Assembly (NCBI GenBank): GCA_947453445.1
Contig: CANGGP010000009.1
Location: forward strand, 1-64,000
Direction of reading: 5' to 3'
Length of the DNA: 64,000 bases
Source: Sphingobacteriaceae bacterium
Lineage (GTDB): Bacteria; Bacteroidota; Bacteroidia; B-17B0; Aurantibacillaceae
Shown: piece after piece, positions 1-64,000 of the stretch
Layout: every line of letters starts with the position of its first letter
How positions within the stretch are numbered: position 1 is the first letter of the stretch
Program-made: the position numbers and the translations under genes
The notes under the pieces: model-generated
What the model saw: the letters and a program-made list of their open reading frames with translations, nothing else
What the model was told of the DNA's origin: nothing
The model's database searches: none

Positions 1-410
1 GGGCTATCGATTTTTGTATTCAAACAAAATCACCACTTTTAATTATATCGAAAAGCGGCGGTGCCCGCATGATGGAAGCCGCTTATTCGCTCATGCAAAT
101 GGCCAAAACCTCGGCTAAATTGAGTTTATTGGCCCAAAACCAAATTCCTTACATTTCTTTACTTACCGATCCTACAACGGGTGGGGTAACCGCCAGCTAC
201 GCCATGTTGGGTGATCTAAACATCGCCGAACCGGGTTCATTAATTGGTTTTGCAGGTCCACGTGTTGTTAAGGAAACCATCGGTAAAGATTTGCCCAAAG
301 GCTTCCAAACCGCTGAATTTGTGCTCGAACACGGCTTCTTAGATAAAATAATTCCAAGAGTAGAATTAAAAGATAAATTGGCCAAATTGCTCCAAATGTT
401 TAAAAACTAG
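1..410 (+). CDS. accD: Acetyl-CoA carboxylase carboxyltransferase subunit beta (3' part)
   Basis: This is the C-terminal part (about 135 codons, frame from base 3) of the beta subunit of acetyl-CoA carboxylase carboxyltransferase, which with AccA moves CO2 from carboxybiotin to acetyl-CoA to make malonyl-CoA for fatty acid synthesis in the cytoplasm. The visible segments [35 protein letters not shown] and [13 protein letters not shown] are hallmarks of the crotonase-like AccD core. The first in-frame ATG at 69 is internal, because family sequence continues upstream to the window edge. The gene stops at TAG 408-410. The N-terminal zinc ribbon lies outside the window. I saw no clear terminator before the next gene. 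Confidence 0.95.
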
Positions 411-527
411 GCTTTTAGCTTGTTTTGTGAATTCTGCTTTTGTGCCCGATTTCATGGCACTTAACCCAACTTTTTACTATCTTTATTCGTATTAACTAAT
501 AAGTGTTCATCTCATTTATTAAAAAAC

Positions 528-1079
528 ATGAATATTCGGCCACAATTAATAGCGCTTTGCATCAAGCAAGACCGAAAGGCCGAGTATGAATTGTATAAGG
601 AATCTTACAGTTTTTTAATGGGTATTTGTTTGCGTTACGCCAAAGACAAAGACACCGCCGGCGAAATTCTCAACATGGGTTTCATGAAGATATTGTCGAA
701 CATTAGTAGCTATAATCCTCAAATTCCTTTTGGCGCTTGGATTCGCAAAATTATGATCAATACGCTCATTGATGAATACCGTAAACACAAAAAAGAAAAA
801 GAAAGAATTACATACGTTGAAAATTATTACGAAAGCAGCGATTATTCAGAAGTGAATGAGGCCCTTGGTAAAATTAGTTACGATCAAATTATGTTTGAGA
901 TTAACAAATTACCACTGGCAACCAAAAAAGTATTTAACCTTTTTGTCATTGATGGTTACTCGCACAAAGAAATTGCCGAACTGCTTGAAATTAGTGAGGG
1001 CACCTCAAAATGGCACCTCAATGCAGCCAGACAAAAATTAAAAGAACAATTAGAAAGTAAAATATTAATTAAAGCATAA
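528..1079 (+). CDS. ECF-type RNA polymerase sigma factor
   Basis: A 183-residue sigma-70 family protein of ECF size. The N-terminal half fits region 2 (core RNA polymerase and -10 binding; LRYAKDKDTAGEILNMGFMK, then IPFGAWIRKIMINTLIDEYR). The C-terminal third fits region 4, with the helix-turn-helix GYSHKEIAELLEISEGTSKW that reads the -35 element. It is the first gene of a tight + strand set: a membrane-anchored protein starts 5 nt after its stop and a PKD lipoprotein follows. In Bacteroidota such sigma factors are usually followed by a protein with a short cytoplasmic N-terminus and one membrane helix, so the neighbour is a plausible cognate regulator (inference). The ATG at 528 follows an A-rich stretch and no Shine-Dalgarno, as is usual in this phylum. 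The regulon cannot be read from sequence alone. Confidence 0.9.
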   Translation: MNIRPQLIALCIKQDRKAEYELYKESYSFLMGICLRYAKDKDTAGEILNMGFMKILSNISSYNPQIPFGAWIRKIMINTLIDEYRKHKKEKERITYVENYYESSDYSEVNEALGKISYDQIMFEINKLPLATKKVFNLFVIDGYSHKEIAELLEISEGTSKWHLNAARQKLKEQLESKILIKA

Positions 1080-1084
1080 CAAGA

Positions 1085-2593
1085 ATGAGTTTCGAGGAAG
1101 AGTTTGATAAAATCATACGACAAAAAGTCCAGCAGCATGATGTGCCTTTTGATCAGTCGAATTGGGAAAATGCCCAAAGCATGTTGGATGGACAAAGAAC
1201 CGCAGTAACCGCTAAAAAAACAGTTTCAATGGCCAAATTATTAGGCTTTATTGGAGTTGGTAGCGTTATTGCTGTTTCATCTTATTTCTTATTAAATAAC
1301 AAGCATACAAAACAACTTGCAAGCCAAAATGCAGCTAGCAAAGAAGTAAGCATTCAAAATAAAGTAGAGGAACAAGCAAACACCGCTCCAAATGAAGTGG
1401 CAGCTAAGTCAAATGACTTTATTGCCATCAACGCAAATCAAAATTCAAATGCAAACACAACCAGCCAAATAAGCAAACCAAACCATGCACAAGCATCGTC
1501 TCAAAAATTTTATAATCAAGCAAATCAAATTGCATCTACTGAGTCGAAAATAAAAACCGAACCTGTCGCTGTTCAAGCACAAGAACAGTCGCAAACCCCT
1601 TCATTGCAAGTTGCTAACCAAGCATCAGCCGGTGAACTGCCTCAAAACAATGCATTCGCTAAAGCCGATAATTCAACTATCGCTTCGATTAATGAATCAA
1701 AAATTCAACAAAATCAAAGCGATGCCAATGTGCCTCATGCTATGGGTCAGGATGACGCCCAAACACAATTAAATTCAACCACTGATCAAGCAAATCATAG
1801 TAATGATCAAGTTCTTGAAAAATCAATTGCCTATACTACTTCACTTAATAAACTCTTCGAACCCTTAACACCATTGGGTTTTCAGATGTTGAATGAACAA
1901 GACACCATGCTTAAAGCGGAAACAAGTCAAAACATAATTCTCCGCGAAACAAATTCACTTGCAAAAGTCAAAGCAAAAAGTCACTTCTTTAATATTGGTT
2001 TGGGTGCCAATTACAACAGCGGCTGGGCAGGAATAGAAGGGCACGACGGGCAAGGCATAAATTATTTTGCACAAATAAATTATGGTTTTTATTTAAGCCG
2101 AAAATTAAGTTTAGGTGCCGGAATTGATTTTTACAACATACAAAACATCCACCAAGCCTATTACACCTTTCAAAAAACAGAGTATGCTTTTGGTTCTTCA
2201 AATACTTACACCTCAGTGATTGCGAACAACCTCAAGTACCTTGGTGTTCCGCTTAAACTTTATTTTGATTTAAATGCTTCAAATATATTATCGTTTGGCA
2301 TTTTACCTTCATTTTTAGTGGCTTCGCAAAATACGGTTCAAATGTATCAGAAATTAGATGGCCAAAAAGTGAACTTAACTCAATCATCGAACAACTTGTT
2401 ATACGCAGGAACGGCACAAAAAAATATCCAAATCAGTTTTGGGTATAAAACAAAATTAAGCGCAAGATTCTGGATTCAAGGGGAAGCGATGGTCGGTTTA
2501 ACTGATTTGTTTGATAACAACAACTCAAATCAAGTAAAACAAAAACCGCTGGGCATAAGATTGGGCTTACAGTACCACATTTTTGATAAATAA
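1085..2593 (+). CDS. Single-pass membrane protein with Asn/Gln-rich linker and barrel-like C-terminus; putative anti-sigma partner
   Basis: A 502-residue protein. Residues 1-45 are charged and predicted cytoplasmic (FDKIIRQKVQQHDVPFDQSN). One hydrophobic segment lies near residues 50-68 (LLGFIGVGSVIAVSSYFLL). A long Asn/Gln/Ala-rich low-complexity linker follows to about residue 290. The last 200 residues alternate aromatic and polar residues in strands (FNIGLGANYNSGWAG, AQINYGFYLSRKLSLGAGID, LGIRLGLQYHIF), resembling small outer-membrane beta-barrel proteins. This layout is common directly downstream of ECF sigma factors in Bacteroidota. I infer that the N-terminal segment binds the upstream sigma factor while the C-terminal part senses or sits in the envelope; nothing in the sequence proves anti-sigma activity. 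It starts 5 nt after the sigma gene and ends 1 nt before the next gene, so co-transcription is very likely. Confidence 0.75.
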   Translation: MSFEEEFDKIIRQKVQQHDVPFDQSNWENAQSMLDGQRTAVTAKKTVSMAKLLGFIGVGSVIAVSSYFLLNNKHTKQLASQNAASKEVSIQNKVEEQANTAPNEVAAKSNDFIAINANQNSNANTTSQISKPNHAQASSQKFYNQANQIASTESKIKTEPVAVQAQEQSQTPSLQVANQASAGELPQNNAFAKADNSTIASINESKIQQNQSDANVPHAMGQDDAQTQLNSTTDQANHSNDQVLEKSIAYTTSLNKLFEPLTPLGFQMLNEQDTMLKAETSQNIILRETNSLAKVKAKSHFFNIGLGANYNSGWAGIEGHDGQGINYFAQINYGFYLSRKLSLGAGIDFYNIQNIHQAYYTFQKTEYAFGSSNTYTSVIANNLKYLGVPLKLYFDLNASNILSFGILPSFLVASQNTVQMYQKLDGQKVNLTQSSNNLLYAGTAQKNIQISFGYKTKLSARFWIQGEAMVGLTDLFDNNNSNQVKQKPLGIRLGLQYHIFDK

Positions 2594-2594
2594 C

Positions 2595-3737
2595 ATGAAA
2601 AAAATAATTTATACATTCTTCCTTTTACCGGTTCTACTTTTGACTTTTTCTTGCAACAAGAAACCATTGCCTGCTGAAGCGAATCAAGAACCAGTATTTT
2701 ATTTAAAAGGAGAATTAGATGGCGCACCTTTTACTTTAGAGGCAGGAAATGATAATTATGTGATGCAATCTAATTTCTATTGGGATACCACCAATGTTTG
2801 TTTATTTAAAAGCGAATTAAAAAAACAAGGCTGTGATACGAATTGTCGTGCTTATGGCCTCACAGTGATTGTAAACGATTACACTGTCAGCAGTCCGGGT
2901 TCAAAAGTAAATCTCGACAATAGCGTTCGAATGGGTGTATATCCATTTAACGATAAAGATTTACCAAGTATGTACTACAAAGTGAATTTGATTCCAAAAA
3001 TTGTAAAATCAAGTACTGAATTGTATTCGTGGACCATTGAAAACGGCCGCGACAATCCTACGGTGGTGAACAAGTATTGTCCTTGGGTAACCATGACAGC
3101 GGGCTTGAATTATTCTGTAACATTAAATTTTGACAATAACAATGGTTGTTCTTCGAGTCATCAAGACATTTATAAAGTAGGGCATAGTTTACAGGCCAAT
3201 ATCAGTGCTTATCGCAATTACAGTATTCCGGGTGCCATTTATGATTTTTCTTGCCAATTGTCAGGCACCCCTCCTTATCAGTATTTATGGGATTTTGGCG
3301 ATGGCAGCCAGTCTACTTCTCCAAATCCTAATCATTCTTATCAAGTTATTTTAAATGGTAGAAACCGTGTAACCTTGCGCGTAATTGACGCCAAAAAAGA
3401 TACTGCTATTCGTTATTATCAAGTACAAATTTCAGCCGACCCAAGCTGTGATGCCAATTTTACAACCACTTTCACGCCAATTCCAAATACCAAGGCCTTT
3501 AAAACGATCACCATTTTACTCACCGATCCAAGTGGCCATGTGTATTCTTCGAAAATGACCATTCAGCCTGAAAGCAGTTTGTTTGAAGTATTATCAATCA
3601 ACGATTATATCGAAAATGCCAACCATTATCCAACCAAAAGAATAAAGGCATTGCTTAATTGTGTATTAAGTGATGGTGTGAAAGAAATTAAATTGAGCAA
3701 TGCCGAAATATCAATGGCCTTTGCTTATTCGAATTAA
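2595..3737 (+). CDS. PKD-domain lipoprotein
   Basis: A 380-residue predicted lipoprotein. The N-terminus MKKIIYTFFLLPVLLLTFSC is a lipoprotein signal with the lipid-carrying Cys at 20. I chose ATG 2595; an upstream in-frame TTG at 2583 would only add four residues in front of an otherwise ideal signal peptide. A PKD-type fold is visible around residues 215-280 (SCQLSGTPPYQYLWDFGDGS, the WDFGDGS strand being the PKD hallmark). The flanks have no recognised domain but contain several Cys residues that could form disulfides. It begins 1 nt after the preceding barrel-like protein and is the last gene of the sigma-factor operon, suggesting that the sigma/regulator pair controls or senses an envelope function. 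Its stop codon overlaps the stop of the convergent thioredoxin gene. Confidence 0.75.
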   Translation: MKKIIYTFFLLPVLLLTFSCNKKPLPAEANQEPVFYLKGELDGAPFTLEAGNDNYVMQSNFYWDTTNVCLFKSELKKQGCDTNCRAYGLTVIVNDYTVSSPGSKVNLDNSVRMGVYPFNDKDLPSMYYKVNLIPKIVKSSTELYSWTIENGRDNPTVVNKYCPWVTMTAGLNYSVTLNFDNNNGCSSSHQDIYKVGHSLQANISAYRNYSIPGAIYDFSCQLSGTPPYQYLWDFGDGSQSTSPNPNHSYQVILNGRNRVTLRVIDAKKDTAIRYYQVQISADPSCDANFTTTFTPIPNTKAFKTITILLTDPSGHVYSSKMTIQPESSLFEVLSINDYIENANHYPTKRIKALLNCVLSDGVKEIKLSNAEISMAFAYSN

Positions 3738-4216
3738 TGTATTTGTAATTTTTCTAATTGAAGACGAAGTTCAAGCAAACTAATTTTCTTTTCTAAAAAC
3801 AAGCGATTTTTTTTCGATACAATAAGCGTAGCCGGAATGGCACCGCTCCAATCGGGGTAAATTTGATTGATGAAGTTATTGCCATTTACTTCATCCAACA
3901 AAACACAGGTTGATTGCACTTTTTTCGATTTTAAAAAAGGAATTACTTTTTTATCCACGTCTTCCTTAAAATCTAAGCACACCAAAATCACTTTGTTTTT
4001 TGTGCTTGCAAAATCTTTCGTTAAACTGTCGAATGCAGGCAGCTCTTCCACGCATGGCTTACACCAGGTGGCCCAGAAATTAACAACATATGTGCTGTCA
4101 TGATTCGACATTCGTTTCATTAAATCATCAATCTTGTATACACCACTAATGCCTTGGCTAAAAAGTTGTTGGGCAATAAAAAATAAACTAATGATTGTTT
4201 TGAGTTTCAAGCCCAT
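3734..4216 (-). CDS. TlpA/ResA-like periplasmic thioredoxin
   Basis: A 160-residue thioredoxin-fold protein with an N-terminal signal sequence (LKTIISLFFIAQQLFSQG) and the active site WATWCKPCVEELPAF, the CxxC typical of TlpA/ResA reductants that act outside the cytoplasmic membrane. A cis-Pro loop is present later (AIPATLIV). It probably reduces a periplasmic thiol partner. Its first 29 nt overlap the end of the upstream SCO1-like gene, so the two are probably translated together. SCO proteins need reduced cysteines to load copper, which makes this thioredoxin the likely reductant for its neighbour (inference from context). The TAA stop overlaps the stop of the convergent lipoprotein gene. 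The domain call is firm; the exact substrate is not. Confidence 0.85.
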   Translation of the reverse strand: MGLKLKTIISLFFIAQQLFSQGISGVYKIDDLMKRMSNHDSTYVVNFWATWCKPCVEELPAFDSLTKDFASTKNKVILVCLDFKEDVDKKVIPFLKSKKVQSTCVLLDEVNGNNFINQIYPDWSGAIPATLIVSKKNRLFLEKKISLLELRLQLEKLQIH

Positions 4217-4856
4217 GTTCTTGTTCTAATAGATTTATATCAATCATTAATCTGTTTACTTCTAAAGAATCTGTTCCATCGTAGTAACCTCGAATATGGC
4301 CATTCCAATCTACCAGAGCAAAGTTTTGGGTATGTACAAAATCATCGGCACCGCCATCACCTTCATCTGCACTCAATAAATAACCCTTCCGCGCTAATCC
4401 ATAAAGTTCTTTTTTGCTGCCGGTTAAAAATTGCCAATGTTGATCTGTTGCCCCATGCATGTGTGCATAATTTAGCAACACCGAAACACTGTCGGTTTCA
4501 GGATCAACTGTATGCGATAAGATTAAAAAATCATCTTGCTTTTTAAATGCCTTGTAAACCTTTTCCATATTGGTGTTCATGATTGGGCAAATACTTTTGC
4601 AAGTAGTGAAAAAATATTCACAAACATAAATCTTACCCGCAACATTACGGTTGGTAATCATCGCACCATATTGATTGGTGAATGCAAAATCCGGAATGGT
4701 ATGAAATGCGGTGTCTTTGCTTTCTGACCATGTTTTCGGACCGTAATAAGGCAAATACCGAAGGGGTTTCTTATCTTCAATTTTAATAAAGTACCAAAAA
4801 AGAAAAATCAATGGTAATAAACCAAGTAACCAATAATAATTAAATTTGAATTTCAT
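4188..4856 (-). CDS. SCO1/SenC family copper chaperone
   Basis: A 222-residue membrane-anchored thioredoxin-like protein. Residues 8-24 form an N-terminal membrane helix (LLGLLPLIFLFWYFIK). The family copper site is intact: TTCKSICP gives the CxxxC pair, and the distal His lies in DFVHTQNFALVDWNG. SCO proteins deliver copper to the CuA site of cytochrome c oxidase or act as thiol-disulfide reductases in its assembly, on the outer face of the inner membrane. No oxidase genes are in the window, so the target is inferred. The 3' end overlaps the tlpA-like gene by 29 nt. Only 29 nt separate its start from the divergent potassium channel gene, so both promoters must be compressed into or overlap that space. 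Confidence 0.9.
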   Translation of the reverse strand: MKFKFNYYWLLGLLPLIFLFWYFIKIEDKKPLRYLPYYGPKTWSESKDTAFHTIPDFAFTNQYGAMITNRNVAGKIYVCEYFFTTCKSICPIMNTNMEKVYKAFKKQDDFLILSHTVDPETDSVSVLLNYAHMHGATDQHWQFLTGSKKELYGLARKGYLLSADEGDGGADDFVHTQNFALVDWNGHIRGYYDGTDSLEVNRLMIDINLLEQEHGLETQNNH

Positions 4857-4873
4857 GCAACAAAGTTAAGCAC

Positions 4874-4881
4874 TATCTTTA
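4874..4881 (+). promoter_or_regulatory. Candidate -7 box for the potassium channel gene, giving a leaderless transcript
   Basis: TATCTTTA resembles the Bacteroidota -7 consensus TAnnTTTG. It ends 4 nt before the ATG at 4886, so transcription would start at or beside the initiation codon. A clear -33 TTG was not found at the expected distance, so this is tentative. Confidence 0.35.
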
Positions 4882-4885
4882 TTTT

Positions 4886-5830
4886 ATGGCAATATTTAAA
4901 CAAAGAAGAGAATTAATGCGCGAATTGGGTTTTGGTTCAAAAAACTACAAAAACACAGTACGATTTATTAATAAGGATGGATCGGTGAATGTAGAACGCA
5001 CCGGCCTGGGTTTATTTGATAATGTGGATATATACCATTGGTTAATTTCAGCATCAAGACTACATTTATTTCTTGTCATCTTTTCAGGATACATTGGTGT
5101 GAATATTCTTTTCGCGGCAATATATTATTTAATTGGTGCGCAAAATTTCGGTGGTGTCGACATGAGTACACCCTATCAACAATTCATGAGTTTGTTTTTT
5201 TTTAGTGCACAAACCATTACCACTTTGGGATATGGCCATATTTACCCTGTTAGTAATGCCGCCGGTGTGGCCGCTGCTGCTGAGTCGTTGTTAGGCTTAT
5301 TAAGTTTTGCCATAGCAACCGGTGTTTTATTTGGTCGCTTTTCACGCCCCAAAGCCGATTTGTTATACAGTAAAAACATTCTTATCACACCGTATGAAAA
5401 TGCCTACGGATTGATGTTCAGAATTTCCAATAAGAAGCAATACGAACTCATTGAGTCTGAAGCCAACATCACCATGACAATGAATAATCCTGAAACCAAC
5501 AAAAGAGAGTTTTATAATTTAAATCTTGAAATTTCTAAAATCAATTATTTGGCATTGAGCTGGACCATTGTGCATCCGATAGATGAGAACAGTCCATTGT
5601 ATCAATTAAATATTAAAGACTTGGAAGAAAGGGATGTTGAAATTTTAATTTTGATAAAAGCCATCAATGACACCTTTTCGCAAGCAGTGTATTCGCGATA
5701 TTCATACAAGGCGCATGATTTTGTAAAGAATGCAAAATTTAAAGCCTTAAAACAAGAAGCAACTCAGAAAGGGAAATTAAAAATTGCGGTGAATGATATT
5801 CACCATTTTGATGTTTTAGAAGAAATGTGA
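4886..5830 (+). CDS. Inward-rectifier (KirBac-type) potassium channel
   Basis: A 314-residue ion channel of the bacterial Kir family. After a short cytoplasmic slide-helix region come TM1 (residues about 57-82, LHLFLVIFSGYIGVNILFAA), a pore helix with the selectivity filter TTLGYGHIYP, and TM2 (AESLLGLLSFAIATGVLFGR). The C-terminal half is the beta-rich cytoplasmic immunoglobulin-like domain (ILITPYENAYGLMFRISNKK, LALSWTIVHPIDENSPLY). The filter GYG predicts K+ selectivity. It sits alone between the divergent SCO1 gene and the convergent lysA; its last 15 nt overlap the lysA 3' end on the opposite strand. Length and domain order match KirBac proteins. The physiological role is unknown; there is no adjacent regulator. 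Confidence 0.9.
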   Translation: MAIFKQRRELMRELGFGSKNYKNTVRFINKDGSVNVERTGLGLFDNVDIYHWLISASRLHLFLVIFSGYIGVNILFAAIYYLIGAQNFGGVDMSTPYQQFMSLFFFSAQTITTLGYGHIYPVSNAAGVAAAAESLLGLLSFAIATGVLFGRFSRPKADLLYSKNILITPYENAYGLMFRISNKKQYELIESEANITMTMNNPETNKREFYNLNLEISKINYLALSWTIVHPIDENSPLYQLNIKDLEERDVEILILIKAINDTFSQAVYSRYSYKAHDFVKNAKFKALKQEATQKGKLKIAVNDIHHFDVLEEM

Positions 5831-6979
5831 TTGTACTTGATCCCTTAAATTATATCGGTTACTCATTACCTCGCCATAGGCACCGGCACTTCTAATTGCG
5901 ATTAAATCTCCGCGTTCACTGAAGGGCAATAAAACCGATTTTCCAAAACAATCACTGCTTTCGCAAATGGGGCCAACCACATCGTATTTGGTGCCGGCTG
6001 TTGCTTGGTATCGGCTGATGTTTTCGATTTTGTGAAAGGCCTGATACAAGGCCGGTCTGATAAGCTCTGTCATGCCTGCATCTAAAATCATAAAATTGGT
6101 GTTAATACCATTTTTAATATATAAAACACGGGATACCAAATGACCACATTGGGCAATAATTGCACGACCAAGTTCAAAATGTATTTGTTGTGATTTTTCT
6201 GCTTTTAAGAAATCATCAAACAGCCTGAAAAAACTATTGAAGTCCACAATGGCGTTTTTGTCCGGCTCTGCATAATCAATGCCCAATCCGCCGCCCAAGT
6301 TGAGGTGTTGAATTTTAAGTCCTTTTTGCAGAAACCAACGGTTGATGTCGTTTACTTTTAGGCATAAATTTTTAAAAACGTTTAAGTCTTTTATTTGCGA
6401 ACCAATGTGAAAATGCAAACCAATTAATTGAACATGTTTTAATCCATCTAAAACTGCAATTACCTCCTCAAATTCATAAGGATTAATGCCAAATTTATTT
6501 TCTTCAAGACCGGTGGTAATGTATTTATGCGTGTAGGCATCTACATTCGGATTAATACGTAAGGCGATGTTCGCGATTTTATTTTTTTGTTCAGCCAAAG
6601 CATCAATCACATTTAATTCAGCAATGCTCTCAACATTAAAACAAAAAATATCAGCATCCAGTGCCAAATGAATTTCTTTGTCACTTTTACCAACGCCTGC
6701 AAACACAATACTGCTGTTTTTAAAACCACAATCAATAGCGCGTTGCACTTCGTTGCCGCTTACACAATCAGCGCCAAATCCGGCAGCCAAAATTTTGTTT
6801 AATAATTGTGGATGTGCATTGGCTTTTAATGCATAGTGAACATGGTACTTGCTGCCTGCGGCATTTTTAAGTTGCGAAAGTGTTTCGTTTAATAATGCTA
6901 AATCATAGGCATAATAAGGTGTTTCAATTTGTTGCAATTGATTAACACGCGCAGGACTGAAAAAATCGGACTTATGCAT
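5816..6979 (-). CDS. lysA: Diaminopimelate decarboxylase
   Basis: A 387-residue PLP enzyme catalysing the last step of lysine synthesis, meso-diaminopimelate to L-lysine plus CO2, in the cytoplasm. The PLP lysine is in HYALKANAHP (Lys52). Family motifs HFHIGSQ, LNLGGGLGIDY, and the CESSDCFG substrate Cys segment near the C-terminus are all visible, followed by the AGAYGEVMSNRYN segment. The start overlaps the end of lysC by 8 nt, showing translational coupling of two lysine-pathway genes. The 3' end runs 15 nt into the convergent channel gene. Length and motif set are normal for bacterial LysA. Confidence 0.95.
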   Translation of the reverse strand: MHKSDFFSPARVNQLQQIETPYYAYDLALLNETLSQLKNAAGSKYHVHYALKANAHPQLLNKILAAGFGADCVSGNEVQRAIDCGFKNSSIVFAGVGKSDKEIHLALDADIFCFNVESIAELNVIDALAEQKNKIANIALRINPNVDAYTHKYITTGLEENKFGINPYEFEEVIAVLDGLKHVQLIGLHFHIGSQIKDLNVFKNLCLKVNDINRWFLQKGLKIQHLNLGGGLGIDYAEPDKNAIVDFNSFFRLFDDFLKAEKSQQIHFELGRAIIAQCGHLVSRVLYIKNGINTNFMILDAGMTELIRPALYQAFHKIENISRYQATAGTKYDVVGPICESSDCFGKSVLLPFSERGDLIAIRSAGAYGEVMSNRYNLRDQVQSHFF

Positions 6980-8294
6980 AATGAAATAAACCTTTATTAA
7001 GCGCTTGTAAGGCTTCTGTTTTTAAATTTCCATTCACCAACACCGAAATGTTATTGGCGCTGCCACCATAAGATACCATTCGAATGGGGATGTTTTTTAA
7101 TGCATCCAAAACCAAACTGGCATAACCCGATTTATCTTTTGGCAATTGCCCAACAATACAAATGATGGTTTGATTTTGATCCACTTCAACGGCCGAAATC
7201 TCTTTTAACTCTTCAATAATTTTCTCTAAAAAGGTATTGTTGTCAATGGTAACCGACACAGCCACCTCACTGGTGGTAATCATGTCGATTGGTGTTTTAT
7301 ATCTTTCAAATATTTCAAAAACGGCCCTTAAAAAACCATGGGCCAACAACATACGATCGCTTTTAATATTAATCGCCGTGATACCATCTTTTGCCGCCAC
7401 CGCTTTCACGCCTTCGGCTGTTTGAATGTTTGCGATTAAAGTGCCCGCTGCCTCCGGTTGCATGGTGTTTTTTAAGCGAACGGGAATGTTTCTTTTCTTC
7501 GCCGGTAAAATGCAAGTAGGGTGTAAAATTTTAGCGCCAAAATAAGCCAACTCGGCCGCTTCATCAAAACTCAATTCTTGAATGGGATGTGTTTTACTCA
7601 CAATGCGCGGATCGTTGTTGTGCATGCCGTCTATGTCGGTCCATATTTGAATTTCAGGACTGTGGATGGCAGCGCCAATGATGGAAGCCGTGTAATCACT
7701 ACCGCCACGTTTTAAATTGTCGATTTCTCCAAATGAATTTCTGCAAATATATCCCTGAGTAATAAATAATTTTTCGCCCTGGTGTTTTGCTAATTCTAAT
7801 TTTATGTTCGTTTCAATATATGTCATGTCAGGTTCTTCACCCGTATCAATACGCATAAAGTTCAAGGCCGGCAGTAAGGTTGAAGCAATTTTTTGTTCTT
7901 CTAAATAATAATGAAAGAGGGCAGTGCTCAACAATTCACCTTGCGCCAAGATCGCTTTCTCTTCATTCATCGTAAACATGTCGAGTGTAAACGATTGCAA
8001 ATAATTAAAATGGTTATTCAATAATGCTTCTGCTTTTTTTAATTGAATTGGTTCAAGGTATAGTTCATTGATGACCAAAACATATTTGGATTTAAGTTGC
8101 CCAATTAAATTTGCAGCTTTTTCAGTTTCCTTGGCATAAAGTGCATTACAAATTTCAACCAAATGATTGGTGGTACCGCTCATGGCACTTAATACAACAA
8201 TTTTAGGCTCACCATTTACCGTAAGTTTTACCAGGTCTTTAATGCGTTGTGCACTGCCAACACTGGTACCGCCAAATTTTAAAATTTTGAACAT
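6972..8294 (-). CDS. lysC: Aspartate kinase (monofunctional)
   Basis: A 440-residue aspartokinase making L-4-aspartyl phosphate, the entry step to lysine, diaminopimelate, threonine and methionine. The N-terminal KFGGTSVG is the nucleotide-binding signature, followed by the kinase core (GGSDYTASIIGAA, IWTDIDGMHNNDPR). The C-terminal about 140 residues hold the regulatory ACT region (TAINIKSDRML, IDMITTSEVAVSVTIDNN, ISAVEVDQNQTIICIVG), so feedback control by lysine is likely. There is no homoserine dehydrogenase fusion. It precedes and overlaps lysA; ispE lies 69 nt upstream on the same strand. I saw no lysine riboswitch-like leader in that gap. Confidence 0.95.
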   Translation of the reverse strand: MFKILKFGGTSVGSAQRIKDLVKLTVNGEPKIVVLSAMSGTTNHLVEICNALYAKETEKAANLIGQLKSKYVLVINELYLEPIQLKKAEALLNNHFNYLQSFTLDMFTMNEEKAILAQGELLSTALFHYYLEEQKIASTLLPALNFMRIDTGEEPDMTYIETNIKLELAKHQGEKLFITQGYICRNSFGEIDNLKRGGSDYTASIIGAAIHSPEIQIWTDIDGMHNNDPRIVSKTHPIQELSFDEAAELAYFGAKILHPTCILPAKKRNIPVRLKNTMQPEAAGTLIANIQTAEGVKAVAAKDGITAINIKSDRMLLAHGFLRAVFEIFERYKTPIDMITTSEVAVSVTIDNNTFLEKIIEELKEISAVEVDQNQTIICIVGQLPKDKSGYASLVLDALKNIPIRMVSYGGSANNISVLVNGNLKTEALQALNKGLFHYA

Positions 8295-8363
8295 GATTAA
8301 ATATCAATTAAATAATTTCCGCGCTTTTAAAAAGCCATGCAAAGGAACTTAGAATTTAATGAA

Positions 8364-9197
8364 TTACAAATGCAATTCTTTAGGACTTTGTAAAAAGTAA
8401 TCAAAATTTTCGAAGGCTGTGAGTGGCGGTGTGTTTTCAAAAACACCAAACACTGCCGAACCGCTGCCACTCAAGCTTGCATAGATGGCACCCGTTCCAT
8501 ACAACTTGTTTTTGATGGCTTCAATTTTTGGATACTTCTTAAAGATGGATTTTTCAAAATCATTTTTTAAATGATTCTTCCATTCATGAATGTTGTATTG
8601 TTCAATAATTTGTTTGGGTGTTTGTTTAGATGCTACTGGTATCACGCCATCATAGGCTTCCTTGGTGTTACTGTGGATGCCGGGATAAATGACCAAAATG
8701 CAACACTTGCTTAAATTTAATTCGATGTTCGAAAACACATGGCCTTTGTCGCTTGCATAAACGGCTTTGTTCTGAATAAAGAATGCACAATCACTGCCCA
8801 ATTGATTCGCAATGAAAAGCTGTTCGCTTTCATCCATTTTTAAATTAAATTGTGTATTGATGGCGCGGATAAAAAATGCAGCATCAGCGCTGCCTCCGCC
8901 TAAGCCGGCGCCCATGGGTATAACCTTGTGCAAATGCACCGAAAGATTTGGTAATGGATGTTTTGCTTGAATAATTTGGTAGGCTTTGTAAATCAAATTT
9001 GTATCAAGTGAACCTGCAATTGCTAAGCCGCTGGTGCTGAATTCAAAAGGCTTTTCATTCTTTCTGTTTTCAATCACTTCAAGCGAATCGCACCAATTCA
9101 CGGGATAAAACACCGTTTCAATATTGTGAAAACCATCAGGCCTTTTTTCGGTAATGTTTAAGCCAAGGTTTATTTTACAATTTGGAAAGTAAATCAT
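8364..9197 (-). CDS. ispE: 4-diphosphocytidyl-2-C-methyl-D-erythritol kinase
   Basis: A 277-residue GHMP kinase of the non-mevalonate (MEP) isoprenoid pathway; it phosphorylates CDP-methylerythritol at the 2-hydroxyl. The N-terminus has CKINLGLNITEKRPDGFHNI with the conserved Lys and Asn/His. The ATP loop is PMGAGLGGGSADAA, and the C-terminal GHMP motif is SLSGSGSAVFGVF. Length is normal. It is the first gene of a - strand run ispE-lysC-lysA; the 69-nt gap to lysC allows either one transcript or a separate lysC promoter. The start ATG (9195-9197) is the only one giving the complete first beta strand. Confidence 0.95.
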   Translation of the reverse strand: MIYFPNCKINLGLNITEKRPDGFHNIETVFYPVNWCDSLEVIENRKNEKPFEFSTSGLAIAGSLDTNLIYKAYQIIQAKHPLPNLSVHLHKVIPMGAGLGGGSADAAFFIRAINTQFNLKMDESEQLFIANQLGSDCAFFIQNKAVYASDKGHVFSNIELNLSKCCILVIYPGIHSNTKEAYDGVIPVASKQTPKQIIEQYNIHEWKNHLKNDFEKSIFKKYPKIEAIKNKLYGTGAIYASLSGSGSAVFGVFENTPPLTAFENFDYFLQSPKELHL

Positions 9198-9263
9198 ATT
9201 GCTTGTAAAGATTTAAATTTTTTAGCGAAGAAATAAATAATGTTTTTAGCAGCATATTTTGAA

Positions 9264-9336
9264 TTTAACTTTTTTTGGTACGCTTATTGTTTAATACATG
9301 TATTATTGGCTATACCCAATGCTCAGGCCGGCTGAG
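9264..9336 (+). promoter_or_regulatory. Shared upstream box and hairpin, copy 1 (lipoprotein paralogue 1)
   Basis: Positions 9264-9299 carry a T-tract followed by GGTACGCTTATTGTTTAATA; a clearly related box lies at 10547-10582 before the second paralogue (about 28 of 36 positions agree by eye). Downstream, 9321-9336 can fold into a CTCAG/CTGAG hairpin. The shared part does not match a TTTG-19-TAnnTTTG housekeeping promoter, so an alternative sigma factor or regulator site is possible. Confidence 0.45.
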
Positions 9337-9383
9337 TGTGAAGTGAATTGCCTGCTTTCATCAATTTATTAAAAACATAAAAA

Positions 9384-10541
9384 ATGGAAAAACAAAAATT
9401 TTACCAAATAATTTGTGCTGCACTTTTAGGAAGCTTTTGCTTTACTGCATGCATTAAGCCGCACAACATTGCGCCAATCGCCGACACCGAAACAAACTCA
9501 TCAACCGATGCAGTTTGGGCCACCTTTGTGATTACCGATATTGAGCAACAATGCGCCTTTTTAGGTGAGAACCACCGATTGGATAACTGTTATATTGACT
9601 TACCCGGTAGTATTGATAAAGCCAATGGTTCGGGTTCAATTACAGCCACTAACGATGTAAATGCTTTGGAATTAAATTATGCTTATAATCAAACGCATTG
9701 TTACGATGGGCGTGTGCGTGATGGCAGCCTATTTATGTATTACGGCTACGATGCAGATTACGATAAATATGTAAATCAAAAAAACCTAAATGCCAAGTAC
9801 TTTCACGACTATGGATTTGTTGGTAGAATTAGCTTGTTAGATTATTTGGTGGATGGTTGGAAAGTTGAAATTGATCCCAATAAACATGGCATGAATAGAG
9901 CAGTGGTTGCCAATTTGATGGAGTCCAATTATTCGGCAGCCAACACGCCGATAAAATGGCGAATTGTGGGTGATTTTATTTTCCGACATCCAATCGATCC
10001 ATCCAAAGACATGCAAATAAGTGTGGATTTGGTGAAAACACTTGTAAATTCGGCCGACAATACTATTTATAATCAAAGTGTTATTGGCGCCAATATCAAT
10101 TGGTCGAATTTTGTGCCGGCAATCAACTCGCAATCCATCAATCCTACAATAGCCAATCGATCGGCTTTATTGGCCTATACCGGTGTGGTGAGTGGAACCG
10201 GTGCCGACGGTGCAAAGTTTAGAATGGTGATAGATGAAAAACATCCCCTGATGCGCGATTTTACTTGTTATCCCGATAAAATTGGAGGGATAACGCAAGC
10301 CGGCAACGGCAAAGGCTTGGTGCCGATATATAACGAGTTCCATCCTTTTAATCAAGGCATTGCTTCATTTACAACAGCTTGCAAAAATAATCCTGATATT
10401 CATGTAGAAGGGGTGTCGGATGTTTATCCAAGACAAATATATTTTGCCAATGAAGATCAACCCGGTTTGGATATGCAATGTGATAACGCTGGTATTGTGT
10501 TAATTAAAGGCATCAGTTACCGTGTTGACTTTAGAAAATAA
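9384..10541 (+). CDS. Lipoprotein of unknown function, tandem paralogue 1
   Basis: A 385-residue predicted lipoprotein, with a signal peptide ending in CFTAC (lipid Cys about 23). I do not recognise a named domain. Visible features are ADTETNSSTDAVWATFVITD, a conserved Cys in HCYDGRVRDGSLF, repeated Tyr/Asp-rich strands (YYGYDADYDKYV), VRAVVANLM-like and FTCYPDKIGG segments, and a C-terminal Cys in DNAGIVLIKG. It is closely similar along its whole length to the next gene, so the pair arose by tandem duplication. A weaker resemblance in layout links it to the lipoproteins at 26397 and 27497 (N-terminal Asp-rich segment, central Cys plus Arg-x-Gly, C-terminal Cys and glycine-rich strand). It is probably anchored to the outer membrane and beta-rich. 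Function is unknown. Confidence 0.8.
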   Translation: MEKQKFYQIICAALLGSFCFTACIKPHNIAPIADTETNSSTDAVWATFVITDIEQQCAFLGENHRLDNCYIDLPGSIDKANGSGSITATNDVNALELNYAYNQTHCYDGRVRDGSLFMYYGYDADYDKYVNQKNLNAKYFHDYGFVGRISLLDYLVDGWKVEIDPNKHGMNRAVVANLMESNYSAANTPIKWRIVGDFIFRHPIDPSKDMQISVDLVKTLVNSADNTIYNQSVIGANINWSNFVPAINSQSINPTIANRSALLAYTGVVSGTGADGAKFRMVIDEKHPLMRDFTCYPDKIGGITQAGNGKGLVPIYNEFHPFNQGIASFTTACKNNPDIHVEGVSDVYPRQIYFANEDQPGLDMQCDNAGIVLIKGISYRVDFRK

Positions 10542-10546
10542 GACAA

Positions 10547-10582
10547 TTAACATTTTTTGGTACGATTGTTGGTTAGAACCTT
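10547..10582 (+). promoter_or_regulatory. Shared upstream box, copy 2 (lipoprotein paralogue 2)
   Basis: This copy contains ATTAACATTTTTTGGTACGA followed by TTGTTGGTTAGAA and aligns without gaps to 9264-9299. It is followed by a five-codon open frame (ATG at 10591, stop at 10603-10605) and the hairpin at 10600-10638, so it may belong to an attenuated leader rather than a simple promoter (inference). Confidence 0.4.
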
Positions 10583-10599
10583 TATAAAAAATGAAAATC

Positions 10600-10638
10600 G
10601 CCTAAGGATTTGTGTTCCACATCCAAAGGCTTATTTTT
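10600..10638 (+). terminator. Intrinsic terminator or attenuator between the lipoprotein paralogues
   Basis: GCCT-AA-GGAT pairs with ATCC-AA-AGGC across an 11-nt loop and is followed by TTATTTTT. It could end the first paralogue's transcript or attenuate read-through into the second. Confidence 0.6.
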
Positions 10639-10645
10639 AACATTT

Positions 10646-10676
10646 TTTGCTGATATAAAAAAATAATTATAAATTG
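10646..10676 (+). promoter_or_regulatory. Candidate housekeeping promoter of lipoprotein paralogue 2
   Basis: TTTG (10646-10649) and TAAATTG (10670-10676) are separated by 20 nt, close to the Bacteroidota TTTG / TAnnTTTG arrangement. The ATG is about 20 nt downstream, so the leader would be short. Confidence 0.5.
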
Positions 10677-10696
10677 CACCAATTATTCTTAACCTT

Positions 10697-11860
10697 ATGA
10701 AAATTAATAGAATTGCACTTAGTTTGACAATTTTAGGCTTATCTACAGCGCTAATTATTTCTTGTAAAAAACCATCTAACGAAGCACCGTTGGCTGATAC
10801 AGAAACTGAATCGGCTGTAGACGCTGCTTGGGCTACTTTCGCTTTAACTGATATTGAACAAATCTCAGCCTTTATTGGTGAAAATCAGCCTTTGAATCAC
10901 TTTTACAAAGACATTCCCGGAAGCTACAATTCTTCAAATAGTACCGGTTCTATCACCGCCACCAGAGATACCAATGGCGCCAGTAAAAACATCAACGTTG
11001 GTTTTAATAAATCATGGTGTTATGATGGTCGTTTCAGAGAAGGTACTTTGTTCTGGTATTATTCTTATGATGCAGCTTATGATTCATATGTTGGAGATAA
11101 CAAAAATTCAAATGCACGTTATTCGCATGATTACGGCCATGTTGCACGTTTATCACTGATCGATTATAAAGTTGACGGTTGGCAAATTGATATCGACAAT
11201 ACCAAGCATGGTATCGTTAGGGCTGTTGTAGCCAATTTAATGCCTCCTAACTATGTGGCAGCCAATACACCTATTAAATGGAGATTTGTTGGTGATTTTA
11301 CCTTTACACATCCTACTGATCCTGCTAAAAACATGAGCATTAGTGTTGACTTGGTTAAAACCCTTGTGAACTCGGGCGAGAAGAAAATTTTTGATCAAAA
11401 CACCCGTGGTGCCACTATTATTTGGTCTAACTTCTTCACAGGAACTTCTACTGCTCCTAATCCTAGTGTGGCTACCACTGCTGCTTATATTGCTTACACC
11501 GGTACAGTTTCGGGTAACACCACCAATGGTGCTAAATTCAGAATGGTAATCGACGATGCTCACCCTTTAATTCGTGATTTTACTTGTTATGCTGATAAAA
11601 TTGGCGGTGTTACAGTAACAACAACCACTGCTGGTATAGTTCCACGTTACCAAGAATTTCATCCATTTATCCAAGGTATTGCCTCATTCACTACCGGTTT
11701 AGATGCTGCTGATATTTCTAGCTCAGGTAAATCAAACATTTATCCGCGTCAAATTTATTTTGGTAATGAAGACAATGACCCTAAATCTGTAGGCTCATGC
11801 GATAACACAGGTTTAGTGTTAATCAAAGGAATCGGTTATAAAGTAGATCTTAAAAAATAA
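10697..11860 (+). CDS. Lipoprotein of unknown function, tandem paralogue 2
   Basis: A 387-residue lipoprotein (lipid Cys about 23, LIISCKKPSN) closely similar to the preceding gene over its whole length: ADTETESAVDAAWATFALTD, WCYDGRFREGTLFWYYSYDA, RAVVANLMPPNYVAANTPIK and FTCYADKIGGV have direct counterparts. The most variable parts are the short loop near residue 95 and the segment before the last Cys. The coding sequence has many T-ending codons (GGT, GCT, ACT), more so than paralogue 1, which suggests stronger expression (judged by eye, not computed). A strong intrinsic terminator follows. No domain name or function can be given; the conserved Cys and Trp/Tyr pattern suggests a compact beta-rich envelope protein. 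Confidence 0.8.
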   Translation: MKINRIALSLTILGLSTALIISCKKPSNEAPLADTETESAVDAAWATFALTDIEQISAFIGENQPLNHFYKDIPGSYNSSNSTGSITATRDTNGASKNINVGFNKSWCYDGRFREGTLFWYYSYDAAYDSYVGDNKNSNARYSHDYGHVARLSLIDYKVDGWQIDIDNTKHGIVRAVVANLMPPNYVAANTPIKWRFVGDFTFTHPTDPAKNMSISVDLVKTLVNSGEKKIFDQNTRGATIIWSNFFTGTSTAPNPSVATTAAYIAYTGTVSGNTTNGAKFRMVIDDAHPLIRDFTCYADKIGGVTVTTTTAGIVPRYQEFHPFIQGIASFTTGLDAADISSSGKSNIYPRQIYFGNEDNDPKSVGSCDNTGLVLIKGIGYKVDLKK

Positions 11861-11875
11861 TCATTCAAAACAGCT

Positions 11876-11907
11876 TAAAAAAGGGTTGCCATTGGCAGCC
11901 CTTTTTT
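11876..11907 (+). terminator. Intrinsic terminator after lipoprotein paralogue 2
   Basis: GGGTTGCC pairs with GGCAGCCC (one G-T wobble) over an ATT loop and is flanked by an A-run and a T6 run. Confidence 0.85.
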
Positions 11908-11987
11908 GTTTTAGGAAAAAAAGATTAAATTAGCATTCACTCATTAGGCTAACAAATTCAAAATCATGACTCTATTAACAATATTCA

Positions 11988-11995
11988 TATATTTG
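11988..11995 (+). promoter_or_regulatory. Candidate -7 box for the SPOR-domain gene
   Basis: TATATTTG matches the TAnnTTTG consensus exactly and ends 10 nt before the ATG at 12006, predicting a leader of only a few nucleotides. The -33 position carries CATG rather than TTTG. Confidence 0.5.
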
Positions 11996-12005
11996 TGATC
12001 GACGT

Positions 12006-13847
12006 ATGAAATATATTAAATGTATCGTTTTCGCATTATTTTTTAGTCTCGGTCTTGGCGCCCAAGTAACGGTTACAACCGATTTACCGGCTGAGATAGC
12101 GAAAAACAAAGAAATAACGGTGAATATCAAGTTTGATAAAGGACCAATTAGAAACTATTCTAAGTATGAAATGTTGGTACCCGAAGGCATTGTGATTAAA
12201 GAATTAGACTGCCGTTATGGTGCCTTTTCTTTTGAAAACAATAAAGTTCGTGTGATTTGGGCCATTACACCGGCCGATCCTATATATACCATTCAAGTAA
12301 AGTTTTTCGCAGGCAATGAAACCGGTGCCAAACAAATTGCACAAACTTATGCCTACGCCGAAAAAGGTCAGAAATTGGAACTTGAAATGGCGAAAATAAA
12401 ATTTACAGTTGTTGATAGTTTAATGCCAGCAAATGCCAACAACCAAGAAAATAATTCAGGTACTGAAGTCGCTGTAAACGAATCGACTGAAAATAAAATT
12501 GAGGATACCAAAAAAGAAGTTGCCGAAATAAAAAATGAAAGCAAGGAAGGTGAAGAAATAGGTAAAGCCGAAAAAATTGATGCGGAGAAAAAAATAGCTG
12601 AAGCCAAAGAAGAATTACGAAAAGCAGAGTTGATTTCAAATCCAAACGAAAAGAAAGCGGCGATTGAAATGGCCACGCAAAAACAACGAAAAGCCGAAGA
12701 AGAATTGGCCGCGGCTGAAAGAATTTTGGTTTTATCAAATGCCTTAAACAACAATGCCGATCAAAAGGAGAAATTAAATCAACCCATTGACTCGATTGTA
12801 AAAGCAGACGTGAATGTTAGCGCCGATGCCAATCAACAAGAAAAGTCTGCCGCCAGTATTGATCATCATCCTTCTGAGAAAATTGAGAAAGCCAAAGAAA
12901 CGGCCATGAACAAAGGGGCTGAAGACGCGCAAGATTTATACAAATCAATTAAGCCTGAAGATCATCACGAAGATTTACAAATTGAACAACAAGTTTCGCA
13001 ATTGCGTTTAGATTCAAAAGATGCCTTAGAAGTTGGCACCAGAGAAAAATTAAAAGCCGAAGCTGCCATGCACGATGCTTACGAGGCGCTTAAAAAAACA
13101 AAATACATTCCTGATGCCGAAGAAAAAAAATTGGCGGTTGATAAGGCTAATGCAGATATTGAGCAAGCAAAATCGGATTTAGAAATTGCATCCAAAATTT
13201 TGACCCTTTCAAAATCTTTGGAAGATAATGCAAAAGAAATTGAACGTTTACATTTAAATGACGAGCCCAAACCGGCAAGTACCACAGTGGCGGCCAACAC
13301 TACAGTTTCTGCCGGCACCGAAATGGCAAAAGAAAATAATAGCGCACCAATTGCCGCCGAAAAACCGGTTGAAAAAATACAAGAAAAGCCTGTAGAAAAA
13401 CCGGCCGATACAAACACCCAAGTAGCCGAAAGCGTGCAAAAACAAAACCCCGCTGCGCCAAGCGAAACCCTTGCTGCTGAAGTGAATGTAAGCCAATCAA
13501 AGCCGGTTGAAGAATCTGTGACTGTTGAAAAGGAGAAGGTCACTGAAGCGCCAAAAGAAAAACCTGTGGTAGCAGTGAAGGAAAATAAGACCAACAACAA
13601 TAACAACAATATCGCAAAATCAGGTAACTCAGGCAATGCAGCATTTACTTTGCAATTGGGATCCTTTGTGAATAATCCCGATTTATCGGTGTTTAAAAAA
13701 TTAGGAAAGGTTGAACTCCGCAATGAGAATGGAAAATACAAAGTGTTTTACGGAAAGTTTTCAAGCAAAGAAGAAGCTGTTGAAATGCGTCAAAAAACAG
13801 TGTCAAAAGGCTTCGATTGTTTTGTTGTAACATTGTCAAAACCTTAA
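12006..13847 (+). CDS. Secreted SPOR-domain protein with long charged coiled-coil/linker region
   Basis: A 613-residue exported protein. Residues 1-20 are a signal peptide (CIVFALFFSLGLGAQ). Residues about 20-140 form a beta-rich domain I cannot name. Residues about 150-530 are Glu/Lys/Ala-rich, with repeated KAEEELAAAERILVLSNAL-type helices (near 205-245, again near 350-400) and a Pro/Val/Glu-rich stretch (EKPVEKIQEKPVEKPAD). The last 70 residues are a SPOR domain (TLQLGSFVNNPDLSVFKKLG, then GKYKVFYGKFSSKEEA). SPOR domains bind denuded glycan strands of peptidoglycan, often at division sites. The protein therefore probably spans part of the periplasm while holding the cell wall (inference). 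The two helical blocks look like an internal duplication. Confidence 0.8.
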   Translation: MKYIKCIVFALFFSLGLGAQVTVTTDLPAEIAKNKEITVNIKFDKGPIRNYSKYEMLVPEGIVIKELDCRYGAFSFENNKVRVIWAITPADPIYTIQVKFFAGNETGAKQIAQTYAYAEKGQKLELEMAKIKFTVVDSLMPANANNQENNSGTEVAVNESTENKIEDTKKEVAEIKNESKEGEEIGKAEKIDAEKKIAEAKEELRKAELISNPNEKKAAIEMATQKQRKAEEELAAAERILVLSNALNNNADQKEKLNQPIDSIVKADVNVSADANQQEKSAASIDHHPSEKIEKAKETAMNKGAEDAQDLYKSIKPEDHHEDLQIEQQVSQLRLDSKDALEVGTREKLKAEAAMHDAYEALKKTKYIPDAEEKKLAVDKANADIEQAKSDLEIASKILTLSKSLEDNAKEIERLHLNDEPKPASTTVAANTTVSAGTEMAKENNSAPIAAEKPVEKIQEKPVEKPADTNTQVAESVQKQNPAAPSETLAAEVNVSQSKPVEESVTVEKEKVTEAPKEKPVVAVKENKTNNNNNNIAKSGNSGNAAFTLQLGSFVNNPDLSVFKKLGKVELRNENGKYKVFYGKFSSKEEAVEMRQKTVSKGFDCFVVTLSKP

Positions 13848-13957
13848 TCAAAAGGGCTCCAAAGTGCCACACTGTCACCTTCATTCTGCCAATTTTATCA
13901 GCCTTTTTTAGTAATTATGCATTTATGACCAAAATGCATGCAAAAAAAGCCTTGGCA

Positions 13958-13964
13958 TAATTTG
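13958..13964 (+). promoter_or_regulatory. Possible -7 box of groESL
   Basis: TAATTTG lies 46 nt upstream of the groES ATG and resembles a shortened TAnnTTTG. No CIRCE inverted repeat was found in this region, so HrcA control is not supported by the sequence. Confidence 0.3.
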
Positions 13965-14010
13965 TGGAGCACCTAAGCGAATTTTAAACAATCAATTTAA
14001 ATAAATCTAT

Positions 14011-14289
14011 ATGGCAAAATTAAATGTAAAACCATTAGCAGACAGAGTTTTAGTAGAACCTGCACCTGCAGAGAACAAAACAGCGGGCGGAATTATTATT
14101 CCTGATACAGCGAAAGAAAAACCAATGCGTGGTAAAATTGTGGCGGTTGGCAACGGTAAACCTGATGAGCCAATGACTGTAAAAGTTGGCGATACAGTGC
14201 TTTATGGAAAGTATGCCGGCACCGAATTAAACGTTGAAGGCAAGGAATATTTAATTATGCGCGAAAGCGATATTTACGCAATTATTTAA
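14011..14289 (+). CDS. groES: Co-chaperonin GroES (Hsp10)
   Basis: A 92-residue Hsp10 that forms the heptameric lid of the GroEL folding chamber. The N-terminal strand [21 protein letters not shown], the mobile-loop segment [20 protein letters not shown] and the C-terminal [20 protein letters not shown] / [11 protein letters not shown] are all canonical, and the length is normal. It is directly upstream of groEL (93-nt gap), as in most bacteria. The ATG at 14011 is preceded by an A-rich leader with no Shine-Dalgarno. Confidence 0.97.
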
Positions 14290-14373
14290 TTTTTTTAAAG
14301 ATGCTTAACGGAAAGAAACGAGACCGTTCTGCATCTGCAATTTAAAATCTGGTTTCAAAATTTATTTTATTAA

Positions 14374-16017
<1,644 letters not shown>

Positions 16018-16020
16018 GCA

Positions 16021-16250
16021 AGCTCTTAGCTTTCGCCTTTCGCGAAAGGTTAGAGATTGCTTATGCTGAGCCTGACGAAGCATAAAGCTCTTAGCTTTCG
16101 CCTTTCGCGAAAGGTTAGAGATTGCTTATGCTGAGCTTGACGAAGCATAAAGTTCTTAGCTTTCGCCTTTCGCGAAAGGTTAGAGATTGCTTATGCTGAG
16201 CTTGACGAAGCATAAAGCTCTTAGCTTTCGCCCTTTGCGAAAGGTTAGGG
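16021..16250. repeat. 65-bp tandem repeat (3.5 copies) with REP-like palindromes downstream of groEL
   Basis: Full units lie at 16021-16085, 16086-16150 and 16151-16215, with a degenerate partial unit at 16216-16250. Units differ at only one or two positions. Each contains the perfect 14-bp palindrome CCTTTCGCGAAAGG and a second stem-loop, TTATGCT...AGCATAA, whose loop and inner stem hold TGAGCTTGACGAAG. That core is close to the REP-type core TGAGCTTGTCGAAG found again after rpsA at 62500. A further CCTTTCGC-like palindrome half sits near 16315-16330. No open frame is conserved through the array. Confidence 0.85.
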
Positions 16251-16255
16251 AGGGC

Positions 16256-16276
16256 AAAAGCGTTACGACGCTTTTT
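16256..16276 (+). terminator. Intrinsic terminator of the groESL transcript
   Basis: AAAAGCGT pairs perfectly with ACGCTTTT over a TACG loop, with a short T-run. It lies after the repeat array, so the repeats are probably transcribed as part of the groEL 3' untranslated region. Confidence 0.7.
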
Positions 16277-16346
16277 AGCCGGATGCTCCGTTGAATTTGA
16301 AGTACACGGGATCGCCCTTCGCGAAAGCTAATTGAAAATAAATTGT

Positions 16347-16377
16347 ATAAAAGGTCACCATTACGGTGGCCTTTTAT
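16347..16377 (+). terminator. Second intrinsic terminator, possibly bidirectional
   Basis: ATAAAAGGTCACC pairs with GGTGGCCTTTTAT (one wobble) over a 5-nt loop. The rest of the 16378-16583 gap shows only AT-rich sequence and a TATCATTG element just before the next start. Confidence 0.7.
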
Positions 16378-16583
16378 CATTTATACACTTGTCAATTGCT
16401 TACATTTTTATTGGGTATCCTTTTCTGATGCAAAATTGCACCTTCGTTTAACTGAACACAATTAAAACCCGCATTGCTCTAAATACAAAACGCATTGCCA
16501 AGCCAAAAAATTGTCAATAAAAAACCAAATCCTTTTCATTTCTTCCTGATTGTGGCGCATTTATTTTTTATATCATTGCGCCT

Positions 16584-17477
16584 ATGTATCAAAAAATAAG
16601 CAATCAAAAAACGGGACTATTTATCGCCATTCTGCTGCTTACAGTGCTGTTGATCGCCTGCAAAAGTAATTTTTCGCGCACCTATTCATTCGACAAAGAA
16701 GATGCTTATTATTATCACCTGATATCTTACGAAAGCAATGAAAATCCACCTAAATACAATAAATTATTCAAGATTTATTTGAGTTTTAGCAACCAAAACG
16801 ATTCGGTTTTTTGGGACAGCTACAACAATTACAGAGACAGTTTTGTAATGAAAATGGATTCAAGTGAAAAAGCCAATACCTTGCAAAAAGCTTTGTACCG
16901 CTTTAACAGCAACGATAGCGGCGCCATCTTAATCAGAACTTCAGTGTTTTTTTCACAACAATTTAATGTAAAAGATGTGCCTTTCTTTTCGAAACAAGAT
17001 AGCATCGTTAAAATCAATTTTAAAATTAAAGAAGAACTGTCTGAACAAGAATTCTTAAACATGCAACAAGAACTGTTGCGCAAGGAATACATTCAAATTC
17101 ACCAGTTTTTAGGCAATACATACGACGAAGAAAAAGGCTTGGATTCACTCGGCTTCTATTGGCTGGGAACCCCAAAACAAATCGATAGCGCAACTGTAAA
17201 AGTTGGTCAAGTTGTAAGCATTCACTACGAAGGCAACTTTTTAAATGGCCGTTTTTTAGAACGATCACCCGATCATTTCGACTTTATTTATGGCACCCCC
17301 GACCAATTATTAAAAGGTTTAAATTATGTTATTCCACGCTTAAAAATAGGTCAGACTGCAAAAATAATCTTACCTTCACGCCTTGCTTTTGGAGAGACAG
17401 GCAGTGCCAACGGAACCGTACCACCTTTTACCCCAGTGCAATACACCATAAAATTAATCGACATAAAAAATAAATGA
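16584..17477 (+). CDS. FKBP-type peptidyl-prolyl isomerase, lipoprotein
   Basis: A 297-residue predicted lipoprotein: the signal peptide ends LLTVLLIAC with the lipid Cys near 26. Residues 27-200 have no recognised motif but are rich in Phe, Ser and Asp. The C-terminal about 95 residues are an FKBP fold (VKVGQVVSIHYEGNFLNGRF, then LKGLNYVIPRLKIGQTAKII and SRLAFGETGSANGTVPPFTP). The usual VFD of FKBPs is altered here (FLERSPDHFDF), so isomerase activity may be reduced. It overlaps the next FKBP gene by 4 nt (ATGA), giving a three-gene foldase set. Such lipid-anchored FKBPs in gliding Bacteroidota include GldI-like proteins; I cannot assign that identity. Confidence 0.85.
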   Translation: MYQKISNQKTGLFIAILLLTVLLIACKSNFSRTYSFDKEDAYYYHLISYESNENPPKYNKLFKIYLSFSNQNDSVFWDSYNNYRDSFVMKMDSSEKANTLQKALYRFNSNDSGAILIRTSVFFSQQFNVKDVPFFSKQDSIVKINFKIKEELSEQEFLNMQQELLRKEYIQIHQFLGNTYDEEKGLDSLGFYWLGTPKQIDSATVKVGQVVSIHYEGNFLNGRFLERSPDHFDFIYGTPDQLLKGLNYVIPRLKIGQTAKIILPSRLAFGETGSANGTVPPFTPVQYTIKLIDIKNK

Positions 17478-18412
17478 AAAAATTAACACTACTTACCGCT
17501 GCAACAGCCATGGCATTTGTAGCTTGCAACGATTCTCAATTTAAGGGTTATACCAAGGCCGAGAATGGATTACATTATAAATTTTATAACCACGACGAAG
17601 CCGGAAAAACCATTAAAGAAGGCGACAACATTTACATCCGTTACATCATCATGAATCAAAAAAATGATTCAGTGATTATCAATTCAAAAGACGCCAGCAG
17701 AGACGGTAGTGGTTACGTGAATTTTGGTTTTAAAGTATCATCATTCAAAGGCAGCTTTGAAGATGGTTTAAAAATGATGGCCAAAGGCGATAGCGCTGAG
17801 TTTATTGTTTCTGCCGATTCGTTCTTCTTAAAAAGTAACCGCATGAACGAATTGCCTAAAGGTGTTAAGCCGGGTGAATTCTTAAAAGCCATTTTTAAAG
17901 TTAAAGACATTATGCCTGCTGCCGAAGTAGAAGCCATGCAAAAGAAACAAATGGCAGAACGTGAAGCGAAAATGAAGGAGATGGTTGCAAAGGAACAGCC
18001 TGCCATCGAAAAATTTATTGCCGATAATAAAATAACTGCTAAGCCAACCGCATCAGGTTTATATTACATCGAAACCAAAAAAGGAACAGGTGCATTTCCT
18101 AAAGCCACTGAAATGGTGCGTGTGCATTACACCGGTAAATTGTTAGATGGAACTGTTTTTGATAGTTCAGTTGAAAGAGGGCAACCTGCCGAGTTTCCAT
18201 TAAATCAAGTAATTGCAGGGTGGACAGAAGGTTTACAATTGATGAAAAAAGGTGGAAAAGCAAAATTAATTTTACCTTCTTCAATTGCTTATGGAGAAAG
18301 AGGTGCCGGTGACAAAATTGCACCATTTACCCCACTTTATTTTGAAGTTGAATTACTCGACATCATGCCTGCTCCGGCGCAACAAGAGATGCCAATGCCG
18401 CAAGGCAAATAA
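17474..18412 (+). CDS. FKBP-type peptidyl-prolyl isomerase, lipoprotein with tandem FKBP-like domains
   Basis: A 312-residue lipoprotein (lipid Cys about 18 in AMAFVAC). The C-terminal FKBP domain, residues about 195-300, is canonical: [60 protein letters not shown]. The N-terminal region, residues about 25-150, looks like a second, degenerate FKBP unit (EGDNIYIRYIIMNQKNDSVI, SSFKGSFEDGLKMMAKGDSA). A Met/Lys-rich helix (MQKKQMAEREAKMKEMVAKE) links them. It should catalyse proline isomerisation at the envelope. It overlaps the preceding FKBP gene by 4 nt and ends in a Met/Pro/Gln tail. Confidence 0.9.
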   Translation: MKKLTLLTAATAMAFVACNDSQFKGYTKAENGLHYKFYNHDEAGKTIKEGDNIYIRYIIMNQKNDSVIINSKDASRDGSGYVNFGFKVSSFKGSFEDGLKMMAKGDSAEFIVSADSFFLKSNRMNELPKGVKPGEFLKAIFKVKDIMPAAEVEAMQKKQMAEREAKMKEMVAKEQPAIEKFIADNKITAKPTASGLYYIETKKGTGAFPKATEMVRVHYTGKLLDGTVFDSSVERGQPAEFPLNQVIAGWTEGLQLMKKGGKAKLILPSSIAYGERGAGDKIAPFTPLYFEVELLDIMPAPAQQEMPMPQGK

Positions 18413-18452
18413 TTTGGCCGAATTTTTGTAATTGGATAAATAAAAATAAACA

Positions 18453-19472
18453 ATGAAAAAACTACTTTTATTAATGACCGGACTAACGGTTCTCAACTAT
18501 GGAGCCTTCGCTCAAAAAAAAGTAAAACAAACACTTAGTAAAATGGATAAAGAGTTCTTAAGTAAACAAGCAGATGGCATGTACGCCAAATTTGAAACCA
18601 ACCGCGGCGATATTTACACCGTTTTGGAATTTAAAAAAACACCAATGACAGTAGGTAACTTCGTAGGCTTGGCTGAAGGAAAAATTAAAAATACAGCCAA
18701 AGCCGAAGGTGTACCTTATTACGATGGTTTAAAATTTCACCGCGTGATCCCTAATTTTATGATTCAAGGTGGTTGCCCGCTAGGCACAGGCACAGGCGAT
18801 CCGGGTTACAAATTTCAAGATGAAATCGACACAAGTTTAAAACACACTGGTCCGGGTGTATTAAGTATGGCCAACGCCGGCCCAGGTACTAACGGTTCGC
18901 AGTTTTTTATCACCCATGTGGCAACACCTTGGTTAGACGGTAAGCACACCGTGTTTGGCCATGTGATTGTTGGTCAAGAAGTGGTAAATCAAATTGCAGG
19001 TGACGACACCATTCGTAAAGTGGTTATTTTGCGCAAAGGAAAAGAAGCCGAAGCCTTTAATGCACCGGTTGTATTTGAAAGCGAAACAAAAGGTTTTGAA
19101 GCGAAAAAGCAAGCCAAAATTGACGCCATGTTTGCAGGTGCAAAAACAACAGCCAGCGGTTTGCGTTATACAGTGCAACAAGAAGGTACTGGCAAATCAC
19201 CTAAAGCCACCGATACAGTAAAAGTACACTATACCGGTAAATTTTTAGACGGCAAAATTTTTGATAGCAGCGTTCAACGCGGTCAACCAATTGAATTCCC
19301 GTTAAATCAAGTTATTCCGGGTTGGACAGAAGGTTTGCAATTAATGAAAGAAGGTGCTAAATACACTTTTTACATCCCTTACAAATTGGGCTACGGCGAA
19401 CAAGGTTATCCGGGTGCCATTCCACCAAAAAGCGATTTAATTTTTGAAGTTGAATTGATTAAGGTAAAATAA
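18453..19472 (+). CDS. Secreted dual-family immunophilin: cyclophilin fused to FKBP
   Basis: A 339-residue exported protein with signal peptide [20 protein letters not shown]. Residues about 45-205 are a cyclophilin domain ([53 protein letters not shown]), with the catalytic Arg in FHRVIP. Residues about 225-339 are a complete FKBP domain ([59 protein letters not shown]). Both isomerase families thus occur in one chain, a rare architecture reported in some Bacteroidota, spirochaetes and apicomplexans. It is the third foldase in a row, 40 nt after the previous gene, and is followed by a strong terminator. It is likely periplasmic. Confidence 0.93.
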
Positions 19473-19492
19473 TCGTAATGTTTTAAAATTTC

Positions 19493-19528
19493 AAATCCCT
19501 GATGTACCAACATCGGGGATTTTTTTTT
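19493..19528 (+). terminator. Intrinsic terminator after the foldase cluster
   Basis: AAATCCCTGATGT pairs with ACATCGGGGATTT (one wobble) over a 4-nt loop and is followed by a T9 run. Confidence 0.9.
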
Positions 19529-19588
19529 GTCATCAAAAGGATATTTAATAAATTGCTGAAAATAAAGTCTCACCGGTAAAATAAACCC

Positions 19589-21310
19589 ATGAAAAAAATC
19601 ATTGCGCTAAGCTTTTTTGTTGTTTGTGTTCTTTTGGGCAAAGCACAAAGTCTTGAAATTAATTGGTCAGAAAAACTCATTTACGACAATAAAATAGATG
19701 GTTTTTTCGATACTTTTTTAGGCGAAAACGATAGTTACATCTATGCTAAATTTAGCAATTTAACCACCCGATCAAAAAAGCGAAATAAAAAAGTAAAGTT
19801 GCTGGTATTCGACAAAAAAACCATGCGCAAGGTTGCAGAGTCGAGGTTAAAAGGATATGAAAAAGATAAGGAGAAGAAGGGTTTAGATTATTACTGCACT
19901 TTTGTATTTAAAAAGGTTGTGTATGTCATTTGGGAAAAGGAGACGAAAAAGAAAAACGAATATTTTGCTGAATCTTTTAGTGATCGGTTAGACCCTAATA
20001 AAGGACTCACCAAAATTTATGAGTATGTTGAAGAAAAAGGCAAATATGATAATGTGGTGTTTTTTGGAAATAGTGAAGCAAACAAAGTAATTATTTTAAA
20101 AGAATTCGGCATTACCAAAGACGATGAAAATTTAAAAATCGAATACAAAATACTGAATGCCGATTTAAGCTTCAGCAACAGTCGCCAGGTTACTTTTCCA
20201 ATCCAGTTTTCAAAGAAAAGGCGTGGTTTGTTTTCATCAAATTCAGGTTTAAAATTAAATTATGAGATGGGCAACGATGGCTTTTTGTATGTAAGGGATT
20301 ATGTTAAAATGGATGAGGATGAAAAGAAAGAGTTGAAAAAGCATGAATCCTCGGTATATGTTTATTTCGCGCAGGTAAACACCGATAAAGGAACCATTAG
20401 AGATTATAAGGTGAAATATGATGATAAGAATACTTTTAATGTAAGCTATATTCTCGACAAAGGAAAAGTTAAATTGTATGGTTTTTTCTGTGATTTAAAC
20501 AAGGATGTTAAAGGCAATGATACACACGGTATTTTTTATGTATGCATCAACAACTTTAATTTTAAAACCGAAACAACACATTTTGAATATTTCGACAAAA
20601 GTTTTTTGGATCAACTTTATGCCAAGGATCAAAAAGATCGCAAAGGCACAGGATCGCTTAAAAGTAAAAAAGCAAAAGAATCTGATCGAACCAGTATTGA
20701 TGATCGATACGAAATCGAACAAACCGTATCGGATGGAACAAACCTAATCTTGTTTTGTTCAATGATGCAAAACTACTCAACAACCACCTGCGATTCGAAA
20801 GGATATTGTACCACCAGTTATTATTGTAAGAAAAAAAATGTTACGGTTTTTAAATTAAACCAAGACGGGAAATTTATTTGGGCAAAAAACTTGGATCGCG
20901 AAATAACTTATCCCTTTTGGGATGCATATGATGTTAGGGTGATACGCACAAAAAACAGTTATTTTGTTTTGTACGGTTCAAGCAAAGAATTAAACGGAAA
21001 AAGAAAAAAGTTGCGTTCGATTTTAAACGGCAACATCAGTTACGCTGTATTTTCGGCATTTGATGGCAATTATAAATTGGCTGAATATGTAGTCAATAAA
21101 AAAGGCACCAAAAGACGTGATAAAAGGTTAATTTTTACCACCAACCTCTTGCCATTCGACAACAAAATATTGGCGCAAACGGCCAGGGTGAGAAGAAAAC
21201 CGGCAGTGTTTATTTCACTTTTGGTTCCGCCGCTTTATTATTTTCTGCAATTTAATCCTAACCTCATGAAGGGTAAAGGCTTCTTGGCCACCATCACCGC
21301 CAAGGATTAA
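19589..21310 (+). CDS. Large secreted protein of unknown function
   Basis: A 573-residue protein with a clear signal peptide (MKKIIALSFFVVCVLLGKAQ). I recognise no domain. The mature part is very Lys/Asp/Tyr-rich and alternates short beta-strand-like segments (VFFGNSEANKVIILKEFGI, FVLYGSSKELNGKRKKLRS), which may indicate a propeller-like or other all-beta fold (inference). A cluster of Cys residues near 395-415 (ILFCSMMQNYSTTTCDSKGY and CTTSYYCKKK) could bind metal or form disulfides. There is no C-terminal type IX sorting signature that I can see. It stands alone between the foldase terminator and the convergent M1 peptidase gene. Confidence 0.6.
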   Translation: MKKIIALSFFVVCVLLGKAQSLEINWSEKLIYDNKIDGFFDTFLGENDSYIYAKFSNLTTRSKKRNKKVKLLVFDKKTMRKVAESRLKGYEKDKEKKGLDYYCTFVFKKVVYVIWEKETKKKNEYFAESFSDRLDPNKGLTKIYEYVEEKGKYDNVVFFGNSEANKVIILKEFGITKDDENLKIEYKILNADLSFSNSRQVTFPIQFSKKRRGLFSSNSGLKLNYEMGNDGFLYVRDYVKMDEDEKKELKKHESSVYVYFAQVNTDKGTIRDYKVKYDDKNTFNVSYILDKGKVKLYGFFCDLNKDVKGNDTHGIFYVCINNFNFKTETTHFEYFDKSFLDQLYAKDQKDRKGTGSLKSKKAKESDRTSIDDRYEIEQTVSDGTNLILFCSMMQNYSTTTCDSKGYCTTSYYCKKKNVTVFKLNQDGKFIWAKNLDREITYPFWDAYDVRVIRTKNSYFVLYGSSKELNGKRKKLRSILNGNISYAVFSAFDGNYKLAEYVVNKKGTKRRDKRLIFTTNLLPFDNKILAQTARVRRKPAVFISLLVPPLYYFLQFNPNLMKGKGFLATITAKD

Positions 21311-21362
21311 AACTTTAATTAAAATCACAAAAACAATTATTGTAAAAGCTTTAAGGGCTTTA

Positions 21363-24300
21363 CTAAAACGCTTTGTTCACCCCAATCATCCAACGAAACT
21401 GAAAATAATTGGTTTCGGCATAAGGCAATCGGTTAATGAATAAAGGCATATCTACGCGAACCGTTAGTGGTTTAATGTTGTACAATTTACCCCAACGCAC
21501 AATCGCGATGGTTGTACCCAAACCTGCATCGGCCATTAAATCGCTCATCACAGTGGCCTTGCCGGGTGTATTGGTATTAATGCTACCGGCATCGGCAAAT
21601 AAGTAAGGCTGAATTTTTAAACTGTTTTTAAGGAACTTCGGATTCAATTTTTGAAACAAACGGCCAAACTCTAATTCTGCATTCACCGAAAAACCAGTAG
21701 TGCCTTTGTAATTGTAAGCATAACTGCCATCGGCATTACGTACCGCCAATAAATAGCCTGAAAAACCTCTTAAATTTAAACCGCCACCTGCGGTGAAGTG
21801 GTTGGTTGTAACGCCAAATCCGCCCCAATCATAAGGCACAAAACCCGTTGAACGTGTGTATTTATTGTTCATCAAGTCTTCATTGTTGGCACCTGCCGCA
21901 AACAACATCGATTCGCTCGGTAACTTTGTGCCAAAACCCAGCTGACCGAATACACGTGTACTCAAAGTGAGTTTGCCCAAATTGTGTTTGTTTAAATGTG
22001 TAAAGGTAGCAGCTGAAAAATCGTAATCGTTGGTGAAAGCAGCAGCCCTTAAGTTTAATCCCAATGAACCTGCATCTTTTCTTAATGTGTATTTGTGCTC
22101 AATGCCAATGTGAATGGCCGAGTTTAATTTTTTTAAACCCCATTCCAATGGATACAACAAATACGTTAAATCAGAATTGATATCACGCAACATGGCTTTT
22201 ACATGGCTGTAAATTCTTGTTCTGTCGTTGTTTAATTTCCGCTCCATACCAAGTGTGCCCGATTCTAGACCATCCAAAGATTTGAAATTAAAATACACAT
22301 TCGATTTTTTAATATACCTGTTTAATGATGTTTTATAATCGAATTGAAACGATAAAATATTGGCATTGCGTGTTGATGTAAATGGCCCCAAATAGCTGCC
22401 CTGGGCAATGTCGCTTCTAAACCAAAGTCCCATTTCAAAAACATGTTTGCTGTTTAAGTAATCGCCACTCAACACCACGCCATATTTAATGCCGTCGAAA
22501 CCATTGTACCAAAAAGAAGGTCGTACACGCATATCGTATCTTTTCCAATCTGCCGGATTGTAAACATGTGAGTCAAAACGCAAGCCCACACGCTCACTAG
22601 TGGTATTGTTGGTCATGTCGATATCCGCCATGCGATGCGAAGGATCGATGATTACATTTTTAATGGGCACCCCAATGTTTAAGGTGGCTGTATAAGTGGT
22701 TTTTAATTTTGGTCCCCAGCCAATCCAACGCGGTAAGGTGGTGGCCGTTGATGGTTTAATAAACCAGGTATTCGGAATATAATACAAACGGGCCGAATCA
22801 TTTTTGTCGACCACCGCAAAATCAATTGGCATTTGCATGCTGCCCTTGCGTTTAAAAGTAATTTCGTACACATTGTTTTTTTTGTGTTTCACCCGCGATA
22901 TTTTGTAATCAATGGTCTTGCTTGTTTCGAGCCACTGATCAAAAAACCAATTTAAATCAACGCCTGTGTACTGAATAATGCTGTTTCTAAAATCTTCAGG
23001 ATAAGGATGACAAAATTTCCATTGCTCAAAATAATGTTGCATGGCTTTGTCAAACAAGGCGCGACCCAATACGTACTCCAAGTTTTTTAACATGGCGGCC
23101 ATTTTAATGTAGGATTGTCCGTAACCGCCACCGTGTCGAATGCCACCGTTAAAATCATCGGCATGTGTGTTTAATTGTACTTCTTCATTGTTTGTCACAA
23201 CACGGTTGTAAAACGAATTATAAATTTCATCGTCAATCACACGACTGGGTTCTGTAAACCGTTGCATGTATTTGCCTTTTACGGGATTTTCAACAACAAT
23301 GGGACCGTCGATGTATTGATAAGTATCGGCCGTGTAAAATTGGGTGAAGCCTTCATCCATATAAGCGCGGTAAGTTTCATTACTGCCCAACATGCCTTGA
23401 AACCAATTGTGTGTCATTTCATGCACAAACAAACTGCGGTAATCGGGATCAAAGCCGCCACACAAAGTCAGCATCGGATATTCCATGCCATCTTGTGCAT
23501 CGGCCACCACCATTTTTGGGTGATGGTAAGGACCAATGTTATTCGAATTGGTTTCTAAAACTTTGGCAATATATTGTGAAGCGTTGTACCAGCCGGCCGC
23601 ATGTGATTCTTGTACCAAAGCAATGCAGCGCACACCTTGCCAGTTTGTTTCACCAATGCGGTAATTGGGGTCGGTGGTTAAGGCAAAATCATGCACATTA
23701 ATGGCCGCGTATTTCCAAGTTTTTTTTGTGCCGTCTCTTTTAATAATGTCTGTTGGCGGTGAATTAAAAGGTTTTTTTAAAAAGTTCGAAATGTCTAATT
23801 TTTTTCTCAGTGTGTCGGGCATCACTTCTTTTTCGTTTAAAAGTGTACCGGTGCCTTCGGTGATATAATTGTTTGGAAGCGTTAATTCAACATGGTATGA
23901 GCCAAAGTCGCCATAAAATTCATGGTCCATGTGCTGATCGGTGCACCACACAAATTTTTGATCAATCACTGCTATGCGCGGATACCAATGCACAATGTCG
24001 TAATGTTTTTTGCCATATGAATTAAACATTTTCATGCGGTTGCGAATGGTTTCTTTATCGAAATAGGTACTGAAATTAATTTTAAAAGTCACCGATTCAC
24101 CCGGTTTTACAGCTATGTTGAGGTTAACACGTAAAATGGTATTGTCGAGTTCGGTATCTAAATTCACCCCATTGCTTTGAATGGCATTCACTTGGGTACC
24201 CAAATTTTGTTTACGGTATTTGCCGTAATTTAATGTGTAATGGTTGTTGCGGTATAAATCGGAGAGGTACGAATCTTTGGTTTGTGCGTTGTTGTACAAA

Positions 24301-24584
24301 TGAAAATAAACATGCGATAGGGTATAAGGCGAATTGTTCCAATAGGTAAGTTCTTCATCGCCGGTAATCACATCGGTACTGTCGTTTAGTTCAGCTTTAA
24401 TGTTATAATGCACATCTTGTTGCCAATAAGCCGCGTTTGGTTTGCGGTTTTTCCAGTACATTGGGTTTGTGGCGGTGCGGTAGTCGAAATATTCGGTTTG
24501 GGCTTTTATTTCAGTGAATAAAATAGCGAGTAATGAAAGAACGAGGAGTGGATATTTTCGGTGGTTGGTGTGCAAGGGCTTCAT
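21363..24584 (-). CDS. M1 family metallopeptidase with C-terminal outer-membrane barrel-like region
   Basis: A 1073-residue exported protein with signal peptide near residues 12-28. Residues about 50-650 are an aminopeptidase N-type M1 peptidase: the exopeptidase motif appears as DGMEYP (about 365-370), the zinc site is HEMTH (388-392) and the third ligand Glu is at about 411 in MDEGFTQFY. The following 400 residues are not peptidase. They show alternating strands and an Omp85-like signature, GGGLNLRGFSGY (about 934-945), then PYLFADAGS, and end in a terminal Phe (WMIGVNKAF), as outer-membrane barrels do. I read it as a surface or periplasmic protease tethered to its own barrel. The catalytic call is firm; the barrel is inferred. 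Roughly 1000-residue length is well above a plain M1 enzyme. Confidence 0.88.
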   Translation of the reverse strand: MKPLHTNHRKYPLLVLSLLAILFTEIKAQTEYFDYRTATNPMYWKNRKPNAAYWQQDVHYNIKAELNDSTDVITGDEELTYWNNSPYTLSHVYFHLYNNAQTKDSYLSDLYRNNHYTLNYGKYRKQNLGTQVNAIQSNGVNLDTELDNTILRVNLNIAVKPGESVTFKINFSTYFDKETIRNRMKMFNSYGKKHYDIVHWYPRIAVIDQKFVWCTDQHMDHEFYGDFGSYHVELTLPNNYITEGTGTLLNEKEVMPDTLRKKLDISNFLKKPFNSPPTDIIKRDGTKKTWKYAAINVHDFALTTDPNYRIGETNWQGVRCIALVQESHAAGWYNASQYIAKVLETNSNNIGPYHHPKMVVADAQDGMEYPMLTLCGGFDPDYRSLFVHEMTHNWFQGMLGSNETYRAYMDEGFTQFYTADTYQYIDGPIVVENPVKGKYMQRFTEPSRVIDDEIYNSFYNRVVTNNEEVQLNTHADDFNGGIRHGGGYGQSYIKMAAMLKNLEYVLGRALFDKAMQHYFEQWKFCHPYPEDFRNSIIQYTGVDLNWFFDQWLETSKTIDYKISRVKHKKNNVYEITFKRKGSMQMPIDFAVVDKNDSARLYYIPNTWFIKPSTATTLPRWIGWGPKLKTTYTATLNIGVPIKNVIIDPSHRMADIDMTNNTTSERVGLRFDSHVYNPADWKRYDMRVRPSFWYNGFDGIKYGVVLSGDYLNSKHVFEMGLWFRSDIAQGSYLGPFTSTRNANILSFQFDYKTSLNRYIKKSNVYFNFKSLDGLESGTLGMERKLNNDRTRIYSHVKAMLRDINSDLTYLLYPLEWGLKKLNSAIHIGIEHKYTLRKDAGSLGLNLRAAAFTNDYDFSAATFTHLNKHNLGKLTLSTRVFGQLGFGTKLPSESMLFAAGANNEDLMNNKYTRSTGFVPYDWGGFGVTTNHFTAGGGLNLRGFSGYLLAVRNADGSYAYNYKGTTGFSVNAELEFGRLFQKLNPKFLKNSLKIQPYLFADAGSINTNTPGKATVMSDLMADAGLGTTIAIVRWGKLYNIKPLTVRVDMPLFINRLPYAETNYFQFRWMIGVNKAF

Positions 24585-24664
24585 TAATTAAATATTTAGC
24601 ATAAATATACGTAGAGAATTAGGATTGATAAAGATGTGTTTTTTTGTGATTAATTAATGTATTA
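24585..24664. other. Start of a 588-bp gene-free region
   Basis: The gap from 24585 to 25172 has no supportable gene. Its first 80 nt are AT-rich and would hold the promoter of the - strand peptidase; the rest is two modular repeats, a 75-nt AT-rich centre (24830-24903) and the rpsF promoter. Confidence 0.6.
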
Positions 24665-24830
24665 TTTGGGCGCCTCCGTGAAGCAGAAAAAACATCAATT
24701 TTTCTCGAAGTTTTTCTGCTTCACGGCCGGGCTTTTCGCTTCAAGTCCTCGCACCTGCGCTATCGCTTCGGTGCTGTGGGCTTTCCGCTGCAATCCCTGG
24801 CGCGGAGATCCGGTTCAAAGCACTTATTCA
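24665..24830 (+). repeat. Modular hairpin repeat, copy 1
   Basis: This copy begins TTTGGGCG, then a 16-bp perfect stem (24676-24691 with 24711-24726, CCGTGAAGCAGAAAAA and its complement), then the constant box CCGGGCTTTTCGCTTCAAGT, a second hairpin (GCACC...GGTGC) and a second constant box TGTGGGCTTTCCGCTGCAAT. It is inverted relative to copy 2, the two separated by about 75 bp. It has no plausible protein. Confidence 0.85.
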
Positions 24831-24902
24831 GGTAAAATTAATCTAGATTTCAAAGCTAATTCATTCAAAAATTTAAGTGATACAGAATCACATCGAATTT
24901 AA

Positions 24903-25052
24903 AGGACACTAACTGCGTTAGGGATTGTAGCGAAAAGCCCACAGCTGCGAGGCTATGCTCGCAGCGAGGACTTGTAGCGGAAAGCCCGACCCCTGAAGCG
25001 AAAAATGCCGAATGTTTTCGAGGTTTTTCGCTTCAGGGGTAACGCCCAAATA
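24903..25052 (-). repeat. Modular hairpin repeat, copy 2
   Basis: Read on the + strand it holds GATTGTAGCGAAAAGCCCAC, the 8-bp stem GCTGCGAG/CTCGCAGC (loop GCTATG), GAGGACTTGTAGCGGAAAGC, then a 17-bp perfect stem (24989-25005 with 25024-25040) and ends CGCCCAAAT. The constant boxes match copies 1, 3 and 4; the long stem has a different sequence in each copy. It lies about 70 nt upstream of the rpsF promoter. Confidence 0.85.
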
Positions 25053-25119
25053 TTTCCTTTCATGAAACTGGCCAAAAACACTTAAAACCCAATGATTTTC
25101 AACAAAATGCAGATTCTTT

Positions 25120-25150
25120 TTTGGGAGTTTTAATAAAAGTAGTATATTTG
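25120..25150 (+). promoter_or_regulatory. Promoter of rpsF-rpsR-rplI
   Basis: TTTG (25120-25123), a 19-nt spacer, and TATATTTG (25143-25150) match the Bacteroidota consensus exactly. The spacer shares GGAGTTTTAATAA with the rpmB promoter at 39259. Confidence 0.8.
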
Positions 25151-25172
25151 CAGCCCTATTTAAAAATAAACA

Positions 25173-25547
25173 ATGGAAAAACGCTATGAGACGGTCTTCA
25201 TTTTAACTCCCGTTTTGTCTGATGATCAGGCAAAGGAGGCCGCAAAAAAAATTAAAAAAACCATCACCGATTTAGGAGGTAAAATCGTGAATGAAGAGCA
25301 TTGGGGCCTAAGAAAATTGGCTTACCCAATTCAAAAGAAAACAACAGGTTTTTATCACCTATTAGAATTTGCCGGTAGCGGCGAAGAAATTGTAGGCAAC
25401 CTGGAATTAACTTTTAAACGCGATGAACGCATTCTTCGTTTCTTAACTGTTGCATTAGACAAGCACGCTGCGGCATATGCCGATAAACGCAAAGGTTTAG
25501 TGTCGGAAGGCAAAACAAAGAAAAAAGAAACTGCAAGCACCAACTAA
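25173..25547 (+). CDS. rpsF: 30S ribosomal protein S6
   Basis: A 124-residue S6, which pairs with S18 on the 30S platform. The N-terminus [19 protein letters not shown] and the central [20 protein letters not shown] are canonical. The C-terminus has a basic extension ([16 protein letters not shown]), common in Bacteroidota. It is the first gene of rpsF-rpsR-rplI, a conserved operon; 12 nt separate it from rpsR. Confidence 0.97.
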
Positions 25548-25559
25548 AATTATTGAGTT

Positions 25560-25826
25560 ATGAGCACATCAAAAGACATTAGATATTTAAATCCTCCTAC
25601 AGCTGAGGCGAAAAAGAAAAAATACTGTCGTTTTCAAAAAAACGGTATTAAATACATCGATTACAAAGACCCTGATTTTTTATTGAAGTTTGTAAACGAA
25701 CAAGGTAAATTGTTACCACGTCGTTTAACCGGTACTTCTTTAAAATTTCAACGCAAGGTGGCGCAAGCCGTTAAACGTTCACGTCATTTGGCTTTAATGC
25801 CTTATGTAGCCGATTTAATGAAATAA
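25560..25826 (+). CDS. rpsR: 30S ribosomal protein S18
   Basis: An 88-residue S18 that binds S6 and 16S r[42 protein letters not shown] and [13 protein letters not shown] are diagnostic. Only one Cys is left of the zinc-type pattern, as in many homologues. It lies between rpsF and rplI in the usual order. Confidence 0.97.
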
Positions 25827-25844
25827 TCAATTAAAGCAATTACA

Positions 25845-26291
25845 ATGGAAGTTATTTTAAAACAAGATATCAAAGGATTAGGCTTTAAAGACGACAAAGT
25901 AAAAGTAGCCAATGGTTACGGTCGTAATTTTTTATTGCCAAAGGGCATGGCAACTTTAGCAACTGAAAGTGCTAAAAAAATGCATGCTGAAATATTAAAG
26001 CAACGTGCTTTTAAAGAAGACAAATTGCGCAAAGAAGCAGCGATTAACGCTGAGAAATTAGCCGGCATGAGCATTAAAGTGGGTGCAAAAGCAGGTGAAA
26101 ATGGCAAAATTTTTGGTTCGGTTACAACCATTCAATTGGCAGAAGCTTTAAACAAAGCTGGTTATGCGGTTGAACGTAAAAACATCGAAATTACTGAAGA
26201 TGCCATTAAGCAATTGGGTACTTACAATGCAAAAGTGCGTTTGTTTAAAGAAGTATCGGCCAACATTTCGTTTGAAGTGGTAGCTGAATAA
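25845..26291 (+). CDS. rplI: 50S ribosomal protein L9
   Basis: A 148-residue L9. The N-terminal rRNA-binding domain (VILKQDIKGLGFKDDKVKVA, NGYGRNFLLPKGMA) is followed by the long connecting helix and the C-terminal domain (GAKAGENGKIFGSVTTIQLA). The length is complete. It ends the operon and is followed by a strong terminator. Confidence 0.97.
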   Translation: MEVILKQDIKGLGFKDDKVKVANGYGRNFLLPKGMATLATESAKKMHAEILKQRAFKEDKLRKEAAINAEKLAGMSIKVGAKAGENGKIFGSVTTIQLAEALNKAGYAVERKNIEITEDAIKQLGTYNAKVRLFKEVSANISFEVVAE

Positions 26292-26309
26292 TTTGAACGT
26301 TTTTTTATT

Positions 26310-26345
26310 AAAATCCTGTTGAGTCAATCAACAGGATTTTTTTTT
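26310..26345 (+). terminator. Intrinsic terminator of the rpsF operon
   Basis: AAAATCCTGTTGA and TCAACAGGATTTT form a 13-bp perfect stem with a 5-nt loop and a T-run. Confidence 0.92.
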
Positions 26346-26396
26346 GCTTTGACGCAACGAATTTTTTTATATTTTTACTTATCAATTTTATTAAAA

Positions 26397-27362
26397 ATGA
26401 AAAAAGTTTATTCCCTTTTGGTTTTGGTTGCCATTACGGCGCTATTCACCTTTACAGCCTGTAATAAGGATAAAAAGGCCTTTAGAAATGAAGATGGCTC
26501 AAGCACCGTCGACAACCGAACTGCACAGAGTGAGAATGATGCAGCGGTGAGTGATGTGAACGATGTATTGGGTAACCAAGGCGCTTTACGAGGCAAAGGT
26601 ACCGAGGCCAGTGGTACCACCGGCGTGTTGGGTAATATTTGCGGCATGAGTCTCGATACCACAGGCATGAAAGCAGGTTCGGTAAAATTAAATTACAACG
26701 GCACCACTTGCAACAACCGTACACGCACCGGCAGCATTGTGCTCAGCATTGTTGACTATGCGTTCGGAAAACGTTGGAAAACCAAAGGTGCCGTGTTGAA
26801 AGTTGAATTTCAAGCTTATAAAATTAAAAGGGCATCAGATGGTAAAAGCATTCAATTCGATGGCATTCAATACATCACTAACGAAAGCGGCGGCACTTGG
26901 TGGGAGTTGTTTTTCTTAAAAACACAAAGCACTTTGGTGCATAGCATTAGCAGCAGCAATTTAAATGCCACTTTTGAAGATGGTAAAACAGCCCTATACA
27001 ACATTAACCGACGCATTACCTATTCATATCCTTCAAACATTGTTACCTGCATGGCCGAAGGTATTGGAAGCAGCGATGGTTTGAGTAACCTCGAAAATTT
27101 TGGCAGCACCCGCGATGGTGATGCCTTTACCAGTCAGGTTTCAACACCAATTATTTGGAACCTTACTTGTGGTTCAGGAGCCCCTATTCAAGGTGAGGTA
27201 AATGTAAAGGTGGCCTCAAAAGCCTTTGAATTAAAATGTTTGTTTGGCGTTGATAACAGCGGTAATTCAGTTGCCGTTGCCCCAAATACTTGTGCTTACG
27301 GTTGGAAGTTGGAATGGACTTACAAGGGTGATACCAAAAAGAAAATCATTGGATATAATTAA
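26397..27362 (+). CDS. Lipoprotein of unknown function, second tandem family, copy 1
   Basis: A 321-residue lipoprotein: MKKVYSLLVLVAITALFTFT is followed by the lipid Cys at 22 (TACNKD). I chose ATG 26397; an upstream in-frame extension would overlap the rplI terminator. Recognisable internal pattern: ENDAAVSDVNDVLGNQGALR, a Cys in NICGMSLDTTGM, a second Cys in NGTTCNNRTRTGSIVLSIVD, then KWKTKGAVLKVEF-like strands, SGGTWWELFF, and near the C-terminus NTCAYGWKLEWTYKGD. The next gene is its paralogue with the same order of motifs. No named domain or function is known to me. A partial resemblance to the 9384/10697 pair in layout is noted. Confidence 0.75.
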   Translation: MKKVYSLLVLVAITALFTFTACNKDKKAFRNEDGSSTVDNRTAQSENDAAVSDVNDVLGNQGALRGKGTEASGTTGVLGNICGMSLDTTGMKAGSVKLNYNGTTCNNRTRTGSIVLSIVDYAFGKRWKTKGAVLKVEFQAYKIKRASDGKSIQFDGIQYITNESGGTWWELFFLKTQSTLVHSISSSNLNATFEDGKTALYNINRRITYSYPSNIVTCMAEGIGSSDGLSNLENFGSTRDGDAFTSQVSTPIIWNLTCGSGAPIQGEVNVKVASKAFELKCLFGVDNSGNSVAVAPNTCAYGWKLEWTYKGDTKKKIIGYN

Positions 27363-27376
27363 GTTTCACATTTTCA

Positions 27377-27414
27377 AAAAAACCTGTCGAATTACATTTG
27401 ACAGGTTTTTTTTT
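27377..27414 (+). terminator. Intrinsic terminator between the second lipoprotein pair
   Basis: AAAAAACCTGTC and GACAGGTTTTTT form a 12-bp stem with an 11-nt loop and a T-run. The terminator, its T-run and the following GC(C/T)TTGAC resemble the end of the terminator upstream of copy 1, so the duplicated unit may include it. Confidence 0.88.
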
Positions 27415-27496
27415 GCCTTGACTGCAGAACAAGATTAAAAATTTGTACAATTCGCTTAAATATTAATATATTTATTAATTGTTTAGGAATTTTTAC

Positions 27497-28456
27497 ATGA
27501 AGCATTATTATACAAAAGGAATTGGATTAAAAACCTTGTTATTATTAACGACGTTTGTTTTTGTATTTGGTGCTTGCAAAAAAAGGAAAGCGTATAACGC
27601 AGAAGATGGTCAAGACTTGGTTGATGTTACCGACATGCGTTCACAAACCGATTTGGTTTTGGCCGATGCCAACGAAGCCATTAGCAATCAATTTTTTTTA
27701 AGGGGCAAGTCAGCTTCGTCAGAGGGATCTGCAGCTACTGCCACCAACTGCGCCATGGTGATGGACAGTTCATTAATTTATACCGGTAAACTTATTTTTA
27801 ATTATATCGGTAGTGTTTGTGATAATTTAAAAAGAGAAGGGCAAGTGGTGGTTAGTATTGTAAATTATCCTACAAAGAAGTGGAAAGACAAAGGGGCCAT
27901 GCTGCAAATTACATTTGTAAATTATGTGGTGACCAATGCGGCCGATGGTAGGGTGATGAAGATTAACGGCAGCATGAATGTGACCAATATTAGCGGTGGC
28001 ACATGGTACGAATTAAGATATTTGAATCAAAGTAATTTGGTGCAAACAATTTCTGCAGCCGATTTAGCCATTACATTCGATAAAGCATATTTGGTGACTT
28101 GCAATATGGAAAGACGTGTGACATTTGGTTTGCAAGGCACTACCATCAATGCATTTGATGAAGGCACCGCCGTTCAAAACAACAACAACAATGTGGATTG
28201 TTGGGGCGCTGATCGAAACGAAAAAACTTTCACCAATTTAATTGATTCACCAATTTATTGGTCGAGTAAGTGCAGCGCATCAAGATCAAAAAGCGGTGAA
28301 GTAACTTTAAAAGTTGATGGCAAGTATTTTGATTTAAAAGGTACTTATGGTACCGATATTGATGGAAATGCAGTAAGTGTAAATGATTGTGCTTACGGTT
28401 GGAAAATGTCGTGGTCATTGCGAAACAACACCAAACACCGCGTGTTTGCTTATTAA
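27497..28456 (+). CDS. Lipoprotein of unknown function, second tandem family, copy 2
   Basis: A 319-residue lipoprotein starting at ATG 27497 (an in-frame TTG at 27479 is less likely). The signal segment TLLLLTTFVFVFGACKKRKA gives the lipid Cys. Motif order repeats that of the preceding gene: DLVLADANEAISNQFFLRGK, a Cys in TNCAMVMDSSLIYTGKL, SVCDNLKREGQVVVSIVNY, KWKDKGAMLQITFVNYV, SGGTWYELRYL and DCAYGWKMSWSLRNN. The two copies are clearly homologous but well diverged, more than the 9384/10697 pair. A short lipoprotein follows 10 nt downstream and may be co-transcribed. Function is unknown. Confidence 0.75.
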   Translation: MKHYYTKGIGLKTLLLLTTFVFVFGACKKRKAYNAEDGQDLVDVTDMRSQTDLVLADANEAISNQFFLRGKSASSEGSAATATNCAMVMDSSLIYTGKLIFNYIGSVCDNLKREGQVVVSIVNYPTKKWKDKGAMLQITFVNYVVTNAADGRVMKINGSMNVTNISGGTWYELRYLNQSNLVQTISAADLAITFDKAYLVTCNMERRVTFGLQGTTINAFDEGTAVQNNNNNVDCWGADRNEKTFTNLIDSPIYWSSKCSASRSKSGEVTLKVDGKYFDLKGTYGTDIDGNAVSVNDCAYGWKMSWSLRNNTKHRVFAY

Positions 28457-28466
28457 ATAAATTTTG

Positions 28467-28814
28467 ATGATTCAATTACAAAATATTAAACGAATAAAAT
28501 CAATATTGCTGATTGGTTTTGTATTTGTTTTATTGTTTGGATCGTGTCGCAAATCAAGCAATTATCAATGGATGAGTTATGATGAAACCTTTTGTGCTGA
28601 TGCTTGGACGGCGAGTAACAACAATGAAACATTAAAACAAAATGTTGTAGCTTACTTAAAAGGTAAAGACATTACCGTTTACGATTCTGAAATTTTTGTG
28701 GCCAAAGATGCAGAGCCATCAACAACTTGCGCGAATAAAACGGGGCGAGTAATTAGGTGCAAGGTGAAGGAGCGCAGTGTATCCGACATTAAATCATTCG
28801 GATTTTACGAATAA
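28467..28814 (+). CDS. Small lipoprotein of unknown function
   Basis: A 115-residue lipoprotein (signal SILLIGFVFVLLFGSC, start taken at ATG 28467). The mature part carries Cys residues in ETFCADAWTAS, SSTCANKTGRVIRCKVKE-like segments, spaced so that disulfides are plausible. It begins 10 nt after the second family lipoprotein and is followed by a terminator, so it probably is the last gene of that transcript. I recognise no domain. Confidence 0.65.
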   Translation: MIQLQNIKRIKSILLIGFVFVLLFGSCRKSSNYQWMSYDETFCADAWTASNNNETLKQNVVAYLKGKDITVYDSEIFVAKDAEPSTTCANKTGRVIRCKVKERSVSDIKSFGFYE

Positions 28815-28855
28815 AATGCGCAGCATAATATCTAAGGAATTAAATATAGGAGAAT

Positions 28856-28892
28856 AAAAAAAGGAGGACTTTGAAAAAGCCCTCCTTTTTTT
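28856..28892. terminator. Bidirectional intrinsic terminator
   Basis: AAAAAAAGGAGG and CCTCCTTTTTTT form a 12-bp stem and 13-nt loop, serving the + strand lipoproteins and the convergent dehydrogenase. Confidence 0.9.
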
Positions 28893-28906
28893 GATGGTAA
28901 AATGGT

Positions 28907-30091
28907 TTAACCAAAGGCGTTAAATCCGGTTACATCCATGCCGGTAATGAGCAAGTGAATGTCGTGAGTGCCTTCGTAAGTAATTACACTTTCTAAATTC
29001 ATCATGTGGCGCATAATTGGGTATTCGCCTGTAATGCCCATGCCGCCGTGAATTTGACGGGCTTCGCGCGCAATGGTTAAAGCCATGTGCACGTTGTTAC
29101 GTTTGGCCATACTGATTTGTGCCGGTGTCGCGCGATGTTCATTTTTTAGCACACCCAAACGCCATGTTAATAATTGCGCTTTGGTAATTTCGGTAATCAT
29201 TTCCGATAATTTCTTTTGCGTTAATTGAAAAGCACCAATGGGTTTACCAAACTGAATGCGTTCTTTACTGTAACGTAAAGCGCTGTCGTAACAATCCATG
29301 GCGGCACCAATTACACCCCAGGCAATACCAAAGCGGGCGCTGTTTAAACAACCCAAAGGACCTTTTAATCCTTTGATATTTGGAAAAATATTTTCTTTAG
29401 GCACCAATACATTGTCAAATACCAATTCGCCCGTAGCGCTGGCGCGTAAGCTCCATTTGCCGTGTGTTTCAGGTGTAGTAAAACCTTTCATGCCACGCTC
29501 AACCACAATACCGCGAATTTCGCCGGCTTCATCTTTGGCCCAAACAACAGCAATATCTGCAAAAGGAGCATTGCTAATCCACATTTTTGCCCCATTTAAT
29601 ACCACGTTTTTTCCATCGCCGGCATCTTTAAAATTGGTGAGCATACCGCCGGGGTTTGAGCCATGGTCGGGTTCAGTTAAACCAAAACAGCCCATCATGT
29701 CGCCTGTAGCCAATTTTGGCAAATACTTGCGTTTTTGCTCTTCACTGCCATAAGTATAAATAGGGAACATCACCAACGAACTTTGCACCGAGGCAGTTGA
29801 ACGCAAGCCGCTGTCGCCGCGCTCTAATTCTTGCATGATTAATCCATATGAAATTTGATCTAAACCCGGACCACCGTATTCGGCGGGGATGTAAGGACCA
29901 AAGGCGCCAATTTCGGCAAGGCCTTTAATCCATTGTTTTGGAAAAGTGGTTGTTTGACAAGCCTCTTCAACAATGGGTGTCACTTCCTTTTTAACCCAAG
30001 CGCGGGCAGTTTCTCTAATTAATTTATGTTCATCACTTAATAATTCATCCATTAAGTAGTAATCGTGTGCTTGAAAATTATCGCTTGCCAT
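28907..30091 (-). CDS. gcdH: Acyl-CoA dehydrogenase, glutaryl-CoA dehydrogenase type
   Basis: A 394-residue FAD-dependent acyl-CoA dehydrogenase, most like glutaryl-CoA dehydrogenase, which oxidises and decarboxylates glutaryl-CoA to crotonyl-CoA in lysine and tryptophan breakdown. Visible segments are FGLTEPDHGSNPGGM (FAD/substrate loop), KMWISNAPFADIAVVWAKDE, HGKWSLRASATGELVF (the Arg-Ala-Ser segment typical of this subfamily), ARFGIAWGVIGAAMDCYDSA and the catalytic Glu in VITYEGTHDIHLLITG. The YEGTHDIH motif favours GCDH over short-chain enzymes. It stands alone between a bidirectional terminator and the divergent porP gene. Confidence 0.85.
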   Translation of the reverse strand: MASDNFQAHDYYLMDELLSDEHKLIRETARAWVKKEVTPIVEEACQTTTFPKQWIKGLAEIGAFGPYIPAEYGGPGLDQISYGLIMQELERGDSGLRSTASVQSSLVMFPIYTYGSEEQKRKYLPKLATGDMMGCFGLTEPDHGSNPGGMLTNFKDAGDGKNVVLNGAKMWISNAPFADIAVVWAKDEAGEIRGIVVERGMKGFTTPETHGKWSLRASATGELVFDNVLVPKENIFPNIKGLKGPLGCLNSARFGIAWGVIGAAMDCYDSALRYSKERIQFGKPIGAFQLTQKKLSEMITEITKAQLLTWRLGVLKNEHRATPAQISMAKRNNVHMALTIAREARQIHGGMGITGEYPIMRHMMNLESVITYEGTHDIHLLITGMDVTGFNAFG

Positions 30092-30194
30092 TTTAGTTTT
30101 TTTTAGATGGCCTCAAATTTAGTAAATAATGACTTAAGAACATTTAATCGGCGAATGTTTCTATGAGCATGTTTTTAAGCCTCTTTATTTTAAT

Positions 30195-30202
30195 TATCTT
30201 TG
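30195..30202 (+). promoter_or_regulatory. Candidate -7 box of the porP gene pair
   Basis: TATCTTTG is a perfect TAnnTTTG and ends 13 nt before the TTG start at 30216, implying a very short leader. The -33 region is T-rich without a clean TTTG. Confidence 0.5.
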
Positions 30203-30215
30203 TTTAGTACCGCTT

Positions 30216-31232
30216 TTGAAAAGGATTTATTTTATACTGATTATAGCGTGCATCTCTCTATTAAAGGATGCCATGGCCCAAGATGTGCATTTTTCGCAGT
30301 TCAACGGCTCACTTTTAAATTTAAGTCCGGGTTACACAGGTTTGTTTAACGGTGATTACCGTTTTGGGGCCATTTACCGTAGTCAGTGGAACGCGGTGCC
30401 GGTTTCGTATTCATCCTTCAGTATGAATGGTGAAACCCGTTATAAGCCCGATTTGGATAAACTCGATGCCTTGGGCATTGGTTTGGTGTTTAACAACGAC
30501 AAAGCCGGCGCGGCGAACTACGGCAGCACCCAATTGTATTTAAATACAGCTTATATCCATTATTTAAATCAGGATAGTACCATGGTGATTACCGGTGGTT
30601 TAAACCTTGGTTATTGCAATGTGGGCTTTGACTTTACAAAAATGACCTTCGATAATCAATTTAATGGCGATCAATATAATTCAACCTTGCCTTCGGGAGA
30701 GAAATTTTACCGCAGTGCCAGAAACTATTTCGATATCAATGTAGGTTCGGTGTTTCAATACACCAAACGCAACGATTACCGCATTACCTATGCTTTGGGA
30801 TTGCATCATTTGAGCCGGCCTGTGATTACCTTTCAAGGTAATGATGTGAGTAAAATTGAGATTAAAATGACGCATTGCATTAGTTATACCAAGCCGGTTA
30901 AGGACAATACCGATTTTATCGGCGAGGCCTTATTTTCTTTACAAGGAAAATATTATGAAGTGATTCCGCATTTGGCATTAAAATATTATTTCGATAAACC
31001 AAGCAACCAATCCATTATGGGGGGCCTTTGCTGGCGGGCACGTGATGCTTTTATTTTAAGAGCAGCTTATAGTTTTCAAACTTTTCAAAGTGGCATGTCG
31101 TATGATATTAACTACAGTAAGTTTACCGCAGCAAGCAATTACCGAGGGGCCTTTGAAGTTTTTGTGAATTACGTCATCAAGAAAAAACCATTTATTCCGA
31201 CTAAAAAACGCTCTTGTCCAACCGCTATATAA
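30216..31232 (+). CDS. PorP/SprF family type IX secretion-associated outer membrane protein
   Basis: A 338-residue outer-membrane protein. The signal peptide (KRIYFILIIACISLLKDAMA) is followed by QDVHFSQFNGSLLNLSPGYT and GDYRFGAIYRSQWNAVPVSY, the recognition pattern of the PorP/SprF family (AQDPHFSQ-like start, then NPAxTG/YRxQW). The rest alternates beta strands (GIGLVFNNDKAGAANYG, YALGLHHLSRPV) ending in basic residues. In characterised gliders PorP/SprF proteins act with the type IX secretion system, often for type B-signal substrates. The start is a TTG. The stop abuts the TTG start of the OmpA-type partner. One type B substrate-like gene is in the window, at 51453. Confidence 0.9.
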   Translation: MKRIYFILIIACISLLKDAMAQDVHFSQFNGSLLNLSPGYTGLFNGDYRFGAIYRSQWNAVPVSYSSFSMNGETRYKPDLDKLDALGIGLVFNNDKAGAANYGSTQLYLNTAYIHYLNQDSTMVITGGLNLGYCNVGFDFTKMTFDNQFNGDQYNSTLPSGEKFYRSARNYFDINVGSVFQYTKRNDYRITYALGLHHLSRPVITFQGNDVSKIEIKMTHCISYTKPVKDNTDFIGEALFSLQGKYYEVIPHLALKYYFDKPSNQSIMGGLCWRARDAFILRAAYSFQTFQSGMSYDINYSKFTAASNYRGAFEVFVNYVIKKKPFIPTKKRSCPTAI

Positions 31233-33209
31233 TTGTTAAACATTCGCACATATTTTTTTCTTCTAACGCTGATTTTTTTCGGTTGGTTTCAGTTAAACGC
31301 CCAAAGCAAACGTGAATTAAAACACGACGCTGAAAAAGCCATTCAAAATAAAGATTGGAATGCAGCGGTGCAATATTATAACCGATTGCTGCGTAAAGAC
31401 AGTGCCAACAATGCCATCAAGTTTCGTTATGCAGAATTATCGTATTTAAATTATGATTTAGATGTAGCCTTTAAGTACTTTTTAAGTGTGAGTGCAAGTG
31501 ATCATGGCGAAAAATTTCCATTGTGTTTTTATTATTTAGGACAATTGTGTAAACACAAAGAACAATACAAGGAAGCCAAAGCTTGGTTCACGCGTTTTAC
31601 TAAATTGAATTATTCAGGTGAACGCAATAACTATTTCAATGCCAAAACAAACATCGAATTGGAGGCTTGTGATTGGGCCATGCAAGAGGTGAAGAAGAAA
31701 AAAACCTTATCGATTGAACACTTGAGTCAAAGTATCAATAGTAAATCGAACGAATTTGCAGCGGTAGAAAAGGATTCAGTTTTGTATTATGCGTCTGCAA
31801 AATTTCCGGATAAAAAAAGTGATGATGGAGATGAGGTGTTCAGTAAAATATACAGGGCTGAGTTTAAAGGCAAGCGTTGGCAAAAGATAAGGGCATTGGA
31901 TTCCACCATCAACAAATCGCATTTTCACCAAGCCAATGCAGCTTTTAATGAAGAAAATACGCTAATGATTGTATCGAAGTGCAGTTTAATTAATAGCAGC
32001 GAGTACCATTGCGATTTGTATTTGAGTAAAAAGCAAAATAACAAATGGACCAATCCGTCGTTTTTGGATGCACGCATCAACGCGCCTAACAGCACCAACA
32101 CACAGGCTTCTTTTGCGAAAGTGAATGGTAAAACGCTTTTGTTTTTTGCAAGCAATCGCGAAGGCGGTGAAGGGGATATGGATATTTGGTATGCACAAAT
32201 GACCGATTCGGGAACGTTTGAAAAACCTGTAAATGCCGGTAAAACAATTAACACAGTCGATGATGAAATCACGCCTTGGTTCGACAATGCCAATCAGGTG
32301 TTGTTTTTTAGCAGTACCTATTTTAAAGGTTTGGGTGGTTACGATATTTTTAAATCTGAATTTAAGAACAAGGCCTTTTCACCGCCGCAAAATTTGGCTT
32401 ACCCCATTAACAGCAGTTATAATGATGTGTATTACAGCATGAATTCAGGCGCTACAAAAAGTTATTTATCGAGCAACCGCTTGGGTTCTTATTTTGAAAA
32501 CAAAGTCAATTGCTGCAACGATATTTATCGATTTAAAATTGATACTGTAAAGGTAGTGCCTGTAATTCCGACAATTGTACCGCCAACTAGAAAGGATACA
32601 GTGATTGCCATGAAGGAACAATTAAAATTATTGGTGCCACTTACACTTTATTTTAATAATGATGAACCTGACCCGCGCACCAAAAACATTGTGACTACTA
32701 AAAATTACGAGAACTTATATTTTGAATACAGCCGCTATTCGCAAATGTATGCCAATGAATTTAGTAAGGGCTTAACCGGTGAACAAAAAGAAGCAGCGGC
32801 TGATGACATCCTTAATTTTTTCAGTGATAGTCTTGATGTCGGTTTTGATCATTTAAAGCGCTTTGCAGAAATGTTGCAGAAAGTGGTGTTAAATAACGAA
32901 ACAGTAAAAATTACATTCAAAGGTTATTGCAGCCCTTTGGCTAGTTCAGATTACAATATCAATTTAGCGAAACGCCGCATCAGTAGCTTGGAAAATTATT
33001 TTACAGAATATAAAAATGGTTGGTTTTTAAAATACATCAACAATCCGAATGAAAAGGAAGGGAAAATAATTTTTGAAGAAGTGGATATTGGTGAATTGTC
33101 GGTGAGCAAGGCCAGCGATGATTTTAAGGACAAACGAAATTCAGTGTATAGTCCTAAAGCAGCTTGCGAGCGCAAGATTCAAATTTTAGCCATTCAATTC
33201 GGGAAGTAA
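31233..33209 (+). CDS. TPR/beta-propeller/OmpA-like protein (PorE-like partner)
   Basis: A 658-residue exported protein with signal peptide (YFFLLTLIFFGWFQLNAQ). Residues about 28-150 contain TPR-type helices (AIQNKDWNAAVQYYNRLLRK, YLGQLCKHKEQYKEAKAWFT). Residues about 165-430 carry WD40-like/PD40 propeller strands (FFASNREGGEGDMDIWYAQM, EITPWFDNANQVLFFSSTYF, GGYDIFKSEFKN). The C-terminal about 130 residues resemble an OmpA-type peptidoglycan-binding domain in divergent form (ITFKGYCSPLASSDYNINLA, KRRISSLENYF). This domain order is that of PorE-like proteins thought to anchor the type IX machinery to peptidoglycan. It directly abuts porP (stop and TTG start adjacent), so they are one operon. 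Confidence 0.82.
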   Translation: MLNIRTYFFLLTLIFFGWFQLNAQSKRELKHDAEKAIQNKDWNAAVQYYNRLLRKDSANNAIKFRYAELSYLNYDLDVAFKYFLSVSASDHGEKFPLCFYYLGQLCKHKEQYKEAKAWFTRFTKLNYSGERNNYFNAKTNIELEACDWAMQEVKKKKTLSIEHLSQSINSKSNEFAAVEKDSVLYYASAKFPDKKSDDGDEVFSKIYRAEFKGKRWQKIRALDSTINKSHFHQANAAFNEENTLMIVSKCSLINSSEYHCDLYLSKKQNNKWTNPSFLDARINAPNSTNTQASFAKVNGKTLLFFASNREGGEGDMDIWYAQMTDSGTFEKPVNAGKTINTVDDEITPWFDNANQVLFFSSTYFKGLGGYDIFKSEFKNKAFSPPQNLAYPINSSYNDVYYSMNSGATKSYLSSNRLGSYFENKVNCCNDIYRFKIDTVKVVPVIPTIVPPTRKDTVIAMKEQLKLLVPLTLYFNNDEPDPRTKNIVTTKNYENLYFEYSRYSQMYANEFSKGLTGEQKEAAADDILNFFSDSLDVGFDHLKRFAEMLQKVVLNNETVKITFKGYCSPLASSDYNINLAKRRISSLENYFTEYKNGWFLKYINNPNEKEGKIIFEEVDIGELSVSKASDDFKDKRNSVYSPKAACERKIQILAIQFGK

Positions 33210-33214
33210 AATTT

Positions 33215-34453
33215 TTATTCAAAGCGAAGGCTCTCAATAGGGTCGAGTAGTGAAGCACGTTTGGCGGGAATATAACCCGAAATCAATCCCACAAAAATAC
33301 AAATGCAAACGCCGCTCATGATCCAAAACCAGGGAATGAAAAAGCCGGTGTTCAAGGCAAAACTTATTAAGTTGCCAATGATGATGCCAAGGATAATGCC
33401 GATAATTCCGCCGGCAACACAAATTACAACGCTTTCGATTAAAAATTGGTTTTTAATAATTTGTTGTGTGGCACCCATTGATTTTCTTAAGCCAATTTCG
33501 CGGGTGCGTTCGGTAACGCTTACCAGCATAATGTTCATGAGGCCTATGGCCGCGCCAAGTAAGGTAATCAAGCCAATAATGGTGGCGCCTGCAGTTACTT
33601 TCGATATGTTAGAAATGAGCATGGTGGCTAAATTGTCGGCTTTGATAATTTCAAAATCTTCTTGAGCGGGGATGGGTAATTTACGTATTTTCCGAAACAA
33701 ACCATTGGCCTCATTTAAAAACACATCTAACAACAAATTATCCTTGCACAGCACATTAATGGTAAAACTCATTTTTTTACTGCCGTAATACTGACGGGCA
33801 TTGTTAATTGGTATGATGCATATTTTGTCGCCACCAAATCCCGAACTGTTTCCCTTGCTTTTTAATACACCTATGACTTTATAACGCCCCGCACCAATTT
33901 TAATAAAACGGTCGATGGCGCTTACGTTTTTATCAAACAAGGCACGTTCTACATCTTTCCCAATAATGGTAAGGTGCGCGCCTCCGTCAATTTCACTGCC
34001 AACAAAATTTCTTCCTCTTTCAATATCGTAACCCGATGTAAGGATGTAATTTTCATCACTTCCGAACACCTGAATATTTGGATTGGTTTTTTTTGATTCA
34101 CTTTTTAAACGTGCCGAAAAGCTTGCCAGTGTTGAAACTGAAGTAATCACCGGAAAATCATATTCCTTTTTAAAGCGCATGGCTTCTTGGTAGGTGATTT
34201 TTTCGTAGCTCTTGGCTTTTTTGCCCCTTCGTCCAACACGAATATTCACATCAGCATTGCGAATGGTAAAGGTGTTAGCACCCATGTTTGTAAAATTGCT
34301 GTTGATGCCGTTTTTAATTGCATCAATGGCAGATAAGATGCCAACAAGCGCCATAATACCAATGGAGATAATCAGCATGGTAATAATGGCCCTCAGTTTA
34401 TTGGCTTTAATCGATTCGAGGGCAATGGCAATATTTTCTTTCAGAAAGTTCAA
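33215..34453 (-). CDS. MacB/FtsX-type ABC transporter permease
   Basis: A 412-residue inner-membrane permease. The N-terminal cytoplasmic helix and TM1 ([20 protein letters not shown]) are followed by a large periplasmic MacB-type domain (residues about 45-280: [35 protein letters not shown]). The C-terminal FtsX domain has three helices ([57 protein letters not shown]) plus the coupling motif [18 protein letters not shown]. It probably works with a separate ATPase to move peptides or lipoproteins or to transmit mechanical force; no ATPase gene is adjacent, so its partner must be elsewhere. It is convergent with the PorE-like gene, 5 nt apart. Confidence 0.92.
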
Positions 34454-34564
34454 GGTTCATAAAATTACCAAATACTAAGCGGCTTTTATAATTAATTGTA
34501 TGAACGTTAAAAAAGGCTTGGCACTGGTCAAATATGTTTTTGAGTGATTTGAATTTTTAGGGAT

Positions 34565-34602
34565 TAAAAAAAAAGCCACAATTTCTTACGGCTAATTTTT
34601 TA
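34565..34602 (-). terminator. Weak terminator for folD
   Basis: AGCC and GGCT form a short stem with a 12-nt loop between A-rich and T-rich tracts. The - strand T-run is the A9 at 34566-34574. Confidence 0.4.
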
Positions 34603-34618
34603 AGAATAATGCTTTACC

Positions 34619-35506
34619 TTAGGCGTAAATTTCTTTTTTCGCTGCCAACAATGTATTCATTAACAAGGATGCAATGGTCATGGGTCCTACACCGCCCGGT
34701 ACCGGTGTAATGTAACTGCACTTAGGCGCCACTTCATCAAATTTTACATCGCCTTTTAATTTAAAGCCGCTTTTTGTTTCGGGTGCTGCAACGCGGGTGG
34801 TGCCAACATCAATTACAACTGCGCCTTCTTTCACCATGTCGGCTTTTAAAAATTCAGGAATGCCTAAAGCGCAGACAATGATGTCGGCATTTAAGGTGTG
34901 TGATTTTAAATCTTTGGTTTTACTGTGGCAAAGGGTAACTGTACAATTGCCGTATTTGGTGTTTTTTGCCAATAAAATACTCATTGGTGAGCCTACAATG
35001 TGGCTGCGACCAATCACCACGCAATTTTTACCGCCGGTTTCAATGTTATATGCTTCAAGCAATTTAGTGATGCCATAAGGTGTGGCACTAATGTAACTTG
35101 GTAAATTTAATACCATGCGACCTAAATTAACAGGATGAAAGCCATCCACATCTTTTTGCGGCAAGATGGTTTCCGTTACCTTGTGTTCGTTGATGTGTTT
35201 TGGTAAAGGCAATTGTACAATAAATCCGTCAACATCCGAATCGTTGTTTAAGCCCACAACGGCTTCCAGTAACTTTTCTTCTGAAGTATCAGCCGCAAAG
35301 CGCAATAAGGTAGATTTAAAACCAACGTTCTCACAAGCTTTAATTTTCGCTGCTACATAAGTTTCACTGCCGCCGTCGTTGCCAACCAAAATAGCTGCCA
35401 AATGCGGTTGTTTATGTCCGGTGGCTACCAAAGTTTTTACCTCGGCTGCAATTTGTTCTTGAATTTCAAGCGATATTTTTTTTCCGTCGATGAGTTGCAT
35501 AGTCAT
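34619..35506 (-). CDS. folD: Bifunctional methylenetetrahydrofolate dehydrogenase/cyclohydrolase
   Basis: A 295-residue FolD interconverting 5,10-methylene- and 10-formyl-tetrahydrofolate, supplying one-carbon units. [16 protein letters not shown] (catalytic Lys in the AAKIKAC stretch), [45 protein letters not shown] (Rossmann loop) and [18 protein letters not shown] are family signatures. Two in-frame ATGs (35506 and 35500) are possible; both precede the conserved LIDGKKIS. It is a single gene, with repeat-rich DNA just upstream of its start. Confidence 0.96.
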
Positions 35507-35512
35507 ATTTTT

Positions 35513-35558
35513 AAGCCACTAATTTCACGAATTAGCACGAATTTAATTAGATCTTTAT
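35513..35558 (+). repeat. Gene-flanking repeat unit A1 (single direct unit)
   Basis: The unit starts AAGCCACTAATTTCACGAAT and continues TAGCACGAATTTAATTAGAT. The same sequence recurs at 35611 and 36173 with one to three changes. It is only 7 nt upstream of the folD start on the other strand, so it may overlap the folD promoter. Confidence 0.85.
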
Positions 35559-35648
35559 TTTTTTAGTGAAAACGAGTGTATTTGGTGGCGATTTTTTTTG
35601 ATTGTTTTTTAAGCCACTAATTTCACGAATTAACACAAATTTAATTAG
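35559..35648 (+). repeat. Flanking block, left copy (inverted unit plus direct unit)
   Basis: TTTTTTAGTGAAAACGAGTG and GTATTTGGTGGCGA form an inverted, degenerate version of the unit; after ATTTTTTTTGATTGTTTTTT comes the direct unit AAGCCACTAATTTCACGAAT. The same block occurs on the other side of the GxxExxY gene, in the same orientation. Confidence 0.85.
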
Positions 35649-35685
35649 ATGTTTTTTTACCAAGGACATTAATAATGCTTTAAAT

Positions 35686-36060
35686 TTATAAAACTACTCG
35701 CTTGAACTTTAAACTGTCTTCTCCAAAATTAACTAATAATCCTAATTTTAATTTTGAAGCTGCTAAGTAATTTATTAGTTGTTTGTAATGCTCACCAATA
35801 ATATTTTCTTGAGCCTTTATTTCTACTATTATTTTATCAAAAATAACAAAATCCGCGTTATAAGAATGAGGCAGATAAATGTCCTTATATTTTATTTGAA
35901 ATTTTTTTTCTTTTTCAAATGGAATATTTCTCTTTTTTAATTCATAGCAAAGGGCGTCTTTGTATACAATCTCCAAAAACCCTCGCCCTAAATTTTTATG
36001 CGCCTCAAAACAGCAATTAATAAAGGAATATACTTCATCTTTAAATAATAAATTATTCAC
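35686..36060 (-). CDS. GxxExxY family protein (PD-(D/E)XK nuclease-like)
   Basis: A 124-residue protein of the GxxExxY family. The name-giving motif is GFLEIVY in AHKNLGRGFLEIVYKDALCY. A PD-(D/E)XK-like core follows: ADFVIFDKIIVEIKA has the Asp and the Glu-x-Lys, and GEHYKQLINYLAASKLKLGL forms the C-terminal helix and strand (LGLLVNFGE). The role is not established; the fold suggests nucleic-acid binding or cleavage. The gene is unusual in context: two direct copies of an about 88-bp block enclose it, and more units are nearby, as if gene and repeats travel together. It is AT-rich relative to folD and ffh by eye. Length and motifs are complete. Confidence 0.85.
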   Translation of the reverse strand: MNNLLFKDEVYSFINCCFEAHKNLGRGFLEIVYKDALCYELKKRNIPFEKEKKFQIKYKDIYLPHSYNADFVIFDKIIVEIKAQENIIGEHYKQLINYLAASKLKLGLLVNFGEDSLKFKRVVL

Positions 36061-36116
36061 TTCATATATATCCGAAGGCTCATTGATTACAAATATATTT
36101 TCAGTTGAAATGATAT

Positions 36117-36210
36117 TTATTTTTTTAGTGAAAATTAGTGTAATTAGTGGCGATTTTTTTTATTGTTTTTTTAAGCCACTAATTTCACGAATTAGCACGA
36201 ATTTTTCTAT
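36117..36210 (+). repeat. Flanking block, right copy (inverted unit plus direct unit)
   Basis: TTTTTTAGTGAAAATTAGTG and GTAATTAGTGGCGA are followed by a T-tract and AAGCCACTAATTTCACGAAT / TAGCACGAATTTTTC. This matches the block at 35559-35648 and lies 57 nt upstream of the GxxExxY start. Confidence 0.85.
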
Positions 36211-36369
36211 TGTATTAAAATGATTTAAATCAACACAAAATAGTGAAGAAATCAATGTCTGGCAAATAAAATTAATGCATTCTTGAGAAAGCCCAACTTT
36301 CCTGCTTTCTCAAATTTCGAACTTATTTAACTTTCAAAACAATAGCACTTATTTGACTTTATCACAAAA
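36211..36369. other. AT-rich gap with a perfect hairpin
   Basis: TTGAGAAAGC (36283-36292) and GCTTTCTCAA (36304-36313) form a 10-bp perfect stem with no T-run. Nothing else in 36061-36444 is gene-like apart from the repeat block and the short tandem repeat that follows. Confidence 0.5.
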
Positions 36370-36440
36370 AAACTTTCCAACTTTCCAACTTTCAAAGCTT
36401 TCCAACTTTCAAAGCTTTCCAACTTTCCAACTTTCAAAAC
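36370..36440. repeat. Short tandem repeat next to the ffh stop
   Basis: About eight units alternate CTTTCCAA and CTTTCAAAG. The array ends 4 nt before the ffh stop codon on the opposite strand. Confidence 0.8.
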
Positions 36441-36444
36441 TCAA

Positions 36445-37785
36445 TTACATCTTCGGCATCCCCTTCGGCATATTTCGCATCATTTTGGCCATCGCGTTTT
36501 TATCGTTCATCATGCGCATCATTTTGCGGGTTTCATCAAATTGTTTTAATAGTTTGTTCACCTCTTGAATGCCTTGTCCGCTGCCCTTTGCCAAGCGTTG
36601 CCTGCGTGAGCCGTTAATTAATTCGGGTTTATTTCTTTCTTCAGGGGTCATGCTAAATATAATGGCTTCAATACCTTTAAAGGCACTATCGTCGATTTCA
36701 GTATCTTTTAAGGCTTTGCCCATACCAGGAATCATACCAACCAAATCTTTAATGTTACCCATTTTTTTAATTTGGTTGAGTTGATTTAAAAAGTCATTAA
36801 AATCAAATTTATTGGTGGCAATTTTTTTATTGAGTTTGCGGGCTTCTTCTTCGTTGAATTGTTCCTGTGCACGTTCAACCAAAGTTACAACGTCACCCAT
36901 GCCCAAAATACGATCGGCCATACGCTCAGGATAAAACACATCCAAAGCATCCATTTTTTCGCCGGTACCAATAAATTTGATTGGCTTGTTCACCACACTC
37001 TTAATCGAAAGTGCAGCACCACCGCGTGTATCACCGTCTAATTTTGTTAAGATTACACCGTCAAAATCCAAACGGTCGTTAAAGGCTTTTGCAGTATTTA
37101 CGGCATCCTGACCGGTCATGCTATCCACTACAAACAACACCTCATTAGGTTGAATGGCTTTTTTAAGATCAGCAATTTCATTCATCATTTGCTCATCGAT
37201 TGCCAAACGACCTGCAGTATCAATTAACACAACACTATTGCCATTTTCTTTTGCTTGTTTAATGGCTGCTTGCGCAATTTTAGTTGGATTTTTTTCTTCT
37301 CTGTTGCTAAACACATCAACGCCAACTTGCTCACCCAACACATGCAATTGATCTATCGCGGCAGGACGATAAACGTCACAAGCCACCAACAAAGGTTTTT
37401 TTCCTTTTTTTGTTTTTAAATAATGTGCCAATTTACCGGTGAAGGTGGTTTTACCTGAACCTTGTAAACCGCTCATTAAAATGATGGTTGGATTACCGCC
37501 TAAAAAAATATCTTCTTTGGTGCCGCCCATTAATTGGGCCAATTCATCATGTGTGATTTTTACCAATAACTGACCGGGAGAAACAGAGGTTAAAACGTTT
37601 TGTCCCAATGCTTTTTCTTTAACCGTATCTGTAAAGCTTTTGGCCACTTTAAAGTTCACGTCGGCGTCGAGCAAGGCTTTGCGCACTTCCTTCATGGTTT
37701 CAGCCACGTTAATTTCAGTAATTTTTCCCTGACCCTTTAAGGTTTTGAGGGCGCGGTCGAGCTTATCTTGTAAGTTATCAAACAT
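36445..37785 (-). CDS. ffh: Signal recognition particle protein Ffh (SRP54)
   Basis: A 446-residue SRP GTPase that binds signal sequences of nascent membrane and exported proteins and docks with FtsY. It shows the N domain, the P-loop GLQGSGKTTFTGKLA, DTAGRLAIDEQM (G3) and TKLDGDTRGG (G4/closing loop), then the Met-rich M domain with SRP-RNA motif GSGQGIQEVNKL and a C-terminus rich in Met (RKMMRMMNDKNAMAKMMRNM). Length is normal. It is divergent from ribD with a 47-nt gap. Its receptor gene ftsY is 2.2 kb away on the other strand. Confidence 0.97.
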   Translation of the reverse strand: MFDNLQDKLDRALKTLKGQGKITEINVAETMKEVRKALLDADVNFKVAKSFTDTVKEKALGQNVLTSVSPGQLLVKITHDELAQLMGGTKEDIFLGGNPTIILMSGLQGSGKTTFTGKLAHYLKTKKGKKPLLVACDVYRPAAIDQLHVLGEQVGVDVFSNREEKNPTKIAQAAIKQAKENGNSVVLIDTAGRLAIDEQMMNEIADLKKAIQPNEVLFVVDSMTGQDAVNTAKAFNDRLDFDGVILTKLDGDTRGGAALSIKSVVNKPIKFIGTGEKMDALDVFYPERMADRILGMGDVVTLVERAQEQFNEEEARKLNKKIATNKFDFNDFLNQLNQIKKMGNIKDLVGMIPGMGKALKDTEIDDSAFKGIEAIIFSMTPEERNKPELINGSRRQRLAKGSGQGIQEVNKLLKQFDETRKMMRMMNDKNAMAKMMRNMPKGMPKM

Positions 37786-37832
37786 TTTATCGTTAATTTT
37801 AGGAGCACAAATTTATTAAATTAAACCATATA

Positions 37833-38873
37833 ATGAATCATCAACAAGCCATGCAAAGGGCCTTGGATTTGGCCAAAAAAGGCAAGGGACACGTAGCCCC
37901 AAATCCCCTTGTTGGCTGTATGATTGTGCATGATGGTAAAATTGTAGCCGAAGGTTACCACGAAAAATTTGGTGAAGCCCATGCCGAGGTGAATGCCATT
38001 AATGTTCTGCCTGATTCAATCAATCCTGCCTTAGCAACACTCTACGTCACCTTAGAGCCTTGCAGTCATTTCGGGAAAACCCCGCCTTGTGCCGATTTAA
38101 TTATTAAAACAGGATTTAAAAAAGTGGTCGTGGCCGTTCAAGATCCGAATCCAAAAGTGAGCGGGCGTGGCATTCAAAAATTAAGAGAAGCAGGAATCGA
38201 AGTGATAGTGGGTGTTTTAGAAGCAGAAGCCAAAGCATTAAACAAAGCTTTTTTTACTTTTCATCAAAAACAAAGACCGCATCTTATTTTGAAATGGGCC
38301 CAAACGGCCGATGGATTTATTAGCAGATTACCTGTTCCAAAAAACAATTCAGAAAATAAAATTAGTGGGGCAGAAGCCCATGAATTGGTGCATGCATTAA
38401 GAAGTGAGTTGATAGGGATTATGGTTGGTAAAAACACGGTGTTAAGTGATAATCCGCATTTAACAACACGTTTGGTGGAAGGTAAAAATCCGATACGCAT
38501 TGTGATTGATAAAAATTTAGAGATACCAAGCACTTATAATGTTTTTTCGAAAGAAGCTAAAACCATTGTGTTTAATGGCATTAAGGATGAGTTGCATGAA
38601 AACATTAGCCTGATAAAACTAGATTTTGAAAAAGAAATTTTATCGCAAATGCTTGCAAAGCTATACCAATTGCAGATTCAGAGCATATTGGTGGAAGGGG
38701 GCAGTACCTTGTTGCAAAGTTTTATTGATGCCAGGCTTTGGGATGAATCTTATGTGTTCGAAAATCCGGATTTAAAATTTGGGCATGGCTTAAAGGCTCC
38801 GGTTTTTGAAAAGGGAACAGATTTTAAAATGCTTGGAAAAGACCGACTATTTTACCTTAACGAAAGTCTTTAA
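37833..38873 (+). CDS. ribD: Riboflavin biosynthesis deaminase/reductase RibD
   Basis: A 346-residue bifunctional enzyme: the N-terminal zinc-dependent deaminase (residues 1-150; HAEVNAI, EPCSHFGKTPPCADLI) and the C-terminal reductase (residues about 150-346; HLILKWAQTADGFI, GIMVGKNTVLSDNPHLTTR, ILVEGGSTLLQSFI) carry out the second and third steps of riboflavin synthesis from GTP. Length and motifs are complete. Its final codons AGTCTTTAA and the following TGTCCTTTTGA are repeated in variant form at 39027-39048, because the gene end is immersed in a repeat pair. Confidence 0.95.
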   Translation: MNHQQAMQRALDLAKKGKGHVAPNPLVGCMIVHDGKIVAEGYHEKFGEAHAEVNAINVLPDSINPALATLYVTLEPCSHFGKTPPCADLIIKTGFKKVVVAVQDPNPKVSGRGIQKLREAGIEVIVGVLEAEAKALNKAFFTFHQKQRPHLILKWAQTADGFISRLPVPKNNSENKISGAEAHELVHALRSELIGIMVGKNTVLSDNPHLTTRLVEGKNPIRIVIDKNLEIPSTYNVFSKEAKTIVFNGIKDELHENISLIKLDFEKEILSQMLAKLYQLQIQSILVEGGSTLLQSFIDARLWDESYVFENPDLKFGHGLKAPVFEKGTDFKMLGKDRLFYLNESL

Positions 38874-39016
38874 TGTCCTTTTGATTGGTAATTGCGTGAG
38901 GGTTCCGATAACTATCGGAAGCAGCGCCTGCCTGCCGGTAGGCAGGGAAAGCCCGACCCCTAATATTGAAAGGCTTCCGGGTATTTAAACGGCCTTTCAA
39001 TATTGGGGGGCACGTC
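38874..39016 (-). repeat. Modular hairpin repeat, copy 4 (variant)
   Basis: The copy runs from the ribD stop. It contains GATTGGTAATTGCG, the palindromes CCGATAACTATCGG and CCTGCCTGCCGGTAGGCAGG in place of the second hairpin, the constant GGGAAAGCCCGACCCC box, and a long stem (CCCCTAATATTGAAAGGC with GCCTTTCAATATTGGGG). It ends GGGGGGCACG. Orientation matches copies 2 and 3. Confidence 0.8.
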
Positions 39017-39026
39017 CTAGAATAAA

Positions 39027-39180
39027 GTCTTTAAGGTTCTTTTGACCTGGCTTTTGCGCTAGTGATTGTAGTGGAAAGCCCACAGCTGCGAGGCTCTGCT
39101 CGCAGCGAGGACTTGGAACGGAAAGCACGGTGGCGTGCAAGCTTCAAAAAAACAATAAAGGCTTGCACGACAAGCGCCCA
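39027..39180 (-). repeat. Modular hairpin repeat, copy 3
   Basis: It opens AGTCTTTAAGGTTCTTTTGA, like the start of copy 4 at the ribD end, then GATTGTAGTGGAAAGCCCAC, the 8-bp stem GCTGCGAG/CTCGCAGC (loop GCTCTG), GAGGACTTGGAACGGAAAGC and a 9-bp stem (39134-39142 with 39161-39169) and ends GCGCCCAAA. The middle boxes match copy 2 closely. The rest of the 38874-39327 gap holds AT-rich sequence and the rpmB promoter. Confidence 0.85.
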
Positions 39181-39258
39181 AAAAAATAGCGAAAATGGTC
39201 GATTTGATTAAAACTTTTGCAATTTTGTATCCTTAAAATTCAAAAATCGGAAATAAAG

Positions 39259-39290
39259 TTTGGAGTTTTAATAATCTTCTAGTATATTTG
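39259..39290 (+). promoter_or_regulatory. Promoter of the rpmB operon
   Basis: TTTG (39259-39262), a 20-nt spacer, TATATTTG (39283-39290). The TTTGGAGTTTTAATAA stretch and AGTATATTTGC are shared with the rpsF promoter. A CCCTT/AAGGG hairpin (39295-39306) lies at the expected transcript start. Confidence 0.8.
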
Positions 39291-39327
39291 CGTCCCTTTT
39301 TAAGGGGAATAATTTAAACAGCATAAC

Positions 39328-39564
39328 ATGTCACGTATTTGTCAATTAACAGGAAAGAAAGCAATGGGCGGTAACCATGTGTCGTTTTCGAACACAAAAA
39401 CCCGTCGTCAGTTTAAAGTGAATTTAAAGCGCAAGCGTTTCTTTGTACCTGAAACCAATGAGTGGGTTACATTACGTGTATCCACATCTGCACTTAAAAA
39501 TATAAACAAAAAAGGCATTAGTGCCTGCTTAAAAGAAGCCAAATCAAACGGTCTTTTAGCTTAA
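39328..39564 (+). CDS. rpmB: 50S ribosomal protein L28
   Basis: A 78-residue L28. MSRICQLTGKKAMGGNHVSF and KTRRQFKVNLKRKRFFVPE are canonical, and the basic C-terminus is complete. It is the first gene of rpmB-rpmG-DUF4295, 12 nt before rpmG. Confidence 0.97.
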   Translation: MSRICQLTGKKAMGGNHVSFSNTKTRRQFKVNLKRKRFFVPETNEWVTLRVSTSALKNINKKGISACLKEAKSNGLLA

Positions 39565-39576
39565 TAATCATCAGTC

Positions 39577-39759
39577 ATGGCAAAAAAAGGAAATAGAATA
39601 CAAGTTATTTTAGAGTGTACAGAGCACAAAGAAAGCGGTAAACCGGGAACATCTCGTTACATTACCACTAAAAACAAAAAAAATACGACTGAGCGCATCG
39701 AGTTGAAAAAATACAATGCGGTATTGAAGCGTATGACCGTTCACAAAGAGATTAAATAA
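39577..39759 (+). CDS. rpmG: 50S ribosomal protein L33
   Basis: A 60-residue L33: [20 protein letters not shown] and [20 protein letters not shown], then [16 protein letters not shown]. Only one Cys is present (zinc-independent type). It lies between rpmB and the small DUF4295 gene in the order usual for Bacteroidota. Confidence 0.97.
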
Positions 39760-39777
39760 TATTAAACATTTTATCAA

Positions 39778-39933
39778 ATGGCTAAGAAAGTAGTTGCAAC
39801 GTTAAAATCAGGTAAAGGAAAAGACTTTACAAAAGTGATTAAAATGGTGAAATCACCTAAAACAGGTGCTTATAATTTTAAAGAAGAAATTGTACACAAC
39901 GATCACGTACAAGATTTCTTAAAATCGAAATAA
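39778..39933 (+). CDS. DUF4295 protein; probable phylum-specific ribosomal protein bL38
   Basis: A 51-residue very basic protein, MAKKVVATLKSGKGKDFTKV at its start and HNDHVQDFLKSK at its end. It matches the DUF4295 family, which in Bacteroidota lies after rpmG. A Flavobacterium ribosome structure reported a new large-subunit protein called bL38; as I recall this is the same family. The ATG at 39778 is 18 nt after the rpmG stop in an A-rich gap, and a terminator follows, so it is the last gene of the rpmB transcript. It is easily missed because of its size. Confidence 0.85.
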   Translation: MAKKVVATLKSGKGKDFTKVIKMVKSPKTGAYNFKEEIVHNDHVQDFLKSK

Positions 39934-39955
39934 TTGATTTTACATATACAATATT

Positions 39956-39987
39956 AAATTCTTTCCAATAACAGGAAAGAATTTTTT
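39956..39987 (+). terminator. Intrinsic terminator of the rpmB operon
   Basis: AAATTCTTTCC and GGAAAGAATTT form an 11-bp perfect stem with a 7-nt loop and T6. Confidence 0.9.
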
Positions 39988-40026
39988 ATTTTCACCCTGT
40001 TCTAAAATAGTTTAAACACAGAACAA

Positions 40027-40986
40027 ATGAGTTTTTTTTCAAAATTTTTTACCAAAGAGAATAAGGAGAGTCTTGATAAAGGCTTAGAGAAGACCAAAGA
40101 AAGTTTTTTTGGGAAGCTCAGCAAAGCCATTGCCGGTAAAAGCACGGTAGATGCTGAGGTATTGGATCATTTGGAAGAGGTATTGATTAGCGGCGATGTT
40201 GGGGTAAGCACCACCATTAAAATTATTGAACGCATCGAAAGTCGTGTGAAGCGCGATAAATATTTAAACACCAACGAACTCAACGGTATTTTAAAGGACG
40301 AGATTGTGTCGTTGTTAACTGAAAACAACAAACAACAAACCCCGAGTTATTTTTCTGAGTCCTTGAAACATAAGCCGCATGTGATTATGGTGGTGGGGGT
40401 AAATGGCGTGGGTAAAACCACTACCATCGGCAAATTGGCTTATCAATTTAAACAGGCCGGCAAATCGGTTGTTTTGGGTGCTGCCGATACTTTTAGGGCT
40501 GCGGCGGTAGATCAGTTGGTAATATGGAGTGAAAGGGCAGGCGTGCCGATTGTGCAACAAGGCATGGGGGCCGATCCGGCCAGTGTGGCTTTTGATACTT
40601 TAAGCAGTGCCAAAGCAAAAGATGCCGATGTGGTTATTATTGACACAGCAGGCCGTTTGCACAACAAAATTAATTTGATGAATGAGTTGTCGAAAATCAA
40701 AAATGTGATGAAGAAGGTGCTACCGGATGCGCCGCATGAGGTGTTATTGGTGTTGGATGGCAGTACAGGTCAGAATGCGATAGAACAATGCAAACAATTT
40801 ACTGCTGCGACTGATGTAACGGCATTGGCTGTAACAAAATTGGATGGCACTGCCAAAGGTGGTGTTGTAATTGGTATTTCGGATGAATTTAAAATTCCTG
40901 TAAAATACATTGGGGTGGGCGAAAAAATGACCGACCTGCAAGTATTTAATTCCACTGAGTTTGTAGATAGTTTGTTCGGTAAATAG
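40027..40986 (+). CDS. ftsY: Signal recognition particle receptor FtsY
   Basis: A 319-residue SRP receptor GTPase on the inner face of the cytoplasmic membrane. It has a short Lys/Glu-rich A region (FTKENKESLDKGLEKTKESF), the N domain (LEEVLISGDVGVSTTIKIIE), and G domain motifs GVNGVGKTTTIGKLAYQF, DTFRAAAVDQL, DTAGRLHNK and TKLDGTAKGGVVIGI. The short acidic A domain is usual in Bacteroidota. It follows the rpmB-rpmG-DUF4295 terminator, with its own start in an A-rich leader. Confidence 0.97.
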   Translation: MSFFSKFFTKENKESLDKGLEKTKESFFGKLSKAIAGKSTVDAEVLDHLEEVLISGDVGVSTTIKIIERIESRVKRDKYLNTNELNGILKDEIVSLLTENNKQQTPSYFSESLKHKPHVIMVVGVNGVGKTTTIGKLAYQFKQAGKSVVLGAADTFRAAAVDQLVIWSERAGVPIVQQGMGADPASVAFDTLSSAKAKDADVVIIDTAGRLHNKINLMNELSKIKNVMKKVLPDAPHEVLLVLDGSTGQNAIEQCKQFTAATDVTALAVTKLDGTAKGGVVIGISDEFKIPVKYIGVGEKMTDLQVFNSTEFVDSLFGK

Positions 40987-41017
40987 CCACGTTTTTATTA
41001 AAAAATGAATTAAACAC

Positions 41018-41049
41018 AAAAAGCCGTTTCAAATGAAACGGCTTTTTTT
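41018..41049. terminator. Bidirectional terminator after ftsY
   Basis: AAAAAGCCGTTTC and GAAACGGCTTTTT form a 13-bp perfect stem over an AAAT loop, with T-runs on both strands; the convergent small gene ends at 41064. Confidence 0.93.
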
Positions 41050-41063
41050 ATGTGTTTAAAAAA

Positions 41064-41408
41064 TTAATCAGTTACGATTTGGGCGCCAACAGGAATTTTT
41101 TCGGCTTTGCAATAGTCAATCAATAACATTTCGGCATGTACTTTTTCTTTTTCTGCATCGGCATGTTCCTTTTCCCACAATGGTCTGGCCTTGTCGAATT
41201 TTTCTTTGTCGTTTTCAATGCGATCAGATTTAATAAAGGCTTCGAATAAATTGTTCACGATGGCCCATGCGTTGTGGTCGTGCGTTTTTAAAATATCCAA
41301 TAAATCGTTGCGTTTTTTAAAACTGAAATTATGCGCATTTTCAATGGCAAAATGGTCAGCAAAGCGATACAAATACTGCATCAATATATCTTTTTTGTCG
41401 TTGGTCAT
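41064..41408 (-). CDS. Small helical protein of unknown function
   Basis: A 114-residue soluble protein I cannot name. It is rich in Lys, Glu, Asp and His and predicted mostly helical (YLYRFADHFAIENAHNFSFK, ARPLWEKEHADAEKEKVHAE), with no signal peptide or membrane segment. The ATG at 41408 is preceded by an A/T-rich region. It is an isolated gene convergent with ftsY. Confidence 0.6.
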   Translation of the reverse strand: MTNDKKDILMQYLYRFADHFAIENAHNFSFKKRNDLLDILKTHDHNAWAIVNNLFEAFIKSDRIENDKEKFDKARPLWEKEHADAEKEKVHAEMLLIDYCKAEKIPVGAQIVTD

Positions 41409-41688
41409 AATTGATAAATTTAATGTTAGAGTAAATGTAAAAACTTTTCATGAGCATAAAAATATATCTGCTGCTTAATATGAGATAAATCAATGATTTT
41501 AAGTCAAAATATGACACAAGTTCTTAGTCCGACTATAAACCGGAGGCATAACTGAATTGGCAAGATTGCTTGACTGATGTTCGTTTGCCTTGATAAAGGA
41601 AACTTGAAAACAATTAAAATGAAGGCCGGATGCGTTCAGGTGTTTGCAAATTCGTTTGAATACAAGTATTTTAAGTGCAAAAAAGAAT

Positions 41689-42186
41689 ATGACTGTTGAG
41701 TTTTTGGTAAAGAAGCTAGATTTGATTTCACATCCCGAAGGTGGTTACTTCAAAGAAATGTATCGATCAGAAGAGCTGATTCCGAAAAGCGGTTTGCCGC
41801 ATAGGTTTGCGGCCGCAAGGACATTTGCCACAGCCATTTACTTTTTAATTGATGCAAACAATTTTTCGGCGCTACATAAAATTAAAAGTGACGAAACCTG
41901 GCATTTTTATGCAGGTGATGCCTTGGAGGTTATTGAAATTGATGAAGAGGGACAATTGATGAAAACCGCGGTTGGCAATAAATTGGAAGCAGGTGAAGTG
42001 TTTCAATACACTGTAAAAGCAGGACACTGGTTTGGTTCAAGGGTTAAACATGGTGGCGCCTTTTCATTGGTTGGCTGCACTGTTGCACCGGGTTTTGATT
42101 TTCAAGATTTTGAAATGGCCAATCGAAAATCACTGTGTGAGCAGTATCCACAATACGCGGAAATTATTGAACAGTTAACGCGATAA
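41689..42186 (+). CDS. Cupin domain protein (DUF985/Cupin_5)
   Basis: A 165-residue single-domain cupin. ISHPEGGYFKEMYRSEELIP at the N-terminus is the DUF985 signature; ATAIYFLIDANNFSALHKIK, DETWHFYAGDALEVIEID and VKAGHWFGSRVKHGGAFSLV hold the metal-ligand-like His/Glu residues. The start was set at ATG 41689, which directly precedes the conserved region; a TTG at 41644 would add 15 residues without conservation. Function in the family is unclear (some members are sugar epimerase-like). It stands alone, convergent with the aminotransferase. Confidence 0.88.
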   Translation: MTVEFLVKKLDLISHPEGGYFKEMYRSEELIPKSGLPHRFAAARTFATAIYFLIDANNFSALHKIKSDETWHFYAGDALEVIEIDEEGQLMKTAVGNKLEAGEVFQYTVKAGHWFGSRVKHGGAFSLVGCTVAPGFDFQDFEMANRKSLCEQYPQYAEIIEQLTR

Positions 42187-42226
42187 GTCTTTGCGAAGGC
42201 ATGAGTATATTTAAGCCACAAAGTAA

Positions 42227-43435
42227 TTAATCATTTGGTTTCGCTTGCACTGCATTTAATACCGCCACGATCTTATCAATGGCGCGTAACAATTCAACAT
42301 TGCTAATGACCAAAGGTGGTGCTATGCGCATGGCAGTTGGACAAAATAAAAACCAATCGGTTATTACACCGTGTTCGATACAAGCTTGAATGATTTTCAT
42401 GTTTAATTGTTCATCACCAAACTCAATAGCAGCCAAAGCGCCGCACGATCGTATTTCTTTAATCAATGGATGTTTTAGATGTTCGTGAATGAATTTTTCA
42501 ATAATGCGTGCTCTTTGAGAAAGTTGACTTTGTAAAATAACATCAAGACTTGCTTGCGCAGCAGCCACACAAACGGCATTGCCGCCAAACGTGTTGATGT
42601 GCCCCAACACCGGATTATTTGTAAAGTGTTGCAACAATTCCTTTGATGCTATCAGCGCGCCAATGGGTAAACCGCCGCCCATGCCTTTGGCCAACAATAA
42701 AACATCGGGTACTACACCATACTGTTCGTGTGCGAATAAACTGCCCGTTCGGCCAAAACCACTTTGTATTTCATCAAATATTAAAACAACACCGTGCTTG
42801 GTGCATGTTTCTCTAAGGGCCAATAAATAATCTTTCGATGCGGCGCGAATACCCGCTTCGCCTTGAATAGGTTCAATGATGACAGCAGCCGTTTGATTTG
42901 TAATGTGTTTTAAATCGCCAATCAGGTTGTGTTCTAATATTTTAATATCCGGCAACAAGGGGCGGTAGCTGTTCTTGAAAAATTCATCGCCCATTACGCT
43001 CAAAGCCCCATGGCTACTGCCGTGGTAAGCATTTTTAAAGCTGATGATTTCACTTCTTCCTGTTGCTCTTTTGGCTAATTTTAAAGCTGCCTCAACGGCT
43101 TCGCTGCCGCCGGTTGTGTAATACACACAATTTAAGGAGGGTGCTAACTGTTTGCAGATTGACGCAGCGTATTTTACTTGCGGGCTCTGATTAAATTCGC
43201 CATACACCATTAGATGCATGAATTTTTTTGATTGATCATGTATGGCTTTTACCACTTGGGGATGGCAATGACCAACATTACTCACTGAAATGCCGGCAAT
43301 TAAATCGATGTATTCTTTGCCTTGCTGATCGGTTAAAATTGCACCGCGGGCACTTTCAATGTTAATGTCGAGGCCCATCATAGGGCTTTCTGAGGTTTGT
43401 GCCACGTGGCGTAAAAATAACTCGCGTTGATTCAT
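42227..43435 (-). CDS. Class III PLP-dependent aminotransferase
   Basis: A 402-residue class III transaminase (family of acetylornithine/GABA aminotransferases). GKEYIDLIAGISVSNVGHCH, YYTTGGSEAVEAALKLAKRA, the PLP-binding IFDEIQSGFGRTGSLFA and the catalytic Lys in LLLAKGMGGGLPIGALI are clear. Substrate is not determinable from sequence; the usual database label is aspartate aminotransferase family. ATG at 43435 is preferred to the TTG six bases upstream. It follows the methyltransferase by 72 nt on the same strand. Confidence 0.9.
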   Translation of the reverse strand: MNQRELFLRHVAQTSESPMMGLDINIESARGAILTDQQGKEYIDLIAGISVSNVGHCHPQVVKAIHDQSKKFMHLMVYGEFNQSPQVKYAASICKQLAPSLNCVYYTTGGSEAVEAALKLAKRATGRSEIISFKNAYHGSSHGALSVMGDEFFKNSYRPLLPDIKILEHNLIGDLKHITNQTAAVIIEPIQGEAGIRAASKDYLLALRETCTKHGVVLIFDEIQSGFGRTGSLFAHEQYGVVPDVLLLAKGMGGGLPIGALIASKELLQHFTNNPVLGHINTFGGNAVCVAAAQASLDVILQSQLSQRARIIEKFIHEHLKHPLIKEIRSCGALAAIEFGDEQLNMKIIQACIEHGVITDWFLFCPTAMRIAPPLVISNVELLRAIDKIVAVLNAVQAKPND

Positions 43436-43507
43436 AAGCAAGAATAATTATTCGAGAGCATTTAATATATACTATAAAAGTAAAAGAAATTTTAGATTTC
43501 GAAAAGA

Positions 43508-44098
43508 TTATTGCTTCACCAAGTTGATAAACCATTCGCGATTGGCACGCGGTTTAATAGAGTTGTAGCAGGCTTCATATGTATGAATCTCAAACAAATC
43601 TTTAAAATAAAGCTTGTACTCATCGGCGCTGCCGCCAAATGGGGGATAATCGTTGTTCATCGGGTCATTGAATACAAGTCCCACCAATTTCCCTTTTGGC
43701 TTGAGTAATGCATGCATCTGATGAAAGTACTTTTGGCGAAGGTTTCTGTTAATCGCACAAAAAAAAGTTTGCTCAATGATTAAATCAAATGCCTTTGCTT
43801 CCAGTTCAAAAAAATCACCTAAAATGAGATTTTCAGATTTCATTTGAGGGCAACGTTCTTGTAAGTTTTTTAATGGCTCTGGGGCTAAATCACAAACAAA
43901 CACATTTGTGAAGCCTTTATTTATAAGGTATTCGGCCTCATGTGCATTGCCTGCACCAGGAATAAGTATGGCCAAATTTTTATCAGTGATTTGATCGAAA
44001 TATTGTTTTAAAGGTTCGCTGATTGTGCCAACATCCCAACCAAAATCGTTATTCACATACCGATTGTTCCAGTATTCAGCACTTAATTGTTCTGTCAT
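43508..44098 (-). CDS. TPMT-type SAM-dependent methyltransferase
   Basis: A 196-residue methyltransferase of the thiopurine methyltransferase-like family. YWNNRYVNNDFGWDVGTISE at the N-terminus and AILIPGAGNAHEAEYLINKG (SAM-binding motif I with Gly-rich loop) are typical, then FVCDLAPEPLKNLQE and a C-terminal VYNDPMNNDYPP-like active-site segment. The substrate is unknown. Its start overlaps the end of the CNNM-type gene by 4 nt, so they share a transcript. Confidence 0.85.
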   Translation of the reverse strand: MTEQLSAEYWNNRYVNNDFGWDVGTISEPLKQYFDQITDKNLAILIPGAGNAHEAEYLINKGFTNVFVCDLAPEPLKNLQERCPQMKSENLILGDFFELEAKAFDLIIEQTFFCAINRNLRQKYFHQMHALLKPKGKLVGLVFNDPMNNDYPPFGGSADEYKLYFKDLFEIHTYEACYNSIKPRANREWFINLVKQ

Positions 44099-45390
44099 TT
44101 TTCTTCAATCACTTTAAAGCGCACAAAATCTACGCTTTGGCCGGTTCTTTTAAGAATGGTAATGTCGTATCCATCCGACTTTCTTTTATCGTTAACGGCA
44201 GGTATTCTCCCGAAAATATAATTGATATAACCTGAAATGGTTTCGTATTGCGGGTTTTCAGGTAAGGCAAGCGGCAGTACTTGGTTAACATCTGTTACCG
44301 GAGCTTGTGCGTTCACAATAAATTCAATATCGCTTTTCTTTTCAACATTTGGCTTTTCTTCATCGTGCTCATCCTGAATTTCACCCACCAACTCTTCAAT
44401 AATGTCTTCCATGGTGATTAAGCCGGCCAATGAACCAAACTCATTTGTTACGATGGCCATTTGAATGTGGTGCTTTTGGAAATCACGCAACAATTCATTG
44501 ATCTTCATGCTTTCGGGCACATAGTGCACCGGGCGCATGATATCTTTTAAAGTTCTAAATTTATTATCTACCAAAGCCTTTAACAAATCCTTACTATGCA
44601 CAATGCCAATAACATTATCGAGGTCGCCCAAATAAAGAGGAAATCGGGAGAAACCTTCTTCAATGATTTTTTTTGAAATTTCATTTTTCCCAATTTCTAC
44701 ATCAAGCGCCACCACGCGGTTTTTAGGCACCATAATTTGTTTAACGATACGGTCGTCGAAGTCAAATACATTTTGAATCAATTCGTTTTCACTGGGTTTA
44801 ATGGCCCCGCCTTCTTCGCTTTCAGTTAATATTAAACGCAATTCTTCTTCCGAATGAAAATCTTCTTCGCCAACTTTTGTTACCCCTAAAATGTTGAGCG
44901 CAAAATTGGACGTTTTGTTTAGCAACCAAATAAAAGGAGAGCAAACAACATAAAAAAAGCGCATGGGCAATGCCACAAACATGGCGGCTTGCAAGCAATA
45001 TTTAATACCAATCATTTTAGGTATCTGCTCGCCAAGTGTGACATGAAAAAATGTAAGTAAGGCCAATGCAATTGGCAATGAAATACTATGAACGGTAATG
45101 GTGTTGGCCACCAATCCGGTTTTGGTAAAAAATGCAATCACTATTTCTGAAATAACCTCTTCACCAACAGCACCTAAAGCCAAAGAAGCTAAGGTAATGC
45201 CCAATTGCGTAGCCGACAAATAGGCATCCAATTTTTCAAGCAATCCTTTTGCGGTGATGGCTCTTTTGCTGCCTTTTTGAACTTTTACATCCAATTGAGA
45301 AGCCCTTACCTTTACCAAGGCAAATTCGGCCGCTACAAAAAAACCGTTAATTAAAATGAGTAAAAATGTAATGAGGAGTCCGGAAACCAT
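44095..45390 (-). CDS. CNNM/CorC-type (hemolysin family) membrane protein
   Basis: A 431-residue protein with a DUF21/CNNM transmembrane domain (residues about 1-190; LLITFLLILINGFFVAAEFA, LSATQLGITLASLALGAVGE), two CBS domains (about 210-330; MVPKNRVVALDVEIGKNEIS, IVTNEFGSLAGLITMEDIIE) and a C-terminal CorC_HlyC domain (residues about 345-431; SGYINYIFGRIP). Such proteins are linked to magnesium or cobalt transport; the older label hemolysin is not informative. The CBS pair suggests nucleotide sensing. It lies between a small HTH gene and the methyltransferase it overlaps. Confidence 0.92.
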   Translation of the reverse strand: MVSGLLITFLLILINGFFVAAEFALVKVRASQLDVKVQKGSKRAITAKGLLEKLDAYLSATQLGITLASLALGAVGEEVISEIVIAFFTKTGLVANTITVHSISLPIALALLTFFHVTLGEQIPKMIGIKYCLQAAMFVALPMRFFYVVCSPFIWLLNKTSNFALNILGVTKVGEEDFHSEEELRLILTESEEGGAIKPSENELIQNVFDFDDRIVKQIMVPKNRVVALDVEIGKNEISKKIIEEGFSRFPLYLGDLDNVIGIVHSKDLLKALVDNKFRTLKDIMRPVHYVPESMKINELLRDFQKHHIQMAIVTNEFGSLAGLITMEDIIEELVGEIQDEHDEEKPNVEKKSDIEFIVNAQAPVTDVNQVLPLALPENPQYETISGYINYIFGRIPAVNDKRKSDGYDITILKRTGQSVDFVRFKVIEEK

Positions 45391-45438
45391 ATTTATAGTT
45401 CAAAGATAACATTTTGTAGAAAATATGAAATGCAAAAA

Positions 45439-45789
45439 TTAATGGGGAATTTTCGCAATATGTTCTTCTTTAAGTGCTATAATTTGTTTGAGTAAAGTTA
45501 TTTCTTGTTGTAATGCAGCTTTTGTTTTTTCGCTGTCGTCGCCTGTCCAAAGACGGTTGATGTAATAAGGCTTTTGGGTGTAATCAAATTTTGGTTGTTC
45601 TGCTCTAAAGAAACTATATAGGGGTACGCGGAGGGTTTTAGAGATGTCTTCTAAACTTCTTAATTCCAAGGTTCTGTTATTAAGGGCCTGGGTTAAATCA
45701 TCTTCCGACATGTGCAAATAACCGGCTAAATCAGAAAAAGTGTAATGCTCTTTTTCTAATATTTCAATTATTTTAGATTTTATTTCCAT
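45439..45789 (-). CDS. XRE-type helix-turn-helix protein with C-terminal helix
   Basis: A 116-residue protein. Residues 5-60 form a Cro/C1-type HTH (HYTFSDLAGYLHMSEDDLTQ, SLEDISKTLRVPLYSFFRAE). Residues 85-115 form an amphipathic helix (KAALQQEITLLKQIIALKEE) that could dimerise. This compact HTH plus coiled-coil layout is common in Bacteroidota. The target is unknown. It may precede the CNNM-type gene in one transcript (48-nt gap). Confidence 0.82.
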   Translation of the reverse strand: MEIKSKIIEILEKEHYTFSDLAGYLHMSEDDLTQALNNRTLELRSLEDISKTLRVPLYSFFRAEQPKFDYTQKPYYINRLWTGDDSEKTKAALQQEITLLKQIIALKEEHIAKIPH

Positions 45790-45823
45790 TTTAAGGAACT
45801 TGAAATTTAAATGCAGATTAAAA

Positions 45824-45851
45824 AAAAGCCGGATTCAACAACCCGGCTTTT
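45824..45851 (-). terminator. Intrinsic terminator of rplS
   Basis: AAAAGCCGG and CCGGCTTTT form a 9-bp perfect stem over a 10-nt loop; the - strand T-run corresponds to the A7 at 45821-45827. Confidence 0.88.
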
Positions 45852-45875
45852 AAGTAAATATAATGAATGTGGTTC

Positions 45876-46241
45876 TTATTTAACAGCCGCAGTTTGCAAT
45901 TTTTCGCGAATACGTGCCGCTTTACCGGTTAAATCACGTAAGTAGAATAATTTAGCACGACGAACAATACCGATTTTGTTTAATTCAATTTTTTCAATAA
46001 AAGGAGATGCAATTGGGAAAATACGCTCAACACCGACACCGTTACTCATTTTACGAACAGTAAAAGAAGCTGTTGTGCTAATGTTTTTGCGTTGAATTAC
46101 AACACCTGTAAATTGCTGAACACGCTCTTTGTCGCCCTCTTTAATTTTGTATGAAACAGTAATTGTATCACCGGCTTTAAAAGCAGGGTGGTTGGCCTTA
46201 GGACTAACTTGACTGGCTACGTAATCTAATAAATGACTCAT
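45876..46241 (-). CDS. rplS: 50S ribosomal protein L19
   Basis: A 121-residue L19. [60 protein letters not shown] and [20 protein letters not shown] are diagnostic. It has its own promoter and terminator, rather than lying in a trmD operon. Confidence 0.97.
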
Positions 46242-46314
46242 TTTTTTTTGTTTTAATTATTTATTCGTTCAAGCATTCTTTACATTGTGTAAACAGCGGC
46301 TGATAAACGGGGCA

Positions 46315-46347
46315 CAAATATACATTTATTTTTGCAAACTAAGCAAA
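46315..46347 (-). promoter_or_regulatory. Promoter of rplS
   Basis: On the - strand TTTG (46347-46344), a 21-nt spacer and TATATTTG (46322-46315) fit the Bacteroidota consensus with a slightly long spacer. Confidence 0.6.
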
Positions 46348-46364
46348 TTCGTGGCGAATTTTTA

Positions 46365-46372
46365 TACTTTTG
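46365..46372 (+). promoter_or_regulatory. Candidate -7 box for the tRNA-Leu transcript
   Basis: TACTTTTG matches TAnnTTTG and lies about 65 nt upstream of the tRNA. No clean -33 TTTG is seen. The leader includes a small CTCAAC/GTTGAG hairpin at 46411-46426. Confidence 0.45.
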
Positions 46373-46437
46373 CCCTCGAAAGAGCATTCATTGTTCACTC
46401 AAGAGTTTGTCTCAACTGTTGTTGAGAAGTATCACAT

Positions 46438-46518
46438 GCCCAGGTGTTGGAATGGTATACAAGTACGCTTGAGGTGCGTATGCCGCAAGGCGTGAGAGTT
46501 CGAGTCTCTTCCTGGGTA
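46438..46518 (+). tRNA. tRNA-Leu (anticodon GAG)
   Basis: A class II tRNA with acceptor stem GCCCAGG/CCTGGGT, D arm TTG...CAA, anticodon stem TACGC/GCGTA around loop TTGAGGT (anticodon GAG, reads CUC and CUU), long variable arm TGCCGCAAGGCGT and T arm GAGAG-TTCGAGT-CTCTT, then discriminator A. CCA is not encoded, as is usual in Bacteroidota. Confidence 0.95.
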
Positions 46519-46520
46519 CA

Positions 46521-46589
46521 AAAACAGAGTGAGAATGATAGCGAGAGCGAACATTCGAGCTCTGTTTTTTCTTCATTCTCATTCTGTTT
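46521..46589 (+). terminator. tRNA-Leu terminator overlapping an alternative hairpin
   Basis: AAAACAGAG (46521-46529) pairs with CTCTGTTTT (46560-46568), followed by TT. The same left arm, extended as AAACAGAGTGAGAATGA (46522-46538), can instead pair with 46573-46589 (16 of 17 Watson-Crick, one wobble). The two folds exclude each other. Confidence 0.65.
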
Positions 46590-46605
46590 CTCATTAAATA
46601 GCAGA

Positions 46606-46949
46606 ATGTTTGAATTCCAAAATCTTGAAGTCTATAAAAAAGCAAAGGTTTTTCATTTAGAATGCAAAAGCTTAATATTTAAAAATAAGTTAGATAATTT
46701 TGTAAAAGATCAAGTGGCAGGGCTTCATTTATCATCGTTTTGAACATTGCTGAAGGCTCTGGAAAATTCTCAAAGCCCGACAGAAAAAATTACTTTACAA
46801 CAGCAAGAGAATCAGTTTTCGAATGCGTTGCAATCTTTGATACGCTTCATGATACAAGTGAAATTAAAACAGAAGATTTCGAAAAGTATTTAAAAGACGC
46901 AGATGAAATGTCAAGAATTCTGTACACTATGATTAAAAATTTGAGTTAG
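46606..46949 (+). pseudogene. Frameshifted four-helix-bundle (S23/IVP-type) protein
   Basis: The first part, MFEFQNLEVYKKAKVFHLEC from ATG 46606, and the second, VLNIAEGSGKFSKPDRKNYF, are the two halves of a four-helix-bundle protein of the 23S rRNA intervening-sequence type (about 115 residues). They are in different frames. The break lies near 46716-46719 in GTGGCAGGG: one missing base would restore Asp-Gln-Val-x-Arg-Ala-Ser in frame with the second half, which ends IFDTLHDTSEIKTEDFEKYL ... MIKNLS at TAG 46947-46949. This is a genuine frameshift, a sequencing error or, less likely, programmed frameshifting. Members of the family often sit near RNA genes; this one follows tRNA-Leu by 87 nt. 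Confidence 0.75.
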
Positions 46950-46984
46950 CTTTCGTTAACATTTTAACTGATTGAAAATTATCC

Positions 46985-47109
46985 AAAAAGTTCGATAAAT
47001 CCAACCCTCAGGGTACGGCAAAAGCCCTGTGGGCTTTTGAGCGCAATAGTGCGATGGCACTTGCAAATGAAAGCGGTTTCTCATGCATATGGGAGCCGCT
47101 TTTTGTTTT
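46985..47109 (+). ncRNA. Candidate structured small RNA ending in a terminator
   Basis: Four hairpins follow each other: ACCC/GGGT (47004-47014), AAAAGCCC/GGGCTTTT (47020-47038, 3-nt loop), a small CGCA/TGCG stem (about 47042-47054) and a terminator stem AAGCGGTTTC/GGGAGCCGCTT (47071-47102) with TTTTGTTTT. The first part, GTTCGATAAATCC...GGGTAC, faintly recalls a tRNA 3' end. No conserved RNA family is recognised and no good promoter is seen, so this is tentative. Confidence 0.35.
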
Positions 47110-47376
47110 AGAACACTGAATTAAATCGAAAATGAGGGCGATAGGATTCCGAAAGCTATTGGGATCAAGCTCTGTTTTTCTTCCTTTTCATTCTGATTTC
47201 ACTTATTAAAATTAAATCACAAGCATATCACTCATGACCGATTTGCAGCTTGCTTAGCAGTTGCAAAAACCGTTCATCTTACTATTACAATTTGAGTGTG
47301 CTTTTGCTTTGATTAAAAAGATTTTAGGCAGGTAAGGATGAACCGGAAACGCCTTCACAAGATTGTTAGACGTACT
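47110..47376. other. AT-rich gap
   Basis: Apart from AAGCTCTGTTTTTCTTC at about 47165-47182, which repeats part of the tRNA-Leu trailer at 46558-46575, I see nothing supportable here before the SulP gene end. Confidence 0.4.
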
Positions 47377-49083
47377 TCATAATTCAAAACTATGATCATT
47401 GGTGGTACGTATTTTACGCTCATCTATAATTTTACAAATCACTTCATGCAGCGAATCTCGCCTGCCTACATGTCCAAACAAATTTTCAACATCTTCAGTC
47501 CTTAAAATATCTCGCACCTCAGCATGGGCCTCAGCCAAACGAAATGATATTCCGCGTACTTTTAATTCAATGTACAGTCGCTTAATGAACTTTGCGCCCG
47601 CCGAATCAATGAAAGCCGAAGTGCTTAAATCCAAAATCACCGCCTGAACCTCAGAAGTACTGCAATTTATTCGATTCCAAATGCCTTTGTGGATGTTGTT
47701 CACGTTAAAATAAAGTAAAGGTGATTCTACCCTCACCAAAATTAATCCGTTAATTAATTCATTGTCGGGATGTCGTTTCACATCACTGTAACGATTACTG
47801 CCCGGTATTCTTCCTAAAAAGGCAACATGTGGACTTGAAACCACTTTAATAATCAGAATTAAAGAGAGCATCGCACCAATGATCACACCATTCAAAATGC
47901 CAAATAACAACACACTTAAAAATGCGCAAATGGCCACCAAAAAATCTTGTTTGTTTACTTTATAAAGCCGAATGAACTCTTCAATGTCGACCAATCCTTT
48001 AATGGCAACAATCACCACAACGGCCAATATAACTGTTGGTAAATTATGCAACAAACCTGTAAAAAATAACAAACAGATGGCAATGCTCATGGATGCAAAT
48101 ATCAACGACATTGGTGTTTTTGCACCCGCCTTTTCGTTCACCGCCGATTGCGACAAACCGCCACTCACCGGATATCCATGTCCAAATGCAATGGCCATAT
48201 TGGCCGCGCCCAAAGCCAAAAGTTCTTGTCCCGGGTCAATGTTTTCACCCGTTTTTTTAGCCAATGTTTTAGCCGCTGAAATACTTTCTACATAGGCCAA
48301 CAAAAAACAAGCAAAAGCCAAGGCAGCATCGCTTTCTAAATCGTTTAAGTCAAATTGAGGCCAATAAAATTCGGGTAAGCCCGAAGGGATTATGCCAACA
48401 GTATTAAAACCATATGTAGCTAAAGGACTAAAGGTCATCACCAGAATAGAAACAATCACCAATTGAATGGCAATGGGTTTGCCCGGAAATATTTTTTCAG
48501 CGACAATCAATAATATTAGCGCAGTAATACCAAAAAGCAGTATCACAAAATTGGTATCAGGTAATTGCGTGATCAAAATTTTTGCCCGCTCTATAAAATT
48601 ATGACCGCCGCCACTTAATCCAAATATTTTTGGCACCTGTGTTAAACCAATCGTTAGAGCAGCCCCGGCTTTAAAACCTATCAAAATTGTTTCACTGATA
48701 AAATTAATCATACTGCTCAACTTGAGTAAGTAGGCAGTAATACTCATGAAGGCAAATAACAAAGCAGTTGTTGAGGCAATGTCCATCCAACGATGTGCAT
48801 CTCCCTTTGATAAAGCGGCAATGGCAGTGCCAATTAAGATCGAAATGGCAGAAGTGGGACCAACCGCTAATTGTGAACTTGAACCAAAAATGGCATAAAA
48901 TAATCCGCCAATCAAATACCCGTAAATGCCGTATTGAGGCGGTAAACCGGCCAAAGTTGCATAAGCCAATGAAACCGGAATGGCGTAAGCCGTTAAAGTA
49001 AATCCCGAAAAAATATCAGCCTTAAAAAAATTGAAATTATATTGAGGCAGCCAATTAAGTATTGGGAAAATTCTTTTCCACAT
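47377..49083 (-). CDS. SulP family anion transporter with STAS domain
   Basis: A 568-residue inner-membrane transporter. The N-terminal SulP core has about 11-14 hydrophobic segments, starting LPQYNFNFFKADIFSGFTLT / AYAIPVSLAYATLAGLPPQY and PTSAISILIGTAIAALSKGD. The C-terminal STAS domain (residues about 430-560) is visible as LILVRVESPLLYFNVNNIHK and VILDLSTSAFIDSAGAKFIK. Family members move sulfate, bicarbonate or other anions with Na+ or H+; the substrate cannot be read here. There is no linked carbonic anhydrase gene. It faces away from the small membrane protein upstream (107-nt gap). Confidence 0.93.
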   Translation of the reverse strand: MWKRIFPILNWLPQYNFNFFKADIFSGFTLTAYAIPVSLAYATLAGLPPQYGIYGYLIGGLFYAIFGSSSQLAVGPTSAISILIGTAIAALSKGDAHRWMDIASTTALLFAFMSITAYLLKLSSMINFISETILIGFKAGAALTIGLTQVPKIFGLSGGGHNFIERAKILITQLPDTNFVILLFGITALILLIVAEKIFPGKPIAIQLVIVSILVMTFSPLATYGFNTVGIIPSGLPEFYWPQFDLNDLESDAALAFACFLLAYVESISAAKTLAKKTGENIDPGQELLALGAANMAIAFGHGYPVSGGLSQSAVNEKAGAKTPMSLIFASMSIAICLLFFTGLLHNLPTVILAVVVIVAIKGLVDIEEFIRLYKVNKQDFLVAICAFLSVLLFGILNGVIIGAMLSLILIIKVVSSPHVAFLGRIPGSNRYSDVKRHPDNELINGLILVRVESPLLYFNVNNIHKGIWNRINCSTSEVQAVILDLSTSAFIDSAGAKFIKRLYIELKVRGISFRLAEAHAEVRDILRTEDVENLFGHVGRRDSLHEVICKIIDERKIRTTNDHSFEL

Positions 49084-49189
49084 AATTTAATTTTTGCTTT
49101 TTTTTAAGAATGAAGATAGAGATTAATTTATTAAAAGTATGTCGCCAAAGCATTCAATGACATTAATCACAACCTTGTTAATTACCGGG

Positions 49190-49411
49190 CTACTTTCTTA
49201 GCCACACAAAAAAACGCTTGTTGATATAAGGTATATAAAAATAGGCCATTAGCGGAACCAAAATTAAACTCATGATCAAAGTGCGTAAAGGAGGTATTAA
49301 GCCTGATAACAACGGTAAAACTGTCATCGACAAAATGGTGATTACAGGATAAATAAAACACCAAACCAAGAGTGCAAATTTCCATTTTTTGGGTGCTGAA
49401 GGAGCGTTCAT
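49190..49411 (-). CDS. Small two-helix membrane protein
   Basis: A 73-residue protein with two hydrophobic helices (LLVWCFIYPVITILSMTVLP and LIMSLILVPLMAYFYIPYIN) and a basic C-terminus. The pattern KKWKFALLVWCFIYPVIT... LRTLIMSLILVPLMAYF recalls the membrane tail attached to some antibiotic-biosynthesis-monooxygenase proteins, here as a free-standing gene. An overlapping longer open frame (49182-49439) gives a protein without that pattern and was discarded. Function is unknown. Confidence 0.65.
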   Translation of the reverse strand: MNAPSAPKKWKFALLVWCFIYPVITILSMTVLPLLSGLIPPLRTLIMSLILVPLMAYFYIPYINKRFFVWLRK

Positions 49412-49493
49412 GTATTTTCTTTTTCGCGAATATATTCACTAATTCCTTAAATCTTGTTTAACCTCCCAAGCAATTTTTGTAAATTCACAGTCC

Positions 49494-50486
49494 ATGCCGC
49501 AACAAACACTCAAAATTAAAACCATGAAATGGGTTCTCATTATCGGAACCTTGTTGATGGGAATAAAGTTTTACGCTTATTTTTTAACGCAATCCAATGC
49601 CATTTTAACCGATGCCATCGAATCAATCGTAAATGTTCTCGCCGGGATGTTCGCACTATACAGCTTGTATTATGCGGCGCGTCCAAAAGACGAAGACCAT
49701 CCTTATGGCCACGGTAAAATTGAATTTTTATCGAGTGGGGTAGAGGGCGGTATGATTTTTTTAGCAGGGATAGCCATGTTAATTAAAGGCGGCATAGCCT
49801 TTTTGCATCCCGAACCACTTCACCACATTGATATCGGACTTTATCTTTCTGCTTTTTCAGGAATTGTAAATTATATTATGGCGCGTGTTTTAATTGCGCG
49901 TGGAAATGCAATGCACTCTACCACCATGGTAGCCGATGGTAAACACCTCATGACCGATACCTGGAGCAGTGTGGGTTTGGTAATTGGTTTAGTACTGATT
50001 TATCTTACGCAGTTATATTGGATTGATTATGTGATCACCGTTCTACTAGGCTTTTTGATTACTTATACCGGTTTCGGACTGATTAAAGAATCAATATTTA
50101 ATTTGTTGGATAAAACCGATTATAAAAAAATTGAACACCTTATTACTTTTCTGAATTCTAAGAGAAAACCTTCTTGGATCGACATCCACAACCTTCGCGT
50201 GGTGAAGTATGGTTCTGTTGTTCACGTTGATTGTCACATGACCTTGCCTTGGTATTTTTCGCTTGAAGAAGCCCACACAGAAGTAGATGCACTGGGCCAA
50301 CTGGCGCTGGAAGAATTAAATTATCAAATCGAATTTTTTATTCACGCCGATCCTTGTTTACCGCATTCATGCACCATTTGCCAATTAAGTGAATGCAAAG
50401 AACGCAAGAAAGATTTTGTTCAAAAATTAAATTGGGACATGCAAAATGTTTTGCCTGATTCCAAACATTCTGCACTCGGCAAATAA
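49494..50486 (+). CDS. Cation diffusion facilitator (CDF) family transporter
   Basis: A 330-residue CDF metal exporter of the inner membrane (Zn2+, Fe2+ or similar in exchange for H+). Six membrane segments are expected; TM2 holds LTDAIESIVNVLAGMFALYS with the metal-ligand Asp, the loop DHPYGHGKIEFLSSGVEGGM follows, and TM5 carries VADGKHLMTDTWSSVGLVIG with the HxxxD ligands. The C-terminal cytoplasmic domain ends in a Cys/His-rich tail (ADPCLPHSCTICQLSECKER) that could bind metal, an addition beyond the basic fold. It lies 55 nt before an acyltransferase gene on the same strand. Confidence 0.93.
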   Translation: MPQQTLKIKTMKWVLIIGTLLMGIKFYAYFLTQSNAILTDAIESIVNVLAGMFALYSLYYAARPKDEDHPYGHGKIEFLSSGVEGGMIFLAGIAMLIKGGIAFLHPEPLHHIDIGLYLSAFSGIVNYIMARVLIARGNAMHSTTMVADGKHLMTDTWSSVGLVIGLVLIYLTQLYWIDYVITVLLGFLITYTGFGLIKESIFNLLDKTDYKKIEHLITFLNSKRKPSWIDIHNLRVVKYGSVVHVDCHMTLPWYFSLEEAHTEVDALGQLALEELNYQIEFFIHADPCLPHSCTICQLSECKERKKDFVQKLNWDMQNVLPDSKHSALGK

Positions 50487-50523
50487 GCGTTCATGATTCA
50501 ATTTTTTTATCCCTTCTTTTTTT

Positions 50524-50532
50524 TATAATTTG
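50524..50532 (+). promoter_or_regulatory. Candidate -7 box of the acyltransferase gene
   Basis: TATAATTTG ends 9 nt before the ATG at 50542, so the leader would be almost absent. The -33 position is only T-rich. Confidence 0.4.
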
Positions 50533-50541
50533 CAACCTTAA

Positions 50542-51402
50542 ATGACAGCGGATAACAAGTTTATTGACATTGAAAATGTTTTAAAACAAAAAGCCCACAA
50601 ACTTTACAAGTGGCTTCCTCGCTTTGCTATTCGTTATGTTAAACGCCTATTGCATGAGGATGATATCAATAACGCCATGCGTGTGTTACATGATAAAAGG
50701 GGACTTGATTTCAATAAAAAAGCACTCACAGTCATTAAAGCAAAAGTAGAATCCATTCATGCCGAACGTATTCCGGTGCATGAAAATGTAACTGTTGCTG
50801 CAAATCATCCTTTGGGCGGATTAGATGGGATGGCGCTAATTCAAGCTGTTGGAGAAGTTAGGCCCGATGTGTATTTTTTTGTAAATGATGTTCTCAAAAG
50901 CATTACCAATTATGGCGAAGTATTTGTTGCCGTTAATAAATTAGGCGCTGCATCAGCCGGTTCACTTCGCACAATGGAAGAAATTTTCCGTCAAGGTGGC
51001 GCTGTGCTTATCTTTCCTGCCGGCTTAGTTTCCCGAAAAATGAATGGCATTGTGCGCGATTTAAGTTGGAAAAAAAGCTTTGTCACCCAAGCCATCGACC
51101 ACAAACGCTTGGTGCAACCGGTGTTTATTGAAGGCGAAAACTCTAAATTCTTTTACAATTTCGCCATTTGGCGTAAACGCTTGGGCATAAAAGCCAATAT
51201 CGAAATGATTTTGTTACCCGACGAAATGTTTAGGGCAAACAAGAAAGAAATTAGAATTCACTTTGGATACCCTTTTAGTTATAAAGTGTTCGATCAATCG
51301 AAAAGCCATAAAGCCTGGGCAGATAAAGTATACGAATACATTTACTCTCCCGAATTTATGAAACACCTTCCCTTCGAAGAGTACCTCAAGCTGAAGCCCT
51401 AA
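50542..51402 (+). CDS. 1-acylglycerol-3-phosphate-type acyltransferase
   Basis: A 286-residue acyltransferase. Motif I is ANHPLGGLDGMALIQ, an H-x5-D version of the usual HX4D, as in the plsC-like subfamily that includes proteins annotated as glycerol acyltransferases in Bacteroidota. The later motif FPAGLVSRKMNGIVRDLSWK holds the substrate-binding Pro/Gly/Arg region. It probably transfers an acyl group from acyl-ACP or acyl-CoA to a lipid precursor at the membrane. Related genes make glycine or ornithine lipids (GlsA-like) in other Bacteroidota; I cannot separate these roles. It starts 55 nt after the CDF gene. Confidence 0.8.
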   Translation: MTADNKFIDIENVLKQKAHKLYKWLPRFAIRYVKRLLHEDDINNAMRVLHDKRGLDFNKKALTVIKAKVESIHAERIPVHENVTVAANHPLGGLDGMALIQAVGEVRPDVYFFVNDVLKSITNYGEVFVAVNKLGAASAGSLRTMEEIFRQGGAVLIFPAGLVSRKMNGIVRDLSWKKSFVTQAIDHKRLVQPVFIEGENSKFFYNFAIWRKRLGIKANIEMILLPDEMFRANKKEIRIHFGYPFSYKVFDQSKSHKAWADKVYEYIYSPEFMKHLPFEEYLKLKP

Positions 51403-51452
51403 TACTAGAATTAGTCAGGTGATTTTTTTTGTTACTGAAAGTGAATCAAATA

Positions 51453-54400
51453 TTATTTGATTAAACTCACCTCTCCGGTATAAACTTTCTGAACATCATG
51501 TTTTGAAGTCACAATTAACTTCCAAACATATACATCTTGTTTACACTCCTTGCCTTTATGTGTGCCATTCCATCCTGTAGATGGATCAGTACTTTCAAAC
51601 ATCTTTTCATCCCAACGGTCGAATACATAAAAATGGTAAGATTTAATGCCCCTGGTAACAGGCATAAATAAATCGTTTTCCTTGTCACTGTTTGGGGTAA
51701 AAGCCGTCGGTACAAATACATTAAAATCATCTTCAATATGTATCACCTTTACAACACTATCTGAACAACCATTTTGATTTTTTACCACCAAAGCCACCGG
51801 ATAATTACCGGCTTCTCTAAACAAATACGATGTGACTTCCTTGTTCACCGTAAACCCAATTTTTTGATTGATTTCGGGCGTAAAAAACCAATTCCACTCT
51901 GTGAGTTGAATGCCGGTTGAGGTGCTGTTAAAAATTACCTCATCACTGTTTTCAATTGGATTGGAAGGACTGTAGGTGAAATTTGCAATCGGTTGTGGCC
52001 ATGCATTGATGAGCACCGTCATGGTATTGGCGCAGCCATTCACATCTGTCATTCTGGCTTTTAAAATATAGGCGCCTGGCTTAGTGAATGTTTTGAAGAA
52101 ACTACCCGAGGTATTTGTTTTGCCGTCTAAATCCCAAGAAAAGCTCGTAAGTGATGCATTGCCGGAAGCAGGACTAAATACATATTCCGAAGTAAATGGT
52201 ACACATGCCTCTCGAATGCCTCTTGATAAGTAACCATCCGGCAAGCTGTAAACCGTTAGCTGGGTTGTAACATCAGTTCTACAATTGTGCTGATCAATAC
52301 CCGTAAGGGTGTAAACGCCAGAGTACGACATGCTATTGGCAAATAAATGAATGTTTTGCCCTGTGTATTGGCGGTTATTAGGGCCAGTCCAACTATAATA
52401 CAAAGCTCCTTGACCTTCAAGATTGAATGTGTTGAAAATACACGCCGCTTGATTCGGCCAAACCGATACCGATGGTTGTGGTAATGCCCAAGTATAGAGT
52501 GTGGCTGTGGCGGATGCTGTACATGTATTTGCGGCAGTACCTATCACAGTATAAACGGTTGGTGCTGCATTCAAAGCTTTTGTAATGATGGCATTTGGCA
52601 ATGAACTGAAATTTCCATTGCCATTATACCATTTAAAGCTATTGGCTCCAAATGCCTTCAATTCTGCCGGTTGTAATAAACAAACCGTATCGCCGCTTGC
52701 AGTTACTGTTGGATTGTTTAAAATGCTCACCGTGGTGGTACTGCTGTTTTTACAGCCATGGTTGTCAGTCACCAATATGGAGTAGATCCCCGAATGATTT
52801 AGTTGACTTGTTGCCACCTGGCCCTGCGCGCTATAGGCAACAAAATTGTTCGGTCCTTGCCAAACATATGCCGTAATGGTATTATTTGATGGTGTAGTTA
52901 CACTTAAATTAAAAGGTCTTAATTCACACACTGGTCCATCATTAAATGCTACCGGTGATGGCAAGGCATGCACCAATACAGAGGTAGTACCTGATTTAAC
53001 ACATGGTCCTGCTGAAACTGTTAATGTATAGATGCCATTGGCCGTTAAACTAACATTGCCAATGGATGGATTTTGTAATAAACTGCTAAACCCTGCAGGT
53101 CCTGTCCATGAAAAATTAATTCCGCCGGTATTGTTTGGCGTGAAAATTAAATTGTCACCAAAACACAAAGGTGAATTATTCGTCGGAAAAACTGTCTGCA
53201 TGGTGGTAACCGTTACATTTACCACTGCTGTATTGGTGCAGCCAAGCGGTGAGGTTGTTCTTACAGTGTAGTTTCCTGATGCGCCTGCTGATGGATTATT
53301 GATGTTTGGATTTTGAAAAACCGCATTGTAACCCAATGGCCCGGTCCATAAATATGAAGAACCCGGTACCGAATTCGCACTTAAATTAATTGTTTGGGTG
53401 CTGCAAACTGTAGCTCCTGAAGCACTCAAGCTTGGCGTGGCATGCACTGAAAGATTAATGGCCGCAGCTGCTGTACAAGCATTGGCCGCCGTTACTGTTA
53501 CATTGTATAAGCCATTGTGAAAAGGACTTGCGGTGGTGATGGTGTTGCTTTGTAAAAGTGATGAATAAGATTGTGGTCCTAACCAAACAAAAGAACTGCC
53601 CCCCAATGCAGTAAAAGTTAAATTTTGTCCTGCACAAACAGGACTGTTAGAAACCAATGTGGGCACCGGTATTGCTTTTAAGATGATGCTGCCCGTTGTA
53701 GTGCTGGTGCAGGTTTGCGCCTCTCCAACAACAGTGTATTGCTGTGTAGTCATTGGTGCATCGGTATAAGTATTGCTAACATAAACGGCGTTCCATGTGT
53801 AATTGGTGGCACCAACGGCAGTTAATGTGCCCGTTTGATAAGGACAAATTGAACTGTTCACTACTGAAAGCGATGGATTAGCAACATAGGTCACTGTTGC
53901 CACACCGTTTGCCGGACAACCATGTGAATCCTGCACAAAAACATTATAAGTATAGGTGCCCGCACTATTACTGCTCACTACAAACGTGTCAGTGTTAGGG
54001 CCGCCGGTCCAAGAAAAAATATAACCAGGACTGCCCCCTGTACCCATTGCTGTTAAGGTTGAATTCATGCCAACACATACTGTAGGATTGTTAATAAACA
54101 ACATGGCACCTACCGAGGATGGTTGCAAAATATTAAATGTGCTTGTGAAAACGCAACTTGTTAAGGCATCTGTAACATTTACCGTATAAACACCTGCTGT
54201 TAAGCCACCAATTGAATTGGTTGTTTGTGTGAAGGTGCCATTGGTCCATGAATAAGCTTGATTGCCTGAACCGCCGGCCAAATTTACAATTGCTGCGGTG
54301 CCACTGCTTGAACCGTTGCACGGTAAAATAAATGTGTTGCCAACTGTACCGGTTAAAGGAACAGGTGAAATAAAAGTGGTGGTGGTGGTGTAATTTGAAT

Positions 54401-56561
54401 TCGATCCGTTATCATAAACCAAAATGGTATATGTACCCGGACTTAAATTCGTGCCCACTGAACTTGTTTGTCCGCTTGGAATCCAAGTGTATGAAAAAGG
54501 GCCTGTACCACCATTTGCGCTCACTGTTGCTGAACCCAAAGTAGCACATGTAATTGAAGAACTGCTAACTGCAACTCCCGCTTGATTAAATACACACAAG
54601 CCCAATGGCACTGCACAAGTTCCACTAATACCTGCCGAATAGGTACCTACAAATCCGCTACCGCATACGAACAAAGTTTTAGTATTACGGTTCAGCTTGA
54701 GATCCCATACGTATTGGTTGGTAAGCGTAGAATTTAATGAAATAGGTGTGAGGGTACTGAAGGTTGTTCCGTTAAAAGTATAAGTTCTTATTGATCCATT
54801 GCCGCCTACGTAAACATTGTCGCAATCGTCAACAGCTATACCCCCTTGTTGTCTTAAGCTTAAACCCGGTACAGTTGTGCTTCCTGCCATTATACCCGTG
54901 CTTTTACTGTAAGCAGCCAAATTTAATCCATCGTAATAATAAACATAATTGGCGTTCACCGATAAACAATTAAATCCATTTGAAGAAGAAACAGCACCCG
55001 GATAACTGCTTTTATTGGCGGCTTCACTAAAGCTATTATAACCGCTTGTTTGAACCCAAACACTATTGCTAAATGATGTTGCCACACGCACAATTTTGTT
55101 GTTCATGCTGGGCGTTCCACCGGCACTCACAAAATAAACGAAAATATTCCCTTGGTCATCAATGGCATGTGAAACAATATCTTGGCAACAAGTGGTGGCC
55201 GTTTGGTTGAAGGCTGATAAAGTTAAATTAGATGTAACCGAACTGATTGTAGCCGCACAAATATTCGAAGAAGTTCCTCCCCCCAAAATAAATACATTGC
55301 CTGTTATACAGTGGAACCCCATTTCCCAAATTTCGTTATAACTTGTATTGGCATTGCTTGTAAAATTATCATAGTTTCCATTGGCATCCAATCTTACCAC
55401 GCGTGCACCACCAATTAAAAAACCTTGACCGATAAATGTTTTGCTTAAAAATTTATCCACGCCTAAGTTACTGGCATAACTGCCCGAGGTCCAGCCGTTG
55501 CTGGTAACTGTGCCACTAAAGGTCCATTGCAGAGCGCCAATAGCATTGTACATGGCCACCTTAAAAGAGTTAGTGCCACCATAAATAAAGGTATTGCCGC
55601 CAAAATCATAATCCACATCATAGGCAGCGTTATTCGTAGAAAGTGTATTCACAGCACCTACCCATGGATCAATAATAAAAGTTTCTTTGTTATTAAAATC
55701 ACGAATCGAAAAACCAAGTGTGTCTTCATTCAATGTAAAAGCAGAACTTACTTCTTGTTTGTTTTGATTGTAAGTTTTTGGTGTGTGTTCAGTGATATCT
55801 TCCAAACTTGTTTTTACAATTACCTCACCCGATTTGTTCAATTTAATTTTCTTTACATCACCGCTGTATAAAAATTTAATGTTCTCCAACAAAGCGCCCG
55901 GATGTAAAATTAAACTGTACTTGATGCCATAGCCATATTCAACAGGAATAACATATTCAATGTCGATGTTCGGATAAACATTTTTGTACAATAATTTTTT
56001 GTAAACAGCGGCATTAAATTCTTTTTCTCCATTGGTGATATAATGACTTTGCTTTAGGCTTGCTTCAATTTCAATGCCTTCTGTGTTTGAACCCAGCCAA
56101 TTCATTTCAGTATAGTGCACCTCAGGTTCTGTTTCTTTTAGTTCTCCTCGCTCAATGGCTTCTCGGTATTCTTCATTCAGTACCGGTAACTTCACTTGTT
56201 TGTAAACCAATCCTTTTTTTGTAAAATATATTTGCTCCAAACCATTGTCTAAAGCATAATAAATTTTTTCTTTCGATGGAATGTGTCCGTTAAACTGCCC
56301 CTTATTTTCCACAAAAACCCTTGTGCCGAAAATGTCACCACTTTGAGTAAAATGACTTTGGGCTTGAATGGATTGTGCATTCATTGCATAACCGCTTTTT
56401 GTTTGTGCATTTGAAAAAAAGCAGAATGCCAACAAAAAAATGAAGTACTGAATTTTGTATTTGTAGAAGAGTACCAAAACCGATGATTTAATCTCAATAA
56501 AATTAAGAAAACAATTCAGAGAGCAAAATAAAATGAATGAACCAATGAGTGAAAAGCACAA
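51453..56561 (-). CDS. Giant surface protein with type B T9SS C-terminal domain (SprB-like architecture)
   Basis: A 1702-residue secreted protein. The signal is best read from YKYKIQYFIFLLAFCFFSNA, which suggests that translation may begin at TTG 56477 instead of ATG 56561. Residues about 80-330 resemble the DUF7948-type N-terminal domain (VENKGQFNGHIPSKEKIYYA). Next come a repetitive propeller-like stretch (about 330-660), SprB-type repeats (about 690-840; GGTGPFSYTWIPSGQTSSVG), 7-8 Ig-like repeats with Cys (NSPVCAGQNLTFTALGGSSF) and PKD-like domains (FSWDLDGKTNTSGSFFKTF). The last 85 residues are the gliding-motility type C-terminal domain (NVFVPTAFTPNSDKENDLFM, YHFYVFDRWDEKMFESTD) that directs type IX export. 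Confidence 0.9.
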   Translation of the reverse strand: MCFSLIGSFILFCSLNCFLNFIEIKSSVLVLFYKYKIQYFIFLLAFCFFSNAQTKSGYAMNAQSIQAQSHFTQSGDIFGTRVFVENKGQFNGHIPSKEKIYYALDNGLEQIYFTKKGLVYKQVKLPVLNEEYREAIERGELKETEPEVHYTEMNWLGSNTEGIEIEASLKQSHYITNGEKEFNAAVYKKLLYKNVYPNIDIEYVIPVEYGYGIKYSLILHPGALLENIKFLYSGDVKKIKLNKSGEVIVKTSLEDITEHTPKTYNQNKQEVSSAFTLNEDTLGFSIRDFNNKETFIIDPWVGAVNTLSTNNAAYDVDYDFGGNTFIYGGTNSFKVAMYNAIGALQWTFSGTVTSNGWTSGSYASNLGVDKFLSKTFIGQGFLIGGARVVRLDANGNYDNFTSNANTSYNEIWEMGFHCITGNVFILGGGTSSNICAATISSVTSNLTLSAFNQTATTCCQDIVSHAIDDQGNIFVYFVSAGGTPSMNNKIVRVATSFSNSVWVQTSGYNSFSEAANKSSYPGAVSSSNGFNCLSVNANYVYYYDGLNLAAYSKSTGIMAGSTTVPGLSLRQQGGIAVDDCDNVYVGGNGSIRTYTFNGTTFSTLTPISLNSTLTNQYVWDLKLNRNTKTLFVCGSGFVGTYSAGISGTCAVPLGLCVFNQAGVAVSSSSITCATLGSATVSANGGTGPFSYTWIPSGQTSSVGTNLSPGTYTILVYDNGSNSNYTTTTTFISPVPLTGTVGNTFILPCNGSSSGTAAIVNLAGGSGNQAYSWTNGTFTQTTNSIGGLTAGVYTVNVTDALTSCVFTSTFNILQPSSVGAMLFINNPTVCVGMNSTLTAMGTGGSPGYIFSWTGGPNTDTFVVSSNSAGTYTYNVFVQDSHGCPANGVATVTYVANPSLSVVNSSICPYQTGTLTAVGATNYTWNAVYVSNTYTDAPMTTQQYTVVGEAQTCTSTTTGSIILKAIPVPTLVSNSPVCAGQNLTFTALGGSSFVWLGPQSYSSLLQSNTITTASPFHNGLYNVTVTAANACTAAAAINLSVHATPSLSASGATVCSTQTINLSANSVPGSSYLWTGPLGYNAVFQNPNINNPSAGASGNYTVRTTSPLGCTNTAVVNVTVTTMQTVFPTNNSPLCFGDNLIFTPNNTGGINFSWTGPAGFSSLLQNPSIGNVSLTANGIYTLTVSAGPCVKSGTTSVLVHALPSPVAFNDGPVCELRPFNLSVTTPSNNTITAYVWQGPNNFVAYSAQGQVATSQLNHSGIYSILVTDNHGCKNSSTTTVSILNNPTVTASGDTVCLLQPAELKAFGANSFKWYNGNGNFSSLPNAIITKALNAAPTVYTVIGTAANTCTASATATLYTWALPQPSVSVWPNQAACIFNTFNLEGQGALYYSWTGPNNRQYTGQNIHLFANSMSYSGVYTLTGIDQHNCRTDVTTQLTVYSLPDGYLSRGIREACVPFTSEYVFSPASGNASLTSFSWDLDGKTNTSGSFFKTFTKPGAYILKARMTDVNGCANTMTVLINAWPQPIANFTYSPSNPIENSDEVIFNSTSTGIQLTEWNWFFTPEINQKIGFTVNKEVTSYLFREAGNYPVALVVKNQNGCSDSVVKVIHIEDDFNVFVPTAFTPNSDKENDLFMPVTRGIKSYHFYVFDRWDEKMFESTDPSTGWNGTHKGKECKQDVYVWKLIVTSKHDVQKVYTGEVSLIK

Positions 56562-56615
56562 ATGAATGAGCCTTCGGCTTAAGGCTGATTTTTATTTGTT
56601 AAAATGTTCAGTTTT

Positions 56616-57137
56616 TTAGTTTTTAAAGGCTTTTTTAATGGCCGCAGCATAAATTTTTTTGATGCTGCTTTTTTCTTCTCGCAACAAAATACTTTCAAGC
56701 ACCTTTAATAAATCAGCTTGGTGTTTTCCTTTTATTTTTATTACTTCAGCCAAAGCATAAGCTGCGCTCCAACGCACCACGGTGCCTTTGTCTTCAGTAT
56801 TCGGCAACAAAGCCATAATCGCGGTGTCAATCTTTTTTTCAAACAAATGAATGGTGTTGCCTATCACTTTGGCCGATTCCCACTTTACGCGCGGTGCTTT
56901 CGAAGCCAACTGTCCACAAACAAAATCAAAAGCCTCGGTACTTACCAATTTTGCATTCGATTTACTTGCAAATTCCAAAGCTTCAATGCAGGTGGCCTTT
57001 TCTGTATCTTTTGCTCCAAAAGTAAAGGCAATGAATTGTTTTATCTCTAATTCACCAGCCAACAACAAACGCGATAATTGCGCTGTTTTTTCTTTGGGTT
57101 TTATGCTTTTATCTTTTAGTAATAGCCCGATGTCCAT
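56616..57137 (-). CDS. HEAT-repeat protein
   Basis: A 173-residue soluble protein made of helical pairs of HEAT type: CIEALEFASKSNAKLVSTEA, RVKWESAKVIGNTIHLFEKK and RWSAAYALAEVIKIKGKHQA repeat with regular spacing. It has no signal peptide or catalytic motif, so it probably scaffolds protein contacts. It lies 54 nt after the surface protein start (opposite end) on the same strand, and 26 nt downstream of a methyltransferase gene. Confidence 0.75.
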   Translation of the reverse strand: MDIGLLLKDKSIKPKEKTAQLSRLLLAGELEIKQFIAFTFGAKDTEKATCIEALEFASKSNAKLVSTEAFDFVCGQLASKAPRVKWESAKVIGNTIHLFEKKIDTAIMALLPNTEDKGTVVRWSAAYALAEVIKIKGKHQADLLKVLESILLREEKSSIKKIYAAAIKKAFKN

Positions 57138-57163
57138 GCTTGTTTATAAAATTAAAAAAACGC

Positions 57164-57928
57164 TTAAGCTTTTCGACACAAATACAGCATTTCACCGGCC
57201 GGTAAACGATACCTGTCAACCAAATCAGCGCCAAGTGTATTTACAAAATCATCCACTTTTACCTCAAAACCTGCAGCCATCAACTTATCTTTATAATCCA
57301 ATCCAAATAGACGCACATGGTCTTTTTGCCAATAGTGTTTTTCGCGGTCCTCAGCACTTTTAATGTTCGAATCTTCCAAGGTTACCGCTCTCGTTGTATC
57401 TAGTGGCACCTGAAAAATACCCCATCCGCCGGGCTTCATAATTCTGTATAATTCTCGCATACACTGATTCGCATCTTCAACATGCTCTAAAACATGATTA
57501 CAAAATATTACATCAAATTCACCTTCTTTAAATGGTGCATTGTGCAAATCAAAGTGTATATCGGCAATCGGACTGTTATAATCACCGGTGGTATATTTTA
57601 AGTTTTTTTGCGCTTTAAATAATTTGTAAAAACACTGCTCGGGCGCGATGTGTAACATGTTATGCTTTGTGGTAAAAAAATCAGTTTTCTCTTTCAAATA
57701 CAACCACAAAAGTCTGTGTCGCTCTAAGGATAAGCTTCCCGGACATAACACATTGTCGCGCTTGGCCCTGCCGCCATAGCCATATGGCAAAAATTTACGG
57801 TAAGTTCTACCCGAAATAGGATCTTCGTATTTGTCGCCGTAATACAAGATGGGCGCAATTTTACTAAAGCCAATACTAAACCAAATTAATATCGGACGGG
57901 GTATAGTTCTTAATAGAAAATGAAACAT
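57164..57928 (-). CDS. Class I SAM-dependent methyltransferase
   Basis: A 254-residue methyltransferase with the class I fold. MLHIAPEQCFYKLFKAQKNL and YTTGDYNSPIADIHFDLHNA hold the SAM-binding acidic residue, and FDVIFCNHVLEHVEDANQCM is motif IV. An N-terminal extension (residues 1-90) includes RKFLPYGYGGRAKRDNVLCP, seen in proteins of cell-surface carbohydrate loci (inference). The substrate is unknown. It precedes the HEAT gene by 26 nt on the same strand. Confidence 0.82.
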   Translation of the reverse strand: MFHFLLRTIPRPILIWFSIGFSKIAPILYYGDKYEDPISGRTYRKFLPYGYGGRAKRDNVLCPGSLSLERHRLLWLYLKEKTDFFTTKHNMLHIAPEQCFYKLFKAQKNLKYTTGDYNSPIADIHFDLHNAPFKEGEFDVIFCNHVLEHVEDANQCMRELYRIMKPGGWGIFQVPLDTTRAVTLEDSNIKSAEDREKHYWQKDHVRLFGLDYKDKLMAAGFEVKVDDFVNTLGADLVDRYRLPAGEMLYLCRKA

Positions 57929-58000
57929 CGAATTAGTTTGAACAACAAATGTACTTTTTTGAAATATATTTTTTGCAATCTATCTCAAATCTGGCCCACA

Positions 58001-59107
58001 TTAAAAACATTCGCCAAATGTAATGTACAATCCTTGGTTTAATTTCGAAGAATAACCATAGTCGACCCGAATATTGAGCTTCTCTTTTTTTAGAATGGAA
58101 AACCTTAATCCGCCACCAAAACTATATTTCATGCTTTCCGGTCGAATTTCGTTGTAATGGTTGTAAACACTACCAATGCCGCCAAACACACATGTGCTAA
58201 ACCGACCAATTAAATGAAATCGACACTCGCTAATAAAACTAAGCATGCTGTTGGCGCGGTATCGTCCTTGATAAAATCCCCGTAAATTATTTGGTCCGCC
58301 AAGTGCTGCCAATTCTCTCAAGGGTGTATCACCAAAGGTTTCATAATTCACAAACTGCAAAGCTAAAATATGACGACTCCTAAATAATTTTTGAAAAAAG
58401 CGCACATCTGTAATCCATTTTACAACATTGTATTTCGATAGCAATTCTTTTCTGAAGGCAGTGAATTGGCTTAAAATATACAAGCCTTTACTTGGCCAAA
58501 ATGCCGAATTACGCGTGTCGTGGCTCAAACTCAAGCCGGTGCCGGATGCTAAATAATTTTGTTTGCCTTTAAAATTGGCAGTGTCAAAATTGCCGCCTTT
58601 TAAATAACTGATATGGTAAACCGTTTGTAGTTCATACAATAAACCCAACCATAGATGTCGGTTTATTTTCCGCTTTAAATGCGGGCTAAAATAAAATTGC
58701 TCGTAAACATATCTTTCCTGGTCATTGTCCTTGGTGTTAGCGCCCAAGCCCCAAAAACGATCCGGAAAATAACTGTGTGATAATTGACCTTGTAAAATAT
58801 AACGCTCCTTGGGGAAATAAATCGAAGCATCCATGGCTTGAACATTTTGCTGATGCGTGGTGGCAAAGCCAACCCCTTGTATGATGGAAGTGCGTGTTAA
58901 ACTGTCTCCAAGGTAACTTGTTTTAAAAGAAAAGGAAGTCGATAAACCTAGGGCATATCCCACCTCCGGGGTTTTAAATAAGGTAGGTAGAAACAAATAC
59001 TTCAAACTTCGTCCCGAATCCCGGCCGCTCTCATTAAAGGCTAAGACCCTGCTTTCAAACAAACTCAAAAGAATTAAAAAAAAATAGAACTTCTTGTAAC
59101 GAAACAT
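58001..59107 (-). CDS. Omp85/BamA-type outer-membrane barrel without POTRA domains
   Basis: A 368-residue outer-membrane protein. A signal sequence (YKKFYFFLILLSLFESRVLA) leads into barrel strands (YALGLSTSFSFKTSYLGDSL, GTGLSLSHDTRNSAFWPSKG). The Omp85 signature appears as GGPNNLRGFYQGRYRANSML, with LRGF for the substrate-binding motif, then CVFGGIGSVYN. The last residue is Phe (YITFGECF), as expected for barrel insertion. No POTRA domains precede the barrel, so it is not BamA or TamA itself but a member of the short surface-antigen family of unknown role. It stands alone between methyltransferase and ruvB. Confidence 0.85.
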   Translation of the reverse strand: MFRYKKFYFFLILLSLFESRVLAFNESGRDSGRSLKYLFLPTLFKTPEVGYALGLSTSFSFKTSYLGDSLTRTSIIQGVGFATTHQQNVQAMDASIYFPKERYILQGQLSHSYFPDRFWGLGANTKDNDQERYVYEQFYFSPHLKRKINRHLWLGLLYELQTVYHISYLKGGNFDTANFKGKQNYLASGTGLSLSHDTRNSAFWPSKGLYILSQFTAFRKELLSKYNVVKWITDVRFFQKLFRSRHILALQFVNYETFGDTPLRELAALGGPNNLRGFYQGRYRANSMLSFISECRFHLIGRFSTCVFGGIGSVYNHYNEIRPESMKYSFGGGLRFSILKKEKLNIRVDYGYSSKLNQGLYITFGECF

Positions 59108-59330
59108 ATCGTGGAGACCTACACTGGATTGTGTTGCAAGTTAGAAATCTTCTGTTTAGCAAACAAACCTAAGCGGAAGTGAATGCATTAATCGCGAACA
59201 AAAAAACGTATTGCATCCCATTAAAAATGGGCAAACTACCAATTGTCAATTCAGGCAAAAAAGCTAGTAATTCGCAATCGCATTAAAATCCATTTAAAAC
59301 AACAGAAATGATGTTAACTGAAGGATGAAC

Positions 59331-60356
59331 TTAATCAAACAAGCCACCACTGCGGTGCAAGGGACTTTTACCTAAATGTTTATACGCCATTTCGGTCGCT
59401 TCACGTCCGCGTGGTGTGCGAACCAAATAACCTTCTTGTACCAAAAAAGGCTCGTATACTTCTTCAATGGTGCCGGCTTCTTCACCAACAGCGGTGCTAA
59501 TGGTGTTAATGCCAACCGGACCGCCTTTAAATTTATCGATGATACAAACCAAAATGCGGTGATCCATCTCATCCAATCCATTTTTGTCGACGTTCAATGC
59601 TTTTAATGAATATGTTGCCATTTCAATGTCAATTTTACCATCGCCTTTTATCTGTGCAAAATCGCGCACCCGTCGGAGTAGGGCATTGGCAATACGCGGG
59701 GTACCGCGACTTCTGCGGGCTATTTCATAAGCCGCTTCATCTTTAATTTCAACTTTTAAAATATCAGCACTTCTTTGCACAATGCCCGTTAATACTTTTG
59801 AATCGTAATAATTTAAGCGGCTGTTGATGCCAAACCTGGCTCTAAGTGGAGCAGTTAGCAAACCGCTGCGGGTTGTGGCACCAACCAAAGTAAAAGGATT
59901 TAATTTTATTTGCACTGTGCGTGCATTTGGCCCGCTGTCGATCATAATGTCAATTTTATAATCTTCCATGGCAGAGTATAAGTACTCTTCAACAATTGGA
60001 CTTAAGCGGTGAATCTCATCAATGAATAACACATCATAGGGTTCTAAATTGGTGAGTAATCCCGCCAAATCGCCAGGTTTATCAAGCACCGGGCCGCTGG
60101 TTACTTTTAAATTCACACCCAAATCGTTGGTAATAATGTGGGCCAAAGTGGTTTTGCCCAAGCCCGGAGGACCATGCAGCAACACGTGGTCAAGTGCTTC
60201 TTGTCTTTGTTTGGCAGCTGCTACAAACACCCGTAAATTATCAACCACTCCTTGCTGACCGCTAAAATCATCAAATTGAATGGGCCTTAAAGCCCGCTCT
60301 ATATCCTTGTCGGTGGGGTTGAGATTTTCTTCTGTGGCATCCAAATTAATATTCAT
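59331..60356 (-). CDS. ruvB: Holliday junction branch migration helicase RuvB
   Basis: A 341-residue RuvB, the ring motor that drives Holliday junction migration with RuvA. The N-terminal [20 protein letters not shown], Walker [17 protein letters not shown], Walker [12 protein letters not shown], sensor [20 protein letters not shown] and the C-terminal winged-helix [20 protein letters not shown] are complete. ruvA is not adjacent, as in many bacteria. Confidence 0.97.
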
Positions 60357-60596
60357 AAAAGTAAAGGTATTGATAAATGCAAGTCGTGATTGCTACAAAT
60401 TGTAGATAAGTGAAAACCCATTTTATTCGACAAAAATTTTTCAATTCAAAATTAAATTTGTGATTTTGGCTTTTGAAGCAAACCTTTCCAAATAATTTGA
60501 CTTGTTGGTAAAATGCGCAATGTTAAAATTCTCAATCCTTTGTTTTTCAATCGTTTAAAATATCAATAGGCCGCCTTCTGATCCCCAATTTCTCGC
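60357..60596. other. Gap between ruvB and the rpsA promoter
   Basis: AT-rich sequence with no gene or repeat seen; it must contain both the ruvB promoter and the upstream part of the rpsA promoter. Confidence 0.5.
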
Positions 60597-60604
60597 TATA
60601 TTTG
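60597..60604 (+). promoter_or_regulatory. -7 box of the rpsA promoter
   Basis: TATATTTG is an exact match to TAnnTTTG, followed by GTAGCCCG as in other ribosomal promoters. The -33 element is weak. Confidence 0.55.
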
Positions 60605-60614
60605 TAGCCCGTTT

Positions 60615-60683
60615 AAAAAAGGCTTAGGCGGATTAAAAATCGATTGTTTAACTTCTCAATATGGCCTTTTTGTATTGATACAA
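60615..60683 (+). promoter_or_regulatory. Structured rpsA leader
   Basis: AAAAAGGC (60616-60623) can pair with GCCTTTTT (60664-60671), and TTGTAT with ATACAA (60670-60683), just before the ATG at 60696. The first stem, with its T-run, could act as an attenuator; the loop is long, so this is inference. Confidence 0.35.
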
Positions 60684-60695
60684 TTAATTTAAAAA

Positions 60696-62489
60696 ATGGC
60701 GGATAAAGCCCAAACAGTAGGTAACCCCGATTTCGATTGGAGTGCGATTGGTAAAAAACAAGACAATTACACCGTAGAAGAAAAACAAAAATTCGACGAG
60801 TTGTATGGTCAAAAATTAAGTACAGTAACCGATCTTCAAATCATTGAAGGTGTTGTGGTTGCTAAAAATAACCGCGAGGTTGTTGTAAACATTGGTTATA
60901 AATCAGATGGCGTTGTTGCCTTGTCTGAATTCAGATATAACCCTGATTTAAAAGTAGGTGATAAAATTGAAGTGTTTATCGATCAAGCTGAAGATACGCA
61001 TGGTCAATTAATCCTTTCTCACAAAAAAGCACGTGCCGGTAAGAGCTGGGATCGTGTAAACGAAGCCTTAACAAATGATGAAATCATTAAAGGTTTTGTA
61101 AAATGCCGCACAAAAGGTGGTTTAATTGTTGATGTATTCGGCATTGAAGCCTTTTTACCTGGTTCACAAATTGATGTAAAACCTATCCGTGATTACGACG
61201 TTTACGTTGGTAAAACAATGGAATTTAAAGTGGTTAAAATCAATAACGAATTTAAAAACGTAGTTGTTTCTCACAAAGCTTTAATTGAAGCTGAAATTGA
61301 AACACAAAAACGTGATATCATCTCTAAATTAGAAAAAGGACAAGTATTAGAAGGTACTGTGAAAAACATTACATCTTATGGTGTGTTTATCGATTTAGGT
61401 GGTGTTGACGGATTAATCCACATTACCGATTTATCTTGGGGTCGTATTAACCACCCTGAAGAAATCGTGAAATTGGATGAGAAAATTCAAGTTGTAATTC
61501 TTGAATTCGACGACGATAAAAAACGCATCGCTTTAGGTTTAAAACAATTAACGCCACACCCTTGGGAGGCTTTAAATGCTGAAATTAAAGTTGGTGATAA
61601 AATTAAAGGTAAGGTAGTTGTGATCAACGATTACGGCGCATTTATCGAAATCGCTCCTGGTGTTGAAGGTTTGGTTCACGTAAGTGAAATGAGCTGGAGC
61701 CAACATTTACGCAGCGCGCAAGAGTTTGTAAAAATCGGTCAAGAAATTGAAGCGGTTGTATTAACCTTAGATCGTGAAGAGCGCAAAATGAGCTTAGGCA
61801 TGAAACAATTAACCCCTGATCCTTGGAATATGATCATGGAGAAATATGCTAAAGGCACGCGTCATACCGGTACTGTTCGCAACTTCACCAATTTTGGTGT
61901 GTTTGTTGAATTAGAAGAAGGTGTTGATGGATTGGTTCACATCTCTGATTTATCTTGGAGCAAAAAAATCAAACATCCAAGCGAATTCTGCAAAGTAGGT
62001 GAAAAGATGGAAGTAACCGTGCTAGAAATTGATGGCGAAAACCGTCGTTTAAGCTTAGGTCACAAACAAATCGAAGAAAACCCTTGGGATGTATTCGAAA
62101 CAGTGTTTGTATTAGATTCTATCCACAAAGGAACTGTTACTTCAGTGAACGATAAAGGTGCATTAATTGGTTTAACTTATGGTGTTGAAGGCTTCTGTCC
62201 TGCACGTCACTTAGCCAAAGCCGATGGTGGTTCTTTAAAAGCTGAAGAAGTAGCTGATTTCAAAGTAATCGAATTTAGCAAAGACGCTAAACGTATTGTG
62301 GTTTCTCACGCTCGTTTACACGAAGAAGTGAAGGAAGAAGCAAGAAAAACAGAAAAAGCGGCTAAAAAAGCTGATTTTGAAGAAAGCAAAAAAGCCGTTA
62401 AAAAAGTAAAAGACAGCCAAGAAAAAACAACCCTTGGTGATATCTCTGCTTTAAGCGACTTAAAAGATAAAATGGACGGTAAAAAATAA
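60696..62489 (+). CDS. rpsA: 30S ribosomal protein S1
   Basis: A 597-residue S1 with six S1 OB-fold domains at about residues 45-115, 130-200, 215-285, 300-372, 387-458 and 470-545. Examples are GTVKNITSYGVFIDLGG, LIHITDLSWGRINHPE and GTVRNFTNFGVFVELEEG / LVHISDLSWSKK. A Lys-rich tail (EEARKTEKAAKKADFEESKK) ends the protein. S1 binds mRNA on the 30S subunit, which is of special importance in Bacteroidota, where Shine-Dalgarno pairing is little used. REP-like palindromes and a GAAA-loop terminator follow. Confidence 0.97.
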   Translation: MADKAQTVGNPDFDWSAIGKKQDNYTVEEKQKFDELYGQKLSTVTDLQIIEGVVVAKNNREVVVNIGYKSDGVVALSEFRYNPDLKVGDKIEVFIDQAEDTHGQLILSHKKARAGKSWDRVNEALTNDEIIKGFVKCRTKGGLIVDVFGIEAFLPGSQIDVKPIRDYDVYVGKTMEFKVVKINNEFKNVVVSHKALIEAEIETQKRDIISKLEKGQVLEGTVKNITSYGVFIDLGGVDGLIHITDLSWGRINHPEEIVKLDEKIQVVILEFDDDKKRIALGLKQLTPHPWEALNAEIKVGDKIKGKVVVINDYGAFIEIAPGVEGLVHVSEMSWSQHLRSAQEFVKIGQEIEAVVLTLDREERKMSLGMKQLTPDPWNMIMEKYAKGTRHTGTVRNFTNFGVFVELEEGVDGLVHISDLSWSKKIKHPSEFCKVGEKMEVTVLEIDGENRRLSLGHKQIEENPWDVFETVFVLDSIHKGTVTSVNDKGALIGLTYGVEGFCPARHLAKADGGSLKAEEVADFKVIEFSKDAKRIVVSHARLHEEVKEEARKTEKAAKKADFEESKKAVKKVKDSQEKTTLGDISALSDLKDKMDGKK

Positions 62490-62494
62490 TTGCC

Positions 62495-62548
62495 GGCCCG
62501 TGAGCTTGTCGAAGGGGCGATGATTGTGGCTTCGATAAACTCAGCCAC
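62495..62548. repeat. Inverted pair of REP-like palindromes downstream of rpsA
   Basis: GCCCGTGAGCTTGTCGAAGG and GGC (62495-62517) contains the REP core TGAGCTTGTCGAAG; 62526-62548 is an inverted second copy (GTGGCTTCGATAAACTCAGC plus CAC). The pair resembles a BIME. Its core matches the tandem repeats after groEL. Confidence 0.8.
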
Positions 62549-62808
62549 CATTAAACAAACTCCCAACAGCGACGTGTCGCCACGGGACAACTAAGAACCT
62601 CGCCGGGTTTTTAGTTTTTGAGAGCCAAAGCCCGCTTCGAAAGAGGCGGGTTTTTGGTTTTATATGGACTCATGTATCGGGTTTAAATTGCGGATTTTAA
62701 GGTGAAAAACAAGCGTTTTTAATGCCCTCCAAAATATTTTACAATATTCTACAATAAACCAAAGCTTGTTCCGTTATTATTTAAACTAACAACATTTTTA
62801 GCCTGCCT
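62549..62808. other. rpsA downstream region
   Basis: It contains a GCGAC/GTCGC palindrome at 62570-62581, the terminator at 62628 and then AT-rich sequence preceding the small gene at 62809. No other gene is seen. Confidence 0.5.
62628..62656 (+). terminator. Intrinsic terminator of rpsA
   Basis: CCCGCTTC pairs with GAGGCGGG (8 bp, one wobble) closed by a GAAA tetraloop, followed by TTTTT. Confidence 0.92.
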
Positions 62809-62994
62809 ATGACCAAAACATTTACTTCGCATCTTGACATTACTGAAAAAAACACAAAAGAAGCCAAGCTTCTCAACGTAATTCAAAACACCGAGCCATC
62901 GGCTCAAACCATTCAAAATATTTTAAATTACAGCAAAAATTTAGAGGTGTACCCTTCGAATCACCTTCAATTTATTGAAGTATTAAAGAGTTAA
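62809..62994 (+). CDS. Small conserved-type protein of unknown function
   Basis: A 61-residue soluble protein. The segment PSAQTIQNILNYSKNLEVYP resembles short proteins that are frequent in Bacteroidota genomes and share an ILNYSKALEV-like helix. There is no signal or membrane segment. A clear AT-rich upstream region and the conserved-looking C-terminus support translation, but the function is unknown. Confidence 0.6.
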   Translation: MTKTFTSHLDITEKNTKEAKLLNVIQNTEPSAQTIQNILNYSKNLEVYPSNHLQFIEVLKS

Positions 62995-63374
62995 TTGTTT
63001 TGCGCTTTTTTCAAAAAATTTGAATCGAGCTTTTTTTTCCGAATAGTTTTATTGCAATTACATGATTATGAATCATTTAGTTAACTTAAACCTTTGCTTC
63101 AAATAAAAGTATAAAGGCAAAGCGATTTTATTTTTCGCCGCCTGATTCCTTAAATTGGTCAAAACCCTGCAAAAATACCTGGCCAAAAATCAAAAAAAAC
63201 CATTTTTTCAGACAAAAATTTGATCGTTTTTTTTCTCAAAAATTGACAAAAAAATGAAGCTGTTTTTTTTCAAAACCTGAGCCGTTTTTTTCTTGAGGAA
63301 GCCGCATTTTTCCTAAAAAACCCGTCGATTATAAAAAAAAGAAAATAAATATTCAAATTAATCAACAAAAATGA
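62995..63374. other. Gap upstream of the str operon with A/T tracts
   Basis: This 380-nt stretch contains no gene. Between about 63185 and 63291 at least ten A- or T-tracts of 4-10 nt recur at roughly 8-16 nt, which suggests intrinsically curved DNA upstream of the rpsL promoter. Confidence 0.5.
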
Positions 63375-63404
63375 TTGTTGGATAAAATTATTTTCCTATC
63401 TTTG
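63375..63404 (+). promoter_or_regulatory. Promoter of the rpsL-rpsG operon
   Basis: TTG (63375-63377), a 19-nt spacer and TATCTTTG (63397-63404) fit the consensus. CCC...GGG at 63410-63420 can form a small hairpin at the transcript start. Confidence 0.75.
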
Positions 63405-63466
63405 CCGTCCCGTAAAAGGGAAAATAGCTGAAATACCAATAAAATCAAGTAAACTAAAGGATTACA

Positions 63467-63868
63467 ATGCCTACAATATCGCAATTAGTAAGAAAAGGTC
63501 GTACAAAACCGACCAACAAAAGTAAATCGGCCGCTTTGGACTCTTGTCCACAACGCCGTGGTGTATGTACAAAGGTTTATACCACTACACCTAAAAAACC
63601 TAACTCTGCCATGCGTAAAGTGGCAAAGGTTCGTTTAACCAACAAACAAGAGGTAATTGCCTATATTCCGGGTGAAGGTCACAATTTACAAGAACACTCA
63701 ATCGTTTTAGTGCGTGGTGGTCGTGTGAAGGATTTACCGGGTGTACGTTACCACATTGTTCGCGGAAGTTTAGATACTGCCGGTGTGGAAGGACGTAAAC
63801 AACAACGTTCAAAATACGGTGCGAAGCGTCCTAAAGCAGGTGCAGCAGCCCCGGCAAAAAAGAAATAA
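63467..63868 (+). CDS. rpsL: 30S ribosomal protein S12
   Basis: A 133-residue S12 of the decoding centre. [40 protein letters not shown] and [20 protein letters not shown] are canonical. The residues where streptomycin-resistance changes occur are unmodified here (Lys in TTPKKPNSA and Lys in GGRVKDLPG). The C-terminus has a Lys/Ala-rich extension. It starts the str operon with rpsG. Confidence 0.97.
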
Positions 63869-63902
63869 TTTAATAAAAATACAGTAAAGATTTTTTAATA
63901 CA

Positions 63903-64000
63903 ATGAGAAAAGCCAGAGCAAAAAAACGCGTGTTGTTACCTGATCCAATTTATAATGATGTATTGGTAACACGTTTTTTAAACAACCTAATGTATGACGG
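63903..64000 (+). CDS. rpsG: 30S ribosomal protein S7 (5' part)
   Basis: The first 32 codons of S7, [20 protein letters not shown] followed by [13 protein letters not shown], run off the window end. S7 nucleates assembly of the 30S head and follows rpsL in the str operon (34-nt gap). The start ATG is set by position relative to the conserved N-terminus. Confidence 0.95.

Follow-up and report, generated by a model that had tools for sequence, protein, structure and literature searches.

An inverted pair of structured repeats upstream of rpsF probably belongs to a dispersed, REPIN-like mobile DNA element of which Flavo-1 is one arm

Two structured elements, A on the plus strand and B on the minus strand, lie in front of rpsF with their 3′ ends toward each other in the 64-kb stretch of DNA analysed here (the window), which raises the question of what such a pair is and whether it serves the neighbouring gene. 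The initial annotation reported two facing elements with boxes and hairpins at this place, and this description was confirmed by the sequence, box counts against shuffles, the folding z and a covariance model. At no more than one mismatch, the window has five occurrences of GGGCTWTYCGCT where 0.81 are expected, a count reached in 0 of 100 shuffles, and the 401-nt pair has a folding z of −15.8 relative to shuffles. The covariance model, made solely from the copies of other genomes, recovered both elements as well as two further copies (Table 1), the fourth of which has small palindromic insertions within box 1 and ahead of its 3′ end. The long hairpins had been described as perfect (16 and 17 bp) but unrelated. 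Their stems are indeed perfect, but they show a weak kinship that the annotation had missed: the two stems share 40 identical positions against a shuffle mean of 30 and maximum of 37 (500 shuffles), and both contain TGAAGC..AAAAA/TTTTT..GCTTCA.

Table 1. Positions in the window of the paired elements, the further copies and the neighbouring gene
Feature	Position	Strand	Basis or remark
Element A core, GGGCG...GGCGC	24668–24803	+	Covariance-model match 24664–24807 (adds 4 flanking bases on each side), 77.8 bits, E 3.2e-17
Element A P1 5′ strand GCGCC, partner GGCGC at 24799–24803	24670–24674	+	Sequence and P1 covariation
Element A arm P2, perfect 16-bp stem 24676–24691 / 24711–24726	24676–24726	+	
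Element A box 1 GGGCTTTTCGCTTCAA	24729–24744	+	Sequence
Element A upper P3 hairpin AAGTCCTCGC...GCTGTGGGCTT	24743–24783	+	With the boxes, the Flavo-1-like part
Element A box 2 GGGCTTTCCGCTGCAA, then TCCCT and P1 3′ strand	24778–24793	+	Sequence
Rfam RF01705 match over element A	24721–24806	−	31.3 bits, gathering 42
Element B core	24915–25047	−	Covariance-model match 24911–25051, 82.7 bits, E 2e-18
Element B P1 5′ strand GCGTT, partner at 24915–24919 (AACGC on the minus strand)	25041–25045	−	Sequence and P1 covariation
Element B arm P2, perfect 17-bp stem 24989–25005 / 25024–25040	24989–25040	−	
Element B box 1 GGGCTTTCCGCTACAA	24972–24987	−	Sequence
Element B box 2 GGGCTTTTCGCTACAA	24925–24940	−	Sequence
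Rfam Flavo-1 (RF01705) match covering element B (antisense to its drawn orientation)	24907–24995	+	37.7 bits, E 1.6e-6, gathering 42
Third copy, P1 GCGCT/AGCGC	39056–39179 (match 39052–39183)	−	Covariance model, 66.1 bits
Fourth copy, degenerate, beside the third	38894–39017 (match 38890–39021)	−	Covariance model, 21.4 bits
TATATTTG, candidate −7 box of the likely rpsF promoter	25143–25150	+	Downstream of the pair
rpsF, neighbouring gene	25173–25547	+	ORF

Compared side by side, the copies measure ~80–200 nt and have a common layout: after a flanking WTTT come GGGCGNN, the P2 arm, (T/C)CGGGCTTTYCGCTNCAA, GTCCTCGC ... GCTGTGGGCTT and TCCGCTNCAATCCCT NNCGC, and an R follows the last base. Each element is predicted to fold as a three-way junction, in which a short closing stem, P1, pairs the first bases of the element with the last; the other two arms are P2, which varies freely, and P3, a long imperfect hairpin. 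Neither the closing stem nor the place of the Flavo-1 hairpin as one of three arms was part of the initial annotation. In 110 of 146 copies, GG and an exact reverse complement of the five final bases are found upstream; 500 shuffles gave 21.9 on average and 36 at most. This control keeps the kinship between copies in, yet the pairs vary widely in type (GCGTT/AACGC, GCGTG/CACGC, GCGCC/GGCGC, GCGCG/CGCGC, GGGTG/CACCC, GCGCT/AGCGC and GCATT/AATGC). P1 is kept through compensatory change. In a 30-row alignment, 95.9% of the cells are paired and 11 of 23 pairs carry double changes, values reached by 0 of 500 shuffles, with slid controls 32–59% paired; because the rows were picked for P1 complementarity, this figure is no independent test of P1. 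P3 takes two main forms, GTCCTCGC..GCTGTGGGC and ATCTTTTTG..CAAAAAGGAT, with G-C swapped for U-A at the same columns. In a MAG labelled Chryseobacterium gleum (L144, L151, L171, L211 and L217), the P3 arm contains a further repeat, TGTCTGAACCATGATTTTCTGGATTTAAGGATG.

The arms change independently of the rest of the element. In one congener (G017), copies with common MITE flanks and a common P3 (146 of 159 aligned positions identical 3′ of P2) have P2 arms that differ completely. Conversely, two copies of the present genome (contigs 33 and 146) have P1, P2 and box 1 (83/86) and the right flank (82/90) in common and differ in P3. A P3 stem is predicted in both orthologous copies on two Moraxella plasmids despite many changes. 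This exchange between near-identical copies supports the earlier suggestion of a replaceable stem and makes the element a clear natural system for palindrome arm exchange. Template-switch correction of palindromes would be expected to yield stems that are perfect yet change in sequence, and the stems here may stay perfect because palindromes are corrected or replaced in this way.

P3 and both boxes match the Rfam family Flavo-1 (RF01705) over the full model (alignments 1–76), on the opposite strand, and the long hairpin that marks this family, with its paired boxes and its internal loops, is present; the suggestion to test Flavo-1 was therefore the right one. A copy elsewhere in the genome (C14:29586–29673) scores 62.3 bits, above the gathering threshold of 42. 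At this curated threshold the window itself gives zero Flavo-1 matches, and its copies, whose match on the opposite strand is real, are sub-threshold relatives. Flavo-1 was catalogued in 2010 as a candidate RNA and judged "probably RNA" (Weinberg et al. 2010, PMC2864571). The annotation's statement that the family was not recognised is thus half right: the core was already known, whereas the literature searched yielded no description of the full element, of its mobility as DNA or of the exchange of its arms.

The presence of the element is lineage-specific. By the covariance model, this genome has 28 copies at E ≤ 0.01 and 37 at E ≤ 1, and 33 of 40 congeners are positive, with 0–75 copies each. 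The many genome-wide copies and the compensatory changes in their stems bear out the proposal that the structure is kept by selection or by transposition. In a phylum-wide sample under strict filters, 48 of 296 genomes are positive at E ≤ 1e-4. The exact 24-nt box is present in genomes of Flavobacteriales, Sphingobacteriales, Chitinophagales and Bacteroidales, and also in two spirochaete MAGs, the binning of which is taken as given. About 90 plasmids carry the element, nearly all from Bacteroides, Phocaeicola and Parabacteroides; they include p5482 and pBF9343, well-studied Bacteroides plasmids on which this widespread repeat is open to testing. Full copies are present on plasmids of Bacteroides, Phocaeicola, Moraxella catarrhalis and M. 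ovis, and a degraded one on an Acinetobacter plasmid, and among 2.9 million viral contigs only 1–2 have exact boxes. This plasmid and Moraxella spread goes beyond the initial annotation. In a Tannerellaceae MAG (L202 3533–3700), the element box continues into GAGAGGAAAGTCC..., which resembles the start of bacterial RNase P RNA and possibly marks an insertion or an assembly join.

The copies avoid genes (8 of 101 within an ORF vs 74% of random positions in the same loci), and their orientation relative to neighbouring genes is random (18/14/13/11). The left flank is [AT]TTT (WTTT), which is the only common flank of stand-alone copies in other genomes, the right end is followed by A or G, and no target duplication was found at stand-alone copies. 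Inverted pairs with the 3′ ends inside occur at eight loci of G025, in the window and in G033 and G032, and the opposite arrangement occurs 0 times. In Foetidibacter luteolus, near-identical copies lie within unrelated flanks, and unrelated flanks around the same element are seen across orders. Collectively, gene avoidance, random orientation, the WTTT flank, inverted pairs and unrelated flanks indicate a dispersed mobile repeat and not a gene-bound RNA.

We therefore regard the pair as probably two copies of a dispersed mobile DNA repeat that is structured, non-autonomous and REPIN-like, with Flavo-1 as one of its arms. The element would spread as DNA in the manner of REPINs, served in trans by an enzyme that reads its folded shape, that is, the conserved boxes and the junction; for the stand-alone copies, we hold with moderate confidence that such an enzyme moves them. 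At times, the element may instead hitch-hike inside another transposon, as in G017. Several results stand against this explanation. The mobilising enzyme was not found at the RAYT loci or among 150 neighbouring proteins, where no transposase stands out and the 25 commonest families are all housekeeping, and no autonomous copy with a gene inside an arm occurs in the loci examined. A precise empty site was likewise not found: joining the flanks of the window pair, and likewise those of the G017 MITE, led to no intact empty copy, the flanks of the Acinetobacter and Moraxella plasmid copies gave none, the joined-ORF test gave no convincing interrupted gene, and the intergenic flanks of congeners fail to align. 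A replication-strand bias, first suggested by nine consecutive copies on one strand in G257, was not borne out by GC skew in four complete genomes. It is possible, though on balance doubtful, that the repeats form a class of mobile DNA not recognised before. The piece that moves would then be the folded three-way junction, whose boxes stay fixed while its arms exchange freely; the enzyme acting on it in trans would be other than RAYTs and the known TIR transposases, and the class would extend over Bacteroidota, Spirochaetota and Moraxellaceae plasmids.

It is unlikely that the elements are REPs or REPINs moved by a RAYT (TnpA-Y1, HUH) transposase, perhaps of subclass 2.6, although inverted pairs, hairpins, intergenic position and missing target duplications make up the layout of such repeats. 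Subclass 2.6 has been described, in a text without sequences, as flanked by "atypical secondary structures" in Bacteroidetes (PMC6006769). In G009 (L096), copies lie near a 2.6-type gene, and a copy in G050 (L065) adjoins a subclass 1.2 gene. However, among 51 Y1_Tnp loci drawn from 60 relatives, only three (L096, L065 and L111) have a copy within ~3–5 kb at E < 0.01, with L106 marginal; Y1 occurs in 38 of 48 element-bearing and 172 of 248 other genomes, which amounts to no association over the 296 genomes; and G261, G277 and G349 have at least 11 copies each and zero Y1. A GTAG or CGTC foot is also absent. Systematic linkage to RAYTs was rejected on the locus scan and the lack of co-occurrence. 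As a separate observation, the present genome has a subclass-1.2-type Y1 transposase gene (YIDNQEEHH; L035 700–2600, G000:C25, around 34709–35053) that is flanked several times by CTGTTTTGCCTCTCTGAGGCAAA, a separate REP-like family.

A functional small RNA or cis-acting RNA, in line with the Rfam entry and its published assessment, would also fit the conserved boxes and the covariation. We nevertheless find this reading improbable, given that copy number ranges so widely among congeners, that orientation to genes is random, that the site is not conserved and that the element is carried inside a MITE. In addition, F. psychrophilum Flavo-1 matches lie "indistinctly" sense or antisense to transcripts, without strand preference, and many fall outside transcripts (PMC9723704). 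If the family is read as mobile DNA, a candidate RNA listed for 15 years would become one arm of a mobile repeat, which would explain transcripts that made no sense.

Similarly improbable is the proposal that the element is merely a passenger copied inside larger TIR transposons (MITEs), of which the stand-alone copies are remnants. In G017, ~20 copies do lie inside a unit (L310–L333) with imperfect TIRs (GGGTCAAGCGGAA.. / GGATCAATCGGAA..) and 7–8 bp target duplications (16 of 19 vs 1.25 shuffled), and the ends of this MITE read GGGTCAAGCGGAA../..TTCCGATTGATCC. This unit shows hitch-hiking in a TIR element as one dispersal route, so that some dispersal need not be the element's own. In contrast, stand-alone copies have no common flank past WTTT and no duplication, and lie in unrelated flanks across orders.

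We consider it very unlikely that the element is a folded-DNA site for recombination or transfer, whether a boundary of plasmid modules or a single-strand element of leading regions. In relatives of p5482 (L265 4086–4092; L270, L271 and L272), homology stops exactly at the 3′ end of the element, with differing DNA beyond, which indicates that the repeat also acts as a recombination boundary. Several plasmid copies are near a recombinase gene or the antirestriction genes ArdC and ArdA; closeness to the antirestriction genes is frequent among plasmid copies (L264, L268, L269, L274 and L276), and their region is the first to enter in conjugation. However, ordinary homologous recombination between repeats yields the same breakpoints, and such neighbours are lacking around the chromosomal copies, which make up the great majority. 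Finally, a terminator or regulator of rpsF or the divergent gene can be set aside as extremely improbable: strong hairpins do lie between the two divergent genes, but no T-run follows them in either sense, orientation to genes is random, the likely rpsF promoter, with TATATTTG, which we take to be a Bacteroidota-type −7 box, lies downstream of the pair, and none of the 29 congeners examined has the element upstream of rpsF, a promoter region of ~80 bp being the sole conserved part there. According to the mobile-repeat explanation, the pair serves no purpose for rpsF and does not act as its switch; that congeners lack the element at this site had escaped the initial annotation.

The preferred reading, a mobile repeat with exchangeable arms, can be placed among known systems as follows. 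Flavo-1 has a homologous P3 hairpin with both boxes, but it covers only one of the three arms and is drawn for the other strand; it includes neither P1 and P2 nor the inverted pairing, the exchange of arms or the proposed mobility of the element. Like REP, BIME and REPIN sequences, the copies are short extragenic palindromes of high copy number, without autonomous members and with inverted pairs in one preferred arrangement. Unlike them, they form a three-way junction instead of a single hairpin, show no consistent RAYT linkage, and start WTTT|GGGCG and end CGC|R in place of a GTAG (CGTC) foot. The resemblance to MITEs of TIR transposons lies in non-autonomous dispersal and in the TIR and target-duplication unit around the G017 element, whereas stand-alone copies have no long TIRs and no target duplication, which belong to the larger G017 unit only. 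Integron attC sites share folded single-strand hairpins, internal loops, plasmid carriage and, in some copies, GTT/AAC-like ends. The invariant AAC/GTT core is missing, however: the P1 3′ strand starts AAC in 44 of 146 copies and otherwise CAC, GGC, CGC, AGC, TGC or still others, P1 covaries as CAC/GTG, GGC/GCC, CGC/GCG and other pairs, and gene cassettes are absent. Single-strand transposition often leaves a replication-strand bias, which was not found here (19 of 46 copies on the G-rich strand), but the fixed short 5′ target (WTTT) without duplication is that of an IS200/IS605-like single-strand transposon. We file the element as an "extragenic palindromic mobile repeat" and not as a REP, a MITE or an attC site, the features that define these three being ones that it fails.

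Follow-up and report, generated by a model that had tools for sequence, protein, structure and literature searches.

Between folD and ffh in the window, the whole stretch of 64,000 nucleotides analyzed here (contig CANGGP010000009.1 of a Sphingobacteriaceae bacterium), lies a small GxxExxY gene surrounded by copies of a repeat, which raises the question of whether gene and repeats form one unit and, if so, which part of that unit moves. A sequence-only reading of this DNA had described a nuclease-fold gene between identical, directly oriented repeat blocks and had proposed a cassette that moves or expands by recombination, possibly with the protein acting on the repeats.

Arrangement and inheritance of the folD-ffh locus

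The gene order in the window is folD - GxxExxY - ffh, with the following features between the two outer genes:

35513..35541, + strand, left-type arm of unit 1 (sequence AAGCCACTAATTTCACGAATTAGCACGAA)
35564..35590, - strand, right-type arm of unit 1
35513-35590, gene-free '+ -' unit 1
35611..35639, + strand, left terminal arm of gene-bearing unit 2
35686..36060, - strand, GxxExxY gene, 124 aa, PD-(D/E)XK fold (PF13366, TIGR04256)
36122..36151, - strand, right terminal arm of gene-bearing unit 2, inverted relative to 35611-35639
36173..36201, + strand, solo left-type arm, start of truncated unit 3

The repeats themselves are real. Exact matches to GCCACTAATTTCACGAATT occur on the + strand at 35515, 35613, and 36175, and a fourth on the - strand at 36133 carries 2 mismatches; these 4 window matches at up to 3 mismatches compare with 0.03 expected from shuffles, and 4 were reached in none of 100 shuffles. 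The additional unit that had been noted at 35513 is likewise present, as the + arm at 35513-35541 with its exact match at 35515. The arms consist of iterated CACKAATT motifs with a period of 9-10 nt, and across the locus they follow the strand order + -, + GENE -, +. Because the units alternate in strand, the gene lies between the two members of an inverted pair (35613-35639 and 36125-36151, 81% complementary), and the supposed direct enclosing blocks are instead '- +' junctions between adjacent tandem units; nor are these blocks identical, as 35550-35642 and 36112-36204 share only 88% identity over 93 nt. The gene-free unit at 35513-35590 appears to be a gene unit that has undergone an internal deletion, since one of its halves matches the left end of the gene unit and the other the right end.

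The window protein scores 141.1 bits against TIGR04256 (cut-off 35) and 129.2 bits against PF13366 (cut-off 22), its sole Pfam match. Its AlphaFold2 model (pLDDT 93, pTM 0.85) has the Cas4-family protein SSO0001 (4ic1) as closest solved fold (Foldseek E 1.3e-4, Z 10.3), and PD-(D/E)XK chains head the fold search, with restriction enzymes and Hjc at Z ~7. D70, E80, K82, and Y98 are invariant in the GxxExxY alignment and Q94 is nearly so, a set of residues that we take to fit a RecB-type nuclease site. The model thus points to a minimal RecB/Cas4-like PD-(D/E)XK nuclease with predicted catalytic activity, which shares with Cas4/RecB-type nucleases the fold and the D, ExK, and QxxxY-type motifs. 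It differs from Cas4 in its length of only ~124 aa, in having no conserved iron-sulphur cysteines among its invariant columns, and in forming a single-gene unit between repeats; a search for the Cas4-type four-cysteine cluster found no cysteine in the invariant or nearly invariant columns of alignment A1 and only C36 in A3.

Several other identities were considered for the protein and set aside. No Holliday-resolvase identity is claimed because the Z of ~7 for archaeal Hjc falls within the background range of the fold search. Among solved structures the only sequence relative was T7 endonuclease I, at a non-significant E of ~1. PADLOC gave no match that would indicate a defence role, and a phage collection gave none that would indicate a phage origin, while 8 plasmid records matched.

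Comparison of the same gap in relatives (genomes are denoted by G, contigs by C, and loci by L) revealed a variety of states. The gap measures 16-33 nt and is otherwise empty in G038, G037, G023, and G002; it is 147 nt long and lacks the gene in G030, and it holds an 84-nt hairpin of another flavour (CAGAT) in G029. The gene is present with CACKAATT repeats in G009, G013, G012, G011, and G015 and with CACKAATT arms in G033 and G025, and a broken form occurs in G010 and G028. Empty sites, which had been expected to hold a single direct block, thus exist at folD-ffh, while the enclosing repeats are not direct blocks; the orthologues read at this site keep their repeats, rather than occurring without them. 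In G015 (L225), hairpin blocks of the CACKAATT type have expanded into a long tandem series within the gap, next to a GxxExxY gene that is intact.

Several clades comprise 7-8 orthologous gene loci at one site, and the folD-ffh neighbours are shared. Within the window clade, dN/dS is 0.05-0.13 where dS is computable; dS is saturated for most pairs, yet arms and protein persist. Given this low dN/dS and the persistence of arms and protein at the shared site, the comparison of sequences indicates that the GxxExxY gene at folD-ffh is under purifying selection and vertically inherited. Movement of a cassette by recombination between direct blocks is at odds with both the inverted arms and the location of the genus's gene copies, which are mostly at shared, vertically inherited sites, and it is mainly the gene-free unit, rather than the gene, that is dispersed.

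Two further features of the window concern another gene family. Between the GxxExxY unit and ffh, at 36293-36440, eight AACTTTC words with a period of ~8 resemble the flanks of a four-helix-bundle gene (S23/TIGR02436) at C1:42268 in this genome. At 46719-46943, just downstream of tRNA-Leu (46438-46519), lies a degenerate S23/TIGR02436 gene fragment covering profile positions 33-108 only.

Inverted flanks across phyla

The association of gene and repeats was evaluated in 178 GxxExxY loci from several phyla (the window's own genome, its genus, a phylum sample, and named GTDB contigs) by aligning each left flank against the reverse complement of the right flank, with two controls, far flanks (1150-1450 nt away within each locus) and mispaired flanks. 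The median inverted-flank score was 32, compared with 19 for far flanks and 19 for mispaired flanks, and 62% of loci scored at least 30, compared with 1.3% of far-flank and 6% of mispaired controls; by this scoring, a strong inverted flank is absent at ~38% of the 178 loci. The arms are iterated heptamers of consensus CRCNNAK, repeated every 9-10 nt, with an outer end of approximately TTAACCRC. The frequency of arrays with at least 3 CRCNNAK motifs at 8-11 nt spacing is 0.25-0.29 per locus within the first 150 nt and drops to near zero beyond 1 kb; the polarity of these arrays is fixed, pointing inward on both sides of the gene. Gene-bearing units are ~470 bp long (for example G003 C13:7780-8248 and C14:129031-129498).

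Outside Bacteroidota, similar arms were found at named loci of Methylobacter, Planctomycetota, Treponema, Anaerolineae, and Ignavibacteria; a clear inverted pair was not found at the named loci of Acidobacteria, Spartobacteria, and Chloroherpeton. Arms are also present at two plasmid loci that were read directly, from Bacteroides finegoldii and Bernardetia. The repeats are therefore strongly tied to GxxExxY genes across genomes, as the sequence-only reading had suspected in treating gene and repeat as belonging together, and are not copies unrelated to such genes. The repeat probably serves the protein as its own site, and the protein may act on it.

Repeat flavour and protein subfamily

Each locus was assigned a flavour from its majority motif, and some unlabelled genes were put into clades by protein clustering and visible arms. 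The genome of the window holds 4 GxxExxY genes, each with its own flavour in its inverted flanks: CACKAATT at the window locus, CCACTAAG at L002, GAACGCAGATGACACTGATG at L001, and CACATAGGG at L004. Among 58 loci of the genus 6 flavours occur, and on the protein tree of these loci flavour changes 9 times, compared with a minimum of 24 and a mean of 31.7 when labels are shuffled within genomes; the all-source set of 149 loci shows 26 changes, compared with at least 70 in shuffles. Because most loci of a clade are orthologous, the test was run again on 21 genomic sites, each represented by a single locus. This resulted in 7-8 changes compared with at least 9, and in every one of 20 draws all 200 shuffles needed more changes than were observed. 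A shared site provides an example, in that L128 carries a CACATAG-flavour gene with CACATAG arms and L048, L056, and L099 carry a gene of another protein clade with CGCAAAG arms. Part of this coupling reflects common descent because arms and gene are physically linked. Taken together, these correlations suggest that each nuclease subfamily is tied to, and may recognize, its own arm flavour.

The coupling bears on two other explanations of the units. The first is that they are ordinary MITE or IS elements, whose arms are the ends for an unrelated transposase encoded elsewhere and whose GxxExxY gene is cargo or a bystander. Like MITEs and their parent transposons, the units have terminal inverted repeats and gene-free forms resembling internal-deletion derivatives, which are typical of MITEs. 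We nevertheless regard this explanation as quite unlikely, since flavour tracks the GxxExxY subfamily even inside one genome, the same gene family lies between the arms across phyla, and the gene units that were read (e.g., L117 and L253) leave no space for another gene. The GxxExxY unit also differs from these elements in having no transposase. At the orthologous sites compared for CACATAG units, the intergenic DNA was too diverged to place an exact insertion junction or to define a target-site duplication, and neither a clean duplication nor a fresh insertion with a clean junction was seen for the units.

The second explanation is that pre-existing repeat hairpins served as landing pads, hot spots at which GxxExxY genes integrated by some other route. 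Gene-less solo units are indeed frequent, and at intergenic sites other than folD-ffh the occupant of a given position can differ between species: it may be a unit of the CACATAG or the CACKAATT flavour or a different hairpin, or the position may be empty. However, in some genomes the flavour of the gene's arms is rare or absent elsewhere (for example, the gene itself is flanked by both CAGAT-type arms of G010 and by all 3 matches of G006), and at the shared site described above gene and arms differ together, so that we consider a landing pad very unlikely.

Gene-free units and a putative gene-repeat pair

Copies of the repeats elsewhere in the genomes, most of which are draft assemblies, were sought by pattern and by region. 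Flavour patterns gave 0-128 matches per genome within one genus, whereas reversed control patterns gave zero or near zero. Gene-free units are dispersed, with up to ~60 copies per genome, and are of the same flavours as the gene arms; many are '+ ... -' pairs of ~60-170 bp. Units of the window flavour also lie elsewhere in the window's own genome, including contig C11, at one end of which (L018, 1-215) a tandem array of gene-free units has a 90-nt period.

For CACATAG, the flavour sampled best, 20 units from G003 were compared; their arms are invariant, their linkers have diverged, and each has a hairpin region at its centre. A stem of at least 7 bp forms in 15 of these 20 units compared with 10% of dinucleotide shuffles, and several Watson-Crick pair types occur at each stem position, which argues that the inner hairpin has been kept through compensatory changes. 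The inner hairpin of CACKAATT units is weaker, being found in 6 of 16 units compared with 13% in shuffles. In L117 and L253 the GxxExxY gene contains GAAGCGCAGCTTC (FEAQL codons), which resembles GAAGCGAAGCTTC, the inner hairpin of gene-free CACATAG units; the hairpin may derive from this stretch of the gene, or the likeness may be coincidence.

Solo units, in counts reduced by a constant to allow for the arms of the gene itself, are held more often by genomes that have the cognate gene (Fisher p 0.002, 0.005, and 0.034, values that ignore kinship and are optimistic because the genomes are related). Five of 6 mismatched pairings of gene and flavour were not significant, and one was borderline (0.03). 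Several genomes contain solo units without the cognate gene, and several others the gene without solo units.

A structure kept as its sequence changes, as in the CACATAG hairpin, would be expected if the hairpins acted at the RNA level, being retained at the ends of genes as elements of transcription or mRNA stability that the nuclease processes or regulates and being immobile today. The position of several solo units in intergenic DNA by gene ends and terminators is consistent with such a regulatory role, as are the purifying selection on the gene and its mostly vertical inheritance. It is, however, difficult to reconcile with copy numbers that range from 0 to more than 100 within a genus, with tandem expansions, with orthologous sites that are often empty or occupied by another flavour, and with nearest folds that are DNA nucleases; we therefore judge it unlikely.

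The explanation that we favour, with somewhat better than even confidence, is that gene and flanks constitute a compact unit of a nuclease gene and its cognate repeat, a pair resembling REPIN/RAYT built upon an unrelated, putative nuclease. Each nuclease subfamily would recognize the phased heptamers of its own arm flavour, probably on a unit extruded as a cruciform or single-stranded hairpin, and would cut at the recognized arms, after which host replication or repair would copy units to new intergenic sites or amplify them as tandem arrays. Within the genus, most gene copies have settled and are vertically inherited while the hairpin population persists. Two correlations, the flavour coupling and the association of solo units with genes, argue for the recognition step of this scheme; the binding, cutting, and copying that we propose are inferred from sequence.

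RAYTs are described as genes that occur in single copy and are inherited vertically, and genomes that carry them contain more REPINs (PMC8049555). In both systems, palindromic units are scattered through intergenic DNA, with copy numbers reaching dozens and inverted pairs forming hairpins, and a vertically inherited gene is flanked by cognate repeats that are more numerous in gene carriers (PMC8049555). They differ in that GxxExxY is a predicted PD-(D/E)XK nuclease whereas RAYT is an HUH (Y1) tyrosine transposase, and in that GxxExxY arms are iterated heptamer arrays of many flavours, with several subfamilies and flavours coexisting per genome. As the HUH transposase is absent, the GxxExxY system is not a member of the REPIN/RAYT group. 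If the proposed pairing is correct, it would be a second example of persistence in the manner of REPIN/RAYT, based on an unrelated enzyme, in which a settled nuclease accompanies a cognate hairpin population. It would also account for intergenic repeats of the CACAAAG/CACGAATT/CGCAGAG type in these genomes. For the widespread, uncharacterized GxxExxY family, a candidate substrate that is specific and testable, its own flanking arms, follows directly from the sequence. We found no paper on an association of GxxExxY with repeats in the open-access literature, which does not prove that none exists.

More tentatively, and in our view somewhat doubtfully, GxxExxY nucleases and their flavoured arrays may represent a phylum-spanning class of elements in which a Cas4/RecB-like nuclease copies hairpins without known transposase chemistry, with S23 genes organized alike; a non-transposase nuclease capable of copying hairpins would be of mechanistic interest. 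The S23/TIGR02436 four-helix-bundle genes share short-period inverted flanks in the same genus, although the protein is unrelated and the repeat words are others (for example AAGTTGG, ATGTTAA, and AGAATCA). Among 30 such genes of the genus (loci L283-L312), 11 have short-period inverted flanks scoring at least 30.

A different kind of insertion was observed at L313 (6186-6297), where 112 bp with two GC-rich hairpins are present in G003 and G032 and not in G014, G009, G010, G013, or G033. The word CTAA occurs beside it twice with the insert and once without, which suggests an insertion with a 4-nt target duplication by an element family other than the GxxExxY units.
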